Shown here: piece by piece, positions 1 through 64,000 of the stretch | Position numbering within the stretch: the stretch's first letter is position 1 | How the letters are laid out: each line of letters begins with the position of its first letter | NCBI RefSeq assembly: GCF_021502675.1 | Contig: NZ_JAKFHA010000004.1 | Coordinates: 319,838 to 383,837, forward strand | Direction of reading: 5' to 3' | From: Yinghuangia soli | GTDB taxonomy: Bacteria; Actinomycetota; Actinomycetes; Streptomycetales; Streptomycetaceae | DNA length: 64,000 bases | Notes under the pieces: generated by a model | Databases searched by the model: none | Told to the model about the DNA's origin: nothing | The model's input: only the letters and a program-made list of their open reading frames with translations | Translations under genes and position numbers: made by a program

Positions 1-24
1 GTATGTGACTCACGGAGCCGCCGC

Positions 25-64
25 CGGGCCGGGGCGGCACCGACAGCGGTGCCGCCCCGGCCCG
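25..64. terminator. Perfect 18-bp hairpin, probable terminator
   Basis: An 18-bp perfect inverted repeat (25-42 and 47-64) with a 4-base loop lies 17 bases beyond the stop of the minus-strand reductase at 82-1113. There is no T-tract, as is common for actinomycete hairpin terminators. Confidence 0.75.
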
Positions 65-81
65 CGAGTGTGCTGCGCCCG

Positions 82-1113
82 TCAGCCGGGCAGCCGGACC
101 ACCAGATGCTCCCCGAGCGCGCCGAGGAAGTCGGCTGCGTCGAACGCCGCGCCGGCCGAGGCCACGCCCGTGGTCCGGACCCGGCCGTCCAGGATGCGCT
201 GCACGGCCTCGGCGGCCAGCGGTGCAGTGATCGCGTAGATGTCCTGCCCGCGGACGTCGGCGCGCAGTTCCTCGCCACCCGTGCGGATCAGGACGTCGAC
301 GAAGAACGTCTGGTCCGAGCGGCCCTGCTCGTCGACCGCCTCCGGCGCCGGGGTGTCCGCACCGGACAGGTCCCGGGCGGCCTCGGCGCTCATGTAGGTG
401 GTGACGGACGGGACATCGAGGTGGCTCGGCACCGTGACCACGTCGGCCATGGTGAACTCGGCGACCACCGCACGCCGGCCCAGCGGCTCGGGGAAGTCCC
501 AGTCCTGCTGCACGGGTGCGTCCTCGTGGTACTGCAGCGCGCCGTCCGCGAACCGCACCCGGCGCCCGGCGCGGCGGTCGTGCGACACCCGCCCGGCCTC
601 GCGCGTGCCCTCGGTCGGATGCCAGCTGCTCAGCCCGTACGCGACGTGCACCTCGTCGGCGGCCGTCCGGCCGCCCAGCGCCGCGGTGACCAGCAGGTCG
701 CCGAGGCCGCCGTAGAACGCCATCGCCGGCACCACCGGGACGCCCGCGGCCGCGGCGGCCTCCGCGTAGTCGGCGAACATCGCGGCGTTCGCCTCGATCT
801 CCGCGGCGACGTCGACATAGGGGATGCCGGCCCGCAGCGCGGCCTCGACCACCGGCCCGGCGGTGACCGCGAACGGTCCGGCGGCGTTGACCACGGCCGC
901 GGCGCCCGCGAGCGCCCGGTCGAGTGCGGCGGGGTCGTCCACGGTCGCGGCCCGCACGTCGACTTCGGGCCATTCCGTGGCCAGCTTGGCGAGCTGGTCC
1001 GCGTTGCGGCCGGAGGCGATCACGGCGATGCCCCGCCGGGTCAGTTCGGCCACCAGGAAGCGGCCGGTGTGGCCGGTCGCGCCGTAGACCACCACTGCAG
1101 ACGTCGTGCTCAT
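82..1113 (-). CDS. Saccharopine dehydrogenase-like NAD(P)-binding reductase
   Basis: A 343-aa protein beginning with a Rossmann fold: the dinucleotide motif GATGHTG sits at residues 11-17, followed by the SGRN and VNAAGPF stretches typical of the saccharopine dehydrogenase/trans-acting enoyl reductase family. Members of this family are cytosolic NAD(P)-dependent oxidoreductases; most actinobacterial ones have no assigned substrate, so I infer only oxidoreductase activity. The start codon has CGGAG close upstream on the minus strand. It is the last gene of a run of minus-strand redox genes, but a strong hairpin (1169-1199) separates it from the monooxygenase upstream, so it may have its own promoter. 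Confidence 0.85.
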   Translation of the reverse strand: MSTTSAVVVYGATGHTGRFLVAELTRRGIAVIASGRNADQLAKLATEWPEVDVRAATVDDPAALDRALAGAAAVVNAAGPFAVTAGPVVEAALRAGIPYVDVAAEIEANAAMFADYAEAAAAAGVPVVPAMAFYGGLGDLLVTAALGGRTAADEVHVAYGLSSWHPTEGTREAGRVSHDRRAGRRVRFADGALQYHEDAPVQQDWDFPEPLGRRAVVAEFTMADVVTVPSHLDVPSVTTYMSAEAARDLSGADTPAPEAVDEQGRSDQTFFVDVLIRTGGEELRADVRGQDIYAITAPLAAEAVQRILDGRVRTTGVASAGAAFDAADFLGALGEHLVVRLPG

Positions 1114-1168
1114 GCTCCGGAACCCCGATCTGATCGCGGGCGAAAAAGCGACGCCGTGCGGACGTCGC

Positions 1169-1199
1169 CGGCCGCCCCCGGAAGTCCCGGGGGCGGCCG
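1169..1199. terminator. 13-bp hairpin, probable terminator
   Basis: Perfect inverted repeat with arms at 1169-1181 and 1187-1199 and a 5-base loop, placed between the stop of the luciferase-like monooxygenase (1255) and the start of the reductase (1113). It probably ends the monooxygenase transcript. Confidence 0.65.
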
Positions 1200-1254
1200 T
1201 ACGCCTGTGCCCAGCGCGGAACGGCCCGGCGCTATTCCCGGCCGCGCCAGGGGC

Positions 1255-2349
1255 TCATCGGGCCGCGGTCCCGGCCGCCTCGGCGACCCGCGCCGCGTGC
1301 GTCGGGCCCACCGGCACGCCGGCCGGGCGCAGCTTGTCGTACTCCTTGCGCAGCACCGGGACGACCTCCTCGCCCAGCATGTCGAGCTGCTCCAGCACGG
1401 TCTTGAGCGGCAGGCCGGCGTGGTCGACCAGGAAGAGCTGGCGCTGGTAGTCGCCGAACGACTCGCGGAAGGTCAGCGTCTTGTCGATGACCTCCTGCGG
1501 GCTGCCCACGGTGAGCGGGGTCTGGTCGCTGAAGTCCTCCAGCGACGGGCCGTTGCCGTAGACCGGCGCGCGGTCGAAGTACGGGCGGAACTCCCGTATT
1601 GCGTCCTGCGAGTTGTGGCGCATGAAGACGTGCCCGCCGAGCCCCACGACGGCCTGCTCGGGGGTGCCGTGCCCGTAGTGCGCGTAGCGCTCGCGGTAGA
1701 GCTCGATCAGGCGCTGGAAGTGCTCCTTGGGCCAGAAGATGTTGTTGGCGAAGAACCCGTCGCCGTAGTACGCGGCCTGCTCGGCGATCTCGGGCGAGCG
1801 GATCGAGCCGTGCCACACGAACGGCGGGGTGTCGTCGAGCGGCCGCGGGGTCGCCGTGAAGCCGGTCAGCGGAGTGCGGAAGCGCCCCTGCCAGTCGACC
1901 GATTCCTCGCGCCACAGGCGGTGCAGCAGGGCGTAGTTCTCGATGGCGAGCGGGATGCCCTGGCGGATGTCCTGGCCGAACCACGGGTACACCGGGCCGG
2001 TGTTGCCGCGGCCGAGCATGAGGTCGACGCGGCCGTCCGCGAGGTGCTGCAGCATCGCGAAGTCCTCGGCGATCTTCACCGGGTCGTTGGTGGTGATCAG
2101 CGTCGTGGACGTGGACAGGATGAGGCGCTCGGTGCGGGCCGCGATGTAGCCGAGCATCGTGGTCGGCGAGGACGGCACGAACGGCGGGTTGTGGTGCTCG
2201 CCGGTCGCGAAGACGTCCAGGCCGACCTCTTCGGCCTTGAGGGCGATGGCGACCATGGACTTGATGCGCTCGTGCTCGGTCGGCGCGCGACCGGTGGCGG
2301 GGTCCGGCGTGACGTCCCCGACCGTGAAGATCCCGAACTGCGTACCCAT
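1255..2349 (-). CDS. LLM-class flavin-dependent monooxygenase
   Basis: A 364-aa luciferase-like monooxygenase with the TIM-barrel hallmarks of the family: VGLDVFATGEHHNPPF near residue 40, LSTSTTLI, and LMLGRGNTGPVYPWFG around residue 130. These enzymes use reduced FMN or F420 to oxidise small organic molecules. The sequence is of the kind annotated as putative FMN-dependent luciferase-like monooxygenase; substrate unknown. It reads as a single-gene unit, with hairpins on both sides and a palindromic operator-like element (2404-2423) 55 bases upstream of its start. The start was chosen because the family N-terminus (GIFTVGDVTPD) begins immediately. Confidence 0.88.
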   Translation of the reverse strand: MGTQFGIFTVGDVTPDPATGRAPTEHERIKSMVAIALKAEEVGLDVFATGEHHNPPFVPSSPTTMLGYIAARTERLILSTSTTLITTNDPVKIAEDFAMLQHLADGRVDLMLGRGNTGPVYPWFGQDIRQGIPLAIENYALLHRLWREESVDWQGRFRTPLTGFTATPRPLDDTPPFVWHGSIRSPEIAEQAAYYGDGFFANNIFWPKEHFQRLIELYRERYAHYGHGTPEQAVVGLGGHVFMRHNSQDAIREFRPYFDRAPVYGNGPSLEDFSDQTPLTVGSPQEVIDKTLTFRESFGDYQRQLFLVDHAGLPLKTVLEQLDMLGEEVVPVLRKEYDKLRPAGVPVGPTHAARVAEAAGTAAR

Positions 2350-2403
2350 GACCCGCTCCCGAAGCTCGTGCCGTGCTGTTGTTGAAAATTGAACTACAAA
2401 TCC

Positions 2404-2423
2404 AAACGGATAGCAATCCGTTT
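2404..2423. promoter_or_regulatory. Operator-like perfect palindrome upstream of the monooxygenase
   Basis: Two perfect 8-bp arms (AAACGGAT and ATCCGTTT) flank a 4-base spacer. The element lies in an AT-rich patch 55-74 bases upstream of the LLM monooxygenase start, where the promoter should be. The layout suits a TetR or MarR dimer, but no regulator gene is adjacent, so the controlling protein is probably encoded elsewhere. Confidence 0.55.
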
Positions 2424-2525
2424 AGCTTCCCGGGCCGCGCACGGCCCCGGAAACGGCCGTGGGGGGGGGCCCCGCCGCCCGGGGCGCGCGGCCCCCGGGG
2501 GGGGCGCCCGCGCCCGGACCCGGCC

Positions 2526-2559
2526 GTGCGCGCCACCCCTGACCAGGGGTGACGCGCAC
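2526..2559. terminator. Hairpin downstream of aldo/keto reductase
   Basis: Arms 2526-2541 and 2544-2559 pair along 16 positions with one mismatch. The element lies 35 bases beyond the stop of the minus-strand aldo/keto reductase and probably terminates it. It is next to a G/C-homopolymer-rich stretch (2461-2515, including nine G in a row). Confidence 0.55.
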
Positions 2560-2593
2560 GAGGAGGAAGCGGCCGGGCCGCCTGCGGGGGCGG

Positions 2594-3559
2594 CTAGTAG
2601 CGGTCGCCCTGCGGGGCCGGCAGGGCGTTCAGCTCGTCGAGGTCCGCGGCGCTCAGGACCACGTCGGCCGCGCCCGCGTTGTCCGCGAGGTACTTCGGGG
2701 TCTTCGTGCCGGGGATCGGGACGACGTACTCGCCCTGGGCGAGCACCCACGCCAGCGCGACCTGCGCCGGGGTGGCGCCGAGCCGGTCCGCGATGGTCCG
2801 CACCGCGGCCGCCAGGACCTGGTTCGCGGCCAGCGCGTCCTGCTGGAAGCGCGGCAGCGAGCGCCGCCAGTCGCCCTCGGGCAGGTCGTCCACGGTCGCG
2901 AAATTGCCGGTCAGGAAACCGCGCCCGAGCGGCGAGAAGGGCAGGAACGCGATGCCCTCCGCATTGCAGTACGGCACCACCTCGGCGAGCGCGTCCCGCG
3001 TCCACAGCGACAGCTCCGACTGCACCGACGCCACCGGGTGCACCGCCTGCGCGCGGCGGATCTCCTCGACGCTCACCTCGGACAGCCCGATGTGCCGGGC
3101 CTTCCCGGCCGCGACCGCCTCGGCCATCGCGCCCCACGTCTCCTCCAGCGGGACGTCGGCGTCGACGCGGTGCAGCTGGTAGAGGTCCACGTAGTCGGTG
3201 CCCAGGCGCCGCAGGCTGTCGTCGATCGACTTGCGCACGTGCTCCGGGCGGCCGTTCTTGGTGAGGCCCGAAGTGCCCTGCCCCAGGCCATGGCTCAGCT
3301 CCAGGCCGACCTTGGTGGCGAGCACCGCTTGGTCCCGGATGCCGGCCAGGCCGCGCCCGACCAGCTCTTCGTTGGTGAACGGGCCGTACACGTCGGCGGT
3401 GTCGATGAGGGTCACCCCGAGCTCGATCGCCTGCCGCAGGACGGAGACCGACGTGGCGTCGTCGCGGCCGTTCGGGTCGTACGCGTGGGTCATGCCCATG
3501 CAGCCGAGTCCGATGACCCCGACGGACGGTCCGTGCGCACCAAGCGTGGTCGTTTTCAT
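2594..3559 (-). CDS. Aldo/keto reductase
   Basis: A 321-aa NADPH-dependent aldo/keto reductase. The catalytic Asp and Tyr are in DTADVYG, the Lys in LATKVG, and the His in DLYQLHRVD, so the tetrad is intact. The C-terminus carries the VPIPGTKTPKYLADN cofactor-binding signature. The family reduces aldehydes and ketones in the cytosol. The frame is open to 3691, but I chose the ATG at 3559 because AGGGAG lies 7 bases upstream of it and the conserved N-terminus (TTTLGAHGPSVGVIGLGCMGM) starts there. Hairpins on both sides suggest a monocistronic unit. Confidence 0.9.
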   Translation of the reverse strand: MKTTTLGAHGPSVGVIGLGCMGMTHAYDPNGRDDATSVSVLRQAIELGVTLIDTADVYGPFTNEELVGRGLAGIRDQAVLATKVGLELSHGLGQGTSGLTKNGRPEHVRKSIDDSLRRLGTDYVDLYQLHRVDADVPLEETWGAMAEAVAAGKARHIGLSEVSVEEIRRAQAVHPVASVQSELSLWTRDALAEVVPYCNAEGIAFLPFSPLGRGFLTGNFATVDDLPEGDWRRSLPRFQQDALAANQVLAAAVRTIADRLGATPAQVALAWVLAQGEYVVPIPGTKTPKYLADNAGAADVVLSAADLDELNALPAPQGDRY

Positions 3560-3695
3560 GAGCGTGCTCCCTGGGTCGGACGGGCTGCGGTACGGGACCC
3601 AGCCTGTCTCTTGGAGCGCACTCGAAGTCAACCGGGTAATCCGCCGGGCGCGCCCGGCGCCGGGGAAGCGGCGGGTATGCGGGCCGGGCATGCAG

Positions 3696-3732
3696 GTGGG
3701 CGTACCGCCGCCCCGGCCGGCGGTACGCCCAC
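3696..3732. terminator. 15-bp hairpin, probable terminator
   Basis: Perfect 15-bp arms (3696-3710, 3718-3732) with a 7-base loop, 30 bases beyond the stop of the alpha/beta hydrolase. It marks the end of the TetR-linked monooxygenase operon. Confidence 0.75.
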
Positions 3733-3761
3733 GGCCCCTCCTCGGGCGGCCGCCCTGCGCG

Positions 3762-4958
3762 TCAGTGCGCGGGGACGGCCGAGGGGCCCGCGGCCGCCAC
3801 GCGACACAGCTCGCGCAGCGGCGCCGTCACGGACTGCGGACGCTCCGTCAGGACCATGTGCCCGCATCGGGGTTCGATACGCAACTCGGCATGCGGCAGT
3901 TCCGCGGCCAGCCGCCGGCTGTGCTGCAGCGGGGTGAGCTTGTCGCGGTCCCCGACCACGATGTGCACGGGCACGGACGCGAGGGCCGCGAGCTGTCCGG
4001 CCTTGTCGTGCGCGGCAATTGCGGGGAAGTAGCCGCACAGCGCCTCGACCGAGGTGTTGTGGACCATCCACGCGCACGAGCGGACCACGGACTCGTCCGC
4101 GTCCGGGCCGAACAGCCCGAGCTTCACCGACCGCAGATGCGACTTGGTGTGCGGGCCGGGCAGGATGCGCCGCCCGCGCGCGAAGACCTCGGGGCGGCGC
4201 TGCCCGAGCGCGAAGAACCGCAGTCCGGCCCGCGCCCGGAGCCGCTCGGCCACCGGGAACGGCTCGGCGAGCGGGACCAGGTCGCCCGACGACGTGCCGA
4301 CCAGCAGGACGCCGCGCACCCGCGCGCCGAACAGTTCGGGCCGCGCGGCGGCCAGCGCCATGATCGTCATGCCGCCCATCGAATGCCCGCCGAGGACCAC
4401 CGGCCCGCTCGGCGCGACGGCCTCAAGGACGTCGAAGAGGTCCTGACCCAGCTGGTCGATGGAGTACGGCCGAACCAGGCCCGAGCTCGAACGGCCGTGC
4501 CCGCGCTGGTCGTACGTCACCACACGCACCGAGGCGCCCGGGTCGGTGACGAGCGTGCGGGCCGGGACCGCCCACGAGCCGTGCGTGAGCGTCCAGCCGT
4601 GCGCGAGCACGACGGTGACCGCGGCGTCGGCGGGGCCGTGCTCGACGACATGCAGCGCCGCACCGTCCCGGGCCAGGACCACGCGGATCCGGCGCAGCGG
4701 GACGATCGGCGCCGGGGACGCCTCGGGTGCGGCCGCGGGAGCCGGGACCGGTACGGCCTGCACAACTGCGGCCGCGAGCTCGGGCTCGGCGGTCGCCTTC
4801 GCGGCGGCGGACTTGGTCTGCCGCGGCGCTCGGGCGGGCTTCTTGGCGGACTTCGCGGTCGTGGCGGGAGCGGGCTTCTTGGCGGCGGGCTTCCTGGCGG
4901 CGGGCGGCGCGGGCGCGGCTGCCGCGGCGGTGTCCTCGGCCGGACTCACGTCGGTCAT
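3762..4958 (-). CDS. Alpha/beta hydrolase with a histone-H1-like N-terminal tail
   Basis: A 398-aa protein in two parts. Residues 1 to about 95 are low-complexity Ala/Lys/Pro (KPAAKK, AKSAKKPA), like a histone H1 or phasin-type tail. From about residue 100 there is a complete alpha/beta hydrolase: LAHGWTLTHGSW oxyanion region, nucleophile Ser in GHSMGG, Asp in VVGDRDKLTP and His in RCGHMVLTERP. It probably cleaves an ester. The ATG at 4958 is preferred over the GTG at 4964 because GAGGAG is then 8 bases upstream. It follows the SDR and the Baeyer-Villiger-type monooxygenase on the same strand and may hydrolyse the ester that enzyme makes. The role of the tail is unknown. Confidence 0.85.
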   Translation of the reverse strand: MTDVSPAEDTAAAAAPAPPAARKPAAKKPAPATTAKSAKKPARAPRQTKSAAAKATAEPELAAAVVQAVPVPAPAAAPEASPAPIVPLRRIRVVLARDGAALHVVEHGPADAAVTVVLAHGWTLTHGSWAVPARTLVTDPGASVRVVTYDQRGHGRSSSGLVRPYSIDQLGQDLFDVLEAVAPSGPVVLGGHSMGGMTIMALAAARPELFGARVRGVLLVGTSSGDLVPLAEPFPVAERLRARAGLRFFALGQRRPEVFARGRRILPGPHTKSHLRSVKLGLFGPDADESVVRSCAWMVHNTSVEALCGYFPAIAAHDKAGQLAALASVPVHIVVGDRDKLTPLQHSRRLAAELPHAELRIEPRCGHMVLTERPQSVTAPLRELCRVAAAGPSAVPAH

Positions 4959-5096
4959 CTTCACGGCTCCTCGGAGCGAAAAAGGACGAAGAAAAGGGAC
5001 GAAAAGGGGCGGACGTACGGCCGGTTCCGGGGTCTGCGGCGGCGGTGCGGGTGCGGGCGGCCGGGGACGGCGGCCGCCCGCGCGGGAAGCGGGCGG

Positions 5097-5984
5097 TCAG
5101 GCCGCCGGGTCGGTGGCGTCGGCGGACCGCAGCGCGACCGGGGCCGGCAGGGGCGGGGCCGCGGTCGGCAGCGAGCGGCCCGCGAACGTCCGGACCAGGG
5201 GCTCGAGGCCGGAGCCCAGCAGGCGCTGGCCCACGTCGATGAGGGTGGCGTCCGGGCCGACGAAGACCCGGGCGCGGTTGCGCTTCACGCCGCGCACGAT
5301 GATGCGGGCCGCACGCTCCGGCGAGGTGCGCGCGATGCGGTCGAAGTCGGCGGCGAGTTCGCCGGCCTCCAGGCCCTTCGCGGCCCGGGCGCTGCGCGCG
5401 ATGTTGGTCTTGATGCCGCCTGGGTGCACGGTGGTGACCCGCACGCCCGAGTGCGACAGGCGCATCTCCTGGCGCAGCGACTCGGTGAAGCCGCGCACCG
5501 CGTACTTGGCCGCGCAGTAGGCGCTCTGCGTCGGGATGCCCATCAGCCCGAACACGCTGGAGATGTTGACCAGATGGGCGTCCCGGGCGCGGCGCAGGTG
5601 CGGCAGGAAGGCCTTGGTGCCGTACGCGACGCCCCAGAAGTTGATGCCCATCAGCCACTCGAAGTCCTCCCACTCCATCTCCTCGACGGAGGCGGTGAGG
5701 GCGACGCCGGCGTTGTTGACCACCAGGTTGACCGTGCCGAAGTAGTCCGCGGTGTCGTCCGCCCAGGCCTGCACGGCGTGCCGGTCGGCGACGTCCACGC
5801 GGGTCGCGGTGGTCTCGCTGGCGCCGTGCCCCAGGGCGATGGCCGCGGTCTCGCGCACCGCCTCGGCATCGATGTCGCTCAACGCCAGGCGCGCGCCGTG
5901 GCGGGCGAGTTCGTAGGCGAGCGCCCGGCCGATGCCGGAGCCGGCACCCGTGATCGCGGCGACCTTGCCGGCGAAGTCCTGCAC
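5097..5984 (-). CDS. SDR family oxidoreductase
   Basis: A 295-aa classical short-chain dehydrogenase. The cofactor motif TGAGSGIG is at residues 12-19, followed by NNAG, the catalytic Ser in NISSVFG and the YCAAK active-site motif. The longer C-terminus, with KTNIARSARAAK and a terminal VFVGPDATLIDV segment, matches SDRs commonly found next to flavin monooxygenases in actinomycetes. It likely interconverts an alcohol and a ketone. It is 66 bases downstream of the monooxygenase and 138 bases upstream of the hydrolase, so the three are likely cotranscribed. Confidence 0.9.
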   Translation of the reverse strand: MQDFAGKVAAITGAGSGIGRALAYELARHGARLALSDIDAEAVRETAAIALGHGASETTATRVDVADRHAVQAWADDTADYFGTVNLVVNNAGVALTASVEEMEWEDFEWLMGINFWGVAYGTKAFLPHLRRARDAHLVNISSVFGLMGIPTQSAYCAAKYAVRGFTESLRQEMRLSHSGVRVTTVHPGGIKTNIARSARAAKGLEAGELAADFDRIARTSPERAARIIVRGVKRNRARVFVGPDATLIDVGQRLLGSGLEPLVRTFAGRSLPTAAPPLPAPVALRSADATDPAA

Positions 5985-6050
5985 GTCCAGCTCCTTGTCG
6001 GGGGACTCGGTGGATCTCGGTGGGGGAAGCAGTGCGGGGGCGGCGCGGGG

Positions 6051-7601
6051 TCAGTGCGGGCCGGCGGAGGTGCGGGCGCGGTCCCGGACCTGGTCGCGGG
6101 TCCGCGCGCGATGGCCGGCCGGAGAGAACTTGCGGTTCATCCACATGAACTTCCACACGTGGTCCGGCCACAGCGTCGTGTTCTTGCCGGTGCGCGGGTC
6201 CAGGTACCAGCTCTTGCAGCCGCCGGTCACCCACACAGTGTCGCCCAGCTTGGCCTGCAACTGCCGGTTGTAGGCCTCTTGCGCCTCGGGTGTGACGTCC
6301 AGGTCGGCGATGTCGTGCCGGTCCATCTGCCGGATGGCGTCCACCGCGTACTTGATCTGCGCCTCGATGATCAGCGTCATCGAGGAGTGCCCGAGGCCCG
6401 AGTTCGGCCCGATGATGAAGAACAGGTTGGGGAAGCCGGCCGTCATCGCGCTCTGGTGTGCGGACATCCCGTCCTTCCACGCGTCCGCGAGCAGGACCCC
6501 GTCGCGCCCGGTGATGGCGTGCGCCATCGGCATGTCGGTGGCCTCGAAGCCGGTGCCCAGGATGATCGCGTCGCACGGGCGCTCGGTGCCGTCCGCGGTG
6601 ACCACCGAGTTCTTGCGGATCTCGGTGATGCCGTCGGTGACGACGTCCACATTCGGCTTGCCGAGCGCCGGGTAGTAGTCGTTGGACAGCAGGATGCGCT
6701 TGCAGCCGATGGTGAAGTCCGGGGTGACCTTGGCGCGCAGCTCCGGGTCCGGGACGCCGCGCTTGAGGTGGTGCCGCGCGATGCCCTCGATGCGCCGGAC
6801 CAGGCCCGGGTGCTTGCCGTTGAAGCCGAGCCAGAACGTCTCGCGGCCCCAGAACAGGCCCAGCCGGACCGCCTTCTGGACCGGCGGCGCGGCCTTGTAG
6901 AGCGCCCGTTCGGCACCGCTCAGCGGGCGGTCGGTGCGCGGCATGATCCACGGCGCCGAGCGCTGGTACAGGTCGAGCTGCCCGACCTCGGGCTGGATCT
7001 GCGGGACGAACTGGATCGCCGAGGCGCCGGTGCCGATCACCGCGACGCGCTTGCCGCGCAGGTCGTAGTCGTGGTTCCAGCGCGACGAGTGGAACAGCTC
7101 GCCCTCGAACTCGTGCAGGCCCTTGATGTCGGGGTACGCCGGCTCGCTCAGCGGCCCGCCGCCGCTCAGCAGGATGTCCGCGGTGAGCGCGCCCTGCGAA
7201 GTGGCCAACTCCCAGCGCGACTCCGCGTCGTCCCAGGCCGCATGGCGCACCTCGTGGCCGAACCGCAGGTGCGGGAGCAGTCCCAGGTCGCGGGCGCAGC
7301 GCCGCAGGTACTCCTGGATCTCGGGCTGCGGCGAGAACGACCGCGACCAGGCCGGGTTGGGCGCGAAGGAGAAGGAGTAGAGGTTGGACGGTACGTCGCA
7401 GCAGGCGCCCGGGTAGGTGTTGTCGCGCCAGGTGCCGCCCACGTCCGCGCCGCGTTCCAGGATGACGAAGTCGTCGATGCCGTACTTGAGCAGGCGCGCG
7501 CCGGCGCCGAGTCCCGAGAAGCCGCTGCCGATGACGGCGACGCGCACATGGGGGACTGCGGACGGGGTGGGGGGCGTTGTCGGCAAGGTGTACTCCGGCA
7601 C
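6051..7601 (-). CDS. Baeyer-Villiger-type flavin monooxygenase
   Basis: A 516-aa FAD/NADPH monooxygenase. The FAD motif GSGFSG is at residues 25-30, the Baeyer-Villiger fingerprint FEGELFHSSRW at about 165-175, and the NADPH motif GTGASA shortly after. The family inserts oxygen next to a ketone to give an ester or lactone; exact substrate unknown. I chose the GTG at 7601 because a -35/-10 pair (7658-7663, 7634-7639) lies just upstream and would place longer starts (frame open to 7706) outside the transcript. It is first in an operon with an SDR and an alpha/beta hydrolase, and divergent from a TetR regulator. Confidence 0.88.
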   Translation of the reverse strand: MPEYTLPTTPPTPSAVPHVRVAVIGSGFSGLGAGARLLKYGIDDFVILERGADVGGTWRDNTYPGACCDVPSNLYSFSFAPNPAWSRSFSPQPEIQEYLRRCARDLGLLPHLRFGHEVRHAAWDDAESRWELATSQGALTADILLSGGGPLSEPAYPDIKGLHEFEGELFHSSRWNHDYDLRGKRVAVIGTGASAIQFVPQIQPEVGQLDLYQRSAPWIMPRTDRPLSGAERALYKAAPPVQKAVRLGLFWGRETFWLGFNGKHPGLVRRIEGIARHHLKRGVPDPELRAKVTPDFTIGCKRILLSNDYYPALGKPNVDVVTDGITEIRKNSVVTADGTERPCDAIILGTGFEATDMPMAHAITGRDGVLLADAWKDGMSAHQSAMTAGFPNLFFIIGPNSGLGHSSMTLIIEAQIKYAVDAIRQMDRHDIADLDVTPEAQEAYNRQLQAKLGDTVWVTGGCKSWYLDPRTGKNTTLWPDHVWKFMWMNRKFSPAGHRARTRDQVRDRARTSAGPH

Positions 7602-7633
7602 TCGGTCGGGCCCATGGCGGTGCTGACAGGCTG

Positions 7634-7663
7634 ACCTTAGGAACATTACTGAACAGTAGTCAA
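7634..7663 (-). promoter_or_regulatory. Monooxygenase promoter overlapping a TetR-type operator
   Basis: On the minus strand TTGACT (7658-7663) and TAAGGT (7634-7639) are 18 bases apart. Within this spacer is a perfect palindrome, TACTG-AA-CAGTA (7647-7658). A repressor bound there would block the monooxygenase promoter and could also affect the divergent TetR gene, whose -10-like TACACT is at 7684-7689. Confidence 0.65.
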
Positions 7664-7696
7664 TAGATTGGCGGGGACCTCCGTACACTGTGCCGC

Positions 7697-8308
7697 ATGC
7701 CTGCACCGCGACGAACCCGGCTGACGCCCGATCAGCGGCGAGCGCAGCTGCTGCTCCTGGGGCGCGACCTGCTCGGATCCCGGACCCTGGACGAGTTGTC
7801 GATCGACGAACTCGCCGAACGGGCGGGGATTTCGCGCGGCCTGATGTTCCATTACTTCAAGTCCAAGCAGGGCTTCCACCGCGCCGTCGTGGAAGCCGCC
7901 TGCGAGGACTTCCTGGCCTGCACCGCACCCGACTCCGCCCTGGAGCCGCTGCCCCGGCTGCACGCGGTGCTCGGCGCGTTCGTCGACTACGTCCTCGACC
8001 ACCGGGCGACCTACGTCTCGCTCGTGCGCGGCGCGGCGAGCGCCGACGAGACGGTCCGCGAACTCGTCGACGCGGCCCGGCGCACCCAGGCCTCGCGCAT
8101 CCTCGCCGGCTGCGCCGAACTCGGCCTGGCCGACACGCCGCTGCTGCGCACCGCGGCCCGTGCGTGGGTGGTCTTCGCCGAGGAGACCGTCGTCGCCTGG
8201 CAGGAGCCGGACGGCGACCGCACCGAGCTCGCCGCCTTCCTGGAGCGCACCCTGGTCGGCGTGCTCAGTTGCGTGGACCCCGCCGCGGACGTGCTGTCCC
8301 GGGCCTGA
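7697..8308 (+). CDS. TetR family transcriptional regulator
   Basis: A 203-aa regulator with an N-terminal helix-turn-helix: the segment LSIDELAERAGISRGLMFHYFKSK at about residues 34-57 is a clear TetR signature, followed by a helical ligand-binding domain. It is divergent from the monooxygenase operon and shares its 95-bp promoter region, which contains a 12-bp palindrome. It is most simply a self-regulating repressor of the monooxygenase-SDR-hydrolase genes, with the substrate as inducer. There is no Shine-Dalgarno sequence; TACACT ends 7 bases before the ATG, so the mRNA may be leaderless. Confidence 0.92.
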   Translation: MPAPRRTRLTPDQRRAQLLLLGRDLLGSRTLDELSIDELAERAGISRGLMFHYFKSKQGFHRAVVEAACEDFLACTAPDSALEPLPRLHAVLGAFVDYVLDHRATYVSLVRGAASADETVRELVDAARRTQASRILAGCAELGLADTPLLRTAARAWVVFAEETVVAWQEPDGDRTELAAFLERTLVGVLSCVDPAADVLSRA

Positions 8309-8420
8309 CACCGCCGCCCGGCCCGGGCCGACCCGGCCGGGAGTACATGGCGGCCGCAGCGGGAACCGGAGACCCGACCGGGACGCGCCCGCGCCCCGGC
8401 GAGGGCGAGGAGCGCATCCC

Positions 8421-8738
8421 ATGAGCACGACCCGGTACGAAGTGGCGCAGGAAGTCCGCGGCCAGGAAGGCGCGCAGTGCGCGCACCTCGGCCAGGTGCA
8501 GGACGTCACGCCCAGCACTCTGGAGGGCTGCGAGGACTGCCTCAAGGCCGGCGGGACCTGGGTGCACCTGCGCGAGTGCCTCGCGTGCGGCCACATCGGG
8601 TGCTGCGACAACTCGCCGAACCGGCACGCCACCGGGCACTGGAAAGGCGCGCAGCATCCGGTCGTCCGCTCCTTCGAACCGGGCGAGGCGTGGGCCTGGT
8701 GCTACGACGACCAGCTCTTCCTGCTCCCCGCCGAGTGA
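8421..8738 (+). CDS. UBP-type zinc finger protein
   Basis: A 105-aa protein made almost entirely of a UBP-type zinc finger (ZnF-UBP). Likely metal ligands are Cys20, His22, Cys37, Cys40, Cys53, Cys56, Cys61, His69, His73 and His79, in the family order CxH, CxxC, CxxC, C, H, H, H. In eukaryotes the fold binds the ubiquitin C-terminus; free-standing actinobacterial versions have no established role. Start at ATG 8421, with GAGGAG upstream. It lies 112 bases after the TetR gene in the same direction but is probably not part of that regulon. Confidence 0.85.
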   Translation: MSTTRYEVAQEVRGQEGAQCAHLGQVQDVTPSTLEGCEDCLKAGGTWVHLRECLACGHIGCCDNSPNRHATGHWKGAQHPVVRSFEPGEAWAWCYDDQLFLLPAE

Positions 8739-8756
8739 CGGCGCCGGAGCTCCGGC

Positions 8757-10202
8757 CTACCGCCACGCGGCCGTGCCGGTGCCCCACGGCTCCGGCGGCG
8801 CGGACCAGTCCTCCGGGCCGCCCTTGATGCGGAACGGCGGCAGCGCATAGGCGAGTTCGCCCTGCTGCCCGACCATGAAGCCCAGGTGCGGCGCGGCCGC
8901 GACCCGGCGCGGGAACGTCGGCAGGTGCTCCTCCGGATCGTGGTGCCGCATTAGCCACGCGGCGGTCTGCGCGAGCGCCGCCTCGACGTGCGAGCCGCGT
9001 CCATCCTCCTGACGGGCCGCCAGGGCGCGCAGCACGCCTGCCGCAAGCAAATAGCCCGTGCCGTGGTCGAGCGCCTGCGCGGGCAGCACGCCCGGGCGCG
9101 GGTCGCCGTCCGCCTCGACCTCCGCGATACCGGTCGGGCACTGCACGACGCTGTCGAAACCGCGCCGGCCGGCCCACGGCCCCGGGCCGCCCCACGCGGA
9201 CAGGTTCGCGGTCACGACGCCCGGGTGCCGCGCGGCCAGCGCATCCGGTGCGAGCCCGAAGCGGGCCAGCGCACCGGGCCGGTAGCCGGTGACCACGACG
9301 TCGGTGTCGGCGAGCAGCTCGTCCAGCTTCCCGAGCCCCTCCGGGGTCCGCAGATCGAGCAGCGCGGACCGCTTGCCCAGGCAGAAGTCGACGGCCTGGC
9401 CCGGAAGTTCCGGCATATGCGGCGGATCGATGCGCAGGACGTCGGCGCCCAGCAGGGCCAGCGTCCGGGTCGCCACGGGTCCGGCCACCACGCGCGTGAA
9501 GTCGAGCACGCGCACCCCGGCCAGCGGCAGCAGCGGTGATGCGCCGTCCGGCTCGGGCAGCGCGCCGAGGCGGCGCGGCGAGGGGACGCCGGTGCGGCGC
9601 ATCGTGACCAGCGGGGAGTCCGCCAGCGCGGCACCGTGCTCGTGTGCCGCCCACTCCTCGGGGGTGCGCACCGCGAACGCCACGCCGCCGGCCGCGAGGA
9701 TGAGCTCCTCGGCGTCCGCGGTACGCATCGGGGCCAGCGCGGCGGCCACGATCTCGGCCGGGTCGCCGCTCGGATCCGTCTCGGCCGCCGCGGACGCCTC
9801 CGCGGAGATGCCCAGCGCGGCGTACAGCGCGGCCCGGTGGTGCGGGTAGTTGGCGTGCAGCCGGACCACGCCGTCCGCGCAGCCGAAGAACTTCGACAGC
9901 GGGTCCATGCCGCCCAGCGGCTTGCCGGACAGCCGCAGATGCCGCTCGCTGGTGAAGGCGACCGCGGTCGCCTCGCTGTCCACGGTGACCGCGGCGGGTT
10001 CGGCGGCGCCGGTGCGCAGCGCGCCCAGTTCGGCCGCGGCCAGGCCGGCCGCCGCGGCGAGCGCCTGGGCCGCCTCGGTGACCGGCAGCCGGGCTGGGAG
10101 GGTGTCCGGCCGGCCGGTGAAGACGACGTTCGCGGTCGAGGCGGGGTCGCCGCCGAGGAACTGCCAGGCCTCGTCGAGCAGCCGGACTGGAGAAGGACGC
10201 AT
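8757..10202 (-). CDS. CoA transferase, CaiB/BaiF family
   Basis: A 481-aa family III CoA transferase. The central and C-terminal part is diagnostic: LAGVRVLDFTRVVAGP, ADVLRIDPP, LGKRSALLDLRTPEG, a SAWGGPGPWAGRRGFDS substrate loop, and ALDHGTGYLLAAG, whose Asp is the likely catalytic carboxylate. The first 200 or so residues are an additional divergent domain that looks like a degenerate copy of the same fold. Such enzymes move CoA between organic acids. The gene stands alone on this strand, tail to tail with the zinc finger gene 18 bases away. Confidence 0.88.
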   Translation of the reverse strand: MRPSPVRLLDEAWQFLGGDPASTANVVFTGRPDTLPARLPVTEAAQALAAAAGLAAAELGALRTGAAEPAAVTVDSEATAVAFTSERHLRLSGKPLGGMDPLSKFFGCADGVVRLHANYPHHRAALYAALGISAEASAAAETDPSGDPAEIVAAALAPMRTADAEELILAAGGVAFAVRTPEEWAAHEHGAALADSPLVTMRRTGVPSPRRLGALPEPDGASPLLPLAGVRVLDFTRVVAGPVATRTLALLGADVLRIDPPHMPELPGQAVDFCLGKRSALLDLRTPEGLGKLDELLADTDVVVTGYRPGALARFGLAPDALAARHPGVVTANLSAWGGPGPWAGRRGFDSVVQCPTGIAEVEADGDPRPGVLPAQALDHGTGYLLAAGVLRALAARQEDGRGSHVEAALAQTAAWLMRHHDPEEHLPTFPRRVAAAPHLGFMVGQQGELAYALPPFRIKGGPEDWSAPPEPWGTGTAAWR

Positions 10203-10498
10203 GGCCCCATCCCATCACCGGGGGCACCAGGCAGCGCGGGCGGGGGAGGGGTGCGCCGCATGGCAATCATCACGTTTGGCCGGGAAGCGTATCCGGATAT
10301 CCGTGCGAGGAAGGCAGGGTTTTGCGGTGAACTGTCCGTTCCCCACGGGACCTCCACGAAGTCTCCTTCACCCTTTTGCGTGGTGTGCGGGGTTCGGAGG
10401 CAGCGCTCCGCGGCCCGGGACCTGACACTGGATGCGGGGCAACCGCCGTGTCGGTCACGTCGGTTGGGGTGAGATCCGAAATTGGGGAGAGACGCACC
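10203..10498. other. Divergent promoter region, about 300 bases
   Basis: Gene-free stretch between the CoA transferase and the winged-helix gene. It is less GC-rich than its surroundings, so both promoters probably lie here. I could not assign a convincing -35/-10 pair or operator. Confidence 0.4.
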
Positions 10499-10909
10499 AT
10501 GCGGAGGATCTGGGGCGGCAGCGGAGCAAGCGGACTGGGCGTCAACGACGTGTTGATGAAGGACGCCCGGTTGAGCGTGCCCGCGCGCGGTCTGGCCGTA
10601 CATCTGCTCTTACTCCCGGACGGCGCGCAACCGGACCTGGTCCGGCTCGCGTCGCGGCCGGGGGAGACGGCGGAGTCCATCGAGGGGTACCTGGGGGAGC
10701 TGGAAGAGGTCGGCTATGTGCGCCGCCGCGTCGTACGCGACGAAGGGGGCCGGGCCGTCGAGGAAGTGACCGTGTACGCGAGGGCGGGTGTCGACGAGGA
10801 CCACGAGGGCGTCACCGGGCGGCTGTTCCGCTGGCCGGCCTCGGAGCGGCGGGCCGCGGGCGAGACGGGTGCGGGCGGCGGGGGAGGCGCGGCCGCCCGG
10901 GCGCGGTGA
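10499..10909 (+). CDS. Small winged-helix DNA-binding protein
   Basis: A 136-aa protein. Residues about 15-90 read as a winged helix of the kind found in actinomycete phage/plasmid replisome-organiser-like proteins: KDARLSVPARGLAVHLLLLPDG, a helix pair (GETAESIEGYLGELEEVGYV) and a basic wing (RRRVVRDEGGRAVEEVTVYA). The tail is Gly/Ala/Arg-rich. It probably binds DNA, but regulator or replication roles cannot be distinguished. GGGGAGAGA precedes the ATG at 10499. No phage or plasmid genes accompany it. Confidence 0.65.
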   Translation: MRRIWGGSGASGLGVNDVLMKDARLSVPARGLAVHLLLLPDGAQPDLVRLASRPGETAESIEGYLGELEEVGYVRRRVVRDEGGRAVEEVTVYARAGVDEDHEGVTGRLFRWPASERRAAGETGAGGGGGAAARAR

Positions 10910-10965
10910 GCGCGGCCGCGGCCGGCGGGTGACCTTCGCGGGGCCTGCCGCGTTGTAGAGCGCAG

Positions 10966-11002
10966 CCGGGCGGACCGTCTGCGGAGGAGAGGGTCCGCCC
11001 GG
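10966..11002. terminator. 11-bp hairpin, probable terminator
   Basis: Perfect arms 10966-10976 and 10992-11002 with a 15-base loop, between the winged-helix gene and the thioesterase gene, just before the latter's -10 box. Confidence 0.6.
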
Positions 11003-11029
11003 GGCTTCCGTCCGGATGTTACCTGCGGG

Positions 11030-11035
11030 TAGCAT
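11030..11035 (+). promoter_or_regulatory. -10 box of the thioesterase gene
   Basis: TAGCAT ends 7 bases before the ATG at 11043. With no ribosome binding site present, transcription would start at or next to the start codon (leaderless). Confidence 0.5.
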
Positions 11036-11042
11036 CCGGCCC

Positions 11043-11498
11043 ATGACCACGGAATTCGACATCCTCGCCGACGGGCTGCGCCAGTCCGTGCCCCTGGTCC
11101 GGACCCTCGGTCTGGAGTTCGTCGAGCTGAGCCGCGACCACGCGATCCTGCGCCTGCCGGACAACTCGGACTTCCACAACCACGTGGGCGGCCCGCACGC
11201 CGGGGCGATGTTCTCGCTCGGCGAGTCGGCGTCCGGCGCCATCGTGCTGGCCGCCTTCGGCGACCAGCTCGGCCGCGCGGTCCCGCTCGCGGTGGGTTCG
11301 GAGATCCGCTACAAGAAGCTGGCCATGGGCACCGTGCTCGCCGAGGCCCGGCTGGGCCGCCCGGCCGAGGACGTCGTCGCCGAACTGGACAAGGGCGAGC
11401 GCCCGGAGTTCCCGGTGTCCATCGAGATCCGCACCGAGGACGGCACGCCGACCGCGGAGATGACCATCGTCTGGACGCTGCGCCCCAACCGCGCGTAA
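11043..11498 (+). CDS. PaaI/DUF4442-type hotdog thioesterase
   Basis: A 151-aa single hotdog-fold protein. The DFHNHVGGPHAGAMFSLGESASG segment (residues about 41-63) is the family core helix, followed by YKKLAMGTVLAEARL and a final MTIVWTLRP strand. Family members hydrolyse acyl-CoA thioesters or act as CoA-binding proteins in the cytosol; the substrate is not predictable. Start at 11043 rather than the upstream ATG at 11016, because a TAGCAT -10 box sits between the two, so the longer form would begin before the transcript does. Confidence 0.82.
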   Translation: MTTEFDILADGLRQSVPLVRTLGLEFVELSRDHAILRLPDNSDFHNHVGGPHAGAMFSLGESASGAIVLAAFGDQLGRAVPLAVGSEIRYKKLAMGTVLAEARLGRPAEDVVAELDKGERPEFPVSIEIRTEDGTPTAEMTIVWTLRPNRA

Positions 11499-11503
11499 CG
11501 CCC

Positions 11504-11555
11504 GGCGGCGGAGTCGGAACCGGGGCCGCGCGTGCTCCGGTCCGACTCCGCCGCC
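11504..11555. terminator. 15-bp hairpin after the thioesterase gene
   Basis: Perfect 15-bp arms (11504-11518, 11541-11555) with a 22-base loop start 6 bases after the thioesterase stop codon. Confidence 0.7.
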
Positions 11556-11673
11556 CCGCTCCGAGACCCCGCCGCGCTGCCGCGGGCCCCCCCGCGGGCG
11601 GCGCGCCGCCCCGGGCCCCCGCGGCCCCCGCCCCCCCCCCCCCCGCCCCGCTCCGAGACCCCGCCGCGCTGCC
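11551..11673. repeat. 31-bp direct repeat flanking a C-homopolymer tract
   Basis: An identical 31-bp sequence occurs at 11551-11581 and 11643-11673. Between the copies is an extreme G/C tract that ends in fourteen C (11631-11644). The block separates the convergent thioesterase and glutamine-synthetase-like genes. It could be a slippage product or an assembly artefact. Confidence 0.8.
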
Positions 11674-11739
11674 CGAGTCCCCGGCGCCGCAGTGTGCGCG
11701 GCGCCTGGGCAGCGCGGCGGATTCCTCGGCCGTCTCCGC

Positions 11740-13191
11740 TCAGTACCGCCAGCGGGTGGCGGCGGCGATCTCGTCCGGTGTCGACGTCGCGAACAGTGCG
11801 GCCTCGGCCCGGCGTACCGCCGCGACCGCGGCGTGCAGTTCGGCGCCGAGCGCCGCCTGCAGCATGGCCGAGCGGTCGAACGCGGCGACCGCGTCGAGGA
11901 GCGAGCCGGGCAGGCGCTCGGCCGGCTCCGCGCCGTGGTCCGACGCCGGGTTGCCGGTCGTCTCGGCCGGCAGCGCCAGGCCGCGGGCGATGCCGTCCAG
12001 GCCCGCGGCCAGCACGGCACCCACCGCCAGATACGGATTGGCCGCCGCGTCGAAGCACTTCACCTCGGCGTTCGCACCGGCCTCGGCGGTCTCCCGGCCG
12101 CCCGGGATCAGCCGGACCGCCGCCTCGCGGTTCTCCCGGCCCCAGCACCGGTACGCGCCCGCCCAGTGCGACGGCACCAGCCGCAGATAGCTCGCCACCG
12201 ACGGCGCCCCCACCGCCAACAGCCCCGGCAGCGCGTCCAGCACGCCGGCCAGGAACGCCTCCGCGTCACCGGTCAGGCCGTGCGGCCCCGGCCCGCCGCG
12301 CATCAGGTTCCGCCCGTCGCGCCACAGACTCAGGTGCAGGTGGCCGCCGTTGCCGACCGCGCCGGGCACCACCACGGGGGCGAACGACGCGCGCAGCCCG
12401 TGCCGCGCCGACACCGCGCGGATGACGTGCCGGACCAGCACCGCGCTGTCCGCCGCGCCGACCGGATCCTCTGCCGCCACCGACACTTCGAACTGCCCCG
12501 GCGTGTACTCGGGATGGATCTGCAGCACGGTCAGCCCCGCGGCATCCAACGTCTGCAGCACGTCGCGCAGGTAGTCCGAGCAGTCGACCAGCCGCTGCAT
12601 GCCGTACGCCGGGCCCTCGGTCGGCAACGTGAGGCGATCGCCGTCGCCGTCGCCGGTCCGCACCGCGACCCACTCGACCTCGAAGCCGGCCTGCACCGCG
12701 AACCCCAGGGCCGCCGCGGCGTCCTGCATGCGCCGCGCGAAACGGCGGGAGCAGCCCGGGTGCACGCCGCCGTCCTGGGTCAGCCGGTCGCCCGGCGCCC
12801 AGGCCCATCCCGGCAGCGCGGCCATCGGCACCAGGCGGTCCAGGTCGGGCACCAGGCGCAGGTCACCCACCGGACCGCCGATCCACGTGCTGTCCGTGAT
12901 CGAGTCGTCCACCAGGAACACGTCGAAGCACGGCGCCGCGCCCACGCCCCACACCGCGGCGTGCTCCAACTGCCCGACCGGGACGCCCTTCACGCGGCTG
13001 ATGCCGGAGTTGTCCACCCAGCCCACCGCGACGCCGGCGACACCCAGCGTGCGCAGTTCGGCGGCCGACTCCTGCGCCCGGGCGGCCTGGTCGCGGCGCG
13101 GGATGCCGGGCGGACCCGGCGTATCGGGGATCGGCATATCGGGGGCCGGTGCCGCGAGGCCGGGGAGTGGAGGAGTCTCGATGCCCGTCAT
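11740..13191 (-). CDS. Glutamine synthetase-like (type I GS family) ligase
   Basis: A 483-aa GS-family enzyme. It has the GS beta-grasp N-terminal region (VDNSGISRVKGVP) and the catalytic domain with HPEYTPGQFEVSV, the NGGHLHLSLW metal/glutamate motif, the Arg-containing ESNREAAVRLIPGG-like segment (here ENREAAVRLIPGG) and AEVKCFDAAANPYLAVGAVLAAG. The family forms gamma-glutamyl amides using ATP. GlnA2/3-like paralogues in actinomycetes act on polyamines or amines rather than ammonia, so this is probably not the assimilatory enzyme. The frame is open to 14058; ATG 13191 is chosen because AAAGGA lies 9 bases upstream and the domain starts there. Confidence 0.87.
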   Translation of the reverse strand: MTGIETPPLPGLAAPAPDMPIPDTPGPPGIPRRDQAARAQESAAELRTLGVAGVAVGWVDNSGISRVKGVPVGQLEHAAVWGVGAAPCFDVFLVDDSITDSTWIGGPVGDLRLVPDLDRLVPMAALPGWAWAPGDRLTQDGGVHPGCSRRFARRMQDAAAALGFAVQAGFEVEWVAVRTGDGDGDRLTLPTEGPAYGMQRLVDCSDYLRDVLQTLDAAGLTVLQIHPEYTPGQFEVSVAAEDPVGAADSAVLVRHVIRAVSARHGLRASFAPVVVPGAVGNGGHLHLSLWRDGRNLMRGGPGPHGLTGDAEAFLAGVLDALPGLLAVGAPSVASYLRLVPSHWAGAYRCWGRENREAAVRLIPGGRETAEAGANAEVKCFDAAANPYLAVGAVLAAGLDGIARGLALPAETTGNPASDHGAEPAERLPGSLLDAVAAFDRSAMLQAALGAELHAAVAAVRRAEAALFATSTPDEIAAATRWRY

Positions 13192-13289
13192 ACCCGCAAT
13201 CCTTTCGGGCCACGGCACCGGCCGGAAACTCCCCGTTCGGGGGAATTTCGACCGTCGAAAACCGGATGCCCGGCGCCGCGGCGGCCCCC

Positions 13290-13295
13290 TAGGCT
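13290..13295 (+). promoter_or_regulatory. -10 box of the SGNH hydrolase gene
   Basis: TAGGCT ends 7 bases before the ATG at 13303 and overlaps an alternative ATG at 13297. No Shine-Dalgarno sequence is visible, so a leaderless start at 13303 is likely. Confidence 0.5.
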
Positions 13296-13302
13296 CATGA
13301 TC

Positions 13303-13950
13303 ATGAACCCCGACGCCCCGGCCTGGCCCGACCTCCGCATCTGCTTCCTCGGCGACTCCTACACGCAGGGCGTCGGCGACCGCGAAGGCCGCGGCTGGGT
13401 GGGGCGCCTCGCGGAGAAGGCCTGGGACCGCGGCCGGCCGGTGACCGGTTACGGCCTCGGGGTGCGGCGCCAGACCTCCTCGGACATCCTCGGCCGCTGG
13501 TCGGCCGAGGCCGCGCCGCGGCTGGCCGAGGGCGAAGCGCACGGCGTGGTCGTCGCGTTCGGCCTCAACGACACGGCGCACGTGGACGGCCGCCCGCGCG
13601 TGCCGCAGGACGAAACGGTGCGCAACCTCGAGACGCTCCTCGCGGAGGCCGCCGGGCGCGGATGGCCGGTGCTCGTGATCGGCATCCCGCCCATGCCCGC
13701 GCCCCGCCGCCCGGACGGCACCGCGTATGCGACGGCCCTGGAGGCCGCCTTCGCGAAGACCTGTGCGGCGCACGGCGTGCCGTTCGTCCCCGTGTACGAC
13801 CGCCTCGTGGACCGGCCCGAATGGTGGGCGAGCATCGAGGCGTTCGGCGACGGCGCGCACCCGGACGAGGCGGGCTACCGCATGCTCGCCGACATCGTCG
13901 CGGACGGCGGCTGGTGGCCGTGGCTCGACGCCGTGGCGGCCCGCGCCTGA
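13303..13950 (+). CDS. SGNH/GDSL hydrolase
   Basis: A 215-aa single-domain SGNH hydrolase. Block I is FLGDSYTQG with the nucleophile Ser19, block II is YGLGVRRQTS, block III is FGLND with the oxyanion Asn, and block V is DGAHPDEAGY with the catalytic Asp and His, so all four invariant residues are present. No signal peptide is visible, so it is probably a cytosolic esterase or lipase-like enzyme. It is divergent from the GS-like gene across 111 bases and tail to tail with the methyltransferase. Confidence 0.9.
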   Translation: MNPDAPAWPDLRICFLGDSYTQGVGDREGRGWVGRLAEKAWDRGRPVTGYGLGVRRQTSSDILGRWSAEAAPRLAEGEAHGVVVAFGLNDTAHVDGRPRVPQDETVRNLETLLAEAAGRGWPVLVIGIPPMPAPRRPDGTAYATALEAAFAKTCAAHGVPFVPVYDRLVDRPEWWASIEAFGDGAHPDEAGYRMLADIVADGGWWPWLDAVAARA

Positions 13951-13976
13951 CCTGGCCCGCTGCCGCCCGCGGCGCG

Positions 13977-14756
13977 TCAGTGCTTCAGACCGAGGCCGCC
14001 GGCCATGAGCCGCTGCCCGACCGTGAGCGGCTCGGCGACCGGCCCCTCGGGACGCCACTGCGGCAGGTACACCACGCCCGGGGCCTGGAGTTCGAGCCCG
14101 TCGAAGTAGGCGGTGATCTCCTCCAGCGTGCGGAACCGCCCGGTGCCCAGGCTGGTGAGCAGCGCGCCCTCCAGGGCCAGGGCGTCCGGGCTGGACGCGC
14201 AGAAGTGGGTCAGCAGGAAGCGGCTGCCCGCGGGCAGCGCGTCCAGGTACGTCTTGACGATGCCTTCCGGGTCCTCGTCGTCTCCCAGATGGTGGATCAC
14301 GCCGACGAGCATGAGTCCGACAGGCTGGTCGAAGTCGATGAGTGCGCGTACGTCCGGGTGGGACAGGACGGCCTCGGGCTCGCGCAGGTCGGCGGTGACC
14401 ACGGTGGTGTTCCGGTTCTCGGCGAGCAGGGTGCGCCCGTGGGCCATGACGATCGGGTCGATGTCGACATAGACGACCCGGGCGTCCGGGGCCACGGCCT
14501 GCGCGACCTGATGCGTGTTCTGCACCGTGGGCAGACCGGAACCCAGGTCCAGGAACTGCCGGATCCCGGCGGACGCCATCGCGTGCACGGCCCGACCCAG
14601 CATCGCGCGGTTGAAGCGGGCGACGTCGCCGATCTCCGGGACTATTTCCTGCGACTGGCGCGCTATGGCTTGATCCACAGCGAAGTTGTCCTGACCTCCG
14701 AGGATCGCGTCGTACACGCGTGCGATGCTCGGGACGGTCTCGTCGATCTCGCTCAT
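13977..14756 (-). CDS. SAM-dependent methyltransferase, DUF574 family
   Basis: A 259-aa protein of the actinomycete S-adenosyl methyltransferase family (DUF574). N-terminal features are SIARVYDAILGGQDNFAVD and FNRAMLGRAVHAMA; the SAM pocket is FLDLGSGLPTVQNTHQVAQ and VVYVDIDPIVMAHGRTLL; DFDQPVGLMLVGVIHHL follows. These proteins are numerous in Streptomyces and related genera and their methyl acceptors are unknown. Start at ATG 14756, with GGGGAA upstream. The family itself is one of the better taxonomic pointers in the window. Confidence 0.92.
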   Translation of the reverse strand: MSEIDETVPSIARVYDAILGGQDNFAVDQAIARQSQEIVPEIGDVARFNRAMLGRAVHAMASAGIRQFLDLGSGLPTVQNTHQVAQAVAPDARVVYVDIDPIVMAHGRTLLAENRNTTVVTADLREPEAVLSHPDVRALIDFDQPVGLMLVGVIHHLGDDEDPEGIVKTYLDALPAGSRFLLTHFCASSPDALALEGALLTSLGTGRFRTLEEITAYFDGLELQAPGVVYLPQWRPEGPVAEPLTVGQRLMAGGLGLKH

Positions 14757-14924
14757 GGTTCCCCTATTCGTCTGCTGCACAAGGCAGTTCAGCTGTTCGG
14801 TGATCCTGGCGCGGCCGTGCCCGAGGGAGCGTAGCCGCTTCCCGCAGGCGTCGCCGGACAGGGGAGCCGGCCGCCGGGCGGGCATAGGGGTGCGGTCCGT
14901 CGGGCAGCGGCGGTATCTGCGGCC

Positions 14925-14937
14925 GTCCGTTACGGAC
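14925..14937. promoter_or_regulatory. 13-bp palindrome upstream of the PLC-like gene
   Basis: GTCCGT-T-ACGGAC is a perfect inverted repeat 53 bases upstream of the -10 box of the PLC-like membrane protein gene and on the shared intergenic side of the methyltransferase gene. It may be an operator; the binding protein is unknown. Confidence 0.4.
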
Positions 14938-14989
14938 ACGCCCAAGGGGCTCCAGGTCGCGCCTTTTATGGGGATTGGTACGTATTTCT

Positions 14990-14995
14990 TATATT
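14990..14995 (+). promoter_or_regulatory. -10 box of the PLC-like gene
   Basis: TATATT is close to the consensus and ends 6 bases before the GTG at 15002. This supports that GTG as a leaderless start and argues against the TTG at 14975, which lies upstream of the box. Confidence 0.6.
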
Positions 14996-15001
14996 GAGGG
15001 G

Positions 15002-17626
15002 GTGGACGGCACGGAAGGCACAGAAGGTTCGGCGCGGGCCGGCGGCCCCGAGGAGGAGCTCGCGGAAGCAACCGAGGAACCGACTGCGGCGACCACCGGG
15101 CGCGACTCCGGCGGCACACCCGACGGCGCCTCCGACGGATCTGCCGCGGAGGCCCCCGAGGGCGCGCTGGGCGAGGCGGTCGAGGACGCCCCCGCGGCCA
15201 AGGCCCCCGACGACCCGGCCGCCGCGGCCCGCCGCGCGCGCCGCCGCCTGCACGCCGTCCGCGTCGTCGCCTTCGCCGTGGTCGCGGTCTGCGTCGCGAC
15301 CATCACCGGCCTCGGCGTCGCCCGCAGCACCGTGCTCGACCGCGCCTGGTACGACTCCGTCCTCGAACGCGAGGAGGCCTACGACCGGCTCTACGACGAG
15401 GTCCTCGTCGACCCGGAGATGGCCCACCTCACCCGCGACCTGCTGGCCCGCCTCCCCGTGCCGCCCAACCAGGTCACCGCCAACCTGCGCCTGGTCCTGC
15501 CGCCGTCCACGCTGCGCGGCATGACCGGCGACCAGATCGGCCGCGTCGTCGCCTACCTGCGCGGCGACGAGCCGGACCTGCGCTTCTACGCCGACCTCAA
15601 GCCGATCATCAACAACCTGGGCGGCGTCGCCGAGGTCTTCGTCGGAGACCTGACCGGCGACGTCCCCTCGGTCACCGAGGACAACGCGCCCGCGTTCGTC
15701 GCGTCCGTGCAGCGCGCCCTCGACGCGCTCGCCCTAGGCCAGAGCCCGGACAGCCTGCCCGCGCTCGACCTCGCCCCCGAAGCCGCGCCGCAAGTCGCCG
15801 ACCTGATCCTGGAGAAGCTGCCCGAGGACCGCCGGGCCCCGCTGCGCGAGCCCGTCATAGCGTCCCTGCGGGCCGGGGACCTGGGCGGTGTGCTCGTCGC
15901 GGTGGTCCCCGCGCTGTTCGGCGACAAGGTCCTCGACGCCAAGCTCGGGCTCGCCTCGCTGAGCAAGGGCGAGCAGTGGGACCTCGTCGTCGACGTGCGC
16001 GCCCAGGACACCGACGTGAACCTCGGACCGCTGCCCCAGCTGCGCGCGTTCACGGTCTTCGGCCTCGGCAAGATGCTGACGCTGGCCTGCGCGTTCGCCC
16101 TCGGCGGCCTGTACGTCCTGTGGCGCACCGCACCGCACCGCGGACTCGGCCGGCTGCGCGGCCCCGGCGCCGCGCTGGCGGCCGGCGGCGTGCTGGCCGC
16201 GGGGGTCTGCCTGATCGCCTGGGCCGCACTGCCGCACCTGATTCCGGAGGACCGCGGCGGCTGGGCCCCGTCCGTCCGCAGCCTGGTCGACGACCTCCAG
16301 GGAGCTGCCACGCGCGACATCGTCGGCGTGTGGATCACCGCATCCGCCGTCCCGGTCTTCGCGGGCAGCGTGATCGCCGCCGTCGCGACCGCCGCGGTAC
16401 GCCGCGGGGAGCGCGGCCGGGCCCCCGCACCGCGCTCCCGGGTCCGCACCGTGACCGGCTTCGCCGCGGTCGGCGCCGCCGGTGCGCTGGCGCTCACCAT
16501 CCTGGTGCCGGTGCCCACCGTCGGCGACTCCGACAAGCAGCGCCGCTGCAACGGCATGCCGCAGCTGTGCGACCGGCGCTACGACGAGGTCGCGTACCTT
16601 GCCACGCACAACTCCATGTCCTCCACCGCGGACCGCTTCATCAGCCCGCTCCAGGACCCCGACCTCATCACCCAACTCGACCTGGGCGCCCGCGCCTTGC
16701 TCGTCGACACGTACATGTGGGAGACGCCCGAGGAGATCGCGCCCCGGCTGGCCGGCTCGGACCTGTCGCCGGAGGAGCAGGTCATCATGGCCGGCGTCAT
16801 CGACCGCTACGCACCCGCCCGGCCCGGGCTGTGGCTGTGCCACTCGCTGTGCCGCGGCGGCGCGCTGCCGCTGGTCGGCACGCTGCGCTCGATCGGCGAC
16901 TGGCTCGACGCCAACCCGAACGAAGTCGTCACCCTCATCGTGCAGGACGCGGTCAGCGGCGAGCAGACCGTCGACGCCCTGCAAGAGGCCGGCATGGACC
17001 GCTTCCTGGCCACGCCGCCGGCCGATGCGGACGCCGCCTGGCCCACGCTGCGCCAGATGATCGCCGCCAACCAGCGCCTGGTGGTCTTCGCGGAACGCGG
17101 CGACGGACCCGACCCGCGCTACCGCAACTTCTACCGGTACGGGATGGAGACGCCGTACATGTACCGCAGTCCGGAGGAGATGGACTGCGTGCCGAACCGC
17201 GGCGGGACCGGCAAACGGCTGTTCCTGATGAACAACTTCGTCACCGCGCAGGGCGGCAGCCGCATCGACGCGGGCAAGGCCAACACCAGGGAATTCCTGC
17301 TCGACCGCGCCCGGCGCTGCGAGCAGGTCCGCGACGCGCAGGTCACCTACATCGCGGTCGACTTCGCCACCATCGGCGACGCACGCGGTGCGGTGGACGC
17401 GCTCAACAGCGAACGTACGCGCCGCGCCGCGCAGTTCGGCCCGGGCGCACCGGCTGCCCCGGCCACGCCCCATGCCCCTTCGGCTCCCGGTACTCCCGGC
17501 ACACCCGGTGCGCCGAGCGGCGGCACCGTGCCGGTGCCCGCGGCGACCATGACGCCGACCGCCCCCGCAGGGGCGTCCCGGGTTCAGTACGACAGGCCGA
17601 ACCCGGCGGGGAAGTCCGGGTCCTGA
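15002..17626 (+). CDS. Polytopic membrane protein with a C-terminal PI-PLC-X-like domain
   Basis: About 874 aa. Residues 1-75 are acidic and Ala/Pro-rich. One membrane helix follows (VVAFAVVAVCVATITGLGVA), then an extracytoplasmic region of about 230 residues, then four more hydrophobic helices, and finally a domain like eukaryotic PLCXD proteins: YLATHNSM with catalytic His536, GARALLVDTYMWET, and LCHSLCRGGALPL with His614. The tail is Ala/Pro/Gly-rich. It is probably a surface phosphodiesterase or lipase-like enzyme, although the metal-independent PLC chemistry is only inferred. The stop lies 43 bases inside the opposing GH3-like gene. Confidence 0.8.
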   Translation: MDGTEGTEGSARAGGPEEELAEATEEPTAATTGRDSGGTPDGASDGSAAEAPEGALGEAVEDAPAAKAPDDPAAAARRARRRLHAVRVVAFAVVAVCVATITGLGVARSTVLDRAWYDSVLEREEAYDRLYDEVLVDPEMAHLTRDLLARLPVPPNQVTANLRLVLPPSTLRGMTGDQIGRVVAYLRGDEPDLRFYADLKPIINNLGGVAEVFVGDLTGDVPSVTEDNAPAFVASVQRALDALALGQSPDSLPALDLAPEAAPQVADLILEKLPEDRRAPLREPVIASLRAGDLGGVLVAVVPALFGDKVLDAKLGLASLSKGEQWDLVVDVRAQDTDVNLGPLPQLRAFTVFGLGKMLTLACAFALGGLYVLWRTAPHRGLGRLRGPGAALAAGGVLAAGVCLIAWAALPHLIPEDRGGWAPSVRSLVDDLQGAATRDIVGVWITASAVPVFAGSVIAAVATAAVRRGERGRAPAPRSRVRTVTGFAAVGAAGALALTILVPVPTVGDSDKQRRCNGMPQLCDRRYDEVAYLATHNSMSSTADRFISPLQDPDLITQLDLGARALLVDTYMWETPEEIAPRLAGSDLSPEEQVIMAGVIDRYAPARPGLWLCHSLCRGGALPLVGTLRSIGDWLDANPNEVVTLIVQDAVSGEQTVDALQEAGMDRFLATPPADADAAWPTLRQMIAANQRLVVFAERGDGPDPRYRNFYRYGMETPYMYRSPEEMDCVPNRGGTGKRLFLMNNFVTAQGGSRIDAGKANTREFLLDRARRCEQVRDAQVTYIAVDFATIGDARGAVDALNSERTRRAAQFGPGAPAAPATPHAPSAPGTPGTPGAPSGGTVPVPAATMTPTAPAGASRVQYDRPNPAGKSGS

Positions 17627-18195
17627 GCGGGGCCGATCGGGAACGCCAGGCGCCCGAGCGGCGCGTGCCGGCCGAAGACCACATCGAGGACCATGCGGTC
17701 GGAGGCGCCCCGGTCGGCCAGCAGCGCCGCGCAGTTCCCGGTGAACTCGGGCGCGGGGCTGGTGCCTTCGATGCGCAGGACGACGATGGTCGGCACCGCG
17801 GCGGCGATGTCGAGCACGCGGTCGGTGTCGTCGTCGGTGATGCCGTCCGGTGCGGGGCAGTCGATCCGCAGCACCGCGACCTCGGCCTCGGCGGGATCCG
17901 CCACCGGCTGCGCGTACTCGGCCGCGGCGGCGGTGTCCTCGAGGCCCTCCAGGTACACCCGGACCCCGTCGCGCAGCGGCAGCGCGGGGCCGCCGGTCGC
18001 GCTGGTCCGGGTGCTGGTGCGGTTGGTCAGCAAAGTGAGTGCGCGCATCTGGGCGTCGTCACCGTCCGCGCGGGCGCCGGGGATCTGCCGCGGAACCGGT
18101 CCGGCGGCAGGCGCGCGGAGCGCGGCGCGGGCTTCGGACCGGGCTTCACCGCGGGCGGCGACCCGGGGGTCGACACGGGTGTCTGAAGGCGGCAT
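17584..18195 (-). CDS. Free-standing GH3 C-terminal-domain-like protein
   Basis: A 203-aa protein that resembles only the C-terminal domain of glycoside hydrolase family 3. Diagnostic parts are ALTLLTN and LPLRDGVRVYLEGLED near the start, VAVLRIDCPAP in the middle, and CAALLADRGASDRMVLDVVFGRHAPLGRLAFPI ending in a DFPAGFGLSY-like finish. The catalytic N-terminal barrel of GH3 is absent, so beta-glucosidase activity is not expected. It may be a truncated relic or a small domain family with a binding role. Start at ATG 18195, with GGGAG upstream. Its 3' end overlaps the PLC-like gene by 43 bases. Confidence 0.65.
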   Translation of the reverse strand: MPPSDTRVDPRVAARGEARSEARAALRAPAAGPVPRQIPGARADGDDAQMRALTLLTNRTSTRTSATGGPALPLRDGVRVYLEGLEDTAAAAEYAQPVADPAEAEVAVLRIDCPAPDGITDDDTDRVLDIAAAVPTIVVLRIEGTSPAPEFTGNCAALLADRGASDRMVLDVVFGRHAPLGRLAFPIGPAQDPDFPAGFGLSY

Positions 18196-18379
18196 CTTCC
18201 GGCGGCTCCCTTCGGGTGGGCCCCGGACGGGCCCATTCTGCGCCGCCCCATCGTGGCAGATAGCACGGACAGACGTGGAAGCCGCGTACCCGGGAGAGTG
18301 GCTCCGTCCGGTTGGTCGGGGCCGCCGGAAGCGCCGCGGAAGTGCCGCATGAGCGCCGGTGCGTGCGCCGGTCCGCGGG

Positions 18380-18982
18380 TCAGGTGCGCGGGTCGGGCAG
18401 CGCGGCCGCGGCGTGGAAGCCGAGCACCACCAGCACATCGCGCGTGGTGTGCTTGGCGGGGCCGTACCCGGCGATGTCGATGCTGGTGATCCGGTCGCCG
18501 CGGCCGCGGGCCAGCGTGAGGCCGGTGCCCTTCCTGGGGTCGGTGTAGAAGACGGCCGCGTCGCCGAGTCCGGGGATGTCCTCGATGCGTTCGGACGGCG
18601 ACGCGGTCAGCCGGGTCACCTGCTCGGGCCCGCCGAGCAGTGCGCGCGGCAGGTCGACGACCCGTATCGAGAGCACCAGCACGCCGTCCGCATCGGAGAA
18701 CTTGCAGGCGCGGTCGTGGTCGTCGGGCGCCGCGGCGAGCGGGGCGGAGCCCAGCGCGGCGGCGACCTGGGCCGGGGTCAGCAGCGTGCAGCCGGGTGTC
18801 GGGGGCGCAGCCGGGACGGCGGCAGGGAGGTCGGTGGCAGCGCCGGGCAGGGTCGGGGGAGAGGTCGACGGAACGGGCGGCGGCGGGGTCTCCGGGCAAC
18901 ACGGTGCGGACGACGGTGTGCATCCGGACACCAGCCACACACCGGCCGCGGCCAGCGCGCAACCGAAATCCCGCCACTTCAT
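18380..18982 (-). CDS. DUF3558-like lipoprotein
   Basis: A 200-aa predicted lipoprotein. The signal peptide ends in a lipobox LVSGC, making Cys21 the lipidated residue, and is followed by a Pro/Ser/Thr-rich linker of about 45 residues. The folded part starts with CTLLTPAQVAAALG and contains a second Cys in the DRACKFSD segment, as in the DUF3558 family of actinobacterial surface lipoproteins. Function unknown. ATG 18982 is chosen because the signal peptide begins there; the open frame continues upstream without hydrophobic sequence. Confidence 0.75.
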   Translation of the reverse strand: MKWRDFGCALAAAGVWLVSGCTPSSAPCCPETPPPPVPSTSPPTLPGAATDLPAAVPAAPPTPGCTLLTPAQVAAALGSAPLAAAPDDHDRACKFSDADGVLVLSIRVVDLPRALLGGPEQVTRLTASPSERIEDIPGLGDAAVFYTDPRKGTGLTLARGRGDRITSIDIAGYGPAKHTTRDVLVVLGFHAAAALPDPRT

Positions 18983-19221
18983 GCCGAGCCCCCCAACCCC
19001 GTCGCCCCCGGGCGTGCCTGCCGGGCCAGGACCGATCCCCACCGGTCCGCGGCCGACCGCGGATTGCTCCCCGTCCCGGACTCTAGTGACCTGCACGATG
19101 CCCCCGTAAGGGCCTCGGGCGTCTTGGCATATATAACCGGCCCTTGCGGTGTTGTTCTGTCAACAGTTCACAACCTCGCACCGACAACCGGAGCCGGTTC
19201 GGCGCGCCCGGGCGCAATCGC

Positions 19222-19227
19222 TATCGT
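19222..19227 (+). promoter_or_regulatory. -10 box of the nucleotidyltransferase gene
   Basis: TATCGT ends 7 bases before the ATG at 19235 with no ribosome binding site, suggesting a leaderless mRNA. Confidence 0.5.
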
Positions 19228-19234
19228 CAGGGTC

Positions 19235-19978
19235 ATGACTTCCGCACCACACAGCACGTCGCAGGGCGCCCGCGATGTCACGCAGGCCGTCATCCTGGCC
19301 GGTGGGCAGGGCTCCCGGCTGCGGCCGTACACCGACGACCGGCCCAAGCCCATGGTGGAGATCCCGGGGACCGGGATCCCGATCATCGGGCACCAGCTGC
19401 AGTGGCTGGCCGCCGAGGGGGTCACCGACGCCGTGGTGTCGTGCGGGCACCTCGCCGAGGTGCTCCAGGACTGGCTGAAGTCCGCGGAACTGCCCTTGAA
19501 CGTCTCGACCGTGGTGGAGACCGAGCCGCTGGGCCGCGGCGGCGGGCTGAAGTTCGCGGCGCGTGCGCTGCCGCGCCCGGACGAGCCGTGGTACGCGACC
19601 AATGGCGATATCTGGACGCGGTTCTCGTTGCGCGAAATGGCCGCCTTCCACGACGAGCGGCACGCTACCGCGACGCTGTCGCTGGCCCGGCCGCGCATCC
19701 CGTGGGGGGTCGTGGAGACCGACAAGTTCGGGCACGTGCTGGACTTCATCGAGGCGCCGCCGTCGCCGTACCTGATCAATGCGGGCGTGTACGTGTTCTC
19801 GCCGGAGTTCACCGCGCTGCTGCCGGACGTGGGCGACCACGAGCGGACCACGTTCCCGCGGCTGGCCCGGGAGCAGCGCCTGTCCGGCTTCCCGATCCCG
19901 CAGGGCGCGTACTGGCGGGCCATCGACACCGCGAAGGACCTGTCCGAGGCGGCGAAGGAACTGGCCGCGCTCAAGTAG
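19235..19978 (+). CDS. Sugar nucleotidyltransferase (NDP-sugar pyrophosphorylase)
   Basis: A 247-aa nucleotidyltransferase. The pyrophosphorylase signature LAGGQGSRLRPYTDDRPKPM (residues about 21-40) carries the catalytic Arg and Lys, followed by the NGDIW metal-binding Asp and a NAGVYVFSPE segment. The family activates a sugar 1-phosphate with an NTP to give an NDP-sugar; the exact pair (GDP-mannose, dTDP-glucose and so on) cannot be read from the sequence. It has no C-terminal hexapeptide domain. It faces a DegT-type sugar enzyme across a shared terminator, and both probably serve the same glycan or deoxysugar pathway. Confidence 0.88.
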   Translation: MTSAPHSTSQGARDVTQAVILAGGQGSRLRPYTDDRPKPMVEIPGTGIPIIGHQLQWLAAEGVTDAVVSCGHLAEVLQDWLKSAELPLNVSTVVETEPLGRGGGLKFAARALPRPDEPWYATNGDIWTRFSLREMAAFHDERHATATLSLARPRIPWGVVETDKFGHVLDFIEAPPSPYLINAGVYVFSPEFTALLPDVGDHERTTFPRLAREQRLSGFPIPQGAYWRAIDTAKDLSEAAKELAALK

Positions 19979-20023
19979 CGATCCGGGCGGGCGCGCACGC
20001 GGGTGCGGGCAGGCACGGCCCAG

Positions 20024-20060
20024 GGCACGGTACGCGGCATCGACCGCCGCGTACCGTGCC
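20024..20060. terminator. Bidirectional 15-bp hairpin terminator
   Basis: Perfect arms 20024-20038 and 20046-20060 with a 7-base loop, followed by a T-rich stretch. It separates the convergent nucleotidyltransferase and DegT-family genes. Confidence 0.85.
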
Positions 20061-20098
20061 TTTGCCGTTTCGGGTGCGCCCGGGGCTCGTGCCGGCGG

Positions 20099-21301
20099 TC
20101 AGCGCGAGGCGAGGAACGCCTCGACCTGCTCGTGGATGTAGGCGGTGTCCTCGTCGTCCATGCGGTGGTTCATCGGCACGATGAAGGCGTACTCCATGAC
20201 GCGGTCGGCGTTGGGGTAGCCGTCCGGGTCGGCGCGGTGCGCGATGTCCTTGAAGCCGGGCTGGCGCAGGATGTTGCCGGACCAGACGGTGCGCGTGGAG
20301 ATGCCGCGGTCCTCCAGGTACTGCTGCAGTTCGCCGCGGGAGAATCCGGCTTCGGGGTTGATGATGGCCGGGAAGTTGAGCCAGCCGGTGTCGAGGCCTT
20401 CGGTCTGGCGGGGCGGGATGAACGCCTCGGGGTGCTTGGCGAAGAAGGCGTGGTGGGCGGCGAAGTGCCGCTGCCGGGTGGCCAGGAAGCGCGGCAGCTT
20501 CTCCAGCTGGGCGAGGCCGAAGGCGGCGCCGAGTTCGCTGGGTTCGAAGTTCCAGCCGATCTCGTCGAAGATGAACAGGTTGTCGTAGAGCACGCCGTCG
20601 ATCTCCTCGAAGAAGTCGCGGTTGCCCTTCTTGGAGCCGAACAGCTGGAGTTCGGAGCGGCGGCCCCAGCGGCGCAGCATGAGGCCGCGGTCGCGCAGCG
20701 CTTCGTCGTCGACGAGGACCATGCCGCCGTTGCCGGCGCAGGTGATGATGTGGCTCATCGCGAAGCTGGTGACCGAGATGTCGGCGCGGGTGCCGGTGGG
20801 GGTCCCGCGCAGGGTGGCGCCGAGGGCGTCGCAGGAGTCTTCGACGACGGCGAGGCCGTGCCGGTCGGCGATCTCGCGGATGCGGTCCCAGTCGGGGGCG
20901 TTGCCGGCCAGGTTGGGGGTGAGGATGGCCTTGGTGCGGGGGCCGATGAGGCCTTCGAGGCGGTCCACGTCGATCTGGAACGAGTCGGGGTCGACGTCGG
21001 CGAGGACCGGGACGAGGCCGGCCTTGACCATGGGGGCGATGTCGGTGGAGAAGGTGAGGGTCGAGGTGATGATCTCGTCGCCGGGTTCGAGGCGGAGGAG
21101 TTCGATGGCGAGGTAGAGGGCGGACGACCCGGAGTTGCACATGAGGCCGTGGCTCTTGCCGAAGAGTGCGGCGACCTTCTGCTCCATGGCGGCGACGTTG
21201 CGGCCGATGGTCATGGCGCTGGGCGGGCCGTTGAGGATGGCCAGCATGGCGTCTATCTCGGCCTGGTCGTGGACGCTTCCGGCGTACGGGATCTTGCGCA
21301 T
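20099..21301 (-). CDS. DegT/DnrJ/EryC1/StrS-family PLP enzyme with Lys replaced by His (sugar 3-dehydratase-like)
   Basis: A 400-aa fold-type I PLP/PMP enzyme of the sugar aminotransferase family: CNSGSSALYLAIELL, IITSTLTFSTDI, the VEDSCDALGA cofactor Asp region and FEPSELGAAFGLAQLEKL. At the position of the Schiff-base lysine the sequence reads SFAMSHIITCAGNGG, giving His184. Known family members with His there (ColD, the E1 dehydrases, SpnQ) are PMP-dependent NDP-hexose 3-dehydratases rather than aminotransferases. I therefore infer a C3-deoxygenation role on an NDP-4-keto sugar. AGGGGG precedes the ATG. No ferredoxin or E3-type reductase is adjacent. Confidence 0.85.
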   Translation of the reverse strand: MRKIPYAGSVHDQAEIDAMLAILNGPPSAMTIGRNVAAMEQKVAALFGKSHGLMCNSGSSALYLAIELLRLEPGDEIITSTLTFSTDIAPMVKAGLVPVLADVDPDSFQIDVDRLEGLIGPRTKAILTPNLAGNAPDWDRIREIADRHGLAVVEDSCDALGATLRGTPTGTRADISVTSFAMSHIITCAGNGGMVLVDDEALRDRGLMLRRWGRRSELQLFGSKKGNRDFFEEIDGVLYDNLFIFDEIGWNFEPSELGAAFGLAQLEKLPRFLATRQRHFAAHHAFFAKHPEAFIPPRQTEGLDTGWLNFPAIINPEAGFSRGELQQYLEDRGISTRTVWSGNILRQPGFKDIAHRADPDGYPNADRVMEYAFIVPMNHRMDDEDTAYIHEQVEAFLASR

Positions 21302-21388
21302 GGGTGCCGCCCCCTGGGTGGTGTCGGTGCGAGTGTGATGCTGTCCGGGTGCCGGGTGTGGAGCTGACGTCCCGTCACTGAATCCTTT

Positions 21389-21409
21389 TCATAGCTATCA
21401 TGGCTATGA
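21389..21409. promoter_or_regulatory. Inverted repeat in the aldo/keto reductase-GntR promoter
   Basis: TCATAGC and GCTATGA form perfect 7-bp arms around a 7-base spacer. A -10-like TATCAT lies in the spacer (21396-21401). It is the likely operator of the GntR regulator encoded by the second gene of the operon. Confidence 0.6.
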
Positions 21410-21477
21410 TGGCGGGGCAAGGAAATGCGGAGGCGCGGCAGCGCCGCCGGAACAGGCTCGAGGAATCGGGGAGCACA

Positions 21478-22422
21478 GTGCGGTACACGACAGTGGGCAC
21501 GTCGGGGCTGAAGGTCTCCGAGGTCGGTCTGGGCTGCAACAACTTCGGCATGCGCATAGAGGAGCCGGCCGCGCACAAGGTGGTGGGCGCCGCCCTCGAT
21601 GCGGGCGTCACCTTCTTCGACACCGCCGACATGTACGGCGGCGGCCGGTCCGAGGAGATGCTCGGGCGTGCGCTGGGTGCCCGCCGCGACGACGTGGTGG
21701 TGGCGACCAAGTTCGGTGCGCCGAGCAAGGACGTGTACGGCGGCGGTGCGTCGCGGCGCCATGTCATGCGGGCCTGCGAGGCCAGCCTGCGGCGGTTGGG
21801 CACCGACCACATCGACCTGTACTACCTGCACTTCCCGGACCCGCAGACACCGGTCGACGAGACGCTCGCGGCGCTGGACGACCTGGTCCGGCAGGGCAAG
21901 GTCCGCTACATCGCGAACTCGAACCTGGCCGGCTGGGAGCTCGTGGACGCCGACCACATCGCGCGCAACGCGAACAGCGCCCGGTTCGTGGCCACCCAGC
22001 TGGAGTGGAGCCTGCTGTCCCGTGAGGTGGAGCGCGACACGGTGCCGGCCGCCCGGCACCTGGGCCTCGGGGTCATCCCGTACTTCCCGCTGAAGTCGGG
22101 GCTGCTGAGCGGCAAGTACCGGCGCGGGGCGGACTTCCCCGAGGGTTCCCGGCTGGCCGCGGGCCCGTGGTTCGCGAGTGTGGCCACCGACGAGAACTTC
22201 GCGATCGTCGAGCGGCTGACGGACTACGCCGAGGCGCACGGCCGGACGCTGCTGCAGCTGGCGCTGTCGTGGCTGGCCGCACAGCCCGAGGTGCCGTCGG
22301 TGCTGGTCGGTGCGACCACGCCGGAGCAGGTGCTGGCCAATGCGGAGGCGTTCGTGCCGCTGACCGCGGACGAGGTCGCCGAGATCGCCGCGCTGGCGGT
22401 GCCGGTGGAGGGCGGCCGGTGA
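21478..22422 (+). CDS. Aldo/keto reductase
   Basis: A 314-aa aldo/keto reductase with an intact tetrad: Asp and Tyr in DTADMYGG, Lys in VATKFG, His in DLYYLHFPD. The VPSVLVGATTPEQVLAN segment near the C-terminus is the usual cofactor-phosphate region. It reduces an unidentified carbonyl with NADPH. The frame is open from 21400, but GTG 21478 is chosen because GGGGAG stands 5 bases upstream and the conserved RYTTVGTSGLKVSEVGLG start follows. It is translationally coupled to the GntR gene (stop and start overlap), so its substrate or product may be the GntR effector. Confidence 0.9.
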   Translation: MRYTTVGTSGLKVSEVGLGCNNFGMRIEEPAAHKVVGAALDAGVTFFDTADMYGGGRSEEMLGRALGARRDDVVVATKFGAPSKDVYGGGASRRHVMRACEASLRRLGTDHIDLYYLHFPDPQTPVDETLAALDDLVRQGKVRYIANSNLAGWELVDADHIARNANSARFVATQLEWSLLSREVERDTVPAARHLGLGVIPYFPLKSGLLSGKYRRGADFPEGSRLAAGPWFASVATDENFAIVERLTDYAEAHGRTLLQLALSWLAAQPEVPSVLVGATTPEQVLANAEAFVPLTADEVAEIAALAVPVEGGR

Positions 22423-23198
22423 GCGACCGTGTGCCGGGGGCCGGTCCGGCGTCCGGCGCCGCCGACCCGGTGCGGCCGCAGAGCGTCGCGGACGCGGTCG
22501 CGGGGCGGCTGCGCGCGCGGATCCTGGACGGGGTGATCCCGGACGGCGGGACGCTGCCCAAGCAGGACGACCTGATGGCCGAGTTCGGGGTCGGGCGCAC
22601 GACGGTGCGGCAGGCGTTCCGGGTGCTGGAGACCGAGGGCCTGATCACGGTGCTGCGCGGCAACACCGGGGGTGCGGTCGTGCATGTGCCGCGGCCGGCG
22701 GATGCGGCGCACATGTTCGGCATGGTGATGCATGCCCGGCATGTGCCGCTGGCGGATCTGGCGGGGGCGCTGCGGCAGTTGGAGCCGGTGTGTGCGGCGT
22801 TGTGCGCGGCGCGCCCCGACCGGGATGCGGAGGTGCTGCCGCGGTTGCGGGAGGTGCATGCCCGGATGGCGGCGGCGCTGGACGACGGGCAGGCGTTCCT
22901 GCGCGAGAACCGGGCGTTCCACGAGGCGTTGGTGGAGTGCTGCGGGAACGCGACGATGCAGATTCTGCTGGGTGCGGTCGAGGTGCTGTGGGCCCGGCAG
23001 GAGCAGTCGTGGGCGGGTGCGGCGCTGGCCGATACCGGTCGCGGGGTGCGGGAGGCGGGTGTGCGGGTGCACGGCCGGCTGATCGATCTGATCGCGGCGG
23101 GGGACGAGGCCGAGGTGTACCGCGTGGCGGTGAGCCATATCGCGGAGGCGCAGGAGTATCCGCTGCGCGACCACAGCGAGCGCCCGGTGCGGGTCTGA
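22419..23198 (+). CDS. GntR family regulator (FCD/FadR subfamily)
   Basis: A 259-aa regulator. The winged helix spans about residues 20-85 (SVADAVAGRLRARILDG, PKQDDLMAEFGVGRTTVRQAFRVLETEGLI), followed by an all-helical FCD effector domain with the expected metal-binding character (ENRAFHEALVECCGN and late VSHIAEA). FCD proteins are usually repressors released by a carboxylic acid ligand. The GTG start overlaps the aldo/keto reductase stop by 4 bases. The inverted repeat at 21389-21409 is its likely site; it may also act on the divergent catabolic cluster 3-8 kb downstream. Confidence 0.9.
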   Translation: MSDRVPGAGPASGAADPVRPQSVADAVAGRLRARILDGVIPDGGTLPKQDDLMAEFGVGRTTVRQAFRVLETEGLITVLRGNTGGAVVHVPRPADAAHMFGMVMHARHVPLADLAGALRQLEPVCAALCAARPDRDAEVLPRLREVHARMAAALDDGQAFLRENRAFHEALVECCGNATMQILLGAVEVLWARQEQSWAGAALADTGRGVREAGVRVHGRLIDLIAAGDEAEVYRVAVSHIAEAQEYPLRDHSERPVRV

Positions 23199-23357
23199 GG
23201 GTCGGGACCGTCCGGGGTGGGGCCTGGTGCTTGCCGGCCCGCCCCGGACAGCCGTCTTCCGTCCGAGGCCGGTCCGGCACGCCACAGGGGGTGGCCATTG
23301 CCTGCCGCGCCCCTCACCCGCGGCCCCAAGGTGTCGGCTGCGGGCTGCCGTTCCTCC

Positions 23358-24953
23358 TCAGAAGGGGCTGGGCAGTCGCGGGATCGGCACGCTGATCACC
23401 GTCGGGCGGTCTGCGGCGAGTGCGTCGCGGAGGGCGGGGCCGAGGTCGGCGGGGGAGCCGACGGCGAGGCCGTAGGCGCCGAAGGAGCGGGCGAGGCGGG
23501 CCCAGTCGGGGTTGTGGAGGGTGGTGCCGATCTCCCGGCCGCCGAAGCGTTCGCGCTGGTCGCGGTTGGAGTTTCCGTAGGCGCCGTCGTCGAAGACGAT
23601 GTTGACGGTGTTGATGCCGTATTGCACGGCGGTGGCCAACTCGGCGGCGGCGAAGAGGAATCCGCCGTCGCCGTTGACGGTGACGACGGGCAGGTCGGGG
23701 CGGGCGGCCTTGGCGCCGAGGCCGGTGGGGAAGGCGAATCCGAGGGTGCCCATGTACGAGGTGGCGAGGTAGCCGCGCGGGGTGTGCACGGGGTAGCGCA
23801 TGTGGCACATGTAGCCGACGGTCGTGGTGCAGGGGATGAGGACGGCGTCGTCGGGGAGGGTGGCGCGCAGGGTGTCGACGATGGCGGCCTGGGGTCCGAT
23901 GGCGGCGAGTTGGCGGTCGACGGTGGTGCGCATGGCCTGGGTCTCGGCGGTGCGGGAGGGCCGGGGCGGGCAGGTGCGGCGGAGTTCGGCGAGGAGGGCT
24001 TCGGCGGCGAGTGCGGCGTCCGCGGCGACGGCGACGGCGGCGGTGTGCTGCCGGTCGAATTCGGTGGGGTCGGCGTCGATGTGCACGAGGGGGATGTGCG
24101 GGGCGATGCCGGATCCGGTGAAGCGGGTGCCGATGGCGAGGACGGCGTCGGCGTCGTCGAGGACGGGGCGGAGGCGGGGGTTGAACCACATGGTGCCGAC
24201 GCTGAGGGGGTGGCGGTCGTCGACGGCGCCTTTGCCTTCGCGGGTGGTGACGATGGGGGTCTGGAGGTGTTCGGCGATGGCGGTGAGTGCGGCGTGGGCG
24301 CCTGCGGTGACGGCGCCGCCGCCGGCCCACAGGAGGGGGCGTTCGGCGTTGCGGAGGAGTGCGGCGGCGGCGCGGACGGCGTCGGGGTCGGGGGCGGTGC
24401 GGCGGGGTTCGGCGGCGTCGAGGAGGGTGACGTCGGCTTTTTCGGCGAGGGCTTCGGGCGGGATGTCGAGGACGGCGGGGCGGGGGCGTCCGGTGCGCAG
24501 GGCGGCGAAGGCGCGGTGCACGGCGGCGGGGACGTCGGCGGCGTGCCGGATGCCTTGGGTGTGGCCGGCGACGGGGGCGACGATGTCGAGTTGGCGGTGG
24601 ATTTCGTGGAGGGCGCCGGTGCCGCGGTCGATGGCGTCGCGGGGGATCTGCCCGGCGAGGAGCAGGACGGGCGAGGAGGCGGCGTAGGCGGTGGCGAGTC
24701 CGGCGCCGGCGTTGTAGAGGCCGATGCCGGGGACGACGAGGGCGCAGCCTTCGCGGCCGCTGATGCGGGCGTAGCCGTCGGCCATGTAGGTGGTGGCCTG
24801 TTCGTGGCGGGTGGTGGTGAAGGCGATGCCGGGTTCGTCGTGGAGGGCGTCGAGGAGGTGCATGATCTGGTCGCCGGGGAGGCCGAAGAGGCGGGTGACG
24901 CCTTCGCGGTGGAGTTGGGCGGCGAGGGCTTGGGCGCCGGTCATGAGGGTCAT
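23358..24953 (-). CDS. Thiamine diphosphate-dependent enzyme (acetolactate synthase/benzoylformate decarboxylase type)
   Basis: A 531-aa TPP enzyme. The N-terminal pyrimidine-binding domain carries the catalytic Glu51 in TTRHEQATTYMADGYAR; the central domain has PLLWAGGG and an IGTRFTGSG segment; the C-terminal PP domain has the NGDGGF motif with the metal ligand Asp. The family decarboxylates or carboligates 2-keto acids. Without a regulatory subunit next to it, a catabolic role (2-keto acid decarboxylation or carboligation) is more likely than branched-chain amino acid synthesis. Its ATG overlaps the stop of the enoyl-CoA hydratase gene (ATGA), so the two are translationally coupled. Confidence 0.88.
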   Translation of the reverse strand: MTLMTGAQALAAQLHREGVTRLFGLPGDQIMHLLDALHDEPGIAFTTTRHEQATTYMADGYARISGREGCALVVPGIGLYNAGAGLATAYAASSPVLLLAGQIPRDAIDRGTGALHEIHRQLDIVAPVAGHTQGIRHAADVPAAVHRAFAALRTGRPRPAVLDIPPEALAEKADVTLLDAAEPRRTAPDPDAVRAAAALLRNAERPLLWAGGGAVTAGAHAALTAIAEHLQTPIVTTREGKGAVDDRHPLSVGTMWFNPRLRPVLDDADAVLAIGTRFTGSGIAPHIPLVHIDADPTEFDRQHTAAVAVAADAALAAEALLAELRRTCPPRPSRTAETQAMRTTVDRQLAAIGPQAAIVDTLRATLPDDAVLIPCTTTVGYMCHMRYPVHTPRGYLATSYMGTLGFAFPTGLGAKAARPDLPVVTVNGDGGFLFAAAELATAVQYGINTVNIVFDDGAYGNSNRDQRERFGGREIGTTLHNPDWARLARSFGAYGLAVGSPADLGPALRDALAADRPTVISVPIPRLPSPF

Positions 24954-25798
24954 GCGGTTTCCCCGGGCGTCGCAGGGGCGGTGGCGGCGGTGCTGCCGAA
25001 GCGGGGGGTGCGGCGTTCCAGGAATGCGGTGACGGCTTCGCGGTGGTCGGCGGTGGTGAAGGTGAGGGCTTCGAGGGCGAGTGAGGTGTCGAGGAGCCTG
25101 CCGACGCGGTCGTCGAGTTCGGCGTTGGCGAGGCGTTTGTTGAAGCGCAGGGCGATCTGGGGTCCGCGGGCGAGGCGTTCGGCGAGTGCGGTGGCCTGGG
25201 CGAGGACGTCTTCGGCGGGGCAGACGTGGTTGACGAGGCCGAAGCGGAGGGCTTCGTCGGCGGTCATCATGTCGCCGGTCATGAGGTATTCCTTGCCGCG
25301 GTTGAGGCCGAGGAGGAGGGGCCACAGGATGGCGCCGCCGTCGCCGGCGACGAGGCCGGCGTTGACGTGGGGGTCGCCGATGCGGGCGGTGTCGGCGAGG
25401 AAGGTGACGTCGCAGAAGAGGGCGAGGGTGGCGCCGAGGCCGAGTGCGTCGCCGTTGATGGCGGCGATGACGGGCTGCGGTATGGCGAGTTGGGCGCGGA
25501 CCAGGGCGGCGGATCCTTCGAGGAGTTCGGGGTTGCCGTCCGGGTAGCCGGTGGCGAGTTTGGCGTCCATGCCGGCGAAGTCGGCGCCGACGCAGAAGGC
25601 TTTGCCGCCGGCGCCGGTGAGGAGGACGACGTCGACGTGGTCGTCGGTGGCGATGCGGCGGAAGAGCGGGGTGAATTCGGCGTGCATCTCGGGGCTGATC
25701 GCGTTGCGGCGGGCCGGGCGGTCCAGCGTCACCGTGAGGATGCGGCCGCGTAGTTCGGTGCGCAGGTGGGTGAAGCCGTAGTGGTCGCCGTCGGCCAT
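24950..25798 (-). CDS. Enoyl-CoA hydratase/isomerase family protein
   Basis: A 282-aa crotonase. The oxyanion-hole segments are KAFCVGADF near residue 67 and INGDALGLGATLALFCDVTFL near residue 115, with the DPHVNAGLVAGDGGA loop after. The family hydrates, isomerises or cleaves acyl-CoA substrates. AGGGAG lies 7 bases upstream of the ATG at 25798. It is the first gene of a two-gene minus-strand operon with the TPP enzyme, divergent from an aldehyde dehydrogenase-led operon across an AT-rich control region. Confidence 0.9.
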   Translation of the reverse strand: MADGDHYGFTHLRTELRGRILTVTLDRPARRNAISPEMHAEFTPLFRRIATDDHVDVVLLTGAGGKAFCVGADFAGMDAKLATGYPDGNPELLEGSAALVRAQLAIPQPVIAAINGDALGLGATLALFCDVTFLADTARIGDPHVNAGLVAGDGGAILWPLLLGLNRGKEYLMTGDMMTADEALRFGLVNHVCPAEDVLAQATALAERLARGPQIALRFNKRLANAELDDRVGRLLDTSLALEALTFTTADHREAVTAFLERRTPRFGSTAATAPATPGETA

Positions 25799-25933
25799 GC
25801 CGGTCTCCCTGGGGCAGGGGAGCGGCGGGGGTGGCGCTGCGTCCGCCTGCTCCGGTTCGGGGGCTTTCGTCGCGCGTGCCTGCCGGGCCGTGGGCGGTGC
25901 CGTGCTCGCTCGGGCTTCCGGCGGCGTGAGCCT

Positions 25934-25964
25934 ATCATCCTCATCTTGTAATCATTATGATGAT
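25934..25964. promoter_or_regulatory. Divergent control region with nested palindromes
   Basis: An AT-rich patch between the divergent crotonase and aldehyde dehydrogenase operons. Outer arms ATCATC (25934-25939) and GATGAT (25959-25964) enclose an inner palindrome ATCAT-T-ATGAT (25951-25961). A -10-like TATCAT is at 25933-25938. The half-site ATCAT/ATGAT also occurs around the GntR operator at 21397-21410, which suggests common control. Confidence 0.5.
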
Positions 25965-26010
25965 GGCGCTTGGCCGCCAGGAATCGCCGGAAGTGCCGGA
26001 AGGACTGCGT

Positions 26011-27483
26011 GTGATCCGCTTTGCCCAGCACGCCCGGCTTGCCGGGGCCTATCTGCCCGCGTACGGAGCGGTGGCCGGCGACGGGCCGCGTACCGGACTT
26101 GGGCGCGCCGCGCCGCATGTGAACCCGGCGACCGGGCGCGTGCAGGCGCAGGTGGCGATCGCCGGGCCGGAGGATGTGGACGAGGCGGTCGCGGCCGCCC
26201 GCGCGGCGCAGCGGGTTTGGCGGGCGACGCGGGTGGATCTGCGGCGGGACGCGCTGCTGCGGCTGGCCGGCCTGGTCCGGCGCGATGCGGGGCGGTTCGC
26301 CGCGCTGCTGACGCTGGAGGCGGCCGTCCCGGCGGCGACGGCGCAGGCGCTGCCCGCGCGGGCTGCGGACTACCTTGCGTACTACGCGGGGTACGCGGAC
26401 AAGCTGGAGGGCCGGGTCGTCCCGGTCTTCCCGGAGGCGGCGTTCGACTACACGCTGCCGGAGCCGGTCGGTGTGGTGGCGGCGCTGACCACGTGGAACG
26501 GCGGTGTGTCGGCGCTGGCCCGCAAGGCGGCTCCGGCGCTGGCCGCGGGGTGCGCGGTGGTCGCCAAGCCGAGCGAACTGGCGCCGTTCTCGGCTTTGCT
26601 GCTGGGGGAGTTGGCCTTGGAGGCGGGGCTGCCGCCCGGTCTGCTGCAGGTGCTGCCGGGGGATGCGGAGGCGGGGGCGTACCTGGCCGGGCATCCCGGC
26701 ATCGACAAGATCACTTTCACCGGCGGGTCGGCCGCGGGGCAGGCCGTGGCCCGGGCGGCGGCCGCGCACACCACTCCGATGCTCCTCGAACTCGGCGGCA
26801 AGTCGGCCAACTTGGTCTTTCCGGACGCCGACCTCGAGGCGGCGGCGCGGTTCGCCGCCGCGCTGCCGATGTCGATGGCCGGGCAGGGGTGCGTGTTCCC
26901 GACCCGGCTGTACGTGCACGAGGACGTGTACGCGCCGTTCCTGGACACGGTCGCGCGGACCGTCGCCGCGCTGCCCGTCGGGGACCCGCTGGACCCGGCG
27001 ACCGCGGTCGGCCCGCTCATCTCGGCTGCGGCCCGCACCCGCGTCCTCGCCATGATCGACGCGGCTGCCAAGGACGCCGGCGCGGTGCGCGTCACCGGCG
27101 GCGCGGCCGGCACCGGGGACCTCGAGGCCGGCCATTTCGTGCACCCGTGCCTGGTCGAACAGCCGGACCACGACGCGGAGATCGCCCGCTGCGAGGTGTT
27201 CGGGCCGGTGCTGTGCGCATGGCCGTTCCGGGACGAGGCGCACGCCCTGGACCTGGCCAATGCCACCGGGTACGGCCTCGCCGGCTACGTGTTCACCCGC
27301 GATGTGGCCCGCGCGCACCGCGTGGCGGCCGCCTTGGACGCCGGGTACGTGTCGGTCAACGGGTTCGCCGCGCTGCCGGCGTCCGCGCCGTTCGGCGGCC
27401 GCCGCGGCAGCGGCCACGGCCGCGAGGGCGGCGCCGAGGGCCTCCGCGAGTTCGTGTCCTGGAAGAACGTGTACCTCGCCTGA
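26011..27483 (+). CDS. Aldehyde dehydrogenase family protein
   Basis: A 490-aa NAD(P)-dependent aldehyde dehydrogenase. The catalytic pair is intact: Glu260 in LELGGKSA and Cys294 in GQGCVFPTR. KPSELAPFSALLLGELALEAGLP, FTGGSAAGQ and a C-terminal FGGRRGSGHGREGG are standard family features. It oxidises an aldehyde to the acid. The frame is open from 25957, but the GTG at 26011 has GGAAGGA 6 bases upstream and is preferred. First gene of a four-gene catabolic operon. Confidence 0.9.
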   Translation: MIRFAQHARLAGAYLPAYGAVAGDGPRTGLGRAAPHVNPATGRVQAQVAIAGPEDVDEAVAAARAAQRVWRATRVDLRRDALLRLAGLVRRDAGRFAALLTLEAAVPAATAQALPARAADYLAYYAGYADKLEGRVVPVFPEAAFDYTLPEPVGVVAALTTWNGGVSALARKAAPALAAGCAVVAKPSELAPFSALLLGELALEAGLPPGLLQVLPGDAEAGAYLAGHPGIDKITFTGGSAAGQAVARAAAAHTTPMLLELGGKSANLVFPDADLEAAARFAAALPMSMAGQGCVFPTRLYVHEDVYAPFLDTVARTVAALPVGDPLDPATAVGPLISAAARTRVLAMIDAAAKDAGAVRVTGGAAGTGDLEAGHFVHPCLVEQPDHDAEIARCEVFGPVLCAWPFRDEAHALDLANATGYGLAGYVFTRDVARAHRVAAALDAGYVSVNGFAALPASAPFGGRRGSGHGREGGAEGLREFVSWKNVYLA

Positions 27484-27551
27484 CCCGCCCGCGTCGCCGA
27501 CCGCCGCCCCCGCACCTGTCCGCCCCCGAGCCGCGTACGGAGACCCGCCCT

Positions 27552-28301
27552 GTGACCGAAGCCAACGACAAGGTCTACATCCACGAGTTCGTCGACATCA
27601 TCGGCCACAACCGCGCCGCGTACATGCACCACATGACCGCGAACTGGAGCCCCATCGCGCAGGACGAGCGCAACCAGCAGTGCTACGGCGTGTGGGGTGT
27701 GGTCGGCACCACCCGCGGCTGGCCGCAGGTCGTCAACCTGTGGGAAGAGGACGGCTTCGCCGGGCTGGCCCGGTCCTTCCGGCACGAGCTGGGCCATGCG
27801 AGCCTCCAGGACCCCAAGCTGGCCCGCTGGTGGTCCGCCGCGGCCGCGCTGCGCAGCGGCGGCACCGACCGCGTCCTCGTCCCCGCATCCTGGACGCCGA
27901 CCATCGGGCAGCTGACCGCCGCGCACTCCGGGGCCCCGGACTGCTGGGCGCACGAGCAGGTCACGGTCGCCCCGGGCACGGCCGCCGACTACCTGGAGCG
28001 GGCCCGGGACGAGGCCGCGCCCGCGTACGCCGCGCACGGCTGGGAGCTGGTCGGCGGGTTCACCACCGCGATGCGCAACGACGACGAGGCGTTCCTGCTG
28101 TGGCGCATCCCGGCGTGGGAGCAGTGGGGTGCCGCGGAGGCCGCTGCGTCCACCGATGCCGCGCTCCTCAAGTGGCGCAGCCGCCGCCTGGGCCTGGTCG
28201 AGGACTTCCACCGGTTCCTGCTCGTGGACGCCCCGCTGTCCCCGCCGCGCACCGGCCGCCAGCCGCGCCGTGAAGACCGCACCGACTGGACCGACGAATG
28301 A
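27552..28301 (+). CDS. Uncharacterised NIPSNAP-like protein of the catabolic operon
   Basis: A 249-aa soluble protein I do not firmly recognise. The pattern YIHEFVDIIGHNRAAYMHHM, a GVWGVVGTTRGWPQVVNLWEEDG strand-turn stretch and a late ERARDEAAPAYAAHGWELVGGFTTAM repeat-like half suggest a duplicated ferredoxin-like (NIPSNAP or dimeric alpha-beta barrel) fold. Such proteins can be small-molecule binding enzymes or chaperones in degradation clusters. GTG 27552 follows the aldehyde dehydrogenase by 68 bases and precedes the amidohydrolase by 27 bases, so it is almost surely part of the operon. Confidence 0.6.
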   Translation: MTEANDKVYIHEFVDIIGHNRAAYMHHMTANWSPIAQDERNQQCYGVWGVVGTTRGWPQVVNLWEEDGFAGLARSFRHELGHASLQDPKLARWWSAAAALRSGGTDRVLVPASWTPTIGQLTAAHSGAPDCWAHEQVTVAPGTAADYLERARDEAAPAYAAHGWELVGGFTTAMRNDDEAFLLWRIPAWEQWGAAEAAASTDAALLKWRSRRLGLVEDFHRFLLVDAPLSPPRTGRQPRREDRTDWTDE

Positions 28302-28328
28302 CCGCCGACTGAGCGAGGAGTGACCGAG

Positions 28329-29551
28329 ATGATCCCGTGGCTGGTCGATCTGGACGCGCATGTCGTGGAGCCGCCGGATGTGTGGTCGTCGCGGCTGCCC
28401 GCGCGGTACCGGGATGCGGGGCCGCGCATCGAACTGCTGCCGGGGAGCGTGCCGGTGCTCACCGGCGGCACGTACCGCGAGGCGCCGGGCACCGAGGGGC
28501 CCGATGTCGCGTGGTGGCATTACGAGGACCACTACTACTCGGTGAAGCGCCTGATCGCCGCGGCCGGGTACCCGGCGGACGAGATCACGATGACCGGCAT
28601 CACGTACGACGAGATGCGGCCGGGGTGCTGGCGTACCGCGGAGCGGCTTGCCGACATGGATGCGAACCATGTGCAGGCGCAGATGTGCTTCCCGAACTAC
28701 CCGCGGTTCTGCGGGCAGTTGTTCCTGGGCGGCAAGGACCGCGAGCTGGCGCTGCTGTGCGTGCGCGCGTACAACGACTGGATGGTCGAGGAGTGGTGCG
28801 GCACTTCGGGCGGGCGGTTGATCCCGCTGTGCCTGATCCCTTTGTGGGACGCCGAGTTGGCGGCGGCCGAGGTACGGCGCAATGCGGCGCGCGGGGTGCG
28901 GGCGGTGGCGTTCAGCGAACTGCCGACGTATCTGGGCCTGCCGAGTATCTACTCCGGCTACTGGGAGCCTTTGTTCGAGGCGTGCGAGGAGACCGGCACG
29001 GTCCTGTCGATGCACATCGGGTCGGGCACCAAGACGCCGCAGGCGTCCCCGGACGGCCCGGATGCGGTCGCGTCGACGATCATCTTCGGGAACTCGGTGG
29101 CGTCGATGGCCGACTGGATGTTCTCCGGGGTGCTGCACCGGCGGCCGCGGCTGCAGCTGCTGTTCGCCGAGGCGCAGATCGGGTGGATCCCGTATCTGCT
29201 GGACCGCATCGACGACGTGTGGAGCACGCACCGCGGCTGGTCCGGCAGCCAGTCGCTGTGCCCGGAGCCGCCGTCGACGTACTACCACCGGCAGATGTTC
29301 TCGTGCTTCTTCAAGGACGCGGTCGGCGTGGAACTGCTGCACCGGGTCGGCGAGGACAACGTCGCGTTCGAGACCGACTATCCGCACCAGGACGGCACGT
29401 GGCCGCATTCGCGCAAGGCCGCCGAGGAGCAGTTCGGGCATTTGAGCCCGGAGTCGGTGCACAAGCTCGCCCGCGGCAACGCGATCCGGCTGCTCGGCCT
29501 GGACCTGCCGGAGCCGGAACCGGAACCCGCCGGACCGCGTGCGGGGGCGCG

Positions 29552-29555
<4 letters not shown>
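28329..29555 (+). CDS. Amidohydrolase (ACMSD-like metal-dependent hydrolase/decarboxylase)
   Basis: A 408-aa amidohydrolase_2 protein. The metal motif is DLDAHVVEPPDVW (Asp9, His11), followed by the MCFPNYPRFCGQ loop, LSMHIGSGT with the strand-5 His and FETDYPHQDGTWPHS with the terminal Asp. This subgroup includes ACMSD-like non-oxidative decarboxylases and hydrolases of aromatic-derived or cyclic substrates. Start at ATG 28329 rather than GTG 28320, since GAGGAG is 8 bases before the ATG. Its stop overlaps the next start (GTGA), showing coupling to the acyl-CoA dehydrogenase. Confidence 0.88.
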
Positions 29556-31282
<1,727 letters not shown>

Positions 31283-31316
31283 CGGGCGGGAGCGCGGCGG
31301 CCCACGCGACCCGGTA

Positions 31317-31835
31317 TCAGTCCTTCGTGTCCGCGGACGCGGGGGACGCGGGGGAGTGGCCGGGCAGCGGCTTGGCCATGCAGATGCTCGCCGGGCTGTC
31401 CCGGTAGTAGCCGAACTTGGGGAGGTCGACGTAGCCGCACGAGCGGTACAGCGCGATGGCTTCCTGCTGCCGGTCGCCGGTCTCCAGGATCATGCGGGTC
31501 TGGCCGGCTGCCGCGGCGCGGGACTCGAGCTCGGCGAGCATCGCGCGGGCCAGGCCGCGGCCGCGGGCCTCGGGGCGGACGTACATGCGCTTGATCTCGG
31601 CGTCGGACGCGCTCAGCCCGGGCTCGTCCGGGTAGTCGGCCTTGCGCCAGCCGCCGCAGGCCAGTGCGCGGCCGTCCTCGTAGCGGACCAGGAACAGCCC
31701 GGTGGGCGGGTCGAAGTCGGACTCGTCGACCAGCGTCTCGTCGGGGCTGCCGTAGCGCTCGACGTAGATCTGCTGCACCTCGTCGCAGAGCTTGCGGACG
31801 TCGGGGTGCTGGTAGCCGAGGGCGATGTAGTCCAT
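31317..31835 (-). CDS. GNAT family N-acetyltransferase
   Basis: A 172-aa acetyltransferase. The acetyl-CoA loop is in IKRMYVRPEARGRGLARAMLAELE (RGRGLA), followed by ILETGDRQQEAIALYRSCGYV, typical of GNAT motif B. Substrate unknown. A TACCGT -10-like box (31842-31847) ends 6 bases before the ATG with no ribosome binding site, so it is probably leaderless. It is divergent from the phosphoesterase gene. Confidence 0.9.
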   Translation of the reverse strand: MDYIALGYQHPDVRKLCDEVQQIYVERYGSPDETLVDESDFDPPTGLFLVRYEDGRALACGGWRKADYPDEPGLSASDAEIKRMYVRPEARGRGLARAMLAELESRAAAAGQTRMILETGDRQQEAIALYRSCGYVDLPKFGYYRDSPASICMAKPLPGHSPASPASADTKD

Positions 31836-31841
31836 TCGGGA

Positions 31842-31847
31842 ACGGTA
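31842..31847 (-). promoter_or_regulatory. -10 box of the GNAT gene
   Basis: On the minus strand TACCGT lies 6 bases before the start codon at 31835, consistent with leaderless transcription. Confidence 0.45.
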
Positions 31848-31971
31848 ACCCGGCGCTCAAGCGAATTTCCGGCGGGGACCGCGCGGACGCATAGTGCGAC
31901 TCTTGACCTCGTCAGACATTGCGGCTGGACTCGGGGGGCCCAGTCCGGACCCGTCCGAGTGAGGACCGCCC

Positions 31972-32814
31972 GTGCGCATCCCCCGCCACACCCTCGTGCA
32001 GTTCAGCGACGTGCACATCGTGCCCGAGAACGAGCTGCTGATGGGGACCCTCGACACCCTCGCGCAGATGCGCCACGCGCTGGAGGCCGTCGAGGAGGCG
32101 GACATGGACCCGGTGGCGCTGCTGTTCACCGGCGACCTCGCGGACACCGGCGACGTGCGGGCGTACCGCCGGCTGCGTGCGCTGGTCGAGCCCGCCGCGG
32201 CGCGGATCGGCGCCCCGGCGGTGTACGGCATGGGCAACCACGACAACCGCGAGGCGTTCCGCGAAGGCCTGCTGGAGACCGACCCGAGCGGTATCGAGCA
32301 CGACTTCGTGCACCAGGCCGGGGACGTGCGCGTGGTGGTGCTGGACAGCACCACGCCGGGCAGCCACGGCGGCGCACTGACCGGTGACCAGCTGGAGTGG
32401 CTGCGCGCGGTGCTGGCCGAGCCCGCCCCGGCCGGGACCGTGCTGGCCCTGCACCACCCGCCGATCCCGACGCCGCTGGCGTTCCTGGAGCGGCTCTCGC
32501 TCAAGGCGCCCGAGGAGCTCGGGCGCGTGGTCGCGGGCACCGACGTCAAGATCATCCTGACCGGGCACAACCACCACGCGACGTGCGGCGTGCTGGCCGG
32601 GGTGCCGGTGTGGTCCGCCCCTGCGGTGGCGTACCGCGCGGACGTGTTCCCGCCGGCCGGCACGTACCAGGGCGTCACCGGGGTCGGGTACACACGTGTG
32701 GACCTGTACGAGGACTGCGCGACGGCCACGTTCGTGCCGGTCGGCCCGGTGGAGCGGGTGTACCACTACGAGCGCGCGAAGGTCGACAAGTACCTGGCCG
32801 CCAACGAGCACTGA
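31972..32814 (+). CDS. Metallophosphoesterase (cyclic-nucleotide phosphodiesterase-like)
   Basis: A 280-aa calcineurin-like phosphoesterase with all five metal motifs: SDVH, GDLADTGD, GNHDN, LHHPP and GHNHH. The order and length match class III cyclic-nucleotide phosphodiesterases such as CpdA/Rv0805-type proteins, so cAMP or another phosphodiester is a possible substrate, though this is inference. No signal peptide. GTG start, with a TTGACC at about 31902 as a possible -35 element. Confidence 0.88.
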   Translation: MRIPRHTLVQFSDVHIVPENELLMGTLDTLAQMRHALEAVEEADMDPVALLFTGDLADTGDVRAYRRLRALVEPAAARIGAPAVYGMGNHDNREAFREGLLETDPSGIEHDFVHQAGDVRVVVLDSTTPGSHGGALTGDQLEWLRAVLAEPAPAGTVLALHHPPIPTPLAFLERLSLKAPEELGRVVAGTDVKIILTGHNHHATCGVLAGVPVWSAPAVAYRADVFPPAGTYQGVTGVGYTRVDLYEDCATATFVPVGPVERVYHYERAKVDKYLAANEH

Positions 32815-33191
32815 GCCCCGTCGCCCGGACTGCCGCCGGGGCCGGTCACCCGCAGAAGCGGGACGCCGGCCGCCACGGCGGCAGGACGGGCGGCCGCGGC
32901 ACGGCCTGCGTACTCCTGCTCGACCTCCTGCTCGACCTCTTGCTCGACGCAGCCCCCTGAGCGTCCCGGCGCGTTCTCATGGCCCCAGGTTCCCGCGCTT
33001 TTTGGACAGGGTCTTGGACGAATGGGAACCCCGTGTGCGGAAATCCGGGCGGACACCGCAACCGCCGGGTGGGTCGCGGATGTTGCGCCGAAGGTCCCAC
33101 GCCGGCCGGGCAGGCCGGGTTAGGGTCCGGATTCAAGCAAGCGCTCGAAACAGCACCCGGACGAACCACGCCCGCGAAGGGGACTTCTGGC
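32815..33191. other. Gene-free stretch with a 12-bp tandem repeat
   Basis: No convincing gene in 377 bases. It contains three near-identical 12-bp units (CTGCTCGACCTC and variants) at 32916-32951. The last 100 bases are less GC-rich and probably carry the promoter of the DUF1801 gene. Confidence 0.5.
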
Positions 33192-33641
33192 ATGAGCACC
33201 GGCGAAGGCACGTACGAAGGATTCACGGCCGAGGAACGCGCCGCGATGAAGGAGCACGCACAGGAGGGCAAGAAGGCCGCCCGCCGCGCCTCCAAGGCCG
33301 ACAAGGCCGCCGAGGCGGAGCGCGACGTGGTCGCGAAGATCGCCGAGATGCAGGAATCCGACCGCGTGATGGCCGAGCGCATCCACGCGATCGTCAAGGA
33401 GCACGCGCCCGAGCTGGCCCCCAAGCTCTGGTACGGCATGCCCGCGTACGCGCTGGACGGCAAGGTCGTGTGCTTCTTCCAGAGCGCGGAGAAGTTCAAG
33501 GCCCGGTACGCCACCTTCGGCTTCAACGACACCGCGAAGCTGGACGACGGCACCATGTGGCCGACCGCGTTCGGGCTGACCGAGGTGACCCCCGAGGTGG
33601 AGAAGCGCATCGCCGCGCTCGTGAAGCAGTCGGTCGCCTGA
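33192..33641 (+). CDS. DUF1801/YdhG-like protein
   Basis: A 149-aa protein. The first 50 residues are charged and helical (KEHAQEGKKAARRASKADKAAEAERD), followed by a DUF1801 domain with APKLWYGMPAYALDGKVVCFFQ, the hallmark W-YGMP motif, and TMWPTAFGLTEVTPEVEKRIAALV. The fold is that of the frataxin-like iron chaperone Fra/YdhG group, but most members are uncharacterised. Start at ATG 33192 with GAAGGGGA upstream. It is convergent with the AraC gene across a hairpin terminator. Confidence 0.82.
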   Translation: MSTGEGTYEGFTAEERAAMKEHAQEGKKAARRASKADKAAEAERDVVAKIAEMQESDRVMAERIHAIVKEHAPELAPKLWYGMPAYALDGKVVCFFQSAEKFKARYATFGFNDTAKLDDGTMWPTAFGLTEVTPEVEKRIAALVKQSVA

Positions 33642-33664
33642 CCCGCGGTACCCGTACGTACCCG

Positions 33665-33692
33665 CGGGCCGGACCGGCCCCGGTCCGGCCCG
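33665..33692. terminator. 13-bp hairpin between convergent genes
   Basis: Arms 33665-33677 and 33680-33692 are perfectly complementary. The element lies between the DUF1801 and AraC genes and probably terminates both. Confidence 0.7.
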
Positions 33693-33706
33693 CCCGGTCC
33701 GTGCGG

Positions 33707-34624
33707 TCAGCCGGCCACGCCGCCGCCGTCCGGGCGTACGTGTGCCAGGTAGGCGGTGGGGGAGCAGCCGGCGAGTTCGCGGAAGTCCCGGTTCAGATGG
33801 GCCTGGTCGTAGTAGCCGCAGGCGTCGGCGAGCACCGCCAGCTCCGTGCCGCCGGGGGCGCCGAGGAGCCGCACGGCCTTCCGGAAGCGCATCAGCTTGC
33901 CGACCGACTTCGGCGGCAGGCCGACCTGTTCGCGGAACCGCGCGGTCAGGTGCCGGCGGCTCCAGCCGGTCTCCGCAGCGAGTTCGGCGACGCCGACCCG
34001 CCCCGCGGACGCGGCCAGCAGGTCCCAGGAGCGCGCCACCTCCGGTCGCGGCACGGGCCCGGCCGCGAGCCGCCGCCCCCCCCAAGCGTCCAGCACCGCG
34101 CACCCGGCCGCCCCCCCGGGCGCGTACGCGAGGCGCTGCGGCAGGTCGGCGCCCAGCCCCGGTGCGGCGCCGGCCAGCGCCTCGAACGGCACGATGCGGT
34201 CCGCGATCTCGCTCATCGGCAGACCGAGGAGCGTGTACGCGCCCAGCGGCGTGAGGTCGACCTGCACCCCGGCCTGCACGCCCGCGTGCTCGGTCAGGGT
34301 GGGCCCGTTGTGCAGCCCCGCGACGAACGACACCGTCTCGCCGGGTGCGTCGACGCCGGGCCGGGAGGCCAGCCGGATCGGGTCGCCGAAGCTGATGATC
34401 AGCACGATGCCGGGTGCGGCGACCTCGCGGCGCCGGACCGGCGCGGTGAAGTCCTCGCGGTAGCCGCAGTAGCCGGACAGCAGCCCGACCAGTGCGGGGT
34501 GCGCGGTCCGCCGGGCCATCTCCCACGAACCCGGCGCCGACTCGTGCCGCACCACGTCCAGGAGCGGCGGCACACCGGGCACCGCCGGTGCGTACGCGGT
34601 CGGGAGAGTCGGGGCCGTGGCCAT
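33707..34624 (-). CDS. AraC family transcriptional regulator
   Basis: A 305-aa regulator. The N-terminal effector domain lacks a DJ-1 fold and resembles the DUF6597-like sensor region of small actinomycete AraC proteins. The C-terminal double helix-turn-helix spans about residues 205-300 (VGVAELAAETGWSRRHLTARFREQVGLPPKSVGKLMRF, then LAVLADACGYYDQAHLNRDFRELAGCSPTAYL). It may control itself or the divergent RpiB-like gene. ATG 34624 is preferred over a GTG at 34654, because a CACACT -10-like box ends 7 bases before it. Confidence 0.9.
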   Translation of the reverse strand: MATAPTLPTAYAPAVPGVPPLLDVVRHESAPGSWEMARRTAHPALVGLLSGYCGYREDFTAPVRRREVAAPGIVLIISFGDPIRLASRPGVDAPGETVSFVAGLHNGPTLTEHAGVQAGVQVDLTPLGAYTLLGLPMSEIADRIVPFEALAGAAPGLGADLPQRLAYAPGGAAGCAVLDAWGGRRLAAGPVPRPEVARSWDLLAASAGRVGVAELAAETGWSRRHLTARFREQVGLPPKSVGKLMRFRKAVRLLGAPGGTELAVLADACGYYDQAHLNRDFRELAGCSPTAYLAHVRPDGGGVAG

Positions 34625-34695
34625 GCTGACAAGTGTGGCACCGTGGGGTGACACGGGCGGTCCCGAACCGCCCGGCGGAACTTGGGGAGCGGGAC

Positions 34696-35151
34696 ATGCG
34701 GTTCGCGGTGTCGGCCGACGAGGTCGCGGGCGTGGCGGAACTGATCGGCGCGGAACTCGCCCGGCGCGGCCACGAGGTCGAGCTGTACGGCGCGCTCGCC
34801 CCCGGTCAGCGCGCCGACTGGGCGTGGTGCTCCGAGGCGGCGGCCCGCGCGGTCGCCGAGGGCCGCGCCGACCAAGCGGTGGTGGCCTGCTGGACGGGCG
34901 CGGGCGCGTCCATCGCGGCGAACAAGGTGTCGGGCGTGCGCGCCGCGCTGTGCACCGACGCGGTGATGGCCGACGGCGCCCGCAAGTGGGCGGACGCGAA
35001 CGTGCTCGCGCTCAGCCTGCGGCTGACCTCCGAACCGCTCCTGGTGGAGATGCTGGACGCCTGGTTCGCGGGCGCCCCAAGCGAGGACCCGGTCGATCAG
35101 GAGAACGTCGCCCACGTCGCCGGCATCGCCGACGCGCCGCCCGCATCCTGA
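34696..35151 (+). CDS. RpiB/LacAB family sugar-phosphate isomerase-like protein
   Basis: A 151-aa protein of the RpiB/LacA/LacB family, which interconverts aldose and ketose phosphates. The motif VVACWTGAGASIAANKVSGVRAALCTD holds the conserved catalytic Cys65 and the GxGxSIAANK phosphate loop. It is compact and cytosolic. The usual GTGxG is WTGAGA here, a small deviation next to the active Cys. ATG 34696 follows GGGGAGCGGG. It is divergent from the AraC gene. Confidence 0.85.
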   Translation: MRFAVSADEVAGVAELIGAELARRGHEVELYGALAPGQRADWAWCSEAAARAVAEGRADQAVVACWTGAGASIAANKVSGVRAALCTDAVMADGARKWADANVLALSLRLTSEPLLVEMLDAWFAGAPSEDPVDQENVAHVAGIADAPPAS

Positions 35152-35287
35152 CGCCGCCCGCGTCCTGACGCTGCCGGGCCAGGACGCTGCTGGGGTCAGG
35201 TCGCCGGGCCGCAGACGCGCGCCCCCGGCCCCGGACTTCGCCGGGAAGGGGGCGCATGGTCGGTGCCTGCAGGGAACTGCGCACCGG

Positions 35288-35770
35288 TCAGAACGTCTTG
35301 GTGTAGGTGAGGAATCCTCCGTTGCTGCTGTTGATCTCGACGGTGGCACTGGTGACGGTCACCGGACCGACGGTCGCGACCCACGACTTGTTCGGGCAGG
35401 CCTTGTTCGGCGCGGTCGGGGTGATCGTCGCCGAGATGTTGAAGCTCGCGTTGCCGTGCACGGCCTGGATGACCTGCGGCGGTGTGGTCACGCTGCCGCT
35501 GCCCGACTGTCCGGGGACCGGTCCGGCGGACTTGCCCGGGTTGAAGCACGAGACCGGGAAGGTGTAGTTCACGGTCAGGTCGGCGACGATGGATGTACCG
35601 GCGCCCGCGACCTGGCCGGTCGCGTTCACGGTGTTCCCGTTGACGCTGATCACCGGAGTCTGGTTCTGGTAGAAGTGCAGGCCGCTGCCGATGGCCGGTG
35701 CCGTGGCCGTCAGCGGGATGGCGAGTGCACCCGCACCCAGAAACAGGAGCTTGGTCTTCATGTAACGCAT
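35288..35770 (-). CDS. Secreted protein of unknown function
   Basis: A 160-aa predicted exported protein. A signal peptide covers about the first 27 residues (MRYMKTKLLFLGAGALAIPL, then ATAPA before the cleavage region). The mature part is rich in Ser, Thr, Asn, Val and beta-strand patterns, with two Cys (SCFNPG and KACPNK) that could form a disulfide. It looks like a small beta-sandwich surface protein; I recognise no family. AAGGGAG lies 6 bases before the ATG at 35770, which decides the start. Confidence 0.75.
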   Translation of the reverse strand: MRYMKTKLLFLGAGALAIPLTATAPAIGSGLHFYQNQTPVISVNGNTVNATGQVAGAGTSIVADLTVNYTFPVSCFNPGKSAGPVPGQSGSGSVTTPPQVIQAVHGNASFNISATITPTAPNKACPNKSWVATVGPVTVTSATVEINSSNGGFLTYTKTF

Positions 35771-36063
35771 GGCTGCTCCCTTTTCGGGCCTTGCCGTCGT
35801 CGGCCACCCGGCCGGCGACGGCCTGTGGTGCCCATCGAAAAGGAGCCCATCGGAAGGCAGGAGCAGGTCCTCGCCGGCGGCCCGCGGACGGCATACGGTC
35901 ACCCGAAGCGCTGCGGGTGCCGACTATGGCGAGGTAGTGGTCAAGTTAGCCATGCCTCCGCCGGTCCTCAAGATCGAAACGACCGCGATTGCGACAGTTT
36001 CGCGATGGCCGCCGGCAATTGCTTCGCGACATTGATTCCACCGCGGGCCGCTACGCCGCCGGC

Positions 36064-38223
36064 TCACGCACCCGGGCGGAGGTCCAGGCGGCGCAGCAAC
36101 TGGGCGTTGAGGGCGACCACGACGGTCGACAGGCTCATCAGGATCGCCGCCAGCTCCATCGGCATGTCGATGCCGGCCCAGGCCAGCGCGCCCGCGGCGA
36201 TGGGCACGGTGACCAGGTTGTAGCCCGCGGCCCACAGCAGGTTCTGCAGCATCTTGCGGTACACGGCCTGGGACAGCTTGCGGATGCCGACCACGGCCCG
36301 CGGGTCGTCGGAGGCCAGCACGATGCCCGCGGACTGCACCGCGACGTCGGTGCCCGCGCCGATGGCGATGCCCACGTCGGCACGGGCCAGTGCGGGGGCG
36401 TCGTTGACGCCGTCGCCGACCATCGCGACCCGGCGGCCGCGCCGCTGCAGCGCGGCGACCTTGGCGTCCTTGTCGCGCGGCAGGACCTCGGCGTAGACCT
36501 CTTCGACGCCCAGTTGCCCGGCCACCCATTCGGCGACCGGCCGGGCGTCGCCGGTGATCATCGCGGCGCGCACGTGCTCGCCGTGGAGTTCGGCGACCGC
36601 CTCGTACGACTCGGGCCGGACCTCGTCCTCCAGGGCCAGGGCGCCCGCGAGTTCGCCGTCCACCACCACGTACAGCACGGTGGCGCCGTGCCGCGACCAC
36701 AGGCGGGCCGCCTCGGCCAGGTCGTCGGCCGGGCTCAGGTCCGCATCGCGGAGCAGGCCGGGGCCGCCGACGCGCACGTCGCGGCCGGCCACGTCGGCGC
36801 GGATGCCGATGCCGTCCTCGGTACGGAAGTCCCGGGCCGCGGGGAGGTCCGCCGGGCCGGCGGGGGCGGCCGCCGCGGCCCGGACCACGGCCTGGGCGAG
36901 CGGGTGCCCGCTGTCGCGTTCCGCCGCGGCGGCCAGCGCGAGGGCCTCGCCGGGCGCCCAGCCGTCCGCGGTGCGCTGCGCGGTGACCGCAGGGGCGCCG
37001 CGGGTCAGGGTGCCGGTCTTGTCGAAGAGAACGGTTTGCACGTCGCGCATGCGCTCCAGCGCGATGCGGTCCTTGACGAGGATGCCCTGCCGCGCCGAGA
37101 TCTCTGTGGAGATCGCGATGACCAGCGGGATCGCCAGGCCGAGGGCGTGCGGGCAGGCGATGACCAGGACCGTGACGGTGCGCTCGACCGCGGCCGCGGC
37201 GTCGCCGAGGAGCGACCAGACCACGACCGTGATCAGCGCCGCGCCGACCGCGTAGTAGAACAGCAGTGCGGCGGCCCGGTCGGCGAGCGCCTGGGCGCGG
37301 GACTTGGACCGCTGGGCATCCGCGACCATGCGGCGGATCCCGGCGAGCTGGGTGTCCTCGCCGGTCGCCGTCACCACCACGCGGACGGCGTTGTCGACCA
37401 GCACGGTGCCGGCCACCACGGAGTCCCCGGCGCTCCGACGGGCGGGCTTGGACTCGCCGGTGACCAGCGACTCGTCGAACTCGGCGGAACCCTCGGCGAC
37501 CTTCCCGTCCGCGGGCACCCGCGCGCCGGCCCGGACCAGGACCGTGTCGCCGGGCACGAGGTCGGCGATGGGGACCTCCGCCACCGAGCCGTCCGCCGCG
37601 ACGCGCTCCGCGGTGTCGGGCAGCAGCTCGGCGAGCGCCTCCAGGGCCCCGGACGCGGCGCCCAGGGCGCGCATCTCCAGCCAGTGGCCGAGCAGCATGA
37701 TGTCGACCAGCAGGGCCAGTTCCCACCAGAAGTCCAGCTCGTGCGAGGCGATCTCGAGGCTGGCCGCCCAGGACGCGGCGAACGCCACGGTGATGGCCAT
37801 CGCGATCAGCGTCATCATGCCGGGCCGCCGCGCGGCGAGCTCGCCGCGCGCGCCGGACAGGAACGGCTGCCCGCCGTACAGGTAGACCGCGGTGCCGAGG
37901 ACCGGCGGCACCCAGGTCGAGCCGGGGAACGACGGGACGCGGTAGCCGAGCAGGTCGGCGAAGCCCATGCTGAGCCACACGACCGGGACGGACAGGATCA
38001 GGCACTGCCAGAAGAGCCGCCGGAACATGTCGGCGTGGCCCGCGTGGCCCGCGTGGCCTGCATGGCCGTCGTGCCCGGCGTGCCCCGCGTGGTCGGCCCG
38101 GCCGTCGTCGTCCGCATGCTGCACGCGGCCCAGGTGGTCCCCGTGCGGCTCGTGCACCTCGTGCGCCTCAGGCTCGTGCGGTCCGGGCCCGTCGGGAGGC
38201 GAGGCGTGTCCGGCGTGTGTCAT
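36064..38223 (-). CDS. CPH-type heavy-metal P-type ATPase (CopB-like)
   Basis: A 719-aa P1B ATPase. The first 65 residues are His-rich with GHA repeats (a metal-binding region instead of a heavy-metal-associated CxxC domain). The membrane motif is IACPHALGLAIP; CPH is characteristic of the P1B-3/CopB group exporting Cu or Ag. TGES, DKTGTLT (phosphorylated Asp), DSGHPLAQ and GDGVNDAPALA are all intact. Eight membrane helices are expected. It pumps metal out of the cytosol. ATG 38223 follows GGGAG; the open frame beyond it has no domain. Confidence 0.92.
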   Translation of the reverse strand: MTHAGHASPPDGPGPHEPEAHEVHEPHGDHLGRVQHADDDGRADHAGHAGHDGHAGHAGHAGHADMFRRLFWQCLILSVPVVWLSMGFADLLGYRVPSFPGSTWVPPVLGTAVYLYGGQPFLSGARGELAARRPGMMTLIAMAITVAFAASWAASLEIASHELDFWWELALLVDIMLLGHWLEMRALGAASGALEALAELLPDTAERVAADGSVAEVPIADLVPGDTVLVRAGARVPADGKVAEGSAEFDESLVTGESKPARRSAGDSVVAGTVLVDNAVRVVVTATGEDTQLAGIRRMVADAQRSKSRAQALADRAAALLFYYAVGAALITVVVWSLLGDAAAAVERTVTVLVIACPHALGLAIPLVIAISTEISARQGILVKDRIALERMRDVQTVLFDKTGTLTRGAPAVTAQRTADGWAPGEALALAAAAERDSGHPLAQAVVRAAAAAPAGPADLPAARDFRTEDGIGIRADVAGRDVRVGGPGLLRDADLSPADDLAEAARLWSRHGATVLYVVVDGELAGALALEDEVRPESYEAVAELHGEHVRAAMITGDARPVAEWVAGQLGVEEVYAEVLPRDKDAKVAALQRRGRRVAMVGDGVNDAPALARADVGIAIGAGTDVAVQSAGIVLASDDPRAVVGIRKLSQAVYRKMLQNLLWAAGYNLVTVPIAAGALAWAGIDMPMELAAILMSLSTVVVALNAQLLRRLDLRPGA

Positions 38224-38401
38224 CCGCTCCCGATGCCCGCACAACCGGTCGGCTATCCGGAAAAAGCCGACGAGTTGTCGTCCCGGACCGGGACCGGAAG
38301 AAGGGGAGTCCCGGGCCGCCCGGCGGGGGAGGAGCACACCCTGAGGGCGGACTCCCGCGCGCCACGGGCGCGGAGCCGCCCCGACCGGAGGGGGGACGGC
38401 C

Positions 38402-38866
38402 ATGGCGGACGACTGGCCTGCCGACTGGGACCGGCTGGTCCAGGGCATCGGCTGCCCGATGTGCGAGCAGGGGCGCCCGGAGCGCACCCCGTACGGGGTC
38501 CTGCTCCGGGCCGGCAAGCACACCGACGCCTACCTGCAGCGCGCCGACGTGCGGCCCGGGTACAGCCTGGTGGTCTGGCGGGGCCGCCATGTGACCGAGC
38601 CGACCGAGCTGACCGACGACGAGGCCGCGGCCTACTGGGCGGATGTGCTCGCCGTGGCGCGCGGGCTCATCGCGTACTACCGGCCGCTCAAGATGAACTA
38701 CGAGACGCTCGGCAACTCGCTCCCGCACCTGCACACCCACCTGGTGCCGCGCTATCGCGAGGACCCGGCGCCGGGGCGGCCGTTCCCGCTCGGGCAGGCC
38801 GTCCCGGACCTGCCGGACGAGCAGGTGGAACGCGAAGCGGCGGCCGTCCGCGCACTGCTGCGCTGA
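38402..38866 (+). CDS. HIT family nucleotide hydrolase/transferase-like protein
   Basis: A 154-aa histidine-triad protein. The HIT motif reads PHLHTHLVPR near residue 108, with the preceding strand NYETLGNS binding nucleotide phosphate. An N-terminal CPMCEQG could bind zinc, as in several HIT proteins. These enzymes cleave nucleoside phosphoramidates or dinucleoside polyphosphates. GGAGGGGGG precedes the ATG. The stop is 18 bases from the convergent MFS gene. Confidence 0.9.
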   Translation: MADDWPADWDRLVQGIGCPMCEQGRPERTPYGVLLRAGKHTDAYLQRADVRPGYSLVVWRGRHVTEPTELTDDEAAAYWADVLAVARGLIAYYRPLKMNYETLGNSLPHLHTHLVPRYREDPAPGRPFPLGQAVPDLPDEQVEREAAAVRALLR

Positions 38867-38884
38867 CGGCCGCCGCTTCTCCGG

Positions 38885-40513
38885 TCAGTGGTGGCCGAAC
38901 TCGTCCGCGGCGTCCCCGTCCCCGTCCCCGGCGTCGCCGGCGAGCCGCGAGCCGCGGAGCATGAACCAGGCCGCGGCGGCCGCGGCCAGCAGCACCGCGG
39001 CACCGGCGCCGGCGGCGAGCTGCAGGCCGTCCAGGAACGCGTCCTGCGCCGAGCCGGCCAGCGCCGCGCCCATCGGCTCGGGCAGGTGCCCGGCCGCGTC
39101 GACCGCACCCGCGAACGAGTCGTTCGCGGCGTGCGCCGCGGCGCCGTCGACGCCCTCGGGTATGGCGAGGTGGCCCCGGTACACGCCGGTGATCACCGAG
39201 CCGAGCAGGGCGATGCCCAGCGCGGCGCCCAGTTCGTACGCGGTCTCCGAGATCGCCGAGGCGGCGCCGGCGTTCTCCTTCGGTGCGCTCGACATGATCA
39301 GGTCGGCGGTCACCGTGAACGACAGGCCGGCGCCCAGGCCGACGAACAGCAGCGCGGCACCGATGACCGGGTACGGGGTACCGGAGTCCAGGGTGACCAG
39401 CGCGCCGAGCGCCAGACCGACCGCGGCCAGGCCGAGTGCCACCGCGAACCGCGGCGACACGCGGCGCGCGACCAGGCCGGCGGCCAGACCGGTGAAGACC
39501 GCGCCGACCGTCGCGGGCAGCTCGGCGAGACCGGCCTCCAGCGGCGAACGGCCCTGCACCAGCTGGAAGTACTGGGACAGGAAGAACACCACGCCGGACA
39601 GCCCGAAGACGGTCAGCAGGTCGGCCAGTACCGCACCGGAGAAGTTCCGGTTCGCGAACAGGCGCATGTCCAGCAGCGGGACGCGCAGCGCGAACTGGCG
39701 GCGCGTGAACCACACGAGCGCGGCCACGCCGGCCGTGCCGGTCGCCACGACGTCCCAGCGCAGGCCGTACGCGGCGGCCTCCTTGACCGCGTACACGACG
39801 GCGATCATGCCGACCAGCGAGAGCAGCGCGCTCGGCACGTCCCACGGGCCGGGGTTCGGGTTCTTCGACTCGGGCAGCACCTTGATGCCGATGACGATCA
39901 GCAGCAGCATCACCGGGAGGTTGATGAGGAAGACCGAGCCCCACCAGAAGTGCTCCAGGAGCAGTCCGCCGACCACCGGGCCGACCGCGGCACCGGCCAT
40001 CGACATGGCACCCCAGATGCCGATCGCGAAGCTGCGCTCGCGCGGGTCCGGGAACAGGTTGCGGATCAGCGCCAGCGTGGACGGCATCAGCGTCGCACCG
40101 GCCACACCCATCGCGGCACGCGCGGCGATCAGCGCCTCGGCACTCGGCGCATAGGCGGCGGCCAGCGACAGTGCACCGAACGCGGCCGAGCCCCACAGCA
40201 GCAGCTTCTTGCGGCCGAGCCGGTCGCCCAGGGTGCCCATCGACACCAGCAGGCCGGCGATGACGAACGAATAGGCGTCGCCGATCCACAGCAGCTGCGC
40301 ACCCGAGGGCTGCAGGTCGGCGCTGAGGAACGGGACGGCCAGTCCCAGCACGGTCGCGTCGATCGCGACCAGCAGGACGGCCAGCGTCAGCACGGTGAGG
40401 GCGACCCACCGGCCGGGGTGCGGCGCACCGGAGGCGGCCGCGGGGGCTGAGGCGGGGCCGGGGCCCTTGATATGGGAACCCGGGTTGGCGGTGGTGGCAG
40501 GCGAGCTGTTCAC
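38885..40513 (-). CDS. MFS drug:proton antiporter, DHA2 (14-helix) family
   Basis: A 542-aa transporter with about fourteen hydrophobic segments. Motif A is MGTLGDRLGRKKLL after the second helix, and motif C-like GAAVGPVVGGLLLEHFWWGSVFLINLP is in helix 5, both hallmarks of EmrB/QacA drug exporters. It probably expels a toxic compound. The GTG at 40513 is taken as the start, as the hydrophobic body begins soon after; the open frame extends to 40681 without conserved sequence. A TetR regulator is immediately upstream in the same orientation. Confidence 0.88.
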   Translation of the reverse strand: MNSSPATTANPGSHIKGPGPASAPAAASGAPHPGRWVALTVLTLAVLLVAIDATVLGLAVPFLSADLQPSGAQLLWIGDAYSFVIAGLLVSMGTLGDRLGRKKLLLWGSAAFGALSLAAAYAPSAEALIAARAAMGVAGATLMPSTLALIRNLFPDPRERSFAIGIWGAMSMAGAAVGPVVGGLLLEHFWWGSVFLINLPVMLLLIVIGIKVLPESKNPNPGPWDVPSALLSLVGMIAVVYAVKEAAAYGLRWDVVATGTAGVAALVWFTRRQFALRVPLLDMRLFANRNFSGAVLADLLTVFGLSGVVFFLSQYFQLVQGRSPLEAGLAELPATVGAVFTGLAAGLVARRVSPRFAVALGLAAVGLALGALVTLDSGTPYPVIGAALLFVGLGAGLSFTVTADLIMSSAPKENAGAASAISETAYELGAALGIALLGSVITGVYRGHLAIPEGVDGAAAHAANDSFAGAVDAAGHLPEPMGAALAGSAQDAFLDGLQLAAGAGAAVLLAAAAAAWFMLRGSRLAGDAGDGDGDAADEFGHH

Positions 40514-40611
40514 AGCAGATCCAAGTCGGTGCAGTAGCGGTGAGTCGGCGAGTCCGAGGAGTCGCAGAAGTCGGGTGCGGCAGGTACCGCGGGTGCCGCA
40601 GAGCGGCTCAA

Positions 40612-40649
40612 ATCTCGGGTACGGCAAAAGATCTCGGGTACGGCAAAGG
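40612..40649. repeat. 19-bp tandem direct repeat upstream of the MFS gene
   Basis: Two tandem 19-bp units (40612-40630 and 40631-40649) differ at one position and lie about 100-135 bases upstream of the MFS start. A second direct repeat, of 16 bp, is at 40726-40741 and 40742-40757. They may bind a regulator or be neutral. Confidence 0.7.
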
Positions 40650-40774
40650 AGTCGGTCGGGACCGAACGGTCGCCGCGGCACGGAAGCGGCATCGGAGGCG
40701 GAGCCCTGGTGCGGCCGTTCGCGTTGCGGTGTCGTCCCGTCGCGGTGTCGTCCCGATGCGCCCGGGCAGTGGCG

Positions 40775-41335
40775 CTAGCTCACGGCCGGGTCCGGTCCTC
40801 GTCGGACGCCGCCGATCAGCAGTTCGGCCACCACCCGCGGTGCGTCGCGGCGGGCGAGCCGCCCGTCGCGGACCGACCAGCCGGCGCCCACGGCCAGCGA
40901 GAACGCCGCCTCGGAGATCCACTGGGCGGGCAGGTCGATGCGCAGCGAGCCGTCCTGCTGGCCGCGCCGGACGACCGCGGTCACCCGGCTGTCGACGGCT
41001 TCCCAGGCCGCATCGATCTCGGGGTTGTCCACCAGCGCGTTCTCGCCGTAGAGGAACCCGAGGAACTCGGCGATCGGCATCAGCTCGTCGACCATGCGGC
41101 GCAGCGCGGCGGCCGCATCGCCTTCGTCGAGCCGGGCCGCGTCGACGGCCGCGGAGACCTGCTCCAGCGCGCGGCTGCCCAGCGCCAGGGCCAGTGCGTC
41201 CCGCCCCGGGTACATGCGGTGCAGGGTGGCCCGGCTGATGCCGGCGGCGCGGGCGATCTCGTCCATCGAGGCCGCGGGACGCCGGTTGAGGTGGCGGGCG
41301 GCTTCGCGGAGGACGTGTTCGCGGTCGGTGGACAT
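40775..41335 (-). CDS. TetR family transcriptional regulator
   Basis: A 186-aa TetR protein. The helix-turn-helix is RRPAASMDEIARAAGISRATLHRMYPGRDAL at about residues 17-48. The ligand domain is helical and varied, as usual. It lies upstream of and parallel to the MFS exporter, so it probably represses itself and the exporter. A perfect operator-like palindrome (41355-41372) lies in its promoter. TATCTT ends 6 bases before ATG 41335 with no Shine-Dalgarno sequence, supporting this start and a leaderless mRNA. Confidence 0.92.
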   Translation of the reverse strand: MSTDREHVLREAARHLNRRPAASMDEIARAAGISRATLHRMYPGRDALALALGSRALEQVSAAVDAARLDEGDAAAALRRMVDELMPIAEFLGFLYGENALVDNPEIDAAWEAVDSRVTAVVRRGQQDGSLRIDLPAQWISEAAFSLAVGAGWSVRDGRLARRDAPRVVAELLIGGVRRGPDPAVS

Positions 41336-41354
41336 GATCCGAAGATACCTCAAG

Positions 41355-41372
41355 TGAGACAGTTATGTCTCA
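41355..41372. promoter_or_regulatory. TetR operator
   Basis: TGAGACA and TGTCTCA form perfect 7-bp arms around a 4-base centre. The site is about 20 bases upstream of the TetR gene start and between its expected -35 and -10 elements (-10 TATCTT on the minus strand, 41342-41347). Strong candidate for autoregulation. Confidence 0.7.
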
Positions 41373-41479
41373 TGAATTATTCGGCTTCCGCCGTGCGCCC
41401 TGTCATGCGGCCAGCCGCCGCCCTGCTCTCCGCCTGCCGCAGGGGCTTCCGGTGCGCGCTCCCGACTGGTACCAAGAAC

Positions 41480-41506
41480 TTGACCTTCTCTAGTAAAACC
41501 GGTTTT
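41480..41506 (+). promoter_or_regulatory. Promoter region of the SDR gene with a 12-bp palindrome
   Basis: A TTGACC (-35-like, 41480-41485) is followed by the perfect palindrome AAAACCGGTTTT (41495-41506), about 40 bases before the SDR start at 41544. The palindrome would sit over the promoter spacer; no clear -10 is visible. Confidence 0.45.
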
Positions 41507-41543
41507 CTCTAGCTGTACCCAGCGACGCAGGCACGGAGGCCCG

Positions 41544-42323
41544 ATGTCCGAGAACCCGACCACCGCACGCGACCCGTTCGACCTGACCGGGCGCGTGGCG
41601 ATCGTGACCGGCGGCAGCCGCGGCATCGGCCTGGCCATCGCCAAGGGCTTCGCGGCCCGCGGCGCCAAGGTGGTCGTCGCCAGCCGCAAGGCCGACTCGT
41701 GCGAAGCGGCGGTCAAGGACATCGAGGCGGCCGGCGGCCAGGCCCTCGCGGTGCCCACCCACATGGGCGAACTCGACCAGCTGCAGACCCTGGTGGACCG
41801 CACCGCGGAGCACTTCGGCGGCATCGACATCGTGGTCAACAACGCGGCCAACCCGCTGACGCTGCCCATCGGGCACTACACGCCCGAGGCGTGGGACAAG
41901 TCCTTCCAGGTCAACCTGCGCGGCCCGGTCTTCCTGACCCAGTACGCCCTGCCGCACCTGCGCCGCAGCACGGTCGGCGCGTCCGTCATCAACGTGATCA
42001 GCGCCGGGGTCTTCCTGCGCTCGGAGCCGACGTCGCTGTACGCCTCGGCGAAGTCCGGCCTGCTGGCCTTCACCCGGTCCGCCGCGGGTGCGCTGGCCAA
42101 GGAGAACATCCGCGTCAACGCGCTGGCCCCGGGCACCGTCGACACCGACATGGTCCGCAACAACACGCCCGAGGTCGTCGCGTCCATGGAGAAGTCGTCC
42201 CCGATGGCCCGCATGGCCACCCCCGAGGAAATGGTCGGCCCGGCCCTGCTGCTGGCCTCCGACGCGGGCAGCTACATCACCGGCCAGGTCATCAGCGCGG
42301 ACGGCGGCCTGACCGTCCACTGA
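41544..42323 (+). CDS. SDR family oxidoreductase
   Basis: A 259-aa classical SDR of the FabG-like kind. TGGSRGIG lies at residues 22-29; the usual NNAG is NNAAN here; the catalytic Ser is in NVISAGVFL and the Tyr/Lys in SLYASAKSG; the terminal GQVISADGGLTVH is the usual SDR ending. It uses NAD(P) to reduce a carbonyl or oxidise a hydroxyl. It stands alone, 209 bases from the divergent TetR gene. Confidence 0.9.
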   Translation: MSENPTTARDPFDLTGRVAIVTGGSRGIGLAIAKGFAARGAKVVVASRKADSCEAAVKDIEAAGGQALAVPTHMGELDQLQTLVDRTAEHFGGIDIVVNNAANPLTLPIGHYTPEAWDKSFQVNLRGPVFLTQYALPHLRRSTVGASVINVISAGVFLRSEPTSLYASAKSGLLAFTRSAAGALAKENIRVNALAPGTVDTDMVRNNTPEVVASMEKSSPMARMATPEEMVGPALLLASDAGSYITGQVISADGGLTVH

Positions 42324-42350
42324 CCGGCGCCACCCGCCGTGCAGCCGGCC

Positions 42351-42380
42351 GCCCGGGGCCTGTCGCCGACAGCCCCGGGC
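42351..42380. terminator. Hairpin between convergent SDR and DinB genes
   Basis: Arms 42351-42359 and 42372-42380 are perfectly complementary, with more pairing in the loop after a one-base bulge. It likely terminates both genes. Confidence 0.65.
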
Positions 42381-42387
42381 GACGGCT

Positions 42388-42900
42388 TCACGCGCCCACG
42401 ATGCCGTCGATGCCCTCGCGCAGGAAGTCGGCGTGGCCGTTGTGGCGGGCGTACTCGAGGATCATGTGGAGCATCACCAGGCGCAGCGAGACGTCGCTCT
42501 CCCACTTGGGCACGTACGCGGTCACGTCGAGGGACTCGGCGGCCTGCTCGATGCGGCGGGACTGCGCGACCTCGTGCTCCCAGGCGGCGAACGCCTCGTC
42601 GCGGGTGGAGCCTTCCGGGTCGTAGGCGTCCTGGAAGTCGCCCTTGTCGGACCACAGCATCGGGACGTCCTCGCCGGCGATCACGCGGCGGAACCAGTTG
42701 CGTTCGACCTCGGCCATGTGCCGGACCAGCCCGAGCAGCGTCAGCGTGGACGGCGGCATCGAGCGCTTCCGCATCTCCTCGGTGTCCAGGCCCGCGCACT
42801 TCATGGCGAGCGTGGCGCGGTGGTAGTCGAGGAATGCGCGCAGCATCTCGCGCTCGCCGCCGGTCAGGGGCGGGCCGACGCGGTCGTCTTCGGTAGTCAC
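42388..42900 (-). CDS. DinB/DUF664 family protein
   Basis: A 170-aa four-helix protein of the DinB (DUF664, mycothiol-dependent-like) superfamily. Metal-binding His residues are expected in LVRHMAEVERNWFRR and in MLHMILEYARHNGHADFLRE, both clear here. Some actinomycete members are thiol-dependent S-transferases; the substrate is unknown. GTG 42900 is chosen because TAGAGT ends 8 bases before it and no Shine-Dalgarno sequence is seen, another probable leaderless start. Confidence 0.87.
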   Translation of the reverse strand: MTTEDDRVGPPLTGGEREMLRAFLDYHRATLAMKCAGLDTEEMRKRSMPPSTLTLLGLVRHMAEVERNWFRRVIAGEDVPMLWSDKGDFQDAYDPEGSTRDEAFAAWEHEVAQSRRIEQAAESLDVTAYVPKWESDVSLRLVMLHMILEYARHNGHADFLREGIDGIVGA

Positions 42901-43068
42901 GCCGAGCGACTCTAGTCCGGCAGGGGCGGCCGCGCGGGCACCGGCGCGGTCCGATCCCGAACGGCGCCGGGCGGTGTCGCGGGGTGCCGTGCGGGTGCCG
43001 CGCGAGTCCGTCCGCGCGAACGGATCTTGGTCCTGGGCACGCGCCGAGGTGCCTGGTACGGTGCGCCG

Positions 43069-43497
43069 ATGGCATCGGTCAAGCAGTTCCAGGTCACCTT
43101 CGACTGCGCCGCGCCCCGGCGCCTGTCCGCCTTCTGGTGCGAGGTCCTCGGCTACGAATTGGCTCCGCCGCCGTCCGGGTTCGCGACCTGGGAGACGTAC
43201 GAGGAGTCCCGGCCGCCCGAGGAGCGCGACTCGTGGAGCGCCTGCACCGACCCCACCGGCGTCGGCCCGCGCCTGTTCTTCCAGCGCGTCCCCGAAGGCA
43301 AGGTCGTCAAGAACCGCGTGCACCTCGACGTGCGGGTCGGCACCGGGCTCGTGGGGGAGGAGCGCCTGGCCGCGCTCGAAGCCGAGTGCGCGCGCCTGGT
43401 CCCGCTCGGCGCGGTCCGCGTGCAGCTGCTCTACGACGGCCACGACTCCTGCATCGCCATGCAGGACATCGAGGGCCACGAGTTCTGCATCGACTGA
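43069..43497 (+). CDS. VOC family (glyoxalase-like) protein
   Basis: A 142-aa glyoxalase/bleomycin-resistance fold protein. FQVTFDCAAPRRLSAFWCEVLGYEL opens the first beta-alpha-beta unit, and RVHLDVRVG and MQDIEGHEFCID carry the second-half metal-ligand positions, as in the glyoxalase_6 subgroup. Enzymatic role unknown. TACGGT ends 6 bases before the ATG at 43069, so a leaderless start is preferred to the upstream in-frame start. Confidence 0.87.
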   Translation: MASVKQFQVTFDCAAPRRLSAFWCEVLGYELAPPPSGFATWETYEESRPPEERDSWSACTDPTGVGPRLFFQRVPEGKVVKNRVHLDVRVGTGLVGEERLAALEAECARLVPLGAVRVQLLYDGHDSCIAMQDIEGHEFCID

Positions 43498-43501
43498 CCG
43501 G

Positions 43502-43530
43502 GCGCCGGCCCACGCCCCGGCGGCCGGCGC
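43502..43530. terminator. Hairpin between convergent VOC and thioesterase genes
   Basis: Arms 43502-43510 and 43522-43530 are perfectly complementary 9-mers in the 42-base gap between the two stops. Confidence 0.6.
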
Positions 43531-43539
43531 GGCCCGGGC

Positions 43540-44034
43540 TCACGCCCCCGGCAGCGGGAAGATCAGGCAGCTGCTCGTCGCGTGCGCCAGCAACTTCCCG
43601 CGCTCGTCCAGCAGTTGCGCCTCCGCCAGGGCGGTGCGCCGCCCCGCGCTGAGCACCTTGCCCACCGCGCGGATCCGCCCCGAGTCCATCGTGACCGGGC
43701 GCAGGAACTTCGTGTTCAGGTCCAGCGAGGTGTATCCCACGCCGTGCGCGAGCGTCGTGTGCACCGCGCAGCCCGCGGCGGAGTCGAGCAGCGTGGCGTA
43801 GACGCCGCCGTGCACGCTGCCGATCGGGTTGTAGTGCTCCTCGCCCGGCACCAGCGAGAACACCGCGTACCCGTGCTCCACTTCGTCGAGGGTGAAGCCG
43901 AGCGTCTCGGCGATCGGCGGGGGCGGGTACGTGCCGGCGATCATCGCGCGCAGGAAGTCCAGGCCCGCCATCGATGCCGCCGTCGCGGCGGTGGCCGCCG
44001 GGTCTTCCCACTCGATCGTCCGCGTCCGTCCCAT
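43540..44034 (-). CDS. PaaI family hotdog thioesterase
   Basis: A 164-aa thioesterase. The EEHYNPIGSVHGGVYATLLDSAAGCAV stretch, with the HGG motif and catalytic Asp, is the PaaI/DUF4442-type signature, followed by YTSLDLNTKFLRPV. It hydrolyses an acyl-CoA thioester, probably of an aromatic or short-chain acid. GGGAGG precedes the ATG. It is divergent from an HxlR regulator through a 73-base region holding a hairpin-like operator. Confidence 0.9.
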   Translation of the reverse strand: MGRTRTIEWEDPAATAATAASMAGLDFLRAMIAGTYPPPPIAETLGFTLDEVEHGYAVFSLVPGEEHYNPIGSVHGGVYATLLDSAAGCAVHTTLAHGVGYTSLDLNTKFLRPVTMDSGRIRAVGKVLSAGRRTALAEAQLLDERGKLLAHATSSCLIFPLPGA

Positions 44035-44071
44035 GTGCGTGCCTCCCGCTCGTGCTGCCGGCGCCGGATGA

Positions 44072-44101
44072 CTCTGAAAAACAGAGCCAGGGGACTAGAC
44101 T
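44072..44101. promoter_or_regulatory. HxlR promoter with an inverted repeat
   Basis: CTCTG-AAAAA-CAGAG (44072-44086) is followed by a -10-like TAGACT (44096-44101) that ends 6 bases before the HxlR ATG. The repeat would cover the -35 region and could be the HxlR binding site for both divergent genes. Confidence 0.55.
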
Positions 44102-44107
44102 ACCCCC

Positions 44108-44608
44108 ATGGCCCTGCAGTGGTTGGACACCGACCCCGAGAACTGCCCGATCGCGCACACCCTCGATCTGGTCGGCGAGAAGTGGTCGCTGCTCATCGTG
44201 CGCGACGCCGCCAACGGGGTGCGCCGCTTCGACGACTTCCGCCGGCACGTCGGCCTGTCCGACGCGGTCCTCGCCGACCGGCTCCGCAAACTCGTCGGGC
44301 ACGGCGTCCTGGAGACCCGCCCCTACCGGGACGCGGGCAGCCGCGCCCGGCTCGAATACCTGCTCACCCCCAAGGGCTGGGACCTGTGGCCGGTGCTGCT
44401 CGCCCTCAAGCACTTCGGCGAGACGCACGCGGGCGACCCGCGCGGCCTGATGATGGAGGTCCGGCACCGCGACTGCGGCGCGCCGGTCCGCCTCGTCGCC
44501 GAATGCGCGGCCGGCCACGGCGCGTTGACCAGCCGGGACGCGGTCGCCACGCCCGGCCCGGCGGCCCGGCCCCTCACCGAGCGCTCCGGCGCCGGCCGCG
44601 CCGGGTAG
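44108..44608 (+). CDS. HxlR family transcriptional regulator
   Basis: A 166-aa winged-helix regulator. Cys13 in the NCPIAHTLDLVGEKWSLLIVRD start is the conserved HxlR redox or ligand-sensing position, followed by GVRRFDDFRRHVGLSDAVLADRLRKLVGHGVLE. The last 40 residues contain Cys/His (HRDCGAPVRL, AECAAGHG) and could bind a metal. It is likely to control the divergent thioesterase gene and itself. Confidence 0.92.
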   Translation: MALQWLDTDPENCPIAHTLDLVGEKWSLLIVRDAANGVRRFDDFRRHVGLSDAVLADRLRKLVGHGVLETRPYRDAGSRARLEYLLTPKGWDLWPVLLALKHFGETHAGDPRGLMMEVRHRDCGAPVRLVAECAAGHGALTSRDAVATPGPAARPLTERSGAGRAG

Positions 44609-44796
44609 CCGGAACGGTGGCCGCGCGACCGCCGAGCGGTCTGCGCACGACTGCCGCACGGTCCCGGGAGGAGTGCGGCGGGCAGTGCGGCGGGCACCCG
44701 GTCGGCCCGCCCCGGTTGCCGAGACTCCTGTGGCGTGTGAGGTTGGACGAAAATGTCGCCATCCTCGCAATCCGCGGGAAAGCAGGGCAGTTCGGC

Positions 44797-45243
44797 ATGG
44801 GCAAGCAGCGTCGGATCGTGGCGGTTCTCGCCTGCGCCACCGCACTCGCGGTGGCGTCCGGGTGTTCGGACGACAAGGAATCCCCCGAGGTCGCGGCCTC
44901 CAAGTCGGCCAGCGCCGCGGCCAACGCCGCGTGCGCCGACCTCGACAAGCTCAAGACCGACGTCGACAAGCTGAAGACCGCGGACCCGGCCGACACCAGC
45001 AAGGACGAGGTCAAGGCCGCGGTCGACACAATTGCCACCGACCTGTCGAACCTCGCCGGCAACACCGGCGACGTCAGCTCCGCCCTCAGCTCCGCGGTCA
45101 AGACCGCCGGCGACGCGGTGAAGTCGGTCTTCGACTCGCTCTCCGGCGACTCGACCGTCAACCAGACCGTGGACGCGCTGAAGAAGCCGCTGGAGGCGCT
45201 GAGCAGCACCGTGAGCGCGACCCGCACCACGCTGAAGTGCTGA
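44797..45243 (+). CDS. Small secreted lipoprotein
   Basis: A 148-aa lipoprotein. The N-terminus MGKQRRIVAVLACATALAVA ends in an SGC lipobox, so Cys23 is lipidated. The mature part is predicted helical with Lys/Asp/Thr/Ala-rich heptad-like sequence (DLDKLKTDVDKLKTADPADT), similar to small actinomycete cell-envelope proteins. It ends in Cys. Function unknown. A 188-base gap separates it from the HxlR gene. Confidence 0.75.
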   Translation: MGKQRRIVAVLACATALAVASGCSDDKESPEVAASKSASAAANAACADLDKLKTDVDKLKTADPADTSKDEVKAAVDTIATDLSNLAGNTGDVSSALSSAVKTAGDAVKSVFDSLSGDSTVNQTVDALKKPLEALSSTVSATRTTLKC

Positions 45244-45442
45244 GCGGTACGCCGGGCCCGTGAAGTCCCGGCCAAGACACCGCATCGGTGAAGCACCGGC
45301 CGTCCGGTCCGCCGGACGTGTGCACGTCGGTCGGACCACCGCATCGATGTGCGCACGCTTCGCGGACTCGAAGCAGCGGCTCCGGTCGAGTATGTCGTGC
45401 AGCGCGGCGTAGCCGCCGCGCACGGTGTGCCACGATGTCCGG

Positions 45443-46333
45443 ATGATCGCGACCGAGCCCAGCGACGCCCGGGTGGCCGGCTTCTGGCAGGCCCTCGGTC
45501 TGCCCGGACTGATCGACGTGCATACGCACTTCATGCCGCGCCAGGTCCTCGACAAGGTCTGGGCGTACTTCGACGCCGCGGGCCCGCTCACCGGCCGCGC
45601 CTGGCCGATCGCGTACCGCACCGAGGAAGACCACCGGGTCGAGGTGCTCCGGGCGTTCGGGGTACGCCGCTTCACCGCCATGCTCTATCCGCACAAGCCC
45701 GAGATGGCCGCCTGGCTCAACGCCTGGGCGGCGGACTTCGCGGCCCGCACGCCCGACTGCCTGCACACCGCGACGTTCTTCCCGGAACCCGCCGCGGCCG
45801 CCTACACCGCCCAGGCCGTCGAGGACGGCGCCCGCGTGTTCAAGGCGCACCTGCAGGTCGGCGCGTACGACCCCAACGACGACCTGCTCGACCCGGTGTG
45901 GGGGCTGCTCGCCGACGCCGGCGTCCCCGTCGTGACGCACTGCGGCTCCGGCCCGGTGCCCGGCAAGCACACCGGCCCCGAGCCCATCGCCCGCCTCCTC
46001 GCCCGGCACCCGCGGCTCAAGCTGATCGTGGCGCACATGGGCCTGCCCGAGTACGCCGAATTCCTCGACCTCGCCGAGCAGTACCCCGGCGTGCTGCTGG
46101 ACACCACGATGGCCTTCACCGACTTCACCGAGGCCGCATCGCCGTTCCCCCGCGCCGAACTGCCCCGCCTCGCGGACCTGGGCGACCGGGTTCTGCTCGG
46201 CAGCGACTTCCCGAACATCCCGTACCCGTACCTCGACGCGCTGACCGCGCTCGAACGCCTCGGCCTGGGCGCGGACTGGCTCCGCGCGGTATGTCACGAC
46301 AACGCCGCCCGCGTCTTCGCCCTACCGGCCTGA
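45443..46333 (+). CDS. Amidohydrolase family protein
   Basis: A 296-aa amidohydrolase_2 protein. The metal motif HTH is at His27-His29 in IDVHTHFMP, with VVTHCGSGP (strand-5 His), VAHMGLPEY (strand-6 His) and LLGSDFPNIPYPY (strand-8 Asp) in the expected order. It probably hydrolyses or decarboxylates a small acid; the substrate is unknown and it has no obvious partner gene here. CACGAT ends 6 bases before the ATG at 45443, supporting this leaderless start. Confidence 0.88.
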   Translation: MIATEPSDARVAGFWQALGLPGLIDVHTHFMPRQVLDKVWAYFDAAGPLTGRAWPIAYRTEEDHRVEVLRAFGVRRFTAMLYPHKPEMAAWLNAWAADFAARTPDCLHTATFFPEPAAAAYTAQAVEDGARVFKAHLQVGAYDPNDDLLDPVWGLLADAGVPVVTHCGSGPVPGKHTGPEPIARLLARHPRLKLIVAHMGLPEYAEFLDLAEQYPGVLLDTTMAFTDFTEAASPFPRAELPRLADLGDRVLLGSDFPNIPYPYLDALTALERLGLGADWLRAVCHDNAARVFALPA

Positions 46334-46388
46334 CCCGAGCCCTGCCGGCCGCCCCGGTCGTAGGGGAGTCGTAGGGGAGGTGCCCGGC

Positions 46389-46748
46389 TCAGCCCTCGGC
46401 CGCCGCCTCGTCGAACGCCTTGACGACCCGCTTCGGCGCCGTCATCCGCCACGAGTCCGTGAGCATCGCGCGCAGCTCGTCGGCGTCCTCGACCGCGGCC
46501 AAGTGGGCCCGGATCCAGTTGTAGTTGTCGTCGTGCCCATGCCGCATGAAGAACTTCTCCGGCTCGGCCGCGATCAGCTCGGCCCGGTCCTCCTTCGGGC
46601 AGCGGAACGCCACCGAGGCGTCGTCCTCGGCCAGCGCCGCGAAGATCTTGTCCCGCACCCGGAACGTCGGCGCCCCCCACGCGAGTTTCTCCGCCGTCTC
46701 CGGCAGCGCAAGCGCCTCGCGGCGAACGTCGTCGGGGGTCGTCGCCAT
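46389..46748 (-). CDS. MmcQ/YjbR family DNA-binding-like protein
   Basis: A 119-aa MmcQ/YjbR (DUF419) protein. Signature parts are WGAPTFRVRDKIFAAL, FRCPKEDRAELIAAEPEKFF and a C-terminal SWRMTAPKRVVKAFDEAA. The fold is a CyaY/frataxin-like double-wing thought to bind nucleic acid, but no role is established. GGAGGA lies 6 bases before the ATG at 46748, a strong choice of start. Confidence 0.88.
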   Translation of the reverse strand: MATTPDDVRREALALPETAEKLAWGAPTFRVRDKIFAALAEDDASVAFRCPKEDRAELIAAEPEKFFMRHGHDDNYNWIRAHLAAVEDADELRAMLTDSWRMTAPKRVVKAFDEAAAEG

Positions 46749-47243
46749 CGGTTCCTCCGTCACCACGCGAACTAGACCAATCCTCGCCCACGCTATGCGC
46801 CCGCCTGGACAACCGCAGCCGGACAGTCGACGTGTCGTTGGACCTGGCGGCGCGTTACCCCGCGGAGCGCGGCGAACCAGTCGACCCCGGCGAGGCATTG
46901 GACCACGGTTCGCGCAGGCGCGCTCATCGCCGAGTACCGGGTGGCTGACCGGCGCTTCCTGAAGCGGCTGCGCGAATGGAGAACAGTCCGAAAGTGATCG
47001 GGGCAGCGGCCGGCGGGGAAGCCGCGTGGGCGACTGCGTCGGACCTTGGCGTATCCGCGGCATTCGCCAGTCGGCACCGCCACCCGTTCCCGACCGACCC
47101 CGCCAGATCCTCGTTCCCATCCCCCGACCATAGGACTGGCAATCGGCTCCGTGCGATCGCGAAGGCGCTCCCTGCGCGCCCTACTCGCGCCGTGACGGGA
47201 TAGCTACCTTGTCAAGTGAGCCCCGTGCAACAAGGAGGCAATC
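46749..47243. other. Gene-free stretch at the edge of the accessory block
   Basis: 495 bases with no convincing gene on either strand; the open frames present have no recognisable motif. It marks the change from tightly packed genes to the accessory block ending near 53.7 kb and could hold eroded sequence. The last 50 bases lead to the strong ribosome site of the 33-aa ORF. Confidence 0.5.
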
Positions 47244-47345
47244 ATGGGCGGTAAGCGCTCCAGTCCGCTGGACAACGCAGGTCGAAATGGCCACCACGGA
47301 CGTACACCGGCTGGACTGCCACGATCCTCTGTCAGCGCCTCATGA
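47244..47345 (+). CDS. 33-aa basic peptide, coupled to the next gene
   Basis: A short ORF with a near-perfect AAGGAGG 5 bases before its ATG. The peptide is basic and rich in Gly, Ser, Arg, Asn and His, with no hydrophobic segment. Its TGA overlaps the ATG of the 60-aa membrane protein, so it could be a leader peptide or a small product translated in step with it. I recognise no family. The strong ribosome site and overlap are the reasons for listing it. Confidence 0.5.
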   Translation: MGGKRSSPLDNAGRNGHHGRTPAGLPRSSVSAS

Positions 47346-47524
47346 ACGCCTCACTCGTTGTCGTCGTGATCCTTGCGTTGGTGGTGGGCAGGCCCATTGC
47401 ACGATTCATCGGCAACACCCTCGGGTTCGCTGTCGGCTGCGCCGAGACGGTGTTCGTTCTGATGATTGCAGTCGGCCTGATCCTGCTGCTGGCCCAGCTC
47501 TTGGGCATCCCTGTCTTCGGCTGA
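47342..47524 (+). CDS. 60-aa two-helix membrane protein
   Basis: A 60-aa hydrophobic protein. Residues about 3-14 (LVVVVILALVV) and about 36-58 (AETVFVLMIAVGLILLLAQLLG) are long enough for membrane helices, separated by a short GRPIARFIGN polar turn. The start ATG overlaps the stop of the 33-aa ORF (ATGA). Size and topology recall small membrane toxins or holin-like proteins, but equally many harmless small membrane proteins. No family recognised. It is the first protein of the accessory block. Confidence 0.65.
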   Translation: MNASLVVVVILALVVGRPIARFIGNTLGFAVGCAETVFVLMIAVGLILLLAQLLGIPVFG

Positions 47525-47703
47525 CACAGGACGCCGGGTGTATACGGGACCGCGGTAAGCCCGAGCTGCGGAGCCAGAGCGGGGGTCTGCCCCGCGTTAC
47601 CCGGCACGGCGCCAAGTTCTCTCATTGAAAAGGCAATTCATGCTTTCGGGGAGTCCCGGAGGGTTAGGATCTATTCATCACGTCGAATGCTGGGGGGCAT
47701 GCG

Positions 47704-48912
47704 ATGATCGAGAAAACCACGGAGTCCGGCGCCCTTGAGGTTGTCTATCTGGCGGACGCTGAGCCGCACGCGCGTGGTGCAGCTAAGAGTTCGGCGGACC
47801 TGCGATCGTGTCTGATCCTGCATGCGCTGTTTTCCGGCAGCCTGATCATCGGGGATTCGCAGAGCCTGAACAACCCCTACTTCCGGCGGTTGGTCTCTTT
47901 GGAGGAAGCGCTGCCCGCAGGAGAGGTCTCTGTTCCCCGGGACATCGCGCGGCTCCTGCAGCATGGGAACCTGCGGATTGCACGCCGGGCCGGGCAGACG
48001 CTCCGCCTGATTCGGGATGAGCACGCGGCACGGGGGGTCGAGAATGTGCCGGACGCGTCGTACGCGGAGTTGCTTGAGACCATGACGGACACACACGCGG
48101 TCTTCTGGGACCGTGCCGAGGTCGAGGGCGCGTTCAAAGCGGGTGTCCTGGAGCGGCTCGAAGCAGTCCGGTCGGAGACGCCGAACCCGGCCCGCTTGGC
48201 GGTGTACGAAGCGGCGTCGCAGTGGGCGGAAGAGCAGCCGGTCTTGCTGTACAAGGCGTTGCGCGACTGGATGTCGACTTACGCGACGTCCCACACGGCG
48301 TCCTTTGACCTGTCCGCGGCGCTGCGGCAGATCGAGTTGCAGACCAGTGCGTCGTATCAGCGGGCGCTGCCCAAGGCACTCGAGGCAGGCGTCGCCAAGG
48401 CTCGGCAACACTCGGACATCATGCCGGCCGCGAGAGTCCGTACGGTCCTCGAGGTGAACGGCCTTCCAGGGGTTCTGCTGGACAATCACCTGCTGGCCAA
48501 GTTGCCGGCGGAGGCGTTCTTCGGGTTGGCTGAGGAGCCTGCGCGGGACGCCCTGGTCGGGGAGTTCCGCAAAATCCGATGTGGCCTGCCGTCCGATGTG
48601 GACGTCCTGCGCTCGGCCGCCGAAGAATTTGCGGCCCTGATGAGTGAGGTGTTCGACGCCGTCTTCCGCGGCGTCGGTGGGACTCCGTGGGACCGGTTGC
48701 AGGGCCGCCGCCGACTCATGCGGCTGCGCCTTGAAGAGGACCTCGGGAGCGGGCGGCTGGCGGCAGCTCTGGAGGCCAACTGGGAGAAGACCTCCGCCCG
48801 GGCCGCGCTGGCCTATCGGGTAGCGGGAGCTCCGGTACCGGATGAGGCCGACGGTTCGCCGACCGAGACGAAGGCGGTGGACACGCGCGACCGCTTGGTC
48901 ACGGCTGCATGA
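47704..48912 (+). CDS. Uncharacterised 402-aa protein of the accessory block
   Basis: A soluble, mostly helical 402-aa protein with no signal peptide or membrane helix. Conserved-looking features are RSCLILHALFSGSLIIGDSQSLNN early on, LLQHGNLRIARRAGQTLRLIRDEHAA, and a central ALRQIELQTSASYQRALPKALEAG helix. The early part resembles the start of actinomycete proteins of unknown function that sense or process small ligands, but I cannot name a family. ATG 47704 has GGGGGG upstream. Its 3' end overlaps the convergent NUDIX gene by 14 bases. Confidence 0.8.
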   Translation: MIEKTTESGALEVVYLADAEPHARGAAKSSADLRSCLILHALFSGSLIIGDSQSLNNPYFRRLVSLEEALPAGEVSVPRDIARLLQHGNLRIARRAGQTLRLIRDEHAARGVENVPDASYAELLETMTDTHAVFWDRAEVEGAFKAGVLERLEAVRSETPNPARLAVYEAASQWAEEQPVLLYKALRDWMSTYATSHTASFDLSAALRQIELQTSASYQRALPKALEAGVAKARQHSDIMPAARVRTVLEVNGLPGVLLDNHLLAKLPAEAFFGLAEEPARDALVGEFRKIRCGLPSDVDVLRSAAEEFAALMSEVFDAVFRGVGGTPWDRLQGRRRLMRLRLEEDLGSGRLAAALEANWEKTSARAALAYRVAGAPVPDEADGSPTETKAVDTRDRLVTAA

Positions 48913-49528
48913 GACCCGATTCGGATTCCGGCGGCTGGTCTGTCGGGTAGGCAGTATCGATGTGCCTCGCAGCGACGGCCAGCGTGAGGGCGGCCAGGGT
49001 CACTCCGCACGTGATACGGCCCGCTCGCAGCCAGGAGCCCAGGTCGCCCCAGGGAACCCAGATCGGGTTGCACACCGACTCCATCGTCTCCGGTTGCGCC
49101 GCGACCGACTGCGACGGGTCCACGATCGCGCGGTACACGTGGACGGGGGTCTCGATAAGCCCGGTTTCCGGATGCAGCATCCCGACTTCGTGCACCGACG
49201 TCGCCACGAGCCCGGCCTCCTCGCGTAGTTCGCGTACGGCCGTCTCATGCGCCTGCTCGCCGGGATCGCGTGCGCCGCGAGGGAACTCCAGCGACGCCGT
49301 TCCCAGTGCATATCGGTACATCGGCACCAGCGCTACCCCGGCGGGTCCACTCGGGACCACGACCACGCCCGAAGTCGACCACTGCCAACGCAGGTAGTTG
49401 CCCGGGGAGCCGCTTGGCGACACTGTCTCATCGTTGAAGAGGCGTCCGAAGCGGTTGCCGAACACCTCGACGGCACGAGTCCGGGCAATCGGGGGTGGCT
49501 CCTGGTTCGAATCATCGACCGTCCTCAT
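48899..49528 (-). CDS. NUDIX hydrolase
   Basis: A 209-aa NUDIX protein. The NUDIX box is intact: GARDPGEQAHETAVRELREEAGL fits Gx5Ex7REUxEExGU, and metal-binding Glu residues are present. The core barrel before it (VVVVPSGPAGVALVPMYRYALGTASLEFPRG) resembles ADP-ribose pyrophosphatase-type members. It hydrolyses a nucleoside diphosphate linked to another group. Its stop overlaps the 402-aa gene by 14 bases. It is 60 bases downstream of the protease-NTPase gene on the same strand, so it could be in the same transcript. Confidence 0.9.
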   Translation of the reverse strand: MRTVDDSNQEPPPIARTRAVEVFGNRFGRLFNDETVSPSGSPGNYLRWQWSTSGVVVVPSGPAGVALVPMYRYALGTASLEFPRGARDPGEQAHETAVRELREEAGLVATSVHEVGMLHPETGLIETPVHVYRAIVDPSQSVAAQPETMESVCNPIWVPWGDLGSWLRAGRITCGVTLAALTLAVAARHIDTAYPTDQPPESESGLMQP

Positions 49529-49588
49529 GCTTCCTCCCGTGCATTCGTCGTTCCGCAGGACCGCGTGAACGTGAACGGCACCACATGT

Positions 49589-52540
49589 TCAAGGTGCGGC
49601 CGCCAACCGCTCCCGCCAATCGGCCTGTTCGCCGACGAACTCAGCTATCTCGCCGGACAGTTTGATGAGCGCATTCATCCACATCCGTCGTTTTCCAGGG
49701 CGTGTGTCGTCCCAGCCGGCAAGTGACGCTGCGAGGACGGCCGCCTCACGCAGCGCAATGTATCCGTCGCGGAGCCGGTTCGCCATCAAGAGTCCAGAAG
49801 CCTGCCGATACAGGCCGTCCGGCAGGCGGTCGAGATAACGGCCCGGTTGGTGAAGTGCCAGCTCGCGGAGCCGGGCGATCGCTTCTTCGTCGCTGGCGAC
49901 CGCGTCGGCCAACGCGCCCGTGCGTTGCTGGCACACCGCGAGCATCTCCAGACACGCCAGGAGAGTGTCTTCCTGCCGCACGCTGGGTGGCGCCGTCCGG
50001 CACAGCATCACGCTGCGAGCCGCGTCGGCTGTCGCCGAGTGGACCTGTCCGTTCAAAATCCTCAGCTCGGCGAGTCGGCTCAGCGCCGCCGCGGCAACCA
50101 GGGTGTGACGGCGCCCGTCCGGCTCCTCCAAGAGACCGTCGTACAGGTCGATCGCCTGGTGGCTGTAGCGCAACGCCTCCGCCTCGCTGCCCGACCGTTC
50201 CAGCAGAAAACTCAATCTGCTCAGCGCCGCTGCATAGTCCGCTGCGTAGCTGTCCGAGCGTTCGACCAGGCTCCCGGCCAATGCCGCCGCAGTGCGGGCG
50301 GCGTCGACCGCCGTTTCCACGTCTCCTAGGTCCAGGACTCTGAGGCCATATGCCGAGAGGCGTCGAAGCCTGCGGAACTGGGCGGGCTCGTCGAGGAGAG
50401 ACCCCGACGCGGCGAGCAGCCGCCGAAGCACGATCTCCGACACTGCGGACATGCTCGACGGGTAATCGGGCAGCAAGGGTTCCAATGCCTCGAGCAGCGA
50501 CTCCGCGCAACATTCCAGCACCGGCACCATCAGCCGGGCGAGGGGCTCCGCATTCGGCAGCACACCGATGCTCGTCACCAAGGCGGGCAGCAGCACGGCC
50601 GGGGAGGACGCGATCGCCGTCTCGAGGGCCGAGTCGAGAACCGGATAGCTGTCGTGATGGTCGATACGCCCAACTACCGTGCACCCTCGAGCCCGGGCGA
50701 GCGCCTCCACCGTCTCGACCGCAGCGGCGACTCGCCCGGCGTCGTCCTGGCCCGGGCGCGCCCCGAGGACCGCGGATAGGTAGCCGTCGGCATCGCCCGA
50801 AGCCTCAGGCGAGGCGAAGACCCGCCGGGTCAGTGCCTCCGCCAGCCGATCAGGCTCCAACGGCGCGATCCCGCCCCCAAGGGCCGGGTGCAGCTCTTGC
50901 AGACACGCCACGAACCCGTGGAGATTCGGTGTTCGGGTCCCACCGAACGCTCCGGCATGGACGCGCCCAAGCAGGGCTGCGAGTTTCCTGGGGCTTATTC
51001 CCGGCGCGAGTGTCGCGATCAGGAGCAGGCCGGCCGAGCGCTCTGTTCCGCTTGGACCAGTGAACTCCGTGTCGCCGGGCATATGCGCCGTCAGCTTCTC
51101 CTGGCAAACACGGAGTTCGTGTGCGCAGACAGCTTCCAAAGGGTCGTCGCTGGGCTGCCAGAAGCCGCCGCGTTCCTCGGTCAGGACCGCATCCAGAGCA
51201 AGGGCGAGGATACCAAGCAGCGAGTCCTGATGCGCCGCGTGCGACAGCAGCGCCCCGGGAGGGATCATCCCGGGACGGCCCCGCATTTTCGCGAACTGAG
51301 TAAACGCTGCTGTCACGGAGAATTCGCCCCCGGTGCCTTGCGTGTCGATAACGCGCGGCAGTGACTCGACAGCCGAGCCGGGGGGTAGCAAATCCCCCAG
51401 GCGAGTGGTCAGTGCGTGCCACAGGGGACGGTCGGAACGTCCCAGTAGAAGAACACGCAGGCGCGGCCGGACAGGGCCGCACTGCGCGACGGACTGGGTC
51501 AGTGCGACGACATCGTCCATCCGGGCCTGGGCGTAGTCCACGACCACAAGAGCCGGAATGCGTGCTGTAAGAGCGGAGTTGAGTTCCTCCAGCCTGTCGT
51601 TTTCCTTGTCTTCGTTCCAAAACCCGGCCAACCAGCCGGACCGCCGCATTCGCGTGCACAGTTCGGTGGCAAGGCGGGTCTTACCGGAACCGCCAGGAGC
51701 GTGCAGCAGCCGCAGCAGCCAGTCGGACTCGCTATTACACCATTGCTCCAACTGTTCCAGTTCGGGACGTGGAAAGAACGTCAGGACGTGCCGAGAAAGG
51801 TACTGCGCAGGTGTCAACCCGTCCGCTCCGGCAGACCGTCCGCGACCGAACAAACGAACTTGCCTCGCATGTACCCCCGAAGCGACGTTGCGCCAGGGAG
51901 TACCCGGCACATGTGCGTCCGCATTGCGTTCGACCACCCGCGGCAGACAGTCGCGGACAGCTTCAAGGGGGACCAACCAGCCGCCCAGCGAGCCGCTCTC
52001 CTCCCGCGACGCCTTTAGGACACCGCAGATCCGCCCGGTGCCGATGTTCAGAACCGGGCCGCCGCTGAACCCTCCGACAACTTGATCACCCTGAAGGCGG
52101 AGGAATCTGCCGCTGACCCCCACCACCGACAGCCGCAACGTGTCCGGATGGATACCGGTGTCCGGCGTCGTAGCGCTGAAACCGTGCACCACGACCTCGT
52201 CTCCCGGCGCAGGATCGGCGTCGTCGAGCCACACGCCCAGCCCATCCAACGGCTCAGTCAGCCTGAGAGCAGCCAGATCGGGGAACGGATACAACAGGCC
52301 CCCGTCATGGCGAGCGGGAAAGGCCCTGGCCACCTCGACAGGAATCATGCGGCCGTCGACCGTCCGAACATGGAACGGCACGGACCCGACGACGACGTGG
52401 GCACACGAGAGTACGGTCTCAGCCGAAACCAGGAACCCCGTTCCGCGGAATTCGGTGTTCGACCAGACCTGGACAACTTGGCCCCCTGCGAGACGGGCCA
52501 GGTCCACGCGACGTGACCGCTGCTCATGGGCGGCGCTCAC
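49589..52540 (-). CDS. Trypsin-like protease fused to a STAND-like NTPase and TPR-like tail
   Basis: A 983-aa protein of three parts. (1) Residues about 20-205: a trypsin-like S1 protease with an intact triad, His48 in SCAHVVVGS, Asp88 in PFPDLAAL and Ser159 in GGFSGGP. No signal peptide, so it acts in the cytosol. (2) From about 245: a P-loop NTPase with Walker A HAPGGSGKT (Lys287) and Walker B ALVVVDYA (Asp335), STAND/NACHT-like in arrangement. (3) From about 700 to the end: helical repeats of TPR type. Such sensor-switch-effector proteins are known from predicted bacterial conflict systems and are often encoded with Trypco1, as here. GTG 52540 is preferred, with GCAGGA upstream. Confidence 0.9.
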   Translation of the reverse strand: MSAAHEQRSRRVDLARLAGGQVVQVWSNTEFRGTGFLVSAETVLSCAHVVVGSVPFHVRTVDGRMIPVEVARAFPARHDGGLLYPFPDLAALRLTEPLDGLGVWLDDADPAPGDEVVVHGFSATTPDTGIHPDTLRLSVVGVSGRFLRLQGDQVVGGFSGGPVLNIGTGRICGVLKASREESGSLGGWLVPLEAVRDCLPRVVERNADAHVPGTPWRNVASGVHARQVRLFGRGRSAGADGLTPAQYLSRHVLTFFPRPELEQLEQWCNSESDWLLRLLHAPGGSGKTRLATELCTRMRRSGWLAGFWNEDKENDRLEELNSALTARIPALVVVDYAQARMDDVVALTQSVAQCGPVRPRLRVLLLGRSDRPLWHALTTRLGDLLPPGSAVESLPRVIDTQGTGGEFSVTAAFTQFAKMRGRPGMIPPGALLSHAAHQDSLLGILALALDAVLTEERGGFWQPSDDPLEAVCAHELRVCQEKLTAHMPGDTEFTGPSGTERSAGLLLIATLAPGISPRKLAALLGRVHAGAFGGTRTPNLHGFVACLQELHPALGGGIAPLEPDRLAEALTRRVFASPEASGDADGYLSAVLGARPGQDDAGRVAAAVETVEALARARGCTVVGRIDHHDSYPVLDSALETAIASSPAVLLPALVTSIGVLPNAEPLARLMVPVLECCAESLLEALEPLLPDYPSSMSAVSEIVLRRLLAASGSLLDEPAQFRRLRRLSAYGLRVLDLGDVETAVDAARTAAALAGSLVERSDSYAADYAAALSRLSFLLERSGSEAEALRYSHQAIDLYDGLLEEPDGRRHTLVAAAALSRLAELRILNGQVHSATADAARSVMLCRTAPPSVRQEDTLLACLEMLAVCQQRTGALADAVASDEEAIARLRELALHQPGRYLDRLPDGLYRQASGLLMANRLRDGYIALREAAVLAASLAGWDDTRPGKRRMWMNALIKLSGEIAEFVGEQADWRERLAAAP

Positions 52541-52806
52541 CAGTGCGTCCTGCGGCCGCCGATGTAACGAAAACCACCAGCACGCGCCACGCAACCGCGC
52601 AGGACCGATTGGAGTCCCCGTCGGAAGATGCGACGGCCCGGTACCCCCGTAGCCACTGCGATGGAGCGCTGACACCTCGTTAGGACGGTGCCCACAGATA
52701 TCGGGCCGCCGACAAGGACAACGGCCACAGGCAGGCGCGCACCTCGTACCACGGGACGAATCCGACACAGATCAAAGCCGACATGCGGCACGATCTCGCC
52801 CACCAC
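52537..52806 (-). CDS. Possible 89-aa ORF between Trypco1 and the protease gene
   Basis: This frame starts at GTG 52806 and its stop overlaps the protease start (GTGA), as in many coupled genes. The protein is Arg/Val/Gly-rich with a hydrophobic centre (LPVAVVLVGGPISVGTVLTRC) and no family signature. The overlap could be chance. If real, it would be a third component of the Trypco1-protease operon. Confidence 0.25.
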   Translation of the reverse strand: MVGEIVPHVGFDLCRIRPVVRGARLPVAVVLVGGPISVGTVLTRCQRSIAVATGVPGRRIFRRGLQSVLRGCVARAGGFRYIGGRRTHW

Positions 52807-52854
52807 CTCAAGCCCTGCGCGTCCAGCTTCCTGCGGACACCAGCCCCCGCCATG

Positions 52855-53289
52855 TCATGAGGAAGGCGACAGTCGTTCGTCGTCCGTCGGTCGTGTCAGT
52901 GTCGGCTGCCCCGCCTGCTGGGCCGGCAACTCGGCTGGCGCGCCGGGGAACTGGGGGAATCGAGGGTCGCCCCCCTCGATCCGACTCTTGTTCCAGGTGG
53001 CCGTGATCTTCAGTGCCGCCGCCCCCTCGCTGCCCGCCGCGAGTGCGGTGACCAACACGCCTGTCTTCACCGTGAGTTCGATGGAGAACTCCAAGACGAC
53101 CTCGTCCGGCGCCACAGCTTCCAGGCCGGTGCGCACACTGCCGACCACGGAACGCAGAGTCTGCGGGAGATCCGTCAGCCGATACCGGGAACGTCCGAAC
53201 GCGGTGTCACGCGGACCGCTGTCTGCTCCTGCTATGCGAACCCAAATGGTGGCCCCATCGGGTGTCTCAACCTCGACGATGTCTGACAC
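52855..53289 (-). CDS. Trypsin co-occurring domain 1 (Trypco1, CU044_2847-like) protein
   Basis: A 144-aa protein with the Trypco1 pattern: VEVETPDGATIWVRI at the start, a helix LPQTLRSVVGSVRTGLEAV, then VAPDEVVLEFSIELTVKTGVLVTALAAG and a final LKITATWNKS strand. The C-terminal 35 residues are Pro/Gln-rich and disordered. Family members are known mainly by being encoded beside trypsin-like proteases and NTPases of predicted conflict systems; they may be regulators or partners. Start at GTG 53289, with AAAGGGGG 6 bases upstream. Followed on the same strand by the protease-NTPase gene 315 bases on. Confidence 0.85.
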   Translation of the reverse strand: MSDIVEVETPDGATIWVRIAGADSGPRDTAFGRSRYRLTDLPQTLRSVVGSVRTGLEAVAPDEVVLEFSIELTVKTGVLVTALAAGSEGAAALKITATWNKSRIEGGDPRFPQFPGAPAELPAQQAGQPTLTRPTDDERLSPSS

Positions 53290-53771
53290 GCCGCCCCCTT
53301 TGCCTGCTGCCCTACAGCGGTGCCAACCGGCACACGTACCAGTGTGGTGGGCCGCAGGCGAGCGTTCGCTGTGCTTTTCGAAACCTCCCCATTTGTTGCG
53401 TGGGCGAGGGAATGTGGTCGTGGTGACCGGGCCGACTGGGACGCGCTGTTGGTGCAGGCCGGAGCCCGAATTCAGTCCTTCGTCACGAGAGAGAGTGGCG
53501 GCAGGTCCAAGGGGAGCGTTTTCACTGGAGCGCACGATCGACCGGTCCGGCCCCACGCCGACGCCACCGGGACCACCGCCCGGGCCCGCACTCGCGACCC
53601 GCAGGCCGGGGCCGGCCGACGTCATCCAGGAGCTCGACTCGAGCCACGTTGCATCATGTGCAACGCGCATTGCGCAGAATGCTTCAGGTCTCTAGCATTC
53701 GGCAGCGGCGGGGCACACGACCGGGACCGCCGGGCGAGCAGGCCGGAGACCGAGACGGGGGCGCAGCGCGG
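53290..53771. other. Divergent control region of the Trypco1 and IclR genes
   Basis: 482 bases with no convincing gene. The first 100 bases upstream of the Trypco1 start are less GC-rich and should hold its promoter. The last 130 bases carry IclR-type palindromes (53648-53682). A plus-strand frame at 53320-53775 has no recognisable motif. Confidence 0.5.
53648..53682. promoter_or_regulatory. IclR operator cluster
   Basis: GTTGCA-TCATG-TGCAAC (53648-53664) is a perfect palindrome of IclR-operator style, followed by GCGCA-T-TGCGC (53665-53675) and GCATT-6 bases-AATGC (53667-53682). They lie about 90-125 bases upstream of the IclR gene start. Confidence 0.55.
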
Positions 53772-54515
53772 ATGAGCCAGAGTGTCGGCCGGGCCCTGCG
53801 CATCCTCATCGAACTGGGTGAAGGCCCGCGCTCCCTGGACCAGCTCGCCGCCGAGCTCGGCGTGCACAAGACCACCGTCCTGCGGTTGCTGCGCACCCTC
53901 GAGGACGACGCCTTCGTGCATCGCGACGCCAACCACCGCTTCCACCTCGGCGCCCGGCTGTTCGCCCTCTCGCATGCCGCACTCGAGCAGCGCGAGATCC
54001 TCGGGTACGCGGCACCCCACCTGGCCCGGCTCAACCAGGCCACCGGGCAGACCGTGCACCTGGGCGTCTACGAGGGCGGCGAGGCCGTCTACCTGGACAA
54101 GCACGAGTCGCGGCACAGCATCCGCATGTACTCGCGGGTCGGCCTGCCGATGCCGCTGCACGCCACCGCGATCGCGAAGGTCCTGCTGGCCGGGCTGCCG
54201 CCCGCCGAACGCCGCGCGGTGGCCGACCGCATCGCGTACACCCGCTACACCCCCAACACGATCGGCAGCGCGGACGAACTGCTCGCCGAGCTCGACCGGG
54301 TCGCCGATCGCGGCCACGCCCTCGACGACGCCGAGCACGAGACGTTCATGACCTGCATCGCGGCCCCGATCCGCGAGGCGAGCGGCCGCGTCGCCGCCGC
54401 GGTGTCGCTGTCCGTGCCGGACGTCGTCCTGAGCCGCGAGCAGGTCCTCGAACTGCTGCCCCGGCTCGTCGAGACCGCCCGCGCGGTCTCCCGGGACTGC
54501 GGCCACACCGGCTGA
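53772..54515 (+). CDS. IclR family transcriptional regulator
   Basis: A 247-aa IclR protein. The winged helix is SVGRALRILIELGEGPRSLDQLAAELGVHKTTVLRLLRTLEDD at residues about 4-46; the effector domain includes HLARLNQATGQTVHLGVYEGGEAVYLDK, MPLHATAIAKVLLA and MTCIAAPIREASGRVAAAVSLSVP. IclR proteins respond to small acids or aromatic intermediates. It precedes a RidA gene on the same strand, 86 bases away, and probably controls it through the palindromes upstream. Confidence 0.93.
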   Translation: MSQSVGRALRILIELGEGPRSLDQLAAELGVHKTTVLRLLRTLEDDAFVHRDANHRFHLGARLFALSHAALEQREILGYAAPHLARLNQATGQTVHLGVYEGGEAVYLDKHESRHSIRMYSRVGLPMPLHATAIAKVLLAGLPPAERRAVADRIAYTRYTPNTIGSADELLAELDRVADRGHALDDAEHETFMTCIAAPIREASGRVAAAVSLSVPDVVLSREQVLELLPRLVETARAVSRDCGHTG

Positions 54516-54601
54516 CCGCGGCCCATGAACCCCGCGCCCCTGAAGCACAGGCACGTGAACCACACGCAGTACCGCACCGCACGAGAGGAACCGAGTACCC
54601 G

Positions 54602-55021
54602 ATGAGCGAGCAGCCGCCGACGACCGAGAAGACCGCCGTCCTGACCGACGGCGCCCCGGCACCCGCCTGGGTGTTCTCCCAGGGCATCCGCAAGGGCCCG
54701 CTGCTGCAGGTGTCCGGCCAGGGTCCGCAGGACCCGGCGACCGGCGCGTACCTGCACGAGGGGGACGTGAAGGCGCAGACCCGCCGGACGCTGGAGAACG
54801 TCAAGGCGATCCTCATCGCGGGCGGCGCGAGCGTCGAGGACGTCATCATGTTCCGCGTCTACCTCACCAAGCGCGAGGACTTCGGCGCCATGAACGAGGT
54901 GTACGGCGAGTTCATCAAGGAGAACTGCCCGAGCGGCGTCCTGCCGTGCCGGACCACGGTGTTCGTCGAACTCCCGCACGAGGTCATGCTCGTCGAGATC
55001 GACGCGCTCGCTTCGGTCTGA
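54602..55021 (+). CDS. ridA: RidA family protein
   Basis: A 139-aa RidA/YjgF/UK114 protein. VFSQGIRKGPLLQVSGQGPQDPATGAYL and TLENVKAILIAGGASVEDVIMFRVYLT are family signatures; the active-site Arg is in PCRTTVFVELP and the Glu in MLVEIDALA, so catalytic residues are present. It deaminates reactive enamine/imine intermediates, protecting PLP enzymes. GAGAGGAAC precedes the ATG. With the IclR gene just upstream it may serve a particular amine-degradation route rather than general housekeeping. Confidence 0.92.
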   Translation: MSEQPPTTEKTAVLTDGAPAPAWVFSQGIRKGPLLQVSGQGPQDPATGAYLHEGDVKAQTRRTLENVKAILIAGGASVEDVIMFRVYLTKREDFGAMNEVYGEFIKENCPSGVLPCRTTVFVELPHEVMLVEIDALASV

Positions 55022-55031
55022 GGCCCGGCTC

Positions 55032-55077
55032 GGAGCCCGCGGCCGCCGGCGCAGTGTTGCGGGCGGCCGCGGACTCC
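55032..55077. terminator. Hairpin between convergent RidA and oxidoreductase genes
   Basis: Arms 55037-55047 and 55062-55072 are perfectly complementary, with further outer pairing 55032-55035 and 55074-55077. Confidence 0.7.
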
Positions 55078-55087
55078 GGTCGCGGTG

Positions 55088-56029
55088 TCAGCCGGGGATC
55101 AGCACCAGCCGCCCGCGCAGCCCGCCCGCGGCCAGCCGCCGGTACGCCTCCTCCGCCTCGGCCAGCGGGTACGTCCCGGCCACCCGCAGCGTCAGCCCGC
55201 CCTGCGCGGCGACCCCGGCCAGCGCCGCCAGTTGCGGCCCGTCCGCGGTGATCCACGTGTTGCTCGTCGCGATGCCGCGCAGCGGCACGGCCGGTACCGG
55301 GCCGAGCACCGTGTACGCCCCGCGGTTGCGTACCGCGCCCAGCACCGCGGCGCCGCCGAGCACCGCTGCGTCCAGCGCCCCGTCCACCCCGCCCGGCACG
55401 GCTTCCCGGACCGCGGACGCGAGCCGCGGCACCTCGCGCGGCACGAACCACTCCGCGCCCAGCCCGCGGACCAGCGCCTCGTCCGCAGCCGTTGCGGTGC
55501 CGGCCACGCGCAGGCCTCGCCGGACGGCGAGTTCGACCGCGAAGCCGCCCACCCCGCCCGCCGCGCCGGTGACCAGGAGGGTTGCTCCGGCGGGCAAGTC
55601 CAGCCGGTCCAGGGCCTGTTCGGCGGTCAGGGCGTTGAGCGGCAGGGTGGCCGCCGCGACCGGGTCGACGCCGGCCGGCGCCGCGGCCACCTGGCCGAGG
55701 CCGAGCACGACGTACTCGGCGTGCGTACCGCTGTCGACGTCGAGGAGGTCGGCGATCCCGACCACCGCATCGCCCACGGCGTACGGGACGCCGGCCCCGA
55801 CCGCGTCGACGACCCCGGCCACATCCCATCCCAACCCGATGCGCTCGCGCGGCGGATGCAGGCCGCCTGCGGCCAATGCGCCGGACGCGGTGGCCAGGTC
55901 CACCGGATTGACCGCGGCCGCGGCCACGCGGACGCGGACCTGGCCGGGGCCCGGTTCGGGCAGGGCGAGTTCGGCCAGTTCCAGGGCGAACCCGCCGGCA
56001 GCATCAGGACGGGACACGAGTGCGCGCAT
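55088..56029 (-). CDS. NADPH:quinone oxidoreductase-like protein
   Basis: A 313-aa medium-chain reductase of the zinc-free quinone oxidoreductase type. NPVDLATASGAL and GLGWDVAGVVDAVGAGV are in the GroES-like part; the nucleotide motif is TGAAGGVGGFAVELA. No structural or catalytic zinc Cys set is present. It probably reduces a quinone or enone with NADPH. ATG 56029 with GAGGAG 9 bases upstream. Divergent from an HxlR regulator, which is the usual pairing of a redox-sensing HxlR and a quinone reductase. Confidence 0.88.
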   Translation of the reverse strand: MRALVSRPDAAGGFALELAELALPEPGPGQVRVRVAAAAVNPVDLATASGALAAGGLHPPRERIGLGWDVAGVVDAVGAGVPYAVGDAVVGIADLLDVDSGTHAEYVVLGLGQVAAAPAGVDPVAAATLPLNALTAEQALDRLDLPAGATLLVTGAAGGVGGFAVELAVRRGLRVAGTATAADEALVRGLGAEWFVPREVPRLASAVREAVPGGVDGALDAAVLGGAAVLGAVRNRGAYTVLGPVPAVPLRGIATSNTWITADGPQLAALAGVAAQGGLTLRVAGTYPLAEAEEAYRRLAAGGLRGRLVLIPG

Positions 56030-56118
56030 GGCGAAGTACTCCTCGGAAAGGGGAGGCCGGTGGGGGAGCGCGGGCGGAACCCGCACCACCACCCTGAGGC
56101 GAGTACTCTCCGAGGGGT

Positions 56119-56142
56119 AGTACGTACCAAGAAGTGCGTACC
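56119..56142. promoter_or_regulatory. HxlR-type tandem half-sites
   Basis: AGTACGTACC (56119-56128) and AGTGCGTACC (56133-56142) are direct repeats on a 14-base period, the first containing GTACGTAC, a palindrome. They lie in the shared promoter of the oxidoreductase and HxlR genes. Confidence 0.55.
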
Positions 56143-56159
56143 GGAGCCGGAGGTGCGCG

Positions 56160-56558
56160 GTGGCGACCATGACGGCGGCCCAGCGCCGTGCCGAGGAGCG
56201 GATCGCGTACGACGCGTACCTGGCCGCCTGCCCGTCGCGCCGGGTCCTGGACCGGATCGGCGACAAGTGGGTCTCGCTGGTGCTCGTCGCCCTCGCCGGC
56301 GGGCCGCTGCGGTACGCCGAGGTCGGGCGCGCGGTCCCCGGGGCCAGCGAGAAGATGCTCACCCAGACGCTGCGCGCCCTCGAACGCGACGGCCTCGTCG
56401 CCCGCACGGTCACCCCCGCGGTGCCGGTGCGCGTCGACTACGCGCTGACCGCGGTGGGGAAGAGCCTCGTCGGCCTGATCGGCGTCATCAAGCAGTGGGC
56501 CGAGGAGAACATGGACGGCATCGAGGCCGCCCGCGAGGAGTACGACGGGCGCGAGTGA
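56160..56558 (+). CDS. HxlR family transcriptional regulator
   Basis: A 132-aa winged-helix regulator. The conserved Cys is at residue 24 in [59 protein letters not shown], and may sense electrophiles such as quinones. It is divergent from a quinone oxidoreductase gene, its likely target. GTG 56160 has GGAGG 6 bases upstream and is preferred over ATG 56169. Confidence 0.92.
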
Positions 56559-56596
56559 GACCCGCGCCCGTCAGGTTGCCGCGCGGACGGCCCAGG

Positions 56597-56638
56597 CGGG
56601 ACGGCTCGGACGGGACGGCTCGGACGGGACGGCTCAGA
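56597..56638. repeat. 14-bp tandem repeat, three copies
   Basis: CGGGACGGCTCGGA occurs at 56597-56610 and 56611-56624, with a third copy differing at one base at 56625-56638. It runs into the 3' end of the hydrolase gene. Confidence 0.9.
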
Positions 56639-57326
56639 CCCAGCCGTCCAGCGAGGCCATGAAGCCCTCGACCGAGTCGCGGTGCACGCAGTGCCCGGTC
56701 CCCGGCACCGTCCGCACCTCGAAGCCGCGCTCGGCGAGCGCGGCCGCGTCCTCGGGCGTGATGCACAGGCTCTGCTCGGCCAGCTGCACGAGGCTCGGCA
56801 CGACCGGCTCGGTGGGCAGGTAGTCGCCCGGGAATTCGCCGACGGACTTGAGGAAGTCCCGGTCGAACAAGGCGAAGCCGGCTATCTCGGTCTCGATGTC
56901 CTTGTCGGACCACAGCGGGTTCATCGCGCGGACCGACTCCTCGGTGGCGCTGTCCACCATGGCCAGCATGAAGTCGCCGGAACCGGCGGGGAGCCGGCCG
57001 AGCATGAAGCCGGGCTCGGAGTACACCGCACGGGCCGGGGCCAGGCGGGCGGCGGCGAGCGAGAGCGACAGCGCGCCCATCGAGTGCCCGATCGCCAGGT
57101 CGGCGCCGGCCGGCAGGGACTCCACCAGATCGTCGGCCAGCAGGTCGGGGTGGTACGCGCCGTGCGGGCTCTGCCCGTGGCCGCGCAGGTCGCAGGAGAC
57201 GACGCGGTAGCCGCGGCCGACCAGGTCGTCCTCGATCGCATGCCAGGTGCGGTGGTCCGACATGCCGCCGTGGATGAGCAGGGCGAGCTTCTCGCCGTCG
57301 CCGCGTTCGTGCGTGAACAGGCGCAT
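56634..57326 (-). CDS. Alpha/beta hydrolase
   Basis: A 230-aa alpha/beta hydrolase. LLIHGGMSDHRTWH holds the oxyanion-hole HG, the nucleophile Ser is in AIGHSMGALSL, and the C-terminal GTGHCVHRDSVE has the catalytic His. An esterase, lactonase or similar. The second of two adjacent ATGs (57326) is taken because AAGGGAG is then at proper distance; 57329 is also possible. It is divergent from the LacI regulator and may be its target. Confidence 0.88.
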   Translation of the reverse strand: MRLFTHERGDGEKLALLIHGGMSDHRTWHAIEDDLVGRGYRVVSCDLRGHGQSPHGAYHPDLLADDLVESLPAGADLAIGHSMGALSLSLAAARLAPARAVYSEPGFMLGRLPAGSGDFMLAMVDSATEESVRAMNPLWSDKDIETEIAGFALFDRDFLKSVGEFPGDYLPTEPVVPSLVQLAEQSLCITPEDAAALAERGFEVRTVPGTGHCVHRDSVEGFMASLDGWV

Positions 57327-57369
57327 CATGCGCTCCCTTCGACCGTGTCCCGGAGGTACACGCGGCACC

Positions 57370-57385
57370 GCTGATTCGATTCAGC
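57370..57385. promoter_or_regulatory. LacI-type operator candidate
   Basis: A 16-bp near-palindrome GCTGATT-CG-ATTCAGC, one mismatched pair, with the CG centre typical of LacI-family sites. It lies about 45 bases upstream of the hydrolase start and about 100 upstream of the LacI gene. Confidence 0.5.
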
Positions 57386-57486
57386 AGTCCTTCTTGCCGG
57401 GCATCCTACGCCGGTTTGTTGACACGATTAAGCGGCGCGCCGGGCCCTTCCCGCCCAATAGGCCCGTGACCTGCCAGAATCTGTCC

Positions 57487-58845
57487 ATGAGCGAACCGAC
57501 GGGCGGGGCCGGCGACCAGGCGGCGGACACGTCACCGAAGAAGACCGGAGGACGGCGCGCCACCGAGGCGGCCACCGCGGCAGCCGGACCTGCGGCGGGC
57601 GGAAAGCCCCGCGCGGCGGCGAAGACCACGGCCCGGAACAACGCGAAGGCCCCGGTCAAGGCACCGGCGAAGGCCGCAGGCAAGAACACGGCCAAGAGTG
57701 CGGCCAAGAGCCCGGGCAAGACCGCGGCCAAGACTGCGGCGCGCAGAACGCCCGAGGAACCGGCCGTCACCGCCGCCGACGTGCGCTCCGCGGCCCTCGG
57801 CGCCGCGCACCCGCCGCTGTCCGTCCCCATCACCGGTGCCGACGTGGTCCGCATCGCGGGCGTCTCCCGGGCGACCGTCTCGTACGCGATGAACGACACC
57901 GCGGACGCCCGGATCCCCGAGGAGACCCGGCGCCGGGTCCGCGACATCGCCCGCGAACTCGGGTACGAGCCGCGCTCCGACGCCCGTTCGCTGCGCCGCG
58001 GCCGCACCGACCTCATCGTGCTGCCGACGTACACGATCCCGTTCGGCCGGCTGCTCACCGACTTCGTCGACGGCCTGGCCCGCGAACTCCACAAGCTCGG
58101 CCACACCCTCATCACCTACGGCGACCCGGATGCGAACCCCGTGGCGGCGGCCCGCTCCTGGGCCGCGCTGCGCCCGGCCGCGGTCATCGTGATGCCCGCG
58201 CGCCTCACCCCGGAATCGACCGGCTACCTGACCGCACGCGGCATTTCCGTCGTCGCGCTCGGCTGGGGCACCGACGAACTGCCCGGCACGTCGCTGGTCC
58301 TGGTCGGCGAGACGGACCGGGCCGGGTTCGTCGCCGCCGAACACTTCATCGCGTCCGGGCGCCGCGACATCGCGGTGATCGTGCCGTACGAGGAGCACGC
58401 CTCCGGCGCCGGCCTCGCGGCCCTCGGCCGCGGGCGCCTGGCCGGCGTCGAGGAGGCCGTGGCCGCCGCACCGCACCCGGTCCGCGTGCGGGTCGTGGAG
58501 ATGGCCGAAACCCCCGCCGACGCCGCCCGCGTGGTCGCCTCCTGGCCGCCCGGGGACCGCCCCGACGCGGTGTTCGGCTACAACGACGAGTACGGCGCCC
58601 TCCTGCTCGGCGCGCTGCACGACGCGGGCATCCGGGTCCCCGACGAGATCGCCCTGGTCGGCACCGACGACCTGCCGCTGTGCGAGATGGTCCGCCCGCG
58701 GCTCACCTCGGTCGGCTTCACGTTCTCGGTGCCGATGGCGCGCATCGCGCAGCGCATCGCCGACGCGGTCAAGGAAGCCCCGCGCACCGACGGCGAGCGC
58801 CTGACCATCTGGCACCCGACCTTCCGCGGCCGCGACTCGGCCTGA
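57487..58845 (+). CDS. LacI family regulator with an H1-like N-terminal extension
   Basis: A 452-aa protein. The first 95 or so residues are Ala/Lys/Thr-rich (AKTAARNNAK, KAPAKAAGKN, KSAAKSPGKT), like a histone H1 tail and unusual for LacI. Then follows a LacI helix-turn-helix (TGADVVRIAGVSRATVSYAMND) and a periplasmic-binding-protein-like sensor with GYNDEYGALLLGALHDAGIRVPDEIALVGTDD. It senses a sugar or other small molecule. ATG 57487 is preceded by CAGAAT 6 bases away and no Shine-Dalgarno sequence. It is divergent from the alpha/beta hydrolase. Confidence 0.88.
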   Translation: MSEPTGGAGDQAADTSPKKTGGRRATEAATAAAGPAAGGKPRAAAKTTARNNAKAPVKAPAKAAGKNTAKSAAKSPGKTAAKTAARRTPEEPAVTAADVRSAALGAAHPPLSVPITGADVVRIAGVSRATVSYAMNDTADARIPEETRRRVRDIARELGYEPRSDARSLRRGRTDLIVLPTYTIPFGRLLTDFVDGLARELHKLGHTLITYGDPDANPVAAARSWAALRPAAVIVMPARLTPESTGYLTARGISVVALGWGTDELPGTSLVLVGETDRAGFVAAEHFIASGRRDIAVIVPYEEHASGAGLAALGRGRLAGVEEAVAAAPHPVRVRVVEMAETPADAARVVASWPPGDRPDAVFGYNDEYGALLLGALHDAGIRVPDEIALVGTDDLPLCEMVRPRLTSVGFTFSVPMARIAQRIADAVKEAPRTDGERLTIWHPTFRGRDSA

Positions 58846-58863
58846 CCGCCCGCCGCGGGCGGT

Positions 58864-58947
58864 ACGGACCGCACCGCACGGACCGCACCGCACGGACCGC
58901 ACCGCACGGACCGCACCGCACGGACCGCACCGCACGGACCGCACAGC
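58864..58947. repeat. 14-bp tandem repeat, about six copies
   Basis: Units of ACGGACCGCACCGC repeat five times perfectly from 58864 to 58933, with a sixth carrying a change (58934-58947). It lies between the LacI and YjbQ genes and may be a variable-number locus. Confidence 0.95.
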
Positions 58948-59016
58948 GGGACGACACGACCGGGCGGCGCCGGCGCAACACCCCGGCGCCGCCCGGTGCC
59001 ACGAGAAGATGTCCCC

Positions 59017-59439
59017 ATGGCCGACGCATTCACCACCCGGGTCCTCGACATCCGCACCGGCACGACCGAGACGGTGTACGACCTGACCGCCGACATCGAC
59101 GCGTTCCTGCGCGAGGCGGCCCCGGGCCGCGACGGCCTGCTCAACGTCTTCACCCCGCACGCCACCGCGGGCCTCGCCGTCATCGAGACCGGCGCGGGCA
59201 GCGACGAGGACTTGTTGGCCGCGCTGCGCGACCTGCTCCCCGCCGACGACCGCTGGCGGCACCGCCACGGCAGCGCGGGCCACGGCCGCGACCACGTCCT
59301 CCCGGCGTTCGTACCCCCGCACGCGACCCTGCCCGTCCTCGGCGGCAGCCTCGAACTGGGCACCTGGCAATCGGTCGTCCTGGTCGACACCAACCGCGAC
59401 AACCCGAACCGCCAGGTCCGCCTCTCCTTCCTCGGCTGA
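59017..59439 (+). CDS. YjbQ/UPF0047 family protein
   Basis: A 140-aa YjbQ-like protein. VFTPHATAGLAVIETG and DDRWRHRHGSAGHGRDHVLPAFV hold the conserved His residues, and LGTWQSVVLVDTNRDNPNRQV closes it. The family has been reported to have weak thiamine phosphate synthase activity but its true role is unsettled. ATG 59017 is preceded by a GAAGAT 6 bases away, another possible leaderless start. Confidence 0.87.
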   Translation: MADAFTTRVLDIRTGTTETVYDLTADIDAFLREAAPGRDGLLNVFTPHATAGLAVIETGAGSDEDLLAALRDLLPADDRWRHRHGSAGHGRDHVLPAFVPPHATLPVLGGSLELGTWQSVVLVDTNRDNPNRQVRLSFLG

Positions 59440-59713
59440 CCCCTGCCCCGCGCTCCCGCCCCCCGCGCTCCCGCAAAACTGCGTGAGCTGGTCCGCCGCT
59501 ACCCGGTGCCAGGGTGGCGGTACGCGAATCTCGTCGGCGCGGGCGGCGTTCGCGGCGGCCCGATTTCGGCTGCGACCAGCGGTCGGAAGCCTTCGCGCGT
59601 TGGTGGTCGAAGCGCGCGATCCGTGGCGCGGGCTGCGGGTGCGCGGGGGCTGATCGCCATCGACAATGGGCACATGACCTGCGCGCATGCCGTCTCTGCC
59701 CGGTGCGGGACCC

Positions 59714-60865
59714 ATGTCTTCCGGTGAGTTCGTCTGCGTGCGCTGCGTCGGGGATCCGGGGTTGGCCGCGGTTCTGCGGAAGGCGGTCGTGCCGGGGGTG
59801 CGGTGCAGTTTCTGCGGTCGGGTCGATGCGGCGGCCCTCGAGGTGCTTGTTGCCGCGTTCACGGAAGGCGTCCGCCGCGACTACCGTGACGCGGCGAACG
59901 GCGAGGCGGGTGCCACCCGTTCGGCGGATGCGCACGGCACTGCGGACCTGCTTGCCGGGCCCTTCGCCGGTGCCCTGACCGGTCCAGGTCTGTCCGGGGC
60001 CGTCGTGCGGGCCCTCGGCAACCATGCCTGGGTACGCCGCGATGCGGGCGCGGTCCCGCGGGACGTCGCGCTGATGAGCAGTTGGCAGAGCTTCAGCCAC
60101 ATCGTCCGGCACCGCATCCGCTACGTGTTCTGGAAGCGCACCGCGGTCGCCGACGCCGAGGTGCTGCGCGCCGGGGAGATCCCGCCCGCGCTGATCCTGC
60201 GCGAGATCGGCGCGATCATCGCCGACCTCGGGCTGGTCCGGACCCTGGCCCCGGACGAACCGCTGTGGCGGGCCCGCGTCCACCCGGCCGGAGCGGACGT
60301 CGGCAGCGCGGCCGCGCTCGGCACCCTGCCGGTGGGGCTCAGCACCCGCTCGAACCGTATGAACCCGGCCGGGATCCCGATGTTCTACGCCGCCGACTCC
60401 GCGGACACGGCGTACCAGGAGGCCGTGGGGGAGCGCGGTGCCGGGACGGAGATGACGCTCGGTGCGTTCCGGGTGTCGCGTCCGGCCCGCATCGTCGACT
60501 TCACCGACCTGCCGCCGGTGCCGTCGCCGTTCGACCCGCAGCAGGGGCACCTGCGGCGCTGCGTGGCGTTCCTGCACGACTTCGTCGCCGACCTGGGCCA
60601 GGAAGTCAGCCCGCGGTACGTCGAGATCGACTACGTGCCGACCCAGGTCGTCACCGAGTTCCTGCTGCACGCCTGGGACCCGGGGCAGCGGATCGACGGC
60701 CTGGCGTACCGCTCGGTGCGCACCGGAGGGGTGTGCGTGGTGCTCGATGTGGGCGCCGAGGACTGCGTGGCGCCGGACGACGCCCGCCTCGCCGGCCCGG
60801 AAGCGGACGGCGGGCGCCTGCGCCTGGTGCTCGATCCCGAGACGGTCCGGCTTGCCGCCGAGTGA
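59714..60865 (+). CDS. RES domain protein with N-terminal zinc finger
   Basis: A 383-aa protein. The N-terminus has a two-CxxC zinc knuckle (Cys8, Cys11, Cys31, Cys34) and a helical linker, as in HEPN/RES N-terminal domain proteins. The C-terminal RES domain starts near residue 190: PLWRARVHP, LSTRSNRMNPAGIPMFYAADSADTAYQEAV with the expected Arg, Tyr and Glu positions. RES enzymes are NAD phosphorylases/glycohydrolases and usually act as toxins with an Xre-type antitoxin. No antitoxin is seen next to it. The ATG at 59714 is tentative; an in-frame start at 59687 is possible. Confidence 0.82.
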   Translation: MSSGEFVCVRCVGDPGLAAVLRKAVVPGVRCSFCGRVDAAALEVLVAAFTEGVRRDYRDAANGEAGATRSADAHGTADLLAGPFAGALTGPGLSGAVVRALGNHAWVRRDAGAVPRDVALMSSWQSFSHIVRHRIRYVFWKRTAVADAEVLRAGEIPPALILREIGAIIADLGLVRTLAPDEPLWRARVHPAGADVGSAAALGTLPVGLSTRSNRMNPAGIPMFYAADSADTAYQEAVGERGAGTEMTLGAFRVSRPARIVDFTDLPPVPSPFDPQQGHLRRCVAFLHDFVADLGQEVSPRYVEIDYVPTQVVTEFLLHAWDPGQRIDGLAYRSVRTGGVCVVLDVGAEDCVAPDDARLAGPEADGGRLRLVLDPETVRLAAE

Positions 60866-60978
60866 TGGTCCGGCGCCCGCTCGCCATGCTTGGCAAAAGT
60901 TGACGAAGCGGACTTGGAATCTGGGCATAACCCGCCGAAGGGATCGTCGTTAGACCATCCGTGGGCGGGTGGAACATG

Positions 60979-61123
60979 GTGATGATCGGGCCGGTCGACG
61001 GACTGGCGAGGCTCCTGCACAGCCTCGCCGAGTCCGGCGACGTGGTGGAAGCCGATCCCATCCTCGTCGACGGCGACGATCCCACCCACGGGTCATGCGC
61101 GATCCGCATGGCCGCCGGCGGCG
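60979..61123 (+). pseudogene. Possible remnant of an acyl-CoA synthetase ATP-grasp domain
   Basis: The frame from GTG 60979 encodes DGLARLLHSLAESGDVVEADPILVDGDD and a following AIRMA, which resembles the C-terminal end of the ATP-grasp domain of NDP-forming acyl-CoA synthetases (the ELDLNPVLV-DARVRL pattern). Nothing else of such an enzyme is nearby. It may be a fragment left after deletion; weak. Confidence 0.3.
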
Positions 61124-61258
61124 GGCCGCAGCCGTGCCGCAGTGAGAAACGCCGGGGTTCCCCTACCGGACTCCTCGCCGGCCTGGTCGATCTCGTGCGG
61201 CACACCCGCGGCGGGGCCCGCCGCCGGCCGGGCCCGGGACGGTTCGCTTCCGTGTCCG

Positions 61259-61294
61259 CCGCAGCCGCAGCCGCAACCGCAGCCGCAACCGCAG
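61259..61294. repeat. Hexamer tandem repeat
   Basis: Six tandem copies of CCGCAR lie 20 bases beyond the stop of the GlxA-type regulator gene. No function seen. Confidence 0.85.
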
Positions 61295-61313
61295 TCGTCG
61301 CAGCGGGGGCCGC

Positions 61314-62279
61314 TCAGGCAGCCGTGCGGAACGTGCTCCGGTACGCCGACGGCGACACCCCGATCGATGCCGTCATGTGCTGCCGCAGCGACGCCGCCGT
61401 GCCGAATCCGGCCTCGCCCGCGATCCGGTCCACCGACAGGTCCGTGGTCTCCAGCAGCCGCCGCGCATGGTCGACGCGCTGCTGCACCAGCCACTGGCCC
61501 GGCGTCAGCCCCACCTCGTCGCGGAACCGGCGCGTGAACGTCCGCACGCTCATCCGGGCGTGCGCCGCCAACTCGGCCAGTGTCAGCGGCCGGTGCAGCT
61601 CGCCGAGGGCCCAGGCGCGGGTGGCCGCGGTGCCGGCGTCGGACGGCTCCGGCACCGGGCGTTCGATGAACTGCGCCTGGCCGCCCTCGCGCCACGGCGG
61701 CACCACGCAGCGCCGGGCGACATGGTTGGCCGCCCGGGTGCCGTGGTCGCGCCGGATCAGGTGCATGCACAGGTCGATGCCGGCCGCCACGCCTGCCGCG
61801 GTCAGCACGTCGCCCTCGTCGATGAACAGCACCCCCGGATCGACCTCGATGGCCGGGAACATCCGCTGGAAGTGCGGGGCTTCGTTCCAATGCGTGGTGG
61901 CGCGGCGGCCGTCGAGCAGGCCCGCGGCGGCCAGCACGTACGACGCCGTGCAGATCGACACGATGCGGGTGCCCGGGCGAAGGAGAGCGAGTGCGTCGGC
62001 GAGCGGCTGCGGCAGCCAGTCGCGTTCGCCGTCCTCGCCCGGCCCGCACGCGAACGGCGGGATGACGAGGGTGTCCGCGGTCGCCAGCAGTTGTGCGGAG
62101 TGCTCGACGGAGACCGAGAAGTCGGCGCTGGTGCGCACCGGGCCGCCGTCGAGGCTGCAGGTCAGCACCTCGTACAGGGGCTTGCCGCGGTCGTCCTCGG
62201 CGGTGCCGAAGATGCGCACGGGGATGCTCAGTTCGAACGGATAGACGCCTTCGAGGGCCAGGACCACGACACGATGCAT
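61314..62279 (-). CDS. GlxA family (DJ-1/AraC fusion) transcriptional regulator
   Basis: A 321-aa regulator. Residues 1-195 are a DJ-1/PfpI-like glutamine-amidotransferase fold with the nucleophile-elbow Cys110 in IVSICTASYVLAAAG; the C-terminal part is an AraC double helix-turn-helix (LAELAAHARMSVRTFTRRFRDEVGLTPGQWLVQQRV, IAGEAGFGTAASLRQHM). GlxA-type proteins often regulate nitrogen or amine catabolism. AAGGAT lies 6 bases before the ATG at 62279. Divergent from the quinone oxidoreductase gene, a likely target. Confidence 0.92.
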   Translation of the reverse strand: MHRVVVLALEGVYPFELSIPVRIFGTAEDDRGKPLYEVLTCSLDGGPVRTSADFSVSVEHSAQLLATADTLVIPPFACGPGEDGERDWLPQPLADALALLRPGTRIVSICTASYVLAAAGLLDGRRATTHWNEAPHFQRMFPAIEVDPGVLFIDEGDVLTAAGVAAGIDLCMHLIRRDHGTRAANHVARRCVVPPWREGGQAQFIERPVPEPSDAGTAATRAWALGELHRPLTLAELAAHARMSVRTFTRRFRDEVGLTPGQWLVQQRVDHARRLLETTDLSVDRIAGEAGFGTAASLRQHMTASIGVSPSAYRSTFRTAA

Positions 62280-62463
62280 GGCCGGATCCTTGCACATCTT
62301 GGCCATCGGGCCACTCGATGCGCGGACCGCCGCCGGGCAGAGTCGATCACGTGAGCAAGCGGGAGCCGCCCGGCCCCGCCCCGGACAGCCGGTCCCGAGC
62401 CGGCGCCCGCACCCGCGAGACGACTTGCCGGCCCGCACGCCGGCCCAGTGGAGGAGAAGACAC

Positions 62464-63423
62464 ATGCGCGCCATCGCCCAGGACGTTTTCGGCGGCCCCG
62501 AGGTACTCAAGGTCGTCGAGACCGAGCGTCCCGAGCCCGGCATCTCCGAGGTCCTCGTCCGCGTGCACGCCGCCGGGGTGAACCCGACCGATTACTGGCA
62601 CCGCCAGACCGGCGGCCTGCTCGGCGACACCCCGGTACGGCTCGGCTGGGACGTCTCCGGCGTCGTCGAGGCGGTCGGCCTGGGCGTCTCGGCCTTCCGG
62701 CCCGGCGACGAGGTGTACGGCATGCCGCGGCTGCCGCAGGCCGCCGGGACGTACGCCGAGTACGTCGTCTCCCCGGCCCGCCACCTGGCCCGCAAGCCGG
62801 CCGGCCTGGACCACGTCGAGGCGGCCGCGCTGCCGCTCGCCGCGCTGACCGCCTGGCAGGCCCTGGTCGACGCCGCCGACGTGCAGCCCGGGCAGCGCGT
62901 CCTCGTGCACGCTGCGGCGGGCGGGGTGGGCCACCTGGCCGTGCAGATCGCCAAGGCGCGCGGCGCGTACGTGATCGGCACCGCGCGGGCCGCCAAGCAC
63001 GCGTTCCTGCACGGCCTTGGCGCCGACGAGGTGATCGACTACACCGCGGCCGACTTCGCCGAGGCGGTCCGCGACATCGACGTGGTGCTGGACACCATTG
63101 GCGGCGAGTACGGGCCGCGCTCGCTGCGTACGCTGCGCCCGGGCGGGATCGTGGTCTCGCTCGCCTCCCCGGCCGAGGCCGCGCTGGCGGAGGTGGCCGA
63201 ACAGCAGGGCAAGCGGGCGCAGTTCGTGATCGTCGAACCGGACCGCGCGGGCCTGCAGGAGATCACCGCGCTGGTCGAGTCGGGCCGCCTGCGGGTCGCG
63301 GTGGAGACGGTACTGCCGTTCGAGGAGGCGGCCAAGGCCCACGAGATCGGCCAAGGCGGCCGCGTGGCAGGGAAGATCGTGCTGACGGTGACCCACCGCG
63401 CGGCGTGCCGACTCAGCGCGTGA
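62464..63423 (+). CDS. NADP-dependent quinone/alkenal oxidoreductase
   Basis: A 319-aa zinc-free medium-chain reductase. VNPTDYWHRQTGGL and LGWDVSGVVEAVGLGV are in the GroES-like part; VHAAAGGVGHLAVQIAKARGAYVIGTA is the NADPH site; the enzyme ends with FEEAAKAHEIGQGGRVAGKIVLTV. It reduces quinones or alpha,beta-unsaturated carbonyls. GGAGGAGAAG precedes the ATG at 62464. Divergent from a GlxA-type regulator. Confidence 0.9.
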   Translation: MRAIAQDVFGGPEVLKVVETERPEPGISEVLVRVHAAGVNPTDYWHRQTGGLLGDTPVRLGWDVSGVVEAVGLGVSAFRPGDEVYGMPRLPQAAGTYAEYVVSPARHLARKPAGLDHVEAAALPLAALTAWQALVDAADVQPGQRVLVHAAAGGVGHLAVQIAKARGAYVIGTARAAKHAFLHGLGADEVIDYTAADFAEAVRDIDVVLDTIGGEYGPRSLRTLRPGGIVVSLASPAEAALAEVAEQQGKRAQFVIVEPDRAGLQEITALVESGRLRVAVETVLPFEEAAKAHEIGQGGRVAGKIVLTVTHRAACRLSA

Positions 63424-63511
63424 CGGGCCAGGGGCGTGTGGGGGAAGGCGCGACGGGACAGGGAGCCTCGGCAGCAGCCCCGCCCGATACCGCCCTCCCG
63501 CAGCAACGCGA

Positions 63512-63557
63512 CCGCCGCGCAGCCCCGGCTCCCCCGCGGCCGGGGCTGCGCGGGCGG
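63512..63557. terminator. Long hairpin after the oxidoreductase
   Basis: Arms 63512-63528 and 63540-63557 pair over 17 positions with a one-base bulge. It lies between the convergent oxidoreductase and NIPSNAP-like genes. Confidence 0.7.
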
Positions 63558-63675
63558 CCGGAGGACCGCAGGATGCGGCAGTGCTCGCTGCCCAGCGGTC
63601 CGGGCCACCCGCGCGGCCCCGCTCCACCCGTCCCGGCCCGCGGCCGTTCCGGAGCCCTGTTGCGCCGTCCCCGTG

Positions 63676-64000
63676 TCAGAGCGCGGAGCCGGCTTCGCCT
63701 TGGACCGGTGCCAGGCGGAACGTCTGAGTCTCACGGCGCAGGTCCGCCGTGTCCGCGAAGTACGCCCGGGCCTCGCGCGAGGCGACCCATGGGTCCTCGT
63801 CCACGCGTTCGTGCGCGGTGAACCACACGAACGCGTCCGCCTCCGTACGCACCGGCAGCCGCGGGAAGTTGTTGACCGCCCGGGTGGTCCGCAGCGCGGC
63901 CAGCGGCGGCGTCCCCGTGCTCGCCAGCACCGGCCTGATGCGCAGTTCGAACGCCGCCTCGAACTCGTCCGGGTCGACCGGGTAGACGATCGTCGCGACG
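63676..64000 (-). CDS. NIPSNAP family protein (start beyond the window)
   Basis: The frame stays open to the window edge, giving at least 107 residues: VATIVYPVDPDEFEAAFELR followed by the ferredoxin-like NIPSNAP pattern with VNNFPRLPVRTEADAFVWFTAHERVDEDPW. The C-terminus is ETQTFRLAPVQ. It is partial at its 5' end. Family members are small dimeric alpha-beta proteins, often next to dehydrogenases; the function is unknown. Confidence 0.7.
   Translation of the reverse strand, partial: VATIVYPVDPDEFEAAFELRIRPVLASTGTPPLAALRTTRAVNNFPRLPVRTEADAFVWFTAHERVDEDPWVASREARAYFADTADLRRETQTFRLAPVQGEAGSAL

What the first reader, a model, noticed from the sequence alone, without database searches (positions are those of the whole stretch)
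20099..21301. DegT-family enzyme with His184 in place of the PLP lysine
The usual SFxxxK motif reads SFAMSH. Known relatives with His here are PMP-dependent sugar 3-dehydratases (ColD, E1, SpnQ type) that remove the C3 hydroxyl of an NDP-4-keto hexose. The loop after His is one residue longer than in those enzymes (five residues before GNGG), so it may be a separate branch. A nucleotidyltransferase faces it across a terminator, suggesting a 3-deoxysugar pathway whose other genes are elsewhere.
Basis: partly seen in the sequence, partly recalled or inferred. Interest (0 to 1): 0.65.

Follow-up and report, generated by a model that had tools for sequence, protein, structure and literature searches.

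The report
Sugar-dehydratase relative inside catabolic regulon
This bacterial gene makes a vitamin-B6 enzyme whose closest relatives strip a hydroxyl group off activated sugars, but it belongs to an undescribed actinobacterial branch with a rebuilt pocket that is wired into breakdown pathways, so it probably does the same hydroxyl-removing chemistry on a nutrient instead of building a surface sugar.

Summary
Window 20099-21301(-) encodes a 400-aa DegT-fold protein with His184 in place of the PLP lysine and five residues before GNGG. Tree and structure put it with the PMP-dependent sugar 3-dehydratases (nearest solved fold E1, then ColD), not with Lys aminotransferases. It lacks E1's Fe-S cysteines.

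The one-residue-longer loop marks a real clade. Its proteobacterial branch sits beside rfbF/rfbG, so it is very probably a CDP-sugar 3-dehydratase. The actinobacterial branch (67 sequences, including this gene) keeps every catalytic and cofactor residue checked, but replaces positions identical in both sugar branches (Y217->A/S, T123->D, N90->L, F377->W, K279->variable in E1 numbering). Its genes lie in catabolic surroundings with short-chain dehydrogenases, not in sugar-nucleotide clusters.

The facing nucleotidyltransferase is a Streptomycetaceae core gene with no link to this one. In this genome all four clade members carry one conserved 21-bp palindrome upstream, as do the copies in relatives. 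Its other sites front aldo-keto reductase, SDR, GMC oxidase and TIM-barrel genes. Genomes lacking the clade lack the palindrome.

Most likely it is a ColD-type (Fe-S-free) dehydroxylase of an alpha-hydroxyketone made by those oxidoreductases. The substrate is unknown and the chemistry is untested.

The parts
20099..21301 (-). DegT-fold, His-type putative PMP-dependent dehydratase, 400 aa
20750..20752 (-). His184 codon (CAC), in the position of the cofactor lysine
   Evidence: read; alignment
21389..21409 (.). 21-bp palindromic operator-like site TCATAGCTATCATGGCTATGA between the divergent DegT and aldo-keto reductase genes; also upstream of the other three clade genes in this genome
21481..22422 (+). 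aldo-keto reductase, divergent from DegT across the operator; a homologous reductase elsewhere in the genome shares the same operator
22419..23198 (+). GntR-FCD regulator, candidate operator-binding protein (inferred); relatives lie next to two other operator sites
20022..20062 (.). 17-bp hairpin between the convergent DegT and nucleotidyltransferase genes, possible terminator without a T-run
19256..19978 (+). sugar-1-phosphate nucleotidyltransferase-like core gene; a neighbour, judged not functionally linked
23358..25325 (-). TPP-dependent enzyme in the adjoining catabolic genes (context)
24950..25798 (-). enoyl-CoA hydratase (context)
25957..27483 (+). aldehyde dehydrogenase (context)
28320..29555 (+). 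Amidohydro_2 family protein (context; the family is also found beside other clade members)

Best explanation
The gene encodes a PMP-dependent, Fe-S-independent (ColD-type) reductive dehydroxylase that has left nucleotide-sugar biosynthesis and works in a catabolic regulon. Proposed mechanism: a partner oxidoreductase (SDR, GMC oxidase or aldo-keto reductase) interconverts a ring alcohol and an alpha-hydroxyketone. PMP in the DegT enzyme forms a ketimine with the ketone. His184 removes the C4' proton of PMP and drives loss of the neighbouring hydroxyl. Hydrolysis gives the deoxygenated ketone, ammonia and PLP, and an amino donor such as glutamate regenerates PMP. Shown by sequence: fold, clade, His184, intact cofactor residues, absent Fe-S ligands, clade-wide pocket replacement, catabolic neighbours, shared operator. 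Inferred: cofactor, chemistry, the redox partner's role, and that the substrate is a polyhydroxylated ring (3-keto sugar or keto-cyclitol) and not an NDP-sugar.
For: His184, Asp155 and Asp158 (E1 H220, D191, D194), Ser57-Gly58, Ser179, Asn251, Arg337 and Asn343 are identical in 67/67 clade members. The AlphaFold2 model (pLDDT 94.5) matches E1 best (Z 51.3, 380 aligned, 1.9 A), then ColD (Z 49.5), within a crowded family. Three of the four E1 Fe-S cysteines are absent, as in ColD. In the tree the actinobacterial group is one clade (94/97), sister to a proteobacterial group (99/98) linked to rfbF/rfbG. Residues identical in both sugar groups are replaced in the actinobacterial group. SDR genes lie within 2 genes in 22/40 loci (17.4% against 6.0% farther away, p = 8e-5). 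One operator fronts all four clade genes in this genome and also AKR, VOC-SDR, GMC and TIM-barrel genes. Sites with up to 2 mismatches occur only in the five sampled genomes that carry the clade. Mechanism taken from the review PMC8987622.
Against: No activity, cofactor or expression data exist. The neighbouring genes differ between lineages, so one common substrate is not evident. The operator evidence comes from two related genera only. Gene neighbours in actinobacteria can be incidental, and the AKR enrichment alone is not significant (p = 0.08). Some positions shared with E1, such as R337, N343 and R346, are still kept.
Confidence: 0.58

Rival explanations
1. It is a true NDP-4-keto-hexose 3-dehydratase for a 3-deoxysugar, acting on a dTDP-, GDP- or UDP-sugar made by genes elsewhere in the genome.
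For: All characterised His-type relatives do this (PMC8987622). The sister proteobacterial clade, which shares the longer loop, sits beside rfbF/rfbG. Catalytic residues are intact.
Against: Residues conserved in both sugar clades are replaced in all 67 actinobacterial members. CDP-glucose 4,6-dehydratase is over its cut-off in only 1 of 30 clade-bearing genomes. Queries for rfbG, methyltransferase and glycosyltransferases found no hit in any actinobacterial clade locus; the rfbF query hit only the unlinked core gene. The operator links it to catabolic genes. dTDP-, GDP- and UDP-sugar routes were not searched.
Confidence: 0.2
2. It is a PMP/PLP enzyme with another outcome on the same kind of substrate, for example amination of a keto-sugar or keto-cyclitol, epimerisation or elimination, as SpnQ transaminates when no reductase is present.
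For: SpnQ shows aminotransferase activity with PLP and glutamate (PMC8987622). The fold is shared with aminotransferases. Position 308 (E1 F345) is His in 29/67.
Against: His is invariant where aminotransferases have Lys. Neighbours are catabolic rather than amino-sugar genes.
Confidence: 0.14
3. It is a non-catalytic descendant that binds PMP or a metabolite and serves as a sensor or scaffold in the regulon.
For: In this lineage it is always operator-linked, with several paralogs per genome.
Against: All catalytic residues are invariant over 67 diverse sequences, which is not expected without catalysis.
Confidence: 0.05

Closest known systems
E1, CDP-6-deoxy-L-threo-D-glycero-4-hexulose-3-dehydrase (RfbH type; PDB 3bcx)
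   Same: Same fold (Z 51.3, 32% identity), His220 equivalent, D191, D194, S215, N288 and R374 equivalents
   Different: No [2Fe-2S] ligands (C251, C253, C261 replaced); Y217->A181, T123->D87, N90->L62, F377->W340, K279->L242; His-to-GxGG loop one residue longer; no rfbG nearby; RfbH model scores 277 bits against a cut-off of 423
ColD, GDP-4-keto-6-deoxymannose 3-dehydratase (PDB 2gms, 3b8x)
   Same: His base, no Fe-S cluster, same fold (Z 49.5, 30% identity)
   Different: Long separate branch in the tree; different loop sequence and pocket; no colitose genes were recognised in the loci examined
Proteobacterial rfbF-rfbG-linked His-type clade (Roseibium L180, Leisingera L181, Palleronia L183, Sinorhizobium L182, Ensifer L185)
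   Same: Nearest sister clade (47-49% identity), same longer loop, no Fe-S ligands
   Different: Sits in sugar-nucleotide/polysaccharide clusters and keeps E1's Y217, T123, N90, F377 and K279
Oxidation/beta-elimination glycoside degradation (GlycDH, OGE/CGE; PMC10628242)
   Same: Oxidoreductase plus TIM-barrel 'sugar phosphate isomerase' acting through 3-keto sugars; similar gene families occur at the operator sites here
   Different: No DegT enzyme was seen in the passages read; orthology of the TIM-barrel proteins was not shown (best solved hits by sequence: Lmo2234 2g0w and 5hmq)

Membership tests
DegT/DnrJ/EryC1 family (Pfam PF01041) | profile match over the curated cut-off | tested here: met
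   260 bits against 19.8
Lys-type sugar aminotransferases (VIbeta/ASAT) | internal-aldimine lysine in SFxxxK | tested here: not met
   His184; His in 67/67 clade members; no other aligned conserved Lys
Lys-type sugar aminotransferases (VIbeta/ASAT) | groups with aminotransferases in a tree | tested here: not met
   separated from the Lys-type rows at 100/99
NDP-sugar 3-dehydratase superfamily (E1/ColD/SpnQ) | His replacing Lys, with cofactor residues intact | tested here: met
NDP-sugar 3-dehydratase superfamily (E1/ColD/SpnQ) | NDP-4-keto-hexose as substrate | not testable with these tools
   pocket residues conserved in the sugar clades are replaced; needs an assay
E1/SpnQ type | [2Fe-2S] ligand cysteines | tested here: not met
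   E1 C251->S216, C253->variable, C261->mostly G; only C193 kept
E1/RfbH type | partner CDP-glucose 4,6-dehydratase | tested here: not met
   TIGR02622 in this genome at most about 60 bits against a cut-off of 278
E1/RfbH type | NCBIfam equivalog score | tested here: not met
   277 bits against a cut-off of 423 for RfbH
ColD type | PMP regenerated by glutamate, no Fe-S | tested here: inconclusive
   absence of Fe-S ligands met; glutamate use not testable

The most novel reading that the evidence does not exclude
A whole actinobacterial clade of His-type DegT enzymes carries out PMP-dependent reductive dehydroxylation of non-nucleotide alpha-hydroxyketones (3-keto sugars, keto-cyclitols or hydroxylated alicyclic and steroid-like ketones) in catabolism, with glutamate as reductant: a catabolic use of chemistry known so far only from deoxysugar biosynthesis.
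Probability: 0.42. Interest if true: 0.78.

Novelty: new variant of a known kind. Interest (0 to 1): 0.58.

Why it matters
In the literature I could search, PMP-dependent C-OH removal is described only for nucleotide sugars. A catabolic branch would add a B6-based route for removing hydroxyl groups in aerobic bacteria, and would mean that many genes annotated 'DegT/DnrJ/EryC1/StrS aminotransferase' in Acidimicrobiia, mycobacterial-type actinobacteria and Embleya/Yinghuangia are misnamed. The shared operator turns the question into a testable regulon: find what induces it and the substrate class follows.

Tried and rejected
Nucleotidyltransferase as pathway partner: rejected, since it is a family core gene. 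Fe-S/E3-dependent E1 mechanism: rejected on missing ligands. Ordinary aminotransferase: rejected. Mycofactocin-coupled SDR as a general partner: only 1 of 10 neighbouring SDRs reaches the mycofactocin-coupled SDR model's cut-off. AKR as a clade-wide partner: not significant, though it is operator-linked in this lineage. Steroid side-chain role: the f6 genomes have a ChsH2/thiolase/acyl-CoA-dehydrogenase operon around the gene, but other lineages do not. Literature searches for a catabolic DegT dehydratase found nothing. The primary E1 and ColD papers were not held, so the functional meaning of E1 D194, Y217 and F345, and the identity of the four Fe-S cysteines, rest on my memory of the E1 literature (Smith et al. 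2008 and earlier work).

Full report
OBSERVATION. The ORF at 20099-21301(-) is real: 400 aa, ATG start, Pfam PF01041 at 260 bits. The motif is SFAMSH184IITCAGNGG. Nearly every relative I collected has His there, and the five residues between His and GxGG run through the whole clade. E1-type sequences from other Streptomycetaceae read SFYPAHHxTMGEGG, with four.

WHAT IT IS BY DESCENT. The best solved relative by sequence is E1 (E = 4e-56), then ColD. An AlphaFold2 model built on 28 clade members (pLDDT 94.5, pTM 0.92) gives E1 as top match (Z 51.3, 380 residues, 1.9 A) and ColD next; Lys-type sugar aminotransferases follow closely, as expected for one fold family. In a careful tree the Lys-type aminotransferases separate at 100/99. 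E1-type sequences form one clade (100/100). The longer-loop sequences form another (100/100), made of a proteobacterial group (99/98) and an actinobacterial group of 42 sampled rows (94/97). ColD and the outgroup are long branches, so their exact position is unsure. In an earlier FastTree of 90 rows the actinobacterial group had 67 rows and weaker support (0.734).

TWO BRANCHES, TWO SETTINGS. All five proteobacterial loci have glucose-1-phosphate cytidylyltransferase (rfbF) and CDP-glucose 4,6-dehydratase (rfbG) directly before the gene (annotated; by tblastn). They are therefore very probably CDP-sugar 3-dehydratases. The actinobacterial branch is found in 43 of 296 genomes of the Acidimicrobiia-containing class, 30 of 201 genomes of a mycobacterial-type family labelled f6, and 5 of 61 genomes in the own-lineage sample. 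None of the loci examined has rfbG or glycosyltransferase hits; the rfbF query hits only the unlinked core nucleotidyltransferase. CDP-glucose 4,6-dehydratase passes its cut-off in 1 of 30 clade-bearing genomes and not in this one.

THE POCKET. Cofactor and catalytic positions are identical across the 67 actinobacterial sequences: H184, D155, D158, S57, G58, S179, N251, R337, N343 (E1 H220, D191, D194, S85, G86, S215, N288, R374, N380). Positions identical in E1-type (13/13) and proteobacterial (5/5) sequences are replaced clade-wide: Y217 to A/S181, T123 to D87, N90 to L62 (I in two), F377 to W340, K279 to a variable residue at 242. Three of the four E1 Fe-S ligands are gone. That Y217, D194 and F345 line E1's active site, and which cysteines bind its cluster, is from memory; the primary paper was not held. 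The review PMC8987622 describes the His base, the Fe-S/E3 route of E1 and the glutamate route of ColD. With no Fe-S ligands, the ColD route is the one that remains.

NEIGHBOURHOOD. In f6 genomes the gene lies in a conserved operon of FAS1-type dehydratase, ChsH2-type zinc/OB protein, thiolase-like proteins, SDR and three acyl-CoA dehydrogenases. In Acidimicrobiia, SDR, MarR, Amidohydro_2 and luciferase-like monooxygenase genes recur. Over 40 loci, SDRs make up 17.4% of genes within two positions against 6.0% farther away (p = 8e-5); related loci are not fully independent, so the p-value is optimistic. In the window itself the gene is followed, across a divergent promoter region, by an aldo-keto reductase, a GntR-FCD regulator, a TPP enzyme, enoyl-CoA hydratase, aldehyde dehydrogenase, an Amidohydro_2 protein and an acyl-CoA dehydrogenase. 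The facing nucleotidyltransferase occurs in 35 of 37 own-family genomes whether or not the DegT gene is there, so it says nothing about a sugar pathway.

THE OPERATOR. Between DegT and the reductase lies a perfect palindrome, TCATAGCTATCATGGCTATGA, at 21389-21409 (0.02 expected in the window at up to 2 mismatches). It is conserved in all six aligned orthologous spacers (one arm mismatch in Y. seranimata). A genome scan at up to 3 mismatches finds eight sites in this 9.7-Mb genome and none for the reversed-pattern control. Four lie upstream of the four clade genes: C34 (window), C28, C7 (before a VOC-like gene that directly precedes DegT) and C14. The other four front an AKR/VOC-SDR pair, a GMC oxidase, and two TIM-barrel genes, one of them divergent from a second GMC oxidase; GntR and Amidohydro_2 genes lie close by two of these. 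The clade genes examined in G001, G005, G020 and G030 also carry it, one with four mismatches. In 61 genomes, sites with up to 2 mismatches occur only in the five that hold the clade; a same-genus genome without the clade has none. The regulator is not identified; the GntR-FCD protein is the candidate by position.

MECHANISM. Operator partners that oxidise or reduce alcohols, a TIM-barrel enzyme whose relatives act on keto sugars and dehydroshikimate (with my own knowledge of 5hmq as QuiC1; compare PMC10628242), and a His-type PMP enzyme fit one scheme: an alcohol on a polyhydroxylated ring is oxidised to a ketone, and the DegT enzyme removes the neighbouring hydroxyl by the ColD route. The fold, clade, residues, context and operator are shown. 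The cofactor, reaction, direction of the redox partners and substrate are inferred. The ChsH2-type operon in f6 suggests that the substrate differs between lineages.

VERDICT. It belongs to an undescribed branch of that family that is regulated with, and embedded among, catabolic genes.

Noticed in passing
G000 C28:38800, C50:21017, C34:12994, C14:12875 (loci L217, L218, L215, L214): Four further sites of the window's 21-bp palindrome front GMC oxidoreductase, AP_endonuc_2 TIM-barrel, and AKR/VOC-SDR genes, defining a small regulon.
   Followed up: partly
L144 2837-13268 and a dozen similar f6 loci (L140, L143, L145, L149-L157): Conserved operon of FAS1-type dehydratase, ChsH2-like OB/zinc protein, thiolase-like proteins, DegT, SDR and three acyl-CoA dehydrogenases, resembling steroid side-chain retro-aldol modules but with a DegT enzyme inside.
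   Followed up: partly
L062, L048, L169: Clade members lie near alpha-L-rhamnosidase-type genes in three separate loci; L061 and L169 lie near probable rhamnose isomerase, aldolase and kinase genes, hinting at plant glycoside degradation.
   Followed up: partly
L053 (Myxococcota-labelled MAG; genome G075): A 'Deltaproteobacteria' MAG holds three clade copies; the one sampled is nested among Acidimicrobiia sequences: transfer or binning error.
   Followed up: no
L060 9141-9713 and relatives: A 190-aa protein directly before DegT in several loci (its Rhodococcus plasmid counterpart is annotated VOC family) has no Pfam or PDB match; possible dedicated partner.
   Followed up: partly
window 20022-20062: A 17-bp hairpin without a T-run between convergent genes, a strong fold (z = -4.35) missed by the terminator scan.
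   Followed up: partly

What the first reader, a model, noticed from the sequence alone, without database searches (positions are those of the whole stretch)
49589..53289. Trypco1 plus protease-NTPase-TPR protein: a probable conflict (immunity or cell-death) system
The 983-aa protein has an intact serine protease triad (His48, Asp88, Ser159), an intact Walker A/B pair (Lys287, Asp335) and a repeat tail, with no signal peptide: a sensor, a switch and an effector in one cytosolic chain. The gene before it is a Trypco1 family member, a family named for occurring with such proteases. This arrangement is known from comparative-genomic descriptions of NTP-dependent conflict systems, but its trigger and protease target are unknown. 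The block sits in an accessory stretch.
Basis: partly seen in the sequence, partly recalled or inferred. Interest (0 to 1): 0.85.

Follow-up and report, generated by a model that had tools for sequence, protein, structure and literature searches.

The report
Mobile four-gene protease-switch immunity module
The protein pair that was flagged is half of a mobile four-gene set found in Streptomyces and relatives: a sensor with a built-in protease, a small helper, a nucleotide-cleaving enzyme and a protein of no known family, which together look like an untested cell-death or anti-virus switch.

Summary
The 983-aa protein (49589-52540, -) has an HtrA-like protease, an nSTAND-like NTPase and a TPR tail, and Trypco1 (52855-53289, -) precedes it. 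His48, Asp88, Ser159, Lys287 and Asp335 are identical in all nine intact full-length proteins aligned, the window's included. The reported coordinates are too short. Trypco1 completes 9 of 10; Embleya has Trypco2 instead. The genes have atypical composition, flanks that are almost wholly unshared, and co-varying divergence, so they travel as a unit. Best reading: a STAND receptor whose activated protease acts on the co-encoded Nudix/X pair, in the manner of Avs and Hachiman protease-proenzyme pairs but with different partners. Immunity, trigger and substrate are inferred, not shown. New variant of a known kind.

The parts
52855..53289 (-). Trypco1 protein, 144 aa (GTG start)
   Evidence: Pfam Trypco1 E=2.1e-13, NCBIfam CU044_2847_fam E=6.1e-11, both over cut-off
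49589..52540 (-). protease-nSTAND-TPR receptor, 983 aa (GTG start)
51926..52462 (-). trypsin/HtrA-like protease domain (residues 27-205; His48, Asp88, Ser159)
   Evidence: Trypsin_2 33-174; HtrA-type fold matches to model residues about 12-201; triad identical in 9 of 9
51281..51775 (-). STAND-type NTPase core (about residues 256-420; Walker A APGGSGKT with Lys287, Walker B LVVVDYA with Asp335)
   Evidence: nSTAND_NTPase5 276-355, below cut-off but in 5 of 5 members; model; Lys287 and Asp335 in 9 of 9
50381..51280 (-). helical region (about residues 421-720)
   Evidence: model, almost all helical
49592..50380 (-). TPR tail, probable sensor (residues 721-983)
   Evidence: VIA-align to LGN and kinesin light chain TPRs; Pfam TPR_12 E=3.1e-9 in the best of 5 members
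48899..49528 (-). Nudix hydrolase, 209 aa, ADP-ribose-pyrophosphatase-like; box GARDPGEQAHETAVRELREEAGL intact
   Evidence: Pfam NUDIX E=3.3e-10; family profile's best PDB hits are ADP-ribose pyrophosphatases, E about 5e-13; box intact in 10 of 10 loci
47704..48912 (+). protein X, 402 aa, convergent with and overlapping the Nudix gene by 14 bp; no known family
   Evidence: no match over cut-off in Pfam and NCBIfam, none in PADLOC (E<=1) or PHROGs (E<=0.1); in the same 6 of 394 family genomes as full-length P0001

Best explanation
A horizontally mobile four-gene conflict module. The TPR tail of the 983-aa protein senses an intracellular signal, probably of an invader; the STAND NTPase then binds NTP and oligomerises, which activates the HtrA-like protease at its N-terminus. 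The protease acts on its co-encoded partners: most likely it removes protein X from, or otherwise releases, the Nudix hydrolase (or X itself), which then halts the cell by attacking a nucleotide pool such as ADP-ribose/NAD-type compounds. Trypco1 (or Trypco2) is a protease-side adaptor. Shown: the four genes, their conservation as a unit, intact catalytic motifs, mobility. Inferred: immunity, NTP-driven assembly, that Nudix or X is the protease's target, and the order of events.
For: Order protease-STAND, Nudix, convergent X is kept in 10 of 10 loci, while 116 called flanking genes of these loci gave only 3 inter-locus matches at E<=1e-20: one pair at 72% (mycothiol-S-transferase) and two at 33%. 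X and full-length P0001 occur in the same 6 of 394 family genomes, which also hold the six best Nudix matches. Pairwise distances of the four families co-vary, r=0.95-0.98. Composition differs from the surroundings. Catalytic residues are kept: protease and Walker residues in 9 of 9 intact proteins, Nudix box in 10 of 10. Homologous NTPase-TPR cores carry a TIR domain in place of trypsin in L056 and L059, so the protease sits in the effector slot. [quoted passage not shown] Nudix domains are listed among domains that might act on NAD+/ADPr in conflict systems (PMC7159879, passages).
Against: No experiment. X was not found in the plasmid, phage or viral-contig collections, and none of 12 flanking window genes scanned is a defence gene by its Pfam match; no PADLOC scan of neighbours was made. 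nSTAND_NTPase5 stays below Pfam's cut-off. X has no confident fold match, so its role is a guess. X is on the opposite strand, unlike the upstream pro-nuclease genes described for Avs and Hachiman. Nudix hydrolases are common: 45 of 394 family genomes have a relative of this one at E<=1e-12, and several lie in shared chromosomal settings beside another protein.
Confidence: 0.45

Rival explanations
1. The protease itself is the killer: the activated STAND-protease cuts host proteins, while Nudix, X and Trypco are safeguards or regulators that keep it off or clean up signals.
For: In TIR versions of the same NTPase-TPR core the N-terminal domain is presumably the effector itself; Trypco1 occurs with trypsin-NTPase-TPR without Nudix or X matches nearby in L054 and L057.
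Against: Tested trypsin-type relatives act on a dedicated partner (PMC12799240); in this clade Nudix and X are present in 10 of 10 loci.
Confidence: 0.25
2. Not immunity: a stress or developmental switch of mycelial bacteria that has been spread by transfer.
For: All 10 loci are from one family (Streptomycetaceae); [quoted passage not shown]
Against: Rare and patchy: X in 6 of 394 family genomes and in 1 of 394 of a class-wide sample, the window's own; absent from the other two genomes of the genus; foreign composition.
Confidence: 0.15
3. X is the effector (for example a PIN-like nuclease) and the Nudix enzyme is an antidote or damage limiter.
For: Weak VIA-align matches of X to VapC-type PIN toxins spanning both ends of the model (Z 3.8-4.2, 119-126 residues aligned); one locus has two X genes (L080).
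Against: Z about 4 is within noise by the tool's own note; cyclodipeptide synthases score as high or higher (Z up to 4.8); no Foldseek match at E<=0.001.
Confidence: 0.1
4. Only Trypco1 and the protease-STAND form a system; Nudix and X are passengers.
For: Trypco1 + trypsin-NTPase-TPR pairs exist without them (L054, L057).
Against: 10 of 10 loci keep Nudix and X although flanks differ; distances of the four families co-vary; X is not found outside the module in 394 family or 394 class genomes at the limits used.
Confidence: 0.05

Closest known systems
Trypco1/Trypco2-trypsin VMAP (MoxR-vWA) ternary systems
   Same: trypsin-like peptidase with a mutually exclusive Trypco1 or Trypco2 neighbour (PMC7159879, passages)
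   Different: no VMAP-C in P0001, whereas L064 from the same searches has it; the NTPase is fused to the protease and STAND-like; Nudix and X added
AVAST type 1 (Avs1) and protease-Hachiman
   Same: trypsin-like protease fused N-terminally to a defence protein, with a separate partner gene (PMC12799240, abstract and passages)
   Different: partners are Nudix and X, not an MBL-fold pro-nuclease; NCBIfam Avs1b only E=0.15
CARD-NLR / LypABC (NucA-trypsin-STAND, System 3 of Kaur et al.)
   Same: trypsin-like peptidase fused to an NTPase (passages)
   Different: no N-terminal CARD/death-like domain; no second NLR protein and no NucA nuclease among the module and 12 flanking genes scanned
TIR-nSTAND5-TPR proteins of the same family (L056, L059)
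   Same: homologous NTPase-TPR core, 31% identical
   Different: TIR in place of the protease; no Nudix, X or Trypco1 match in the region called

Membership tests
STAND NTPase receptors | P-loop NTPase with Walker A and hhhhD Walker B | tested here: met
   Lys287 and Asp335 in 9 of 9; Walker A is APGGSGKT, its usual first Gly replaced by Ala, so the strict pattern used found none
STAND NTPase receptors | match to a curated STAND profile over its cut-off | tested here: inconclusive
   nSTAND_NTPase5 in 5 of 5 members but best E=2.3e-5, 24.7 bits of 34; top Foldseek hit is a STAND-TPR structure with low TM
STAND NTPase receptors | C-terminal superstructure-forming repeats | tested here: met
   TPR in the model and in homologues
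VMAP ternary system | Trypco1 or Trypco2 beside a trypsin-like peptidase | tested here: met
VMAP ternary system | VMAP-C domain in the peptidase protein | tested here: not met
   none in the Pfam scan of P0001 and 4 homologues; found in L064 as positive example
VMAP ternary system | adjacent MoxR and vWA genes | tested here: not met
   none among the 4 module proteins and 12 flanking genes of 42.4-57.3 kb scanned with Pfam
AVAST type 1 | Avs1b family membership | tested here: not met
   NCBIfam Avs1b E=0.15, 9.1 bits of 1500
AVAST type 1 | MBL-fold pro-nuclease partner gene | tested here: not met
   partners are Nudix, X without family and Trypco1; X's fold is unknown, so this rests on sequence
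CARD-NLR | N-terminal death-fold/CARD domain | tested here: not met
   only about 26 residues with one low-confidence helix before the protease
Nudix ADP-ribose pyrophosphatases | Nudix box G-x5-E-x7-REU-x-EE-x-GU | tested here: met
   10 of 10 loci
Nudix ADP-ribose pyrophosphatases | hydrolysis of ADP-ribose | not testable with these tools
   profile hits to ADPR pyrophosphatases only
anti-phage defence systems | protection against phage | not testable with these tools
   no experiment; PADLOC models match only the protease part of P0001 (RT-Protease_XI, LmuA)

The most novel reading that the evidence does not exclude
A protease-licensed nucleotide-attack immune system: a STAND-HtrA receptor releases an ADP-ribose/NAD-type Nudix hydrolase from protein X, a new inhibitor family, so that proteolysis turns on nucleotide depletion; Trypco1 and Trypco2 are exchangeable protease adaptors.
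Probability: 0.18. Interest if true: 0.82.

Novelty: new variant of a known kind. Interest (0 to 1): 0.62.

Why it matters
It gives the unexplained Trypco1/Trypco2 proteins and the trypsin-STAND proteins a small, mobile and complete setting with two candidate protease targets encoded in the same unit, one of them a family without any name. The open question for these systems, what the protease cuts, becomes directly testable with four genes. It would also extend the protease-proenzyme principle known from Avs and Hachiman from nucleases to nucleotide-acting enzymes.

Tried and rejected
Is X a distant relative of the ~500-aa protein Y that sits directly before related Nudix genes in other genomes, or of the 521-aa neighbour of the Terriglobia Nudix? 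By eye the N-termini look alike. hhalign gave probability 0.2 and 0.1 per cent, Y against the 521-aa protein 0.04 per cent. In a column-shuffle test of N-terminal segments 126 of 200 shuffles (X-Y) and 33 of 200 (X-521 aa) reached the observed score, 4 of 200 for Y-521 aa, a hint only (the truncated L076 row was dropped). Kinship of X is not supported.

Fold of X: Foldseek against PDB and BFVD had no match at E<=0.001. VIA-align's best Z was 6.8, to a helical segment; PIN/VapC toxins (Z about 4) and cyclodipeptide synthases (Z up to 4.8) are within noise. No fold is claimed, nor that the fold is new.

Empty-site comparison in the genus: the neighbouring IclR gene has at best 37% relatives in the two other genomes, so no orthologous site could be shown. 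A single-protein scan of genome contigs with P0001 found nothing; the second scan, with the Nudix alignment, gave 9 loci and so favours loci that have Nudix; the counts do not have this bias. A sigma-70-type promoter and terminator scan was not above chance. Hypervariability of the sensor was not seen: mean identity of 8 homologues to the window is 0.54 protease, 0.47 NTPase, 0.43 TPR.

Papers: no paper that joins Trypco, STAND and Nudix as a unit turned up in searches (Trypco1; STAND NTPase + Nudix + trypsin-like + defense; nSTAND + trypsin + Nudix; trypsin-like + STAND + antiphage + Avs; Nudix + defense system + phage + trypsin; three of Nudix hydrolase, anti-phage, effector, STAND; any of trypsin-co-occurring, Trypco2, CU044_2847). 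One search had 704 papers, of which 15 were listed; of all papers listed I looked into five only, by passages. The library is open-access and supplements could not be read, so the module may stand in a paper or table I did not see.
Full report
What is there. The two genes of the finding are real and at the stated places. P0001 (49589-52540, minus strand, 983 aa) is a Trypsin_2 peptidase, an nSTAND-like NTPase and a TPR tail; P0002 (52855-53289, minus, 144 aa) is Trypco1 over the Pfam and NCBIfam cut-offs. The STAND assignment rests on a below-cut-off nSTAND_NTPase5 match found in all 5 members scanned, Walker residues kept in 9 of 9 and a predicted structure (pLDDT 77.7) whose first Foldseek hit is a solved STAND-TPR protein (E 7.3e-9; TM 0.25-0.36, so domain arrangement is not fixed). 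The protease is HtrA/DegS-like in fold.

Extending the unit. A search of 394 genomes of the family with P0001 gave 32 with a match at E<=1e-20, six of them (own, G283, G381, G020, G186, G165) over essentially the full length; in G165 the gene is broken. Reading the surroundings of the five relatives showed the same next genes in each: a Nudix hydrolase on the same strand, then a ~400-aa ORF on the opposite strand. The window has both, at 48899-49528 and 47704-48912. The Nudix match is E=3.3e-10. Protein X matches no family over cut-off in Pfam or NCBIfam and nothing in PADLOC at E<=1 or PHROGs at E<=0.1. X alone, searched in the same 394 genomes, is found in 6, the same six, each time in this place. 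A class-wide sample of 394 genomes had it only in the window's own genome. The Nudix protein has a match at E<=1e-12 in 45 of 394 genomes, and the six best are the same six genomes; the seventh, G358 (E 5.7e-51), has a Nudix gene without the others in the region read (L092).

More loci. A scan of genome contigs with the Nudix alignment returned 9 loci. Eight are Streptomycetaceae (lineage checked for two), four of them the named records of G186, G283, G020 and G381 (exact match of a 200-base stretch): Streptomyces sp. MJM8645, S. adustus, Embleya scabrispora, S. albidochromogenes; four are new: Streptomyces sp. NBC_01446, A1136, Tue 6430 and S. bambusae. All eight carry protease-STAND, Nudix and X. 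The ninth, a Terriglobia metagenome bin, has the Nudix relative next to a 521-aa ORF among IS-like genes, and no protease-STAND or X was seen in the ORFs listed for 5.0-16.5 kb of the locus (by eye). In total 10 distinct module loci: the window, G165 and these eight.

Layout. In 10 of 10 the order is protease-STAND, Nudix, X, with Nudix and X tail to tail: overlapping by 11-14 bp in four (window, L053, L075, L076), 11-47 bp apart in six. Trypco1 is present in 9 of 10. In eight it stands beyond X, divergent from it; in the window it stands before the protease. The tenth, Embleya, has no Trypco1 match but a Trypco2 protein (E=1.9e-21) before the protease. So the mutual exclusion of Trypco1 and Trypco2 reported for VMAP systems (PMC7159879, passages) also appears within one clade of this different system, on a single example. 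S. bambusae has a second X gene after Trypco1.

It moves as a unit. GC3 of X, Nudix, protease-STAND and Trypco1 is 0.806, 0.795, 0.753 and 0.745, against 0.946 +/- 0.024, minimum 0.876, in 51 called window genes of at least 120 aa. The caller prefers high GC3, so I also compared plain GC: 0.665 in 13 blocks of 500 bases within 47.0-53.5 kb, 0.735 +/- 0.031 in the other 115. Among 116 called flanking genes of the ten loci, three inter-locus matches at E<=1e-20 were found: window 42388-42900 with a gene of L082 at 72% (mycothiol-S-transferase), and window 41544-42323 with two genes of L078 at 33%. Distances of the four families correlate at r=0.95-0.98 over 28-45 pairs; clade structure helps this correlation. 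L077 has integrase-like remnants nearby (below cut-off).

Catalytic state. The five catalytic residues are identical in 9 of 9 intact proteins; the motif around Ser159 reads GFSGGP in six, GFSGSP, GLSGSP and GFSGSL in one each. The Nudix box is intact in 10 of 10, and the family profile hits ADP-ribose pyrophosphatases best among solved structures (E about 5e-13). This says what the enzyme resembles, not what it cuts.

Effector slot. Homologous NTPase-TPR cores with 31% identity carry a TIR domain in place of the protease in L056 and L059 (TIR_2 3.3e-8 and 2.5e-7). Trypco1 with trypsin-NTPase-TPR, without Nudix or X matches nearby, occurs in L054 and L057. The window's genome has a second nSTAND5-TPR protein with a Trypco2 gene before it, in which Pfam sees no trypsin domain.

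Mechanism. The paper on Hachiman and Avs reports that oligomerisation upon sensing triggers a fused trypsin-like protease, which cuts a separately encoded pro-nuclease (PMC12799240, abstract and passages). LypABC needs the peptidase domains of two proteins and the ATPase of the third for lysis (PMC13236601, abstract and passages). By analogy the protease here is expected to have a target among its constant neighbours; Nudix and X are the two found in 10 of 10 loci. I therefore propose that sensing by the TPRs leads to NTP-dependent assembly and proteolysis that releases the Nudix enzyme, or X. Nudix domains have been listed among domains that might act on NAD+/ADPr in conflict systems (PMC7159879, passages; on phage Nudix enzymes PMC9503650, passages). 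Craspase and CalpL are further protease-triggered precedents (recalled, not looked up).

What speaks against it. Nothing has been tested. X has no confident fold (model pLDDT 79.8). Its opposite orientation is unlike a co-transcribed inhibitor. Nudix relatives in other genomes lie directly behind a ~500-aa protein Y in 6 of 10 regions read, with what looks like a broken copy in a seventh; in five of these the surrounding genes look the same (by eye), so such Nudix enzymes also have settled chromosomal roles. An attempt to relate X to Y failed. One Nudix relative lies beside a CHAT-TPR protein (L101). X was not found in the plasmid, phage or viral-contig collections; P0001 has only partial matches (up to 33% coverage) in 14 plasmid records.

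Verdict. As a kind it is a STAND-protease conflict module; as a variant, with Nudix, X and interchangeable Trypco1/Trypco2, I found no description in the searches made (listed under tried and rejected).

Noticed in passing
window 58864-58944: Perfect tandem array of a 14-bp unit ACGGACCGCACCGC, 5.8 copies.
   Followed up: no
L093, L094, L097, L098, L099, L100 (and an apparently broken copy in L095): Nudix relatives (35-41% identical) are encoded directly behind a ~500-aa protein Y; the two Y proteins scanned have no Pfam match. A two-gene pair of unknown function.
   Followed up: partly
L083:8403-10543: Terriglobia metagenome bin: Nudix relative (40%) whose frame begins within the end of a 521-aa ORF, near IS-like transposase genes.
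   Followed up: partly
L101:9543-12933: Nudix relative immediately behind a CHAT-TPR (caspase-like) protein.
   Followed up: no
L060 (G000:C40), 8724-12341: The window's own genome has a second nSTAND5-TPR protein with a Trypco2 gene before it but no trypsin domain that Pfam recognises.
   Followed up: partly
L054 and L057: Trypco1 + trypsin-NTPase-TPR proteins with an added phosphopantetheine-binding (PP-binding) domain near the C-terminus; odd for a conflict protein.
   Followed up: no
L080:12383-13615: A second X gene behind Trypco1 in Streptomyces bambusae.
   Followed up: no
L061 (G000:C45), 9377-9625: A second, partial Trypco1 match in the window's own genome, with no P0001-type protease match in the 19-kb region called.
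   Followed up: no
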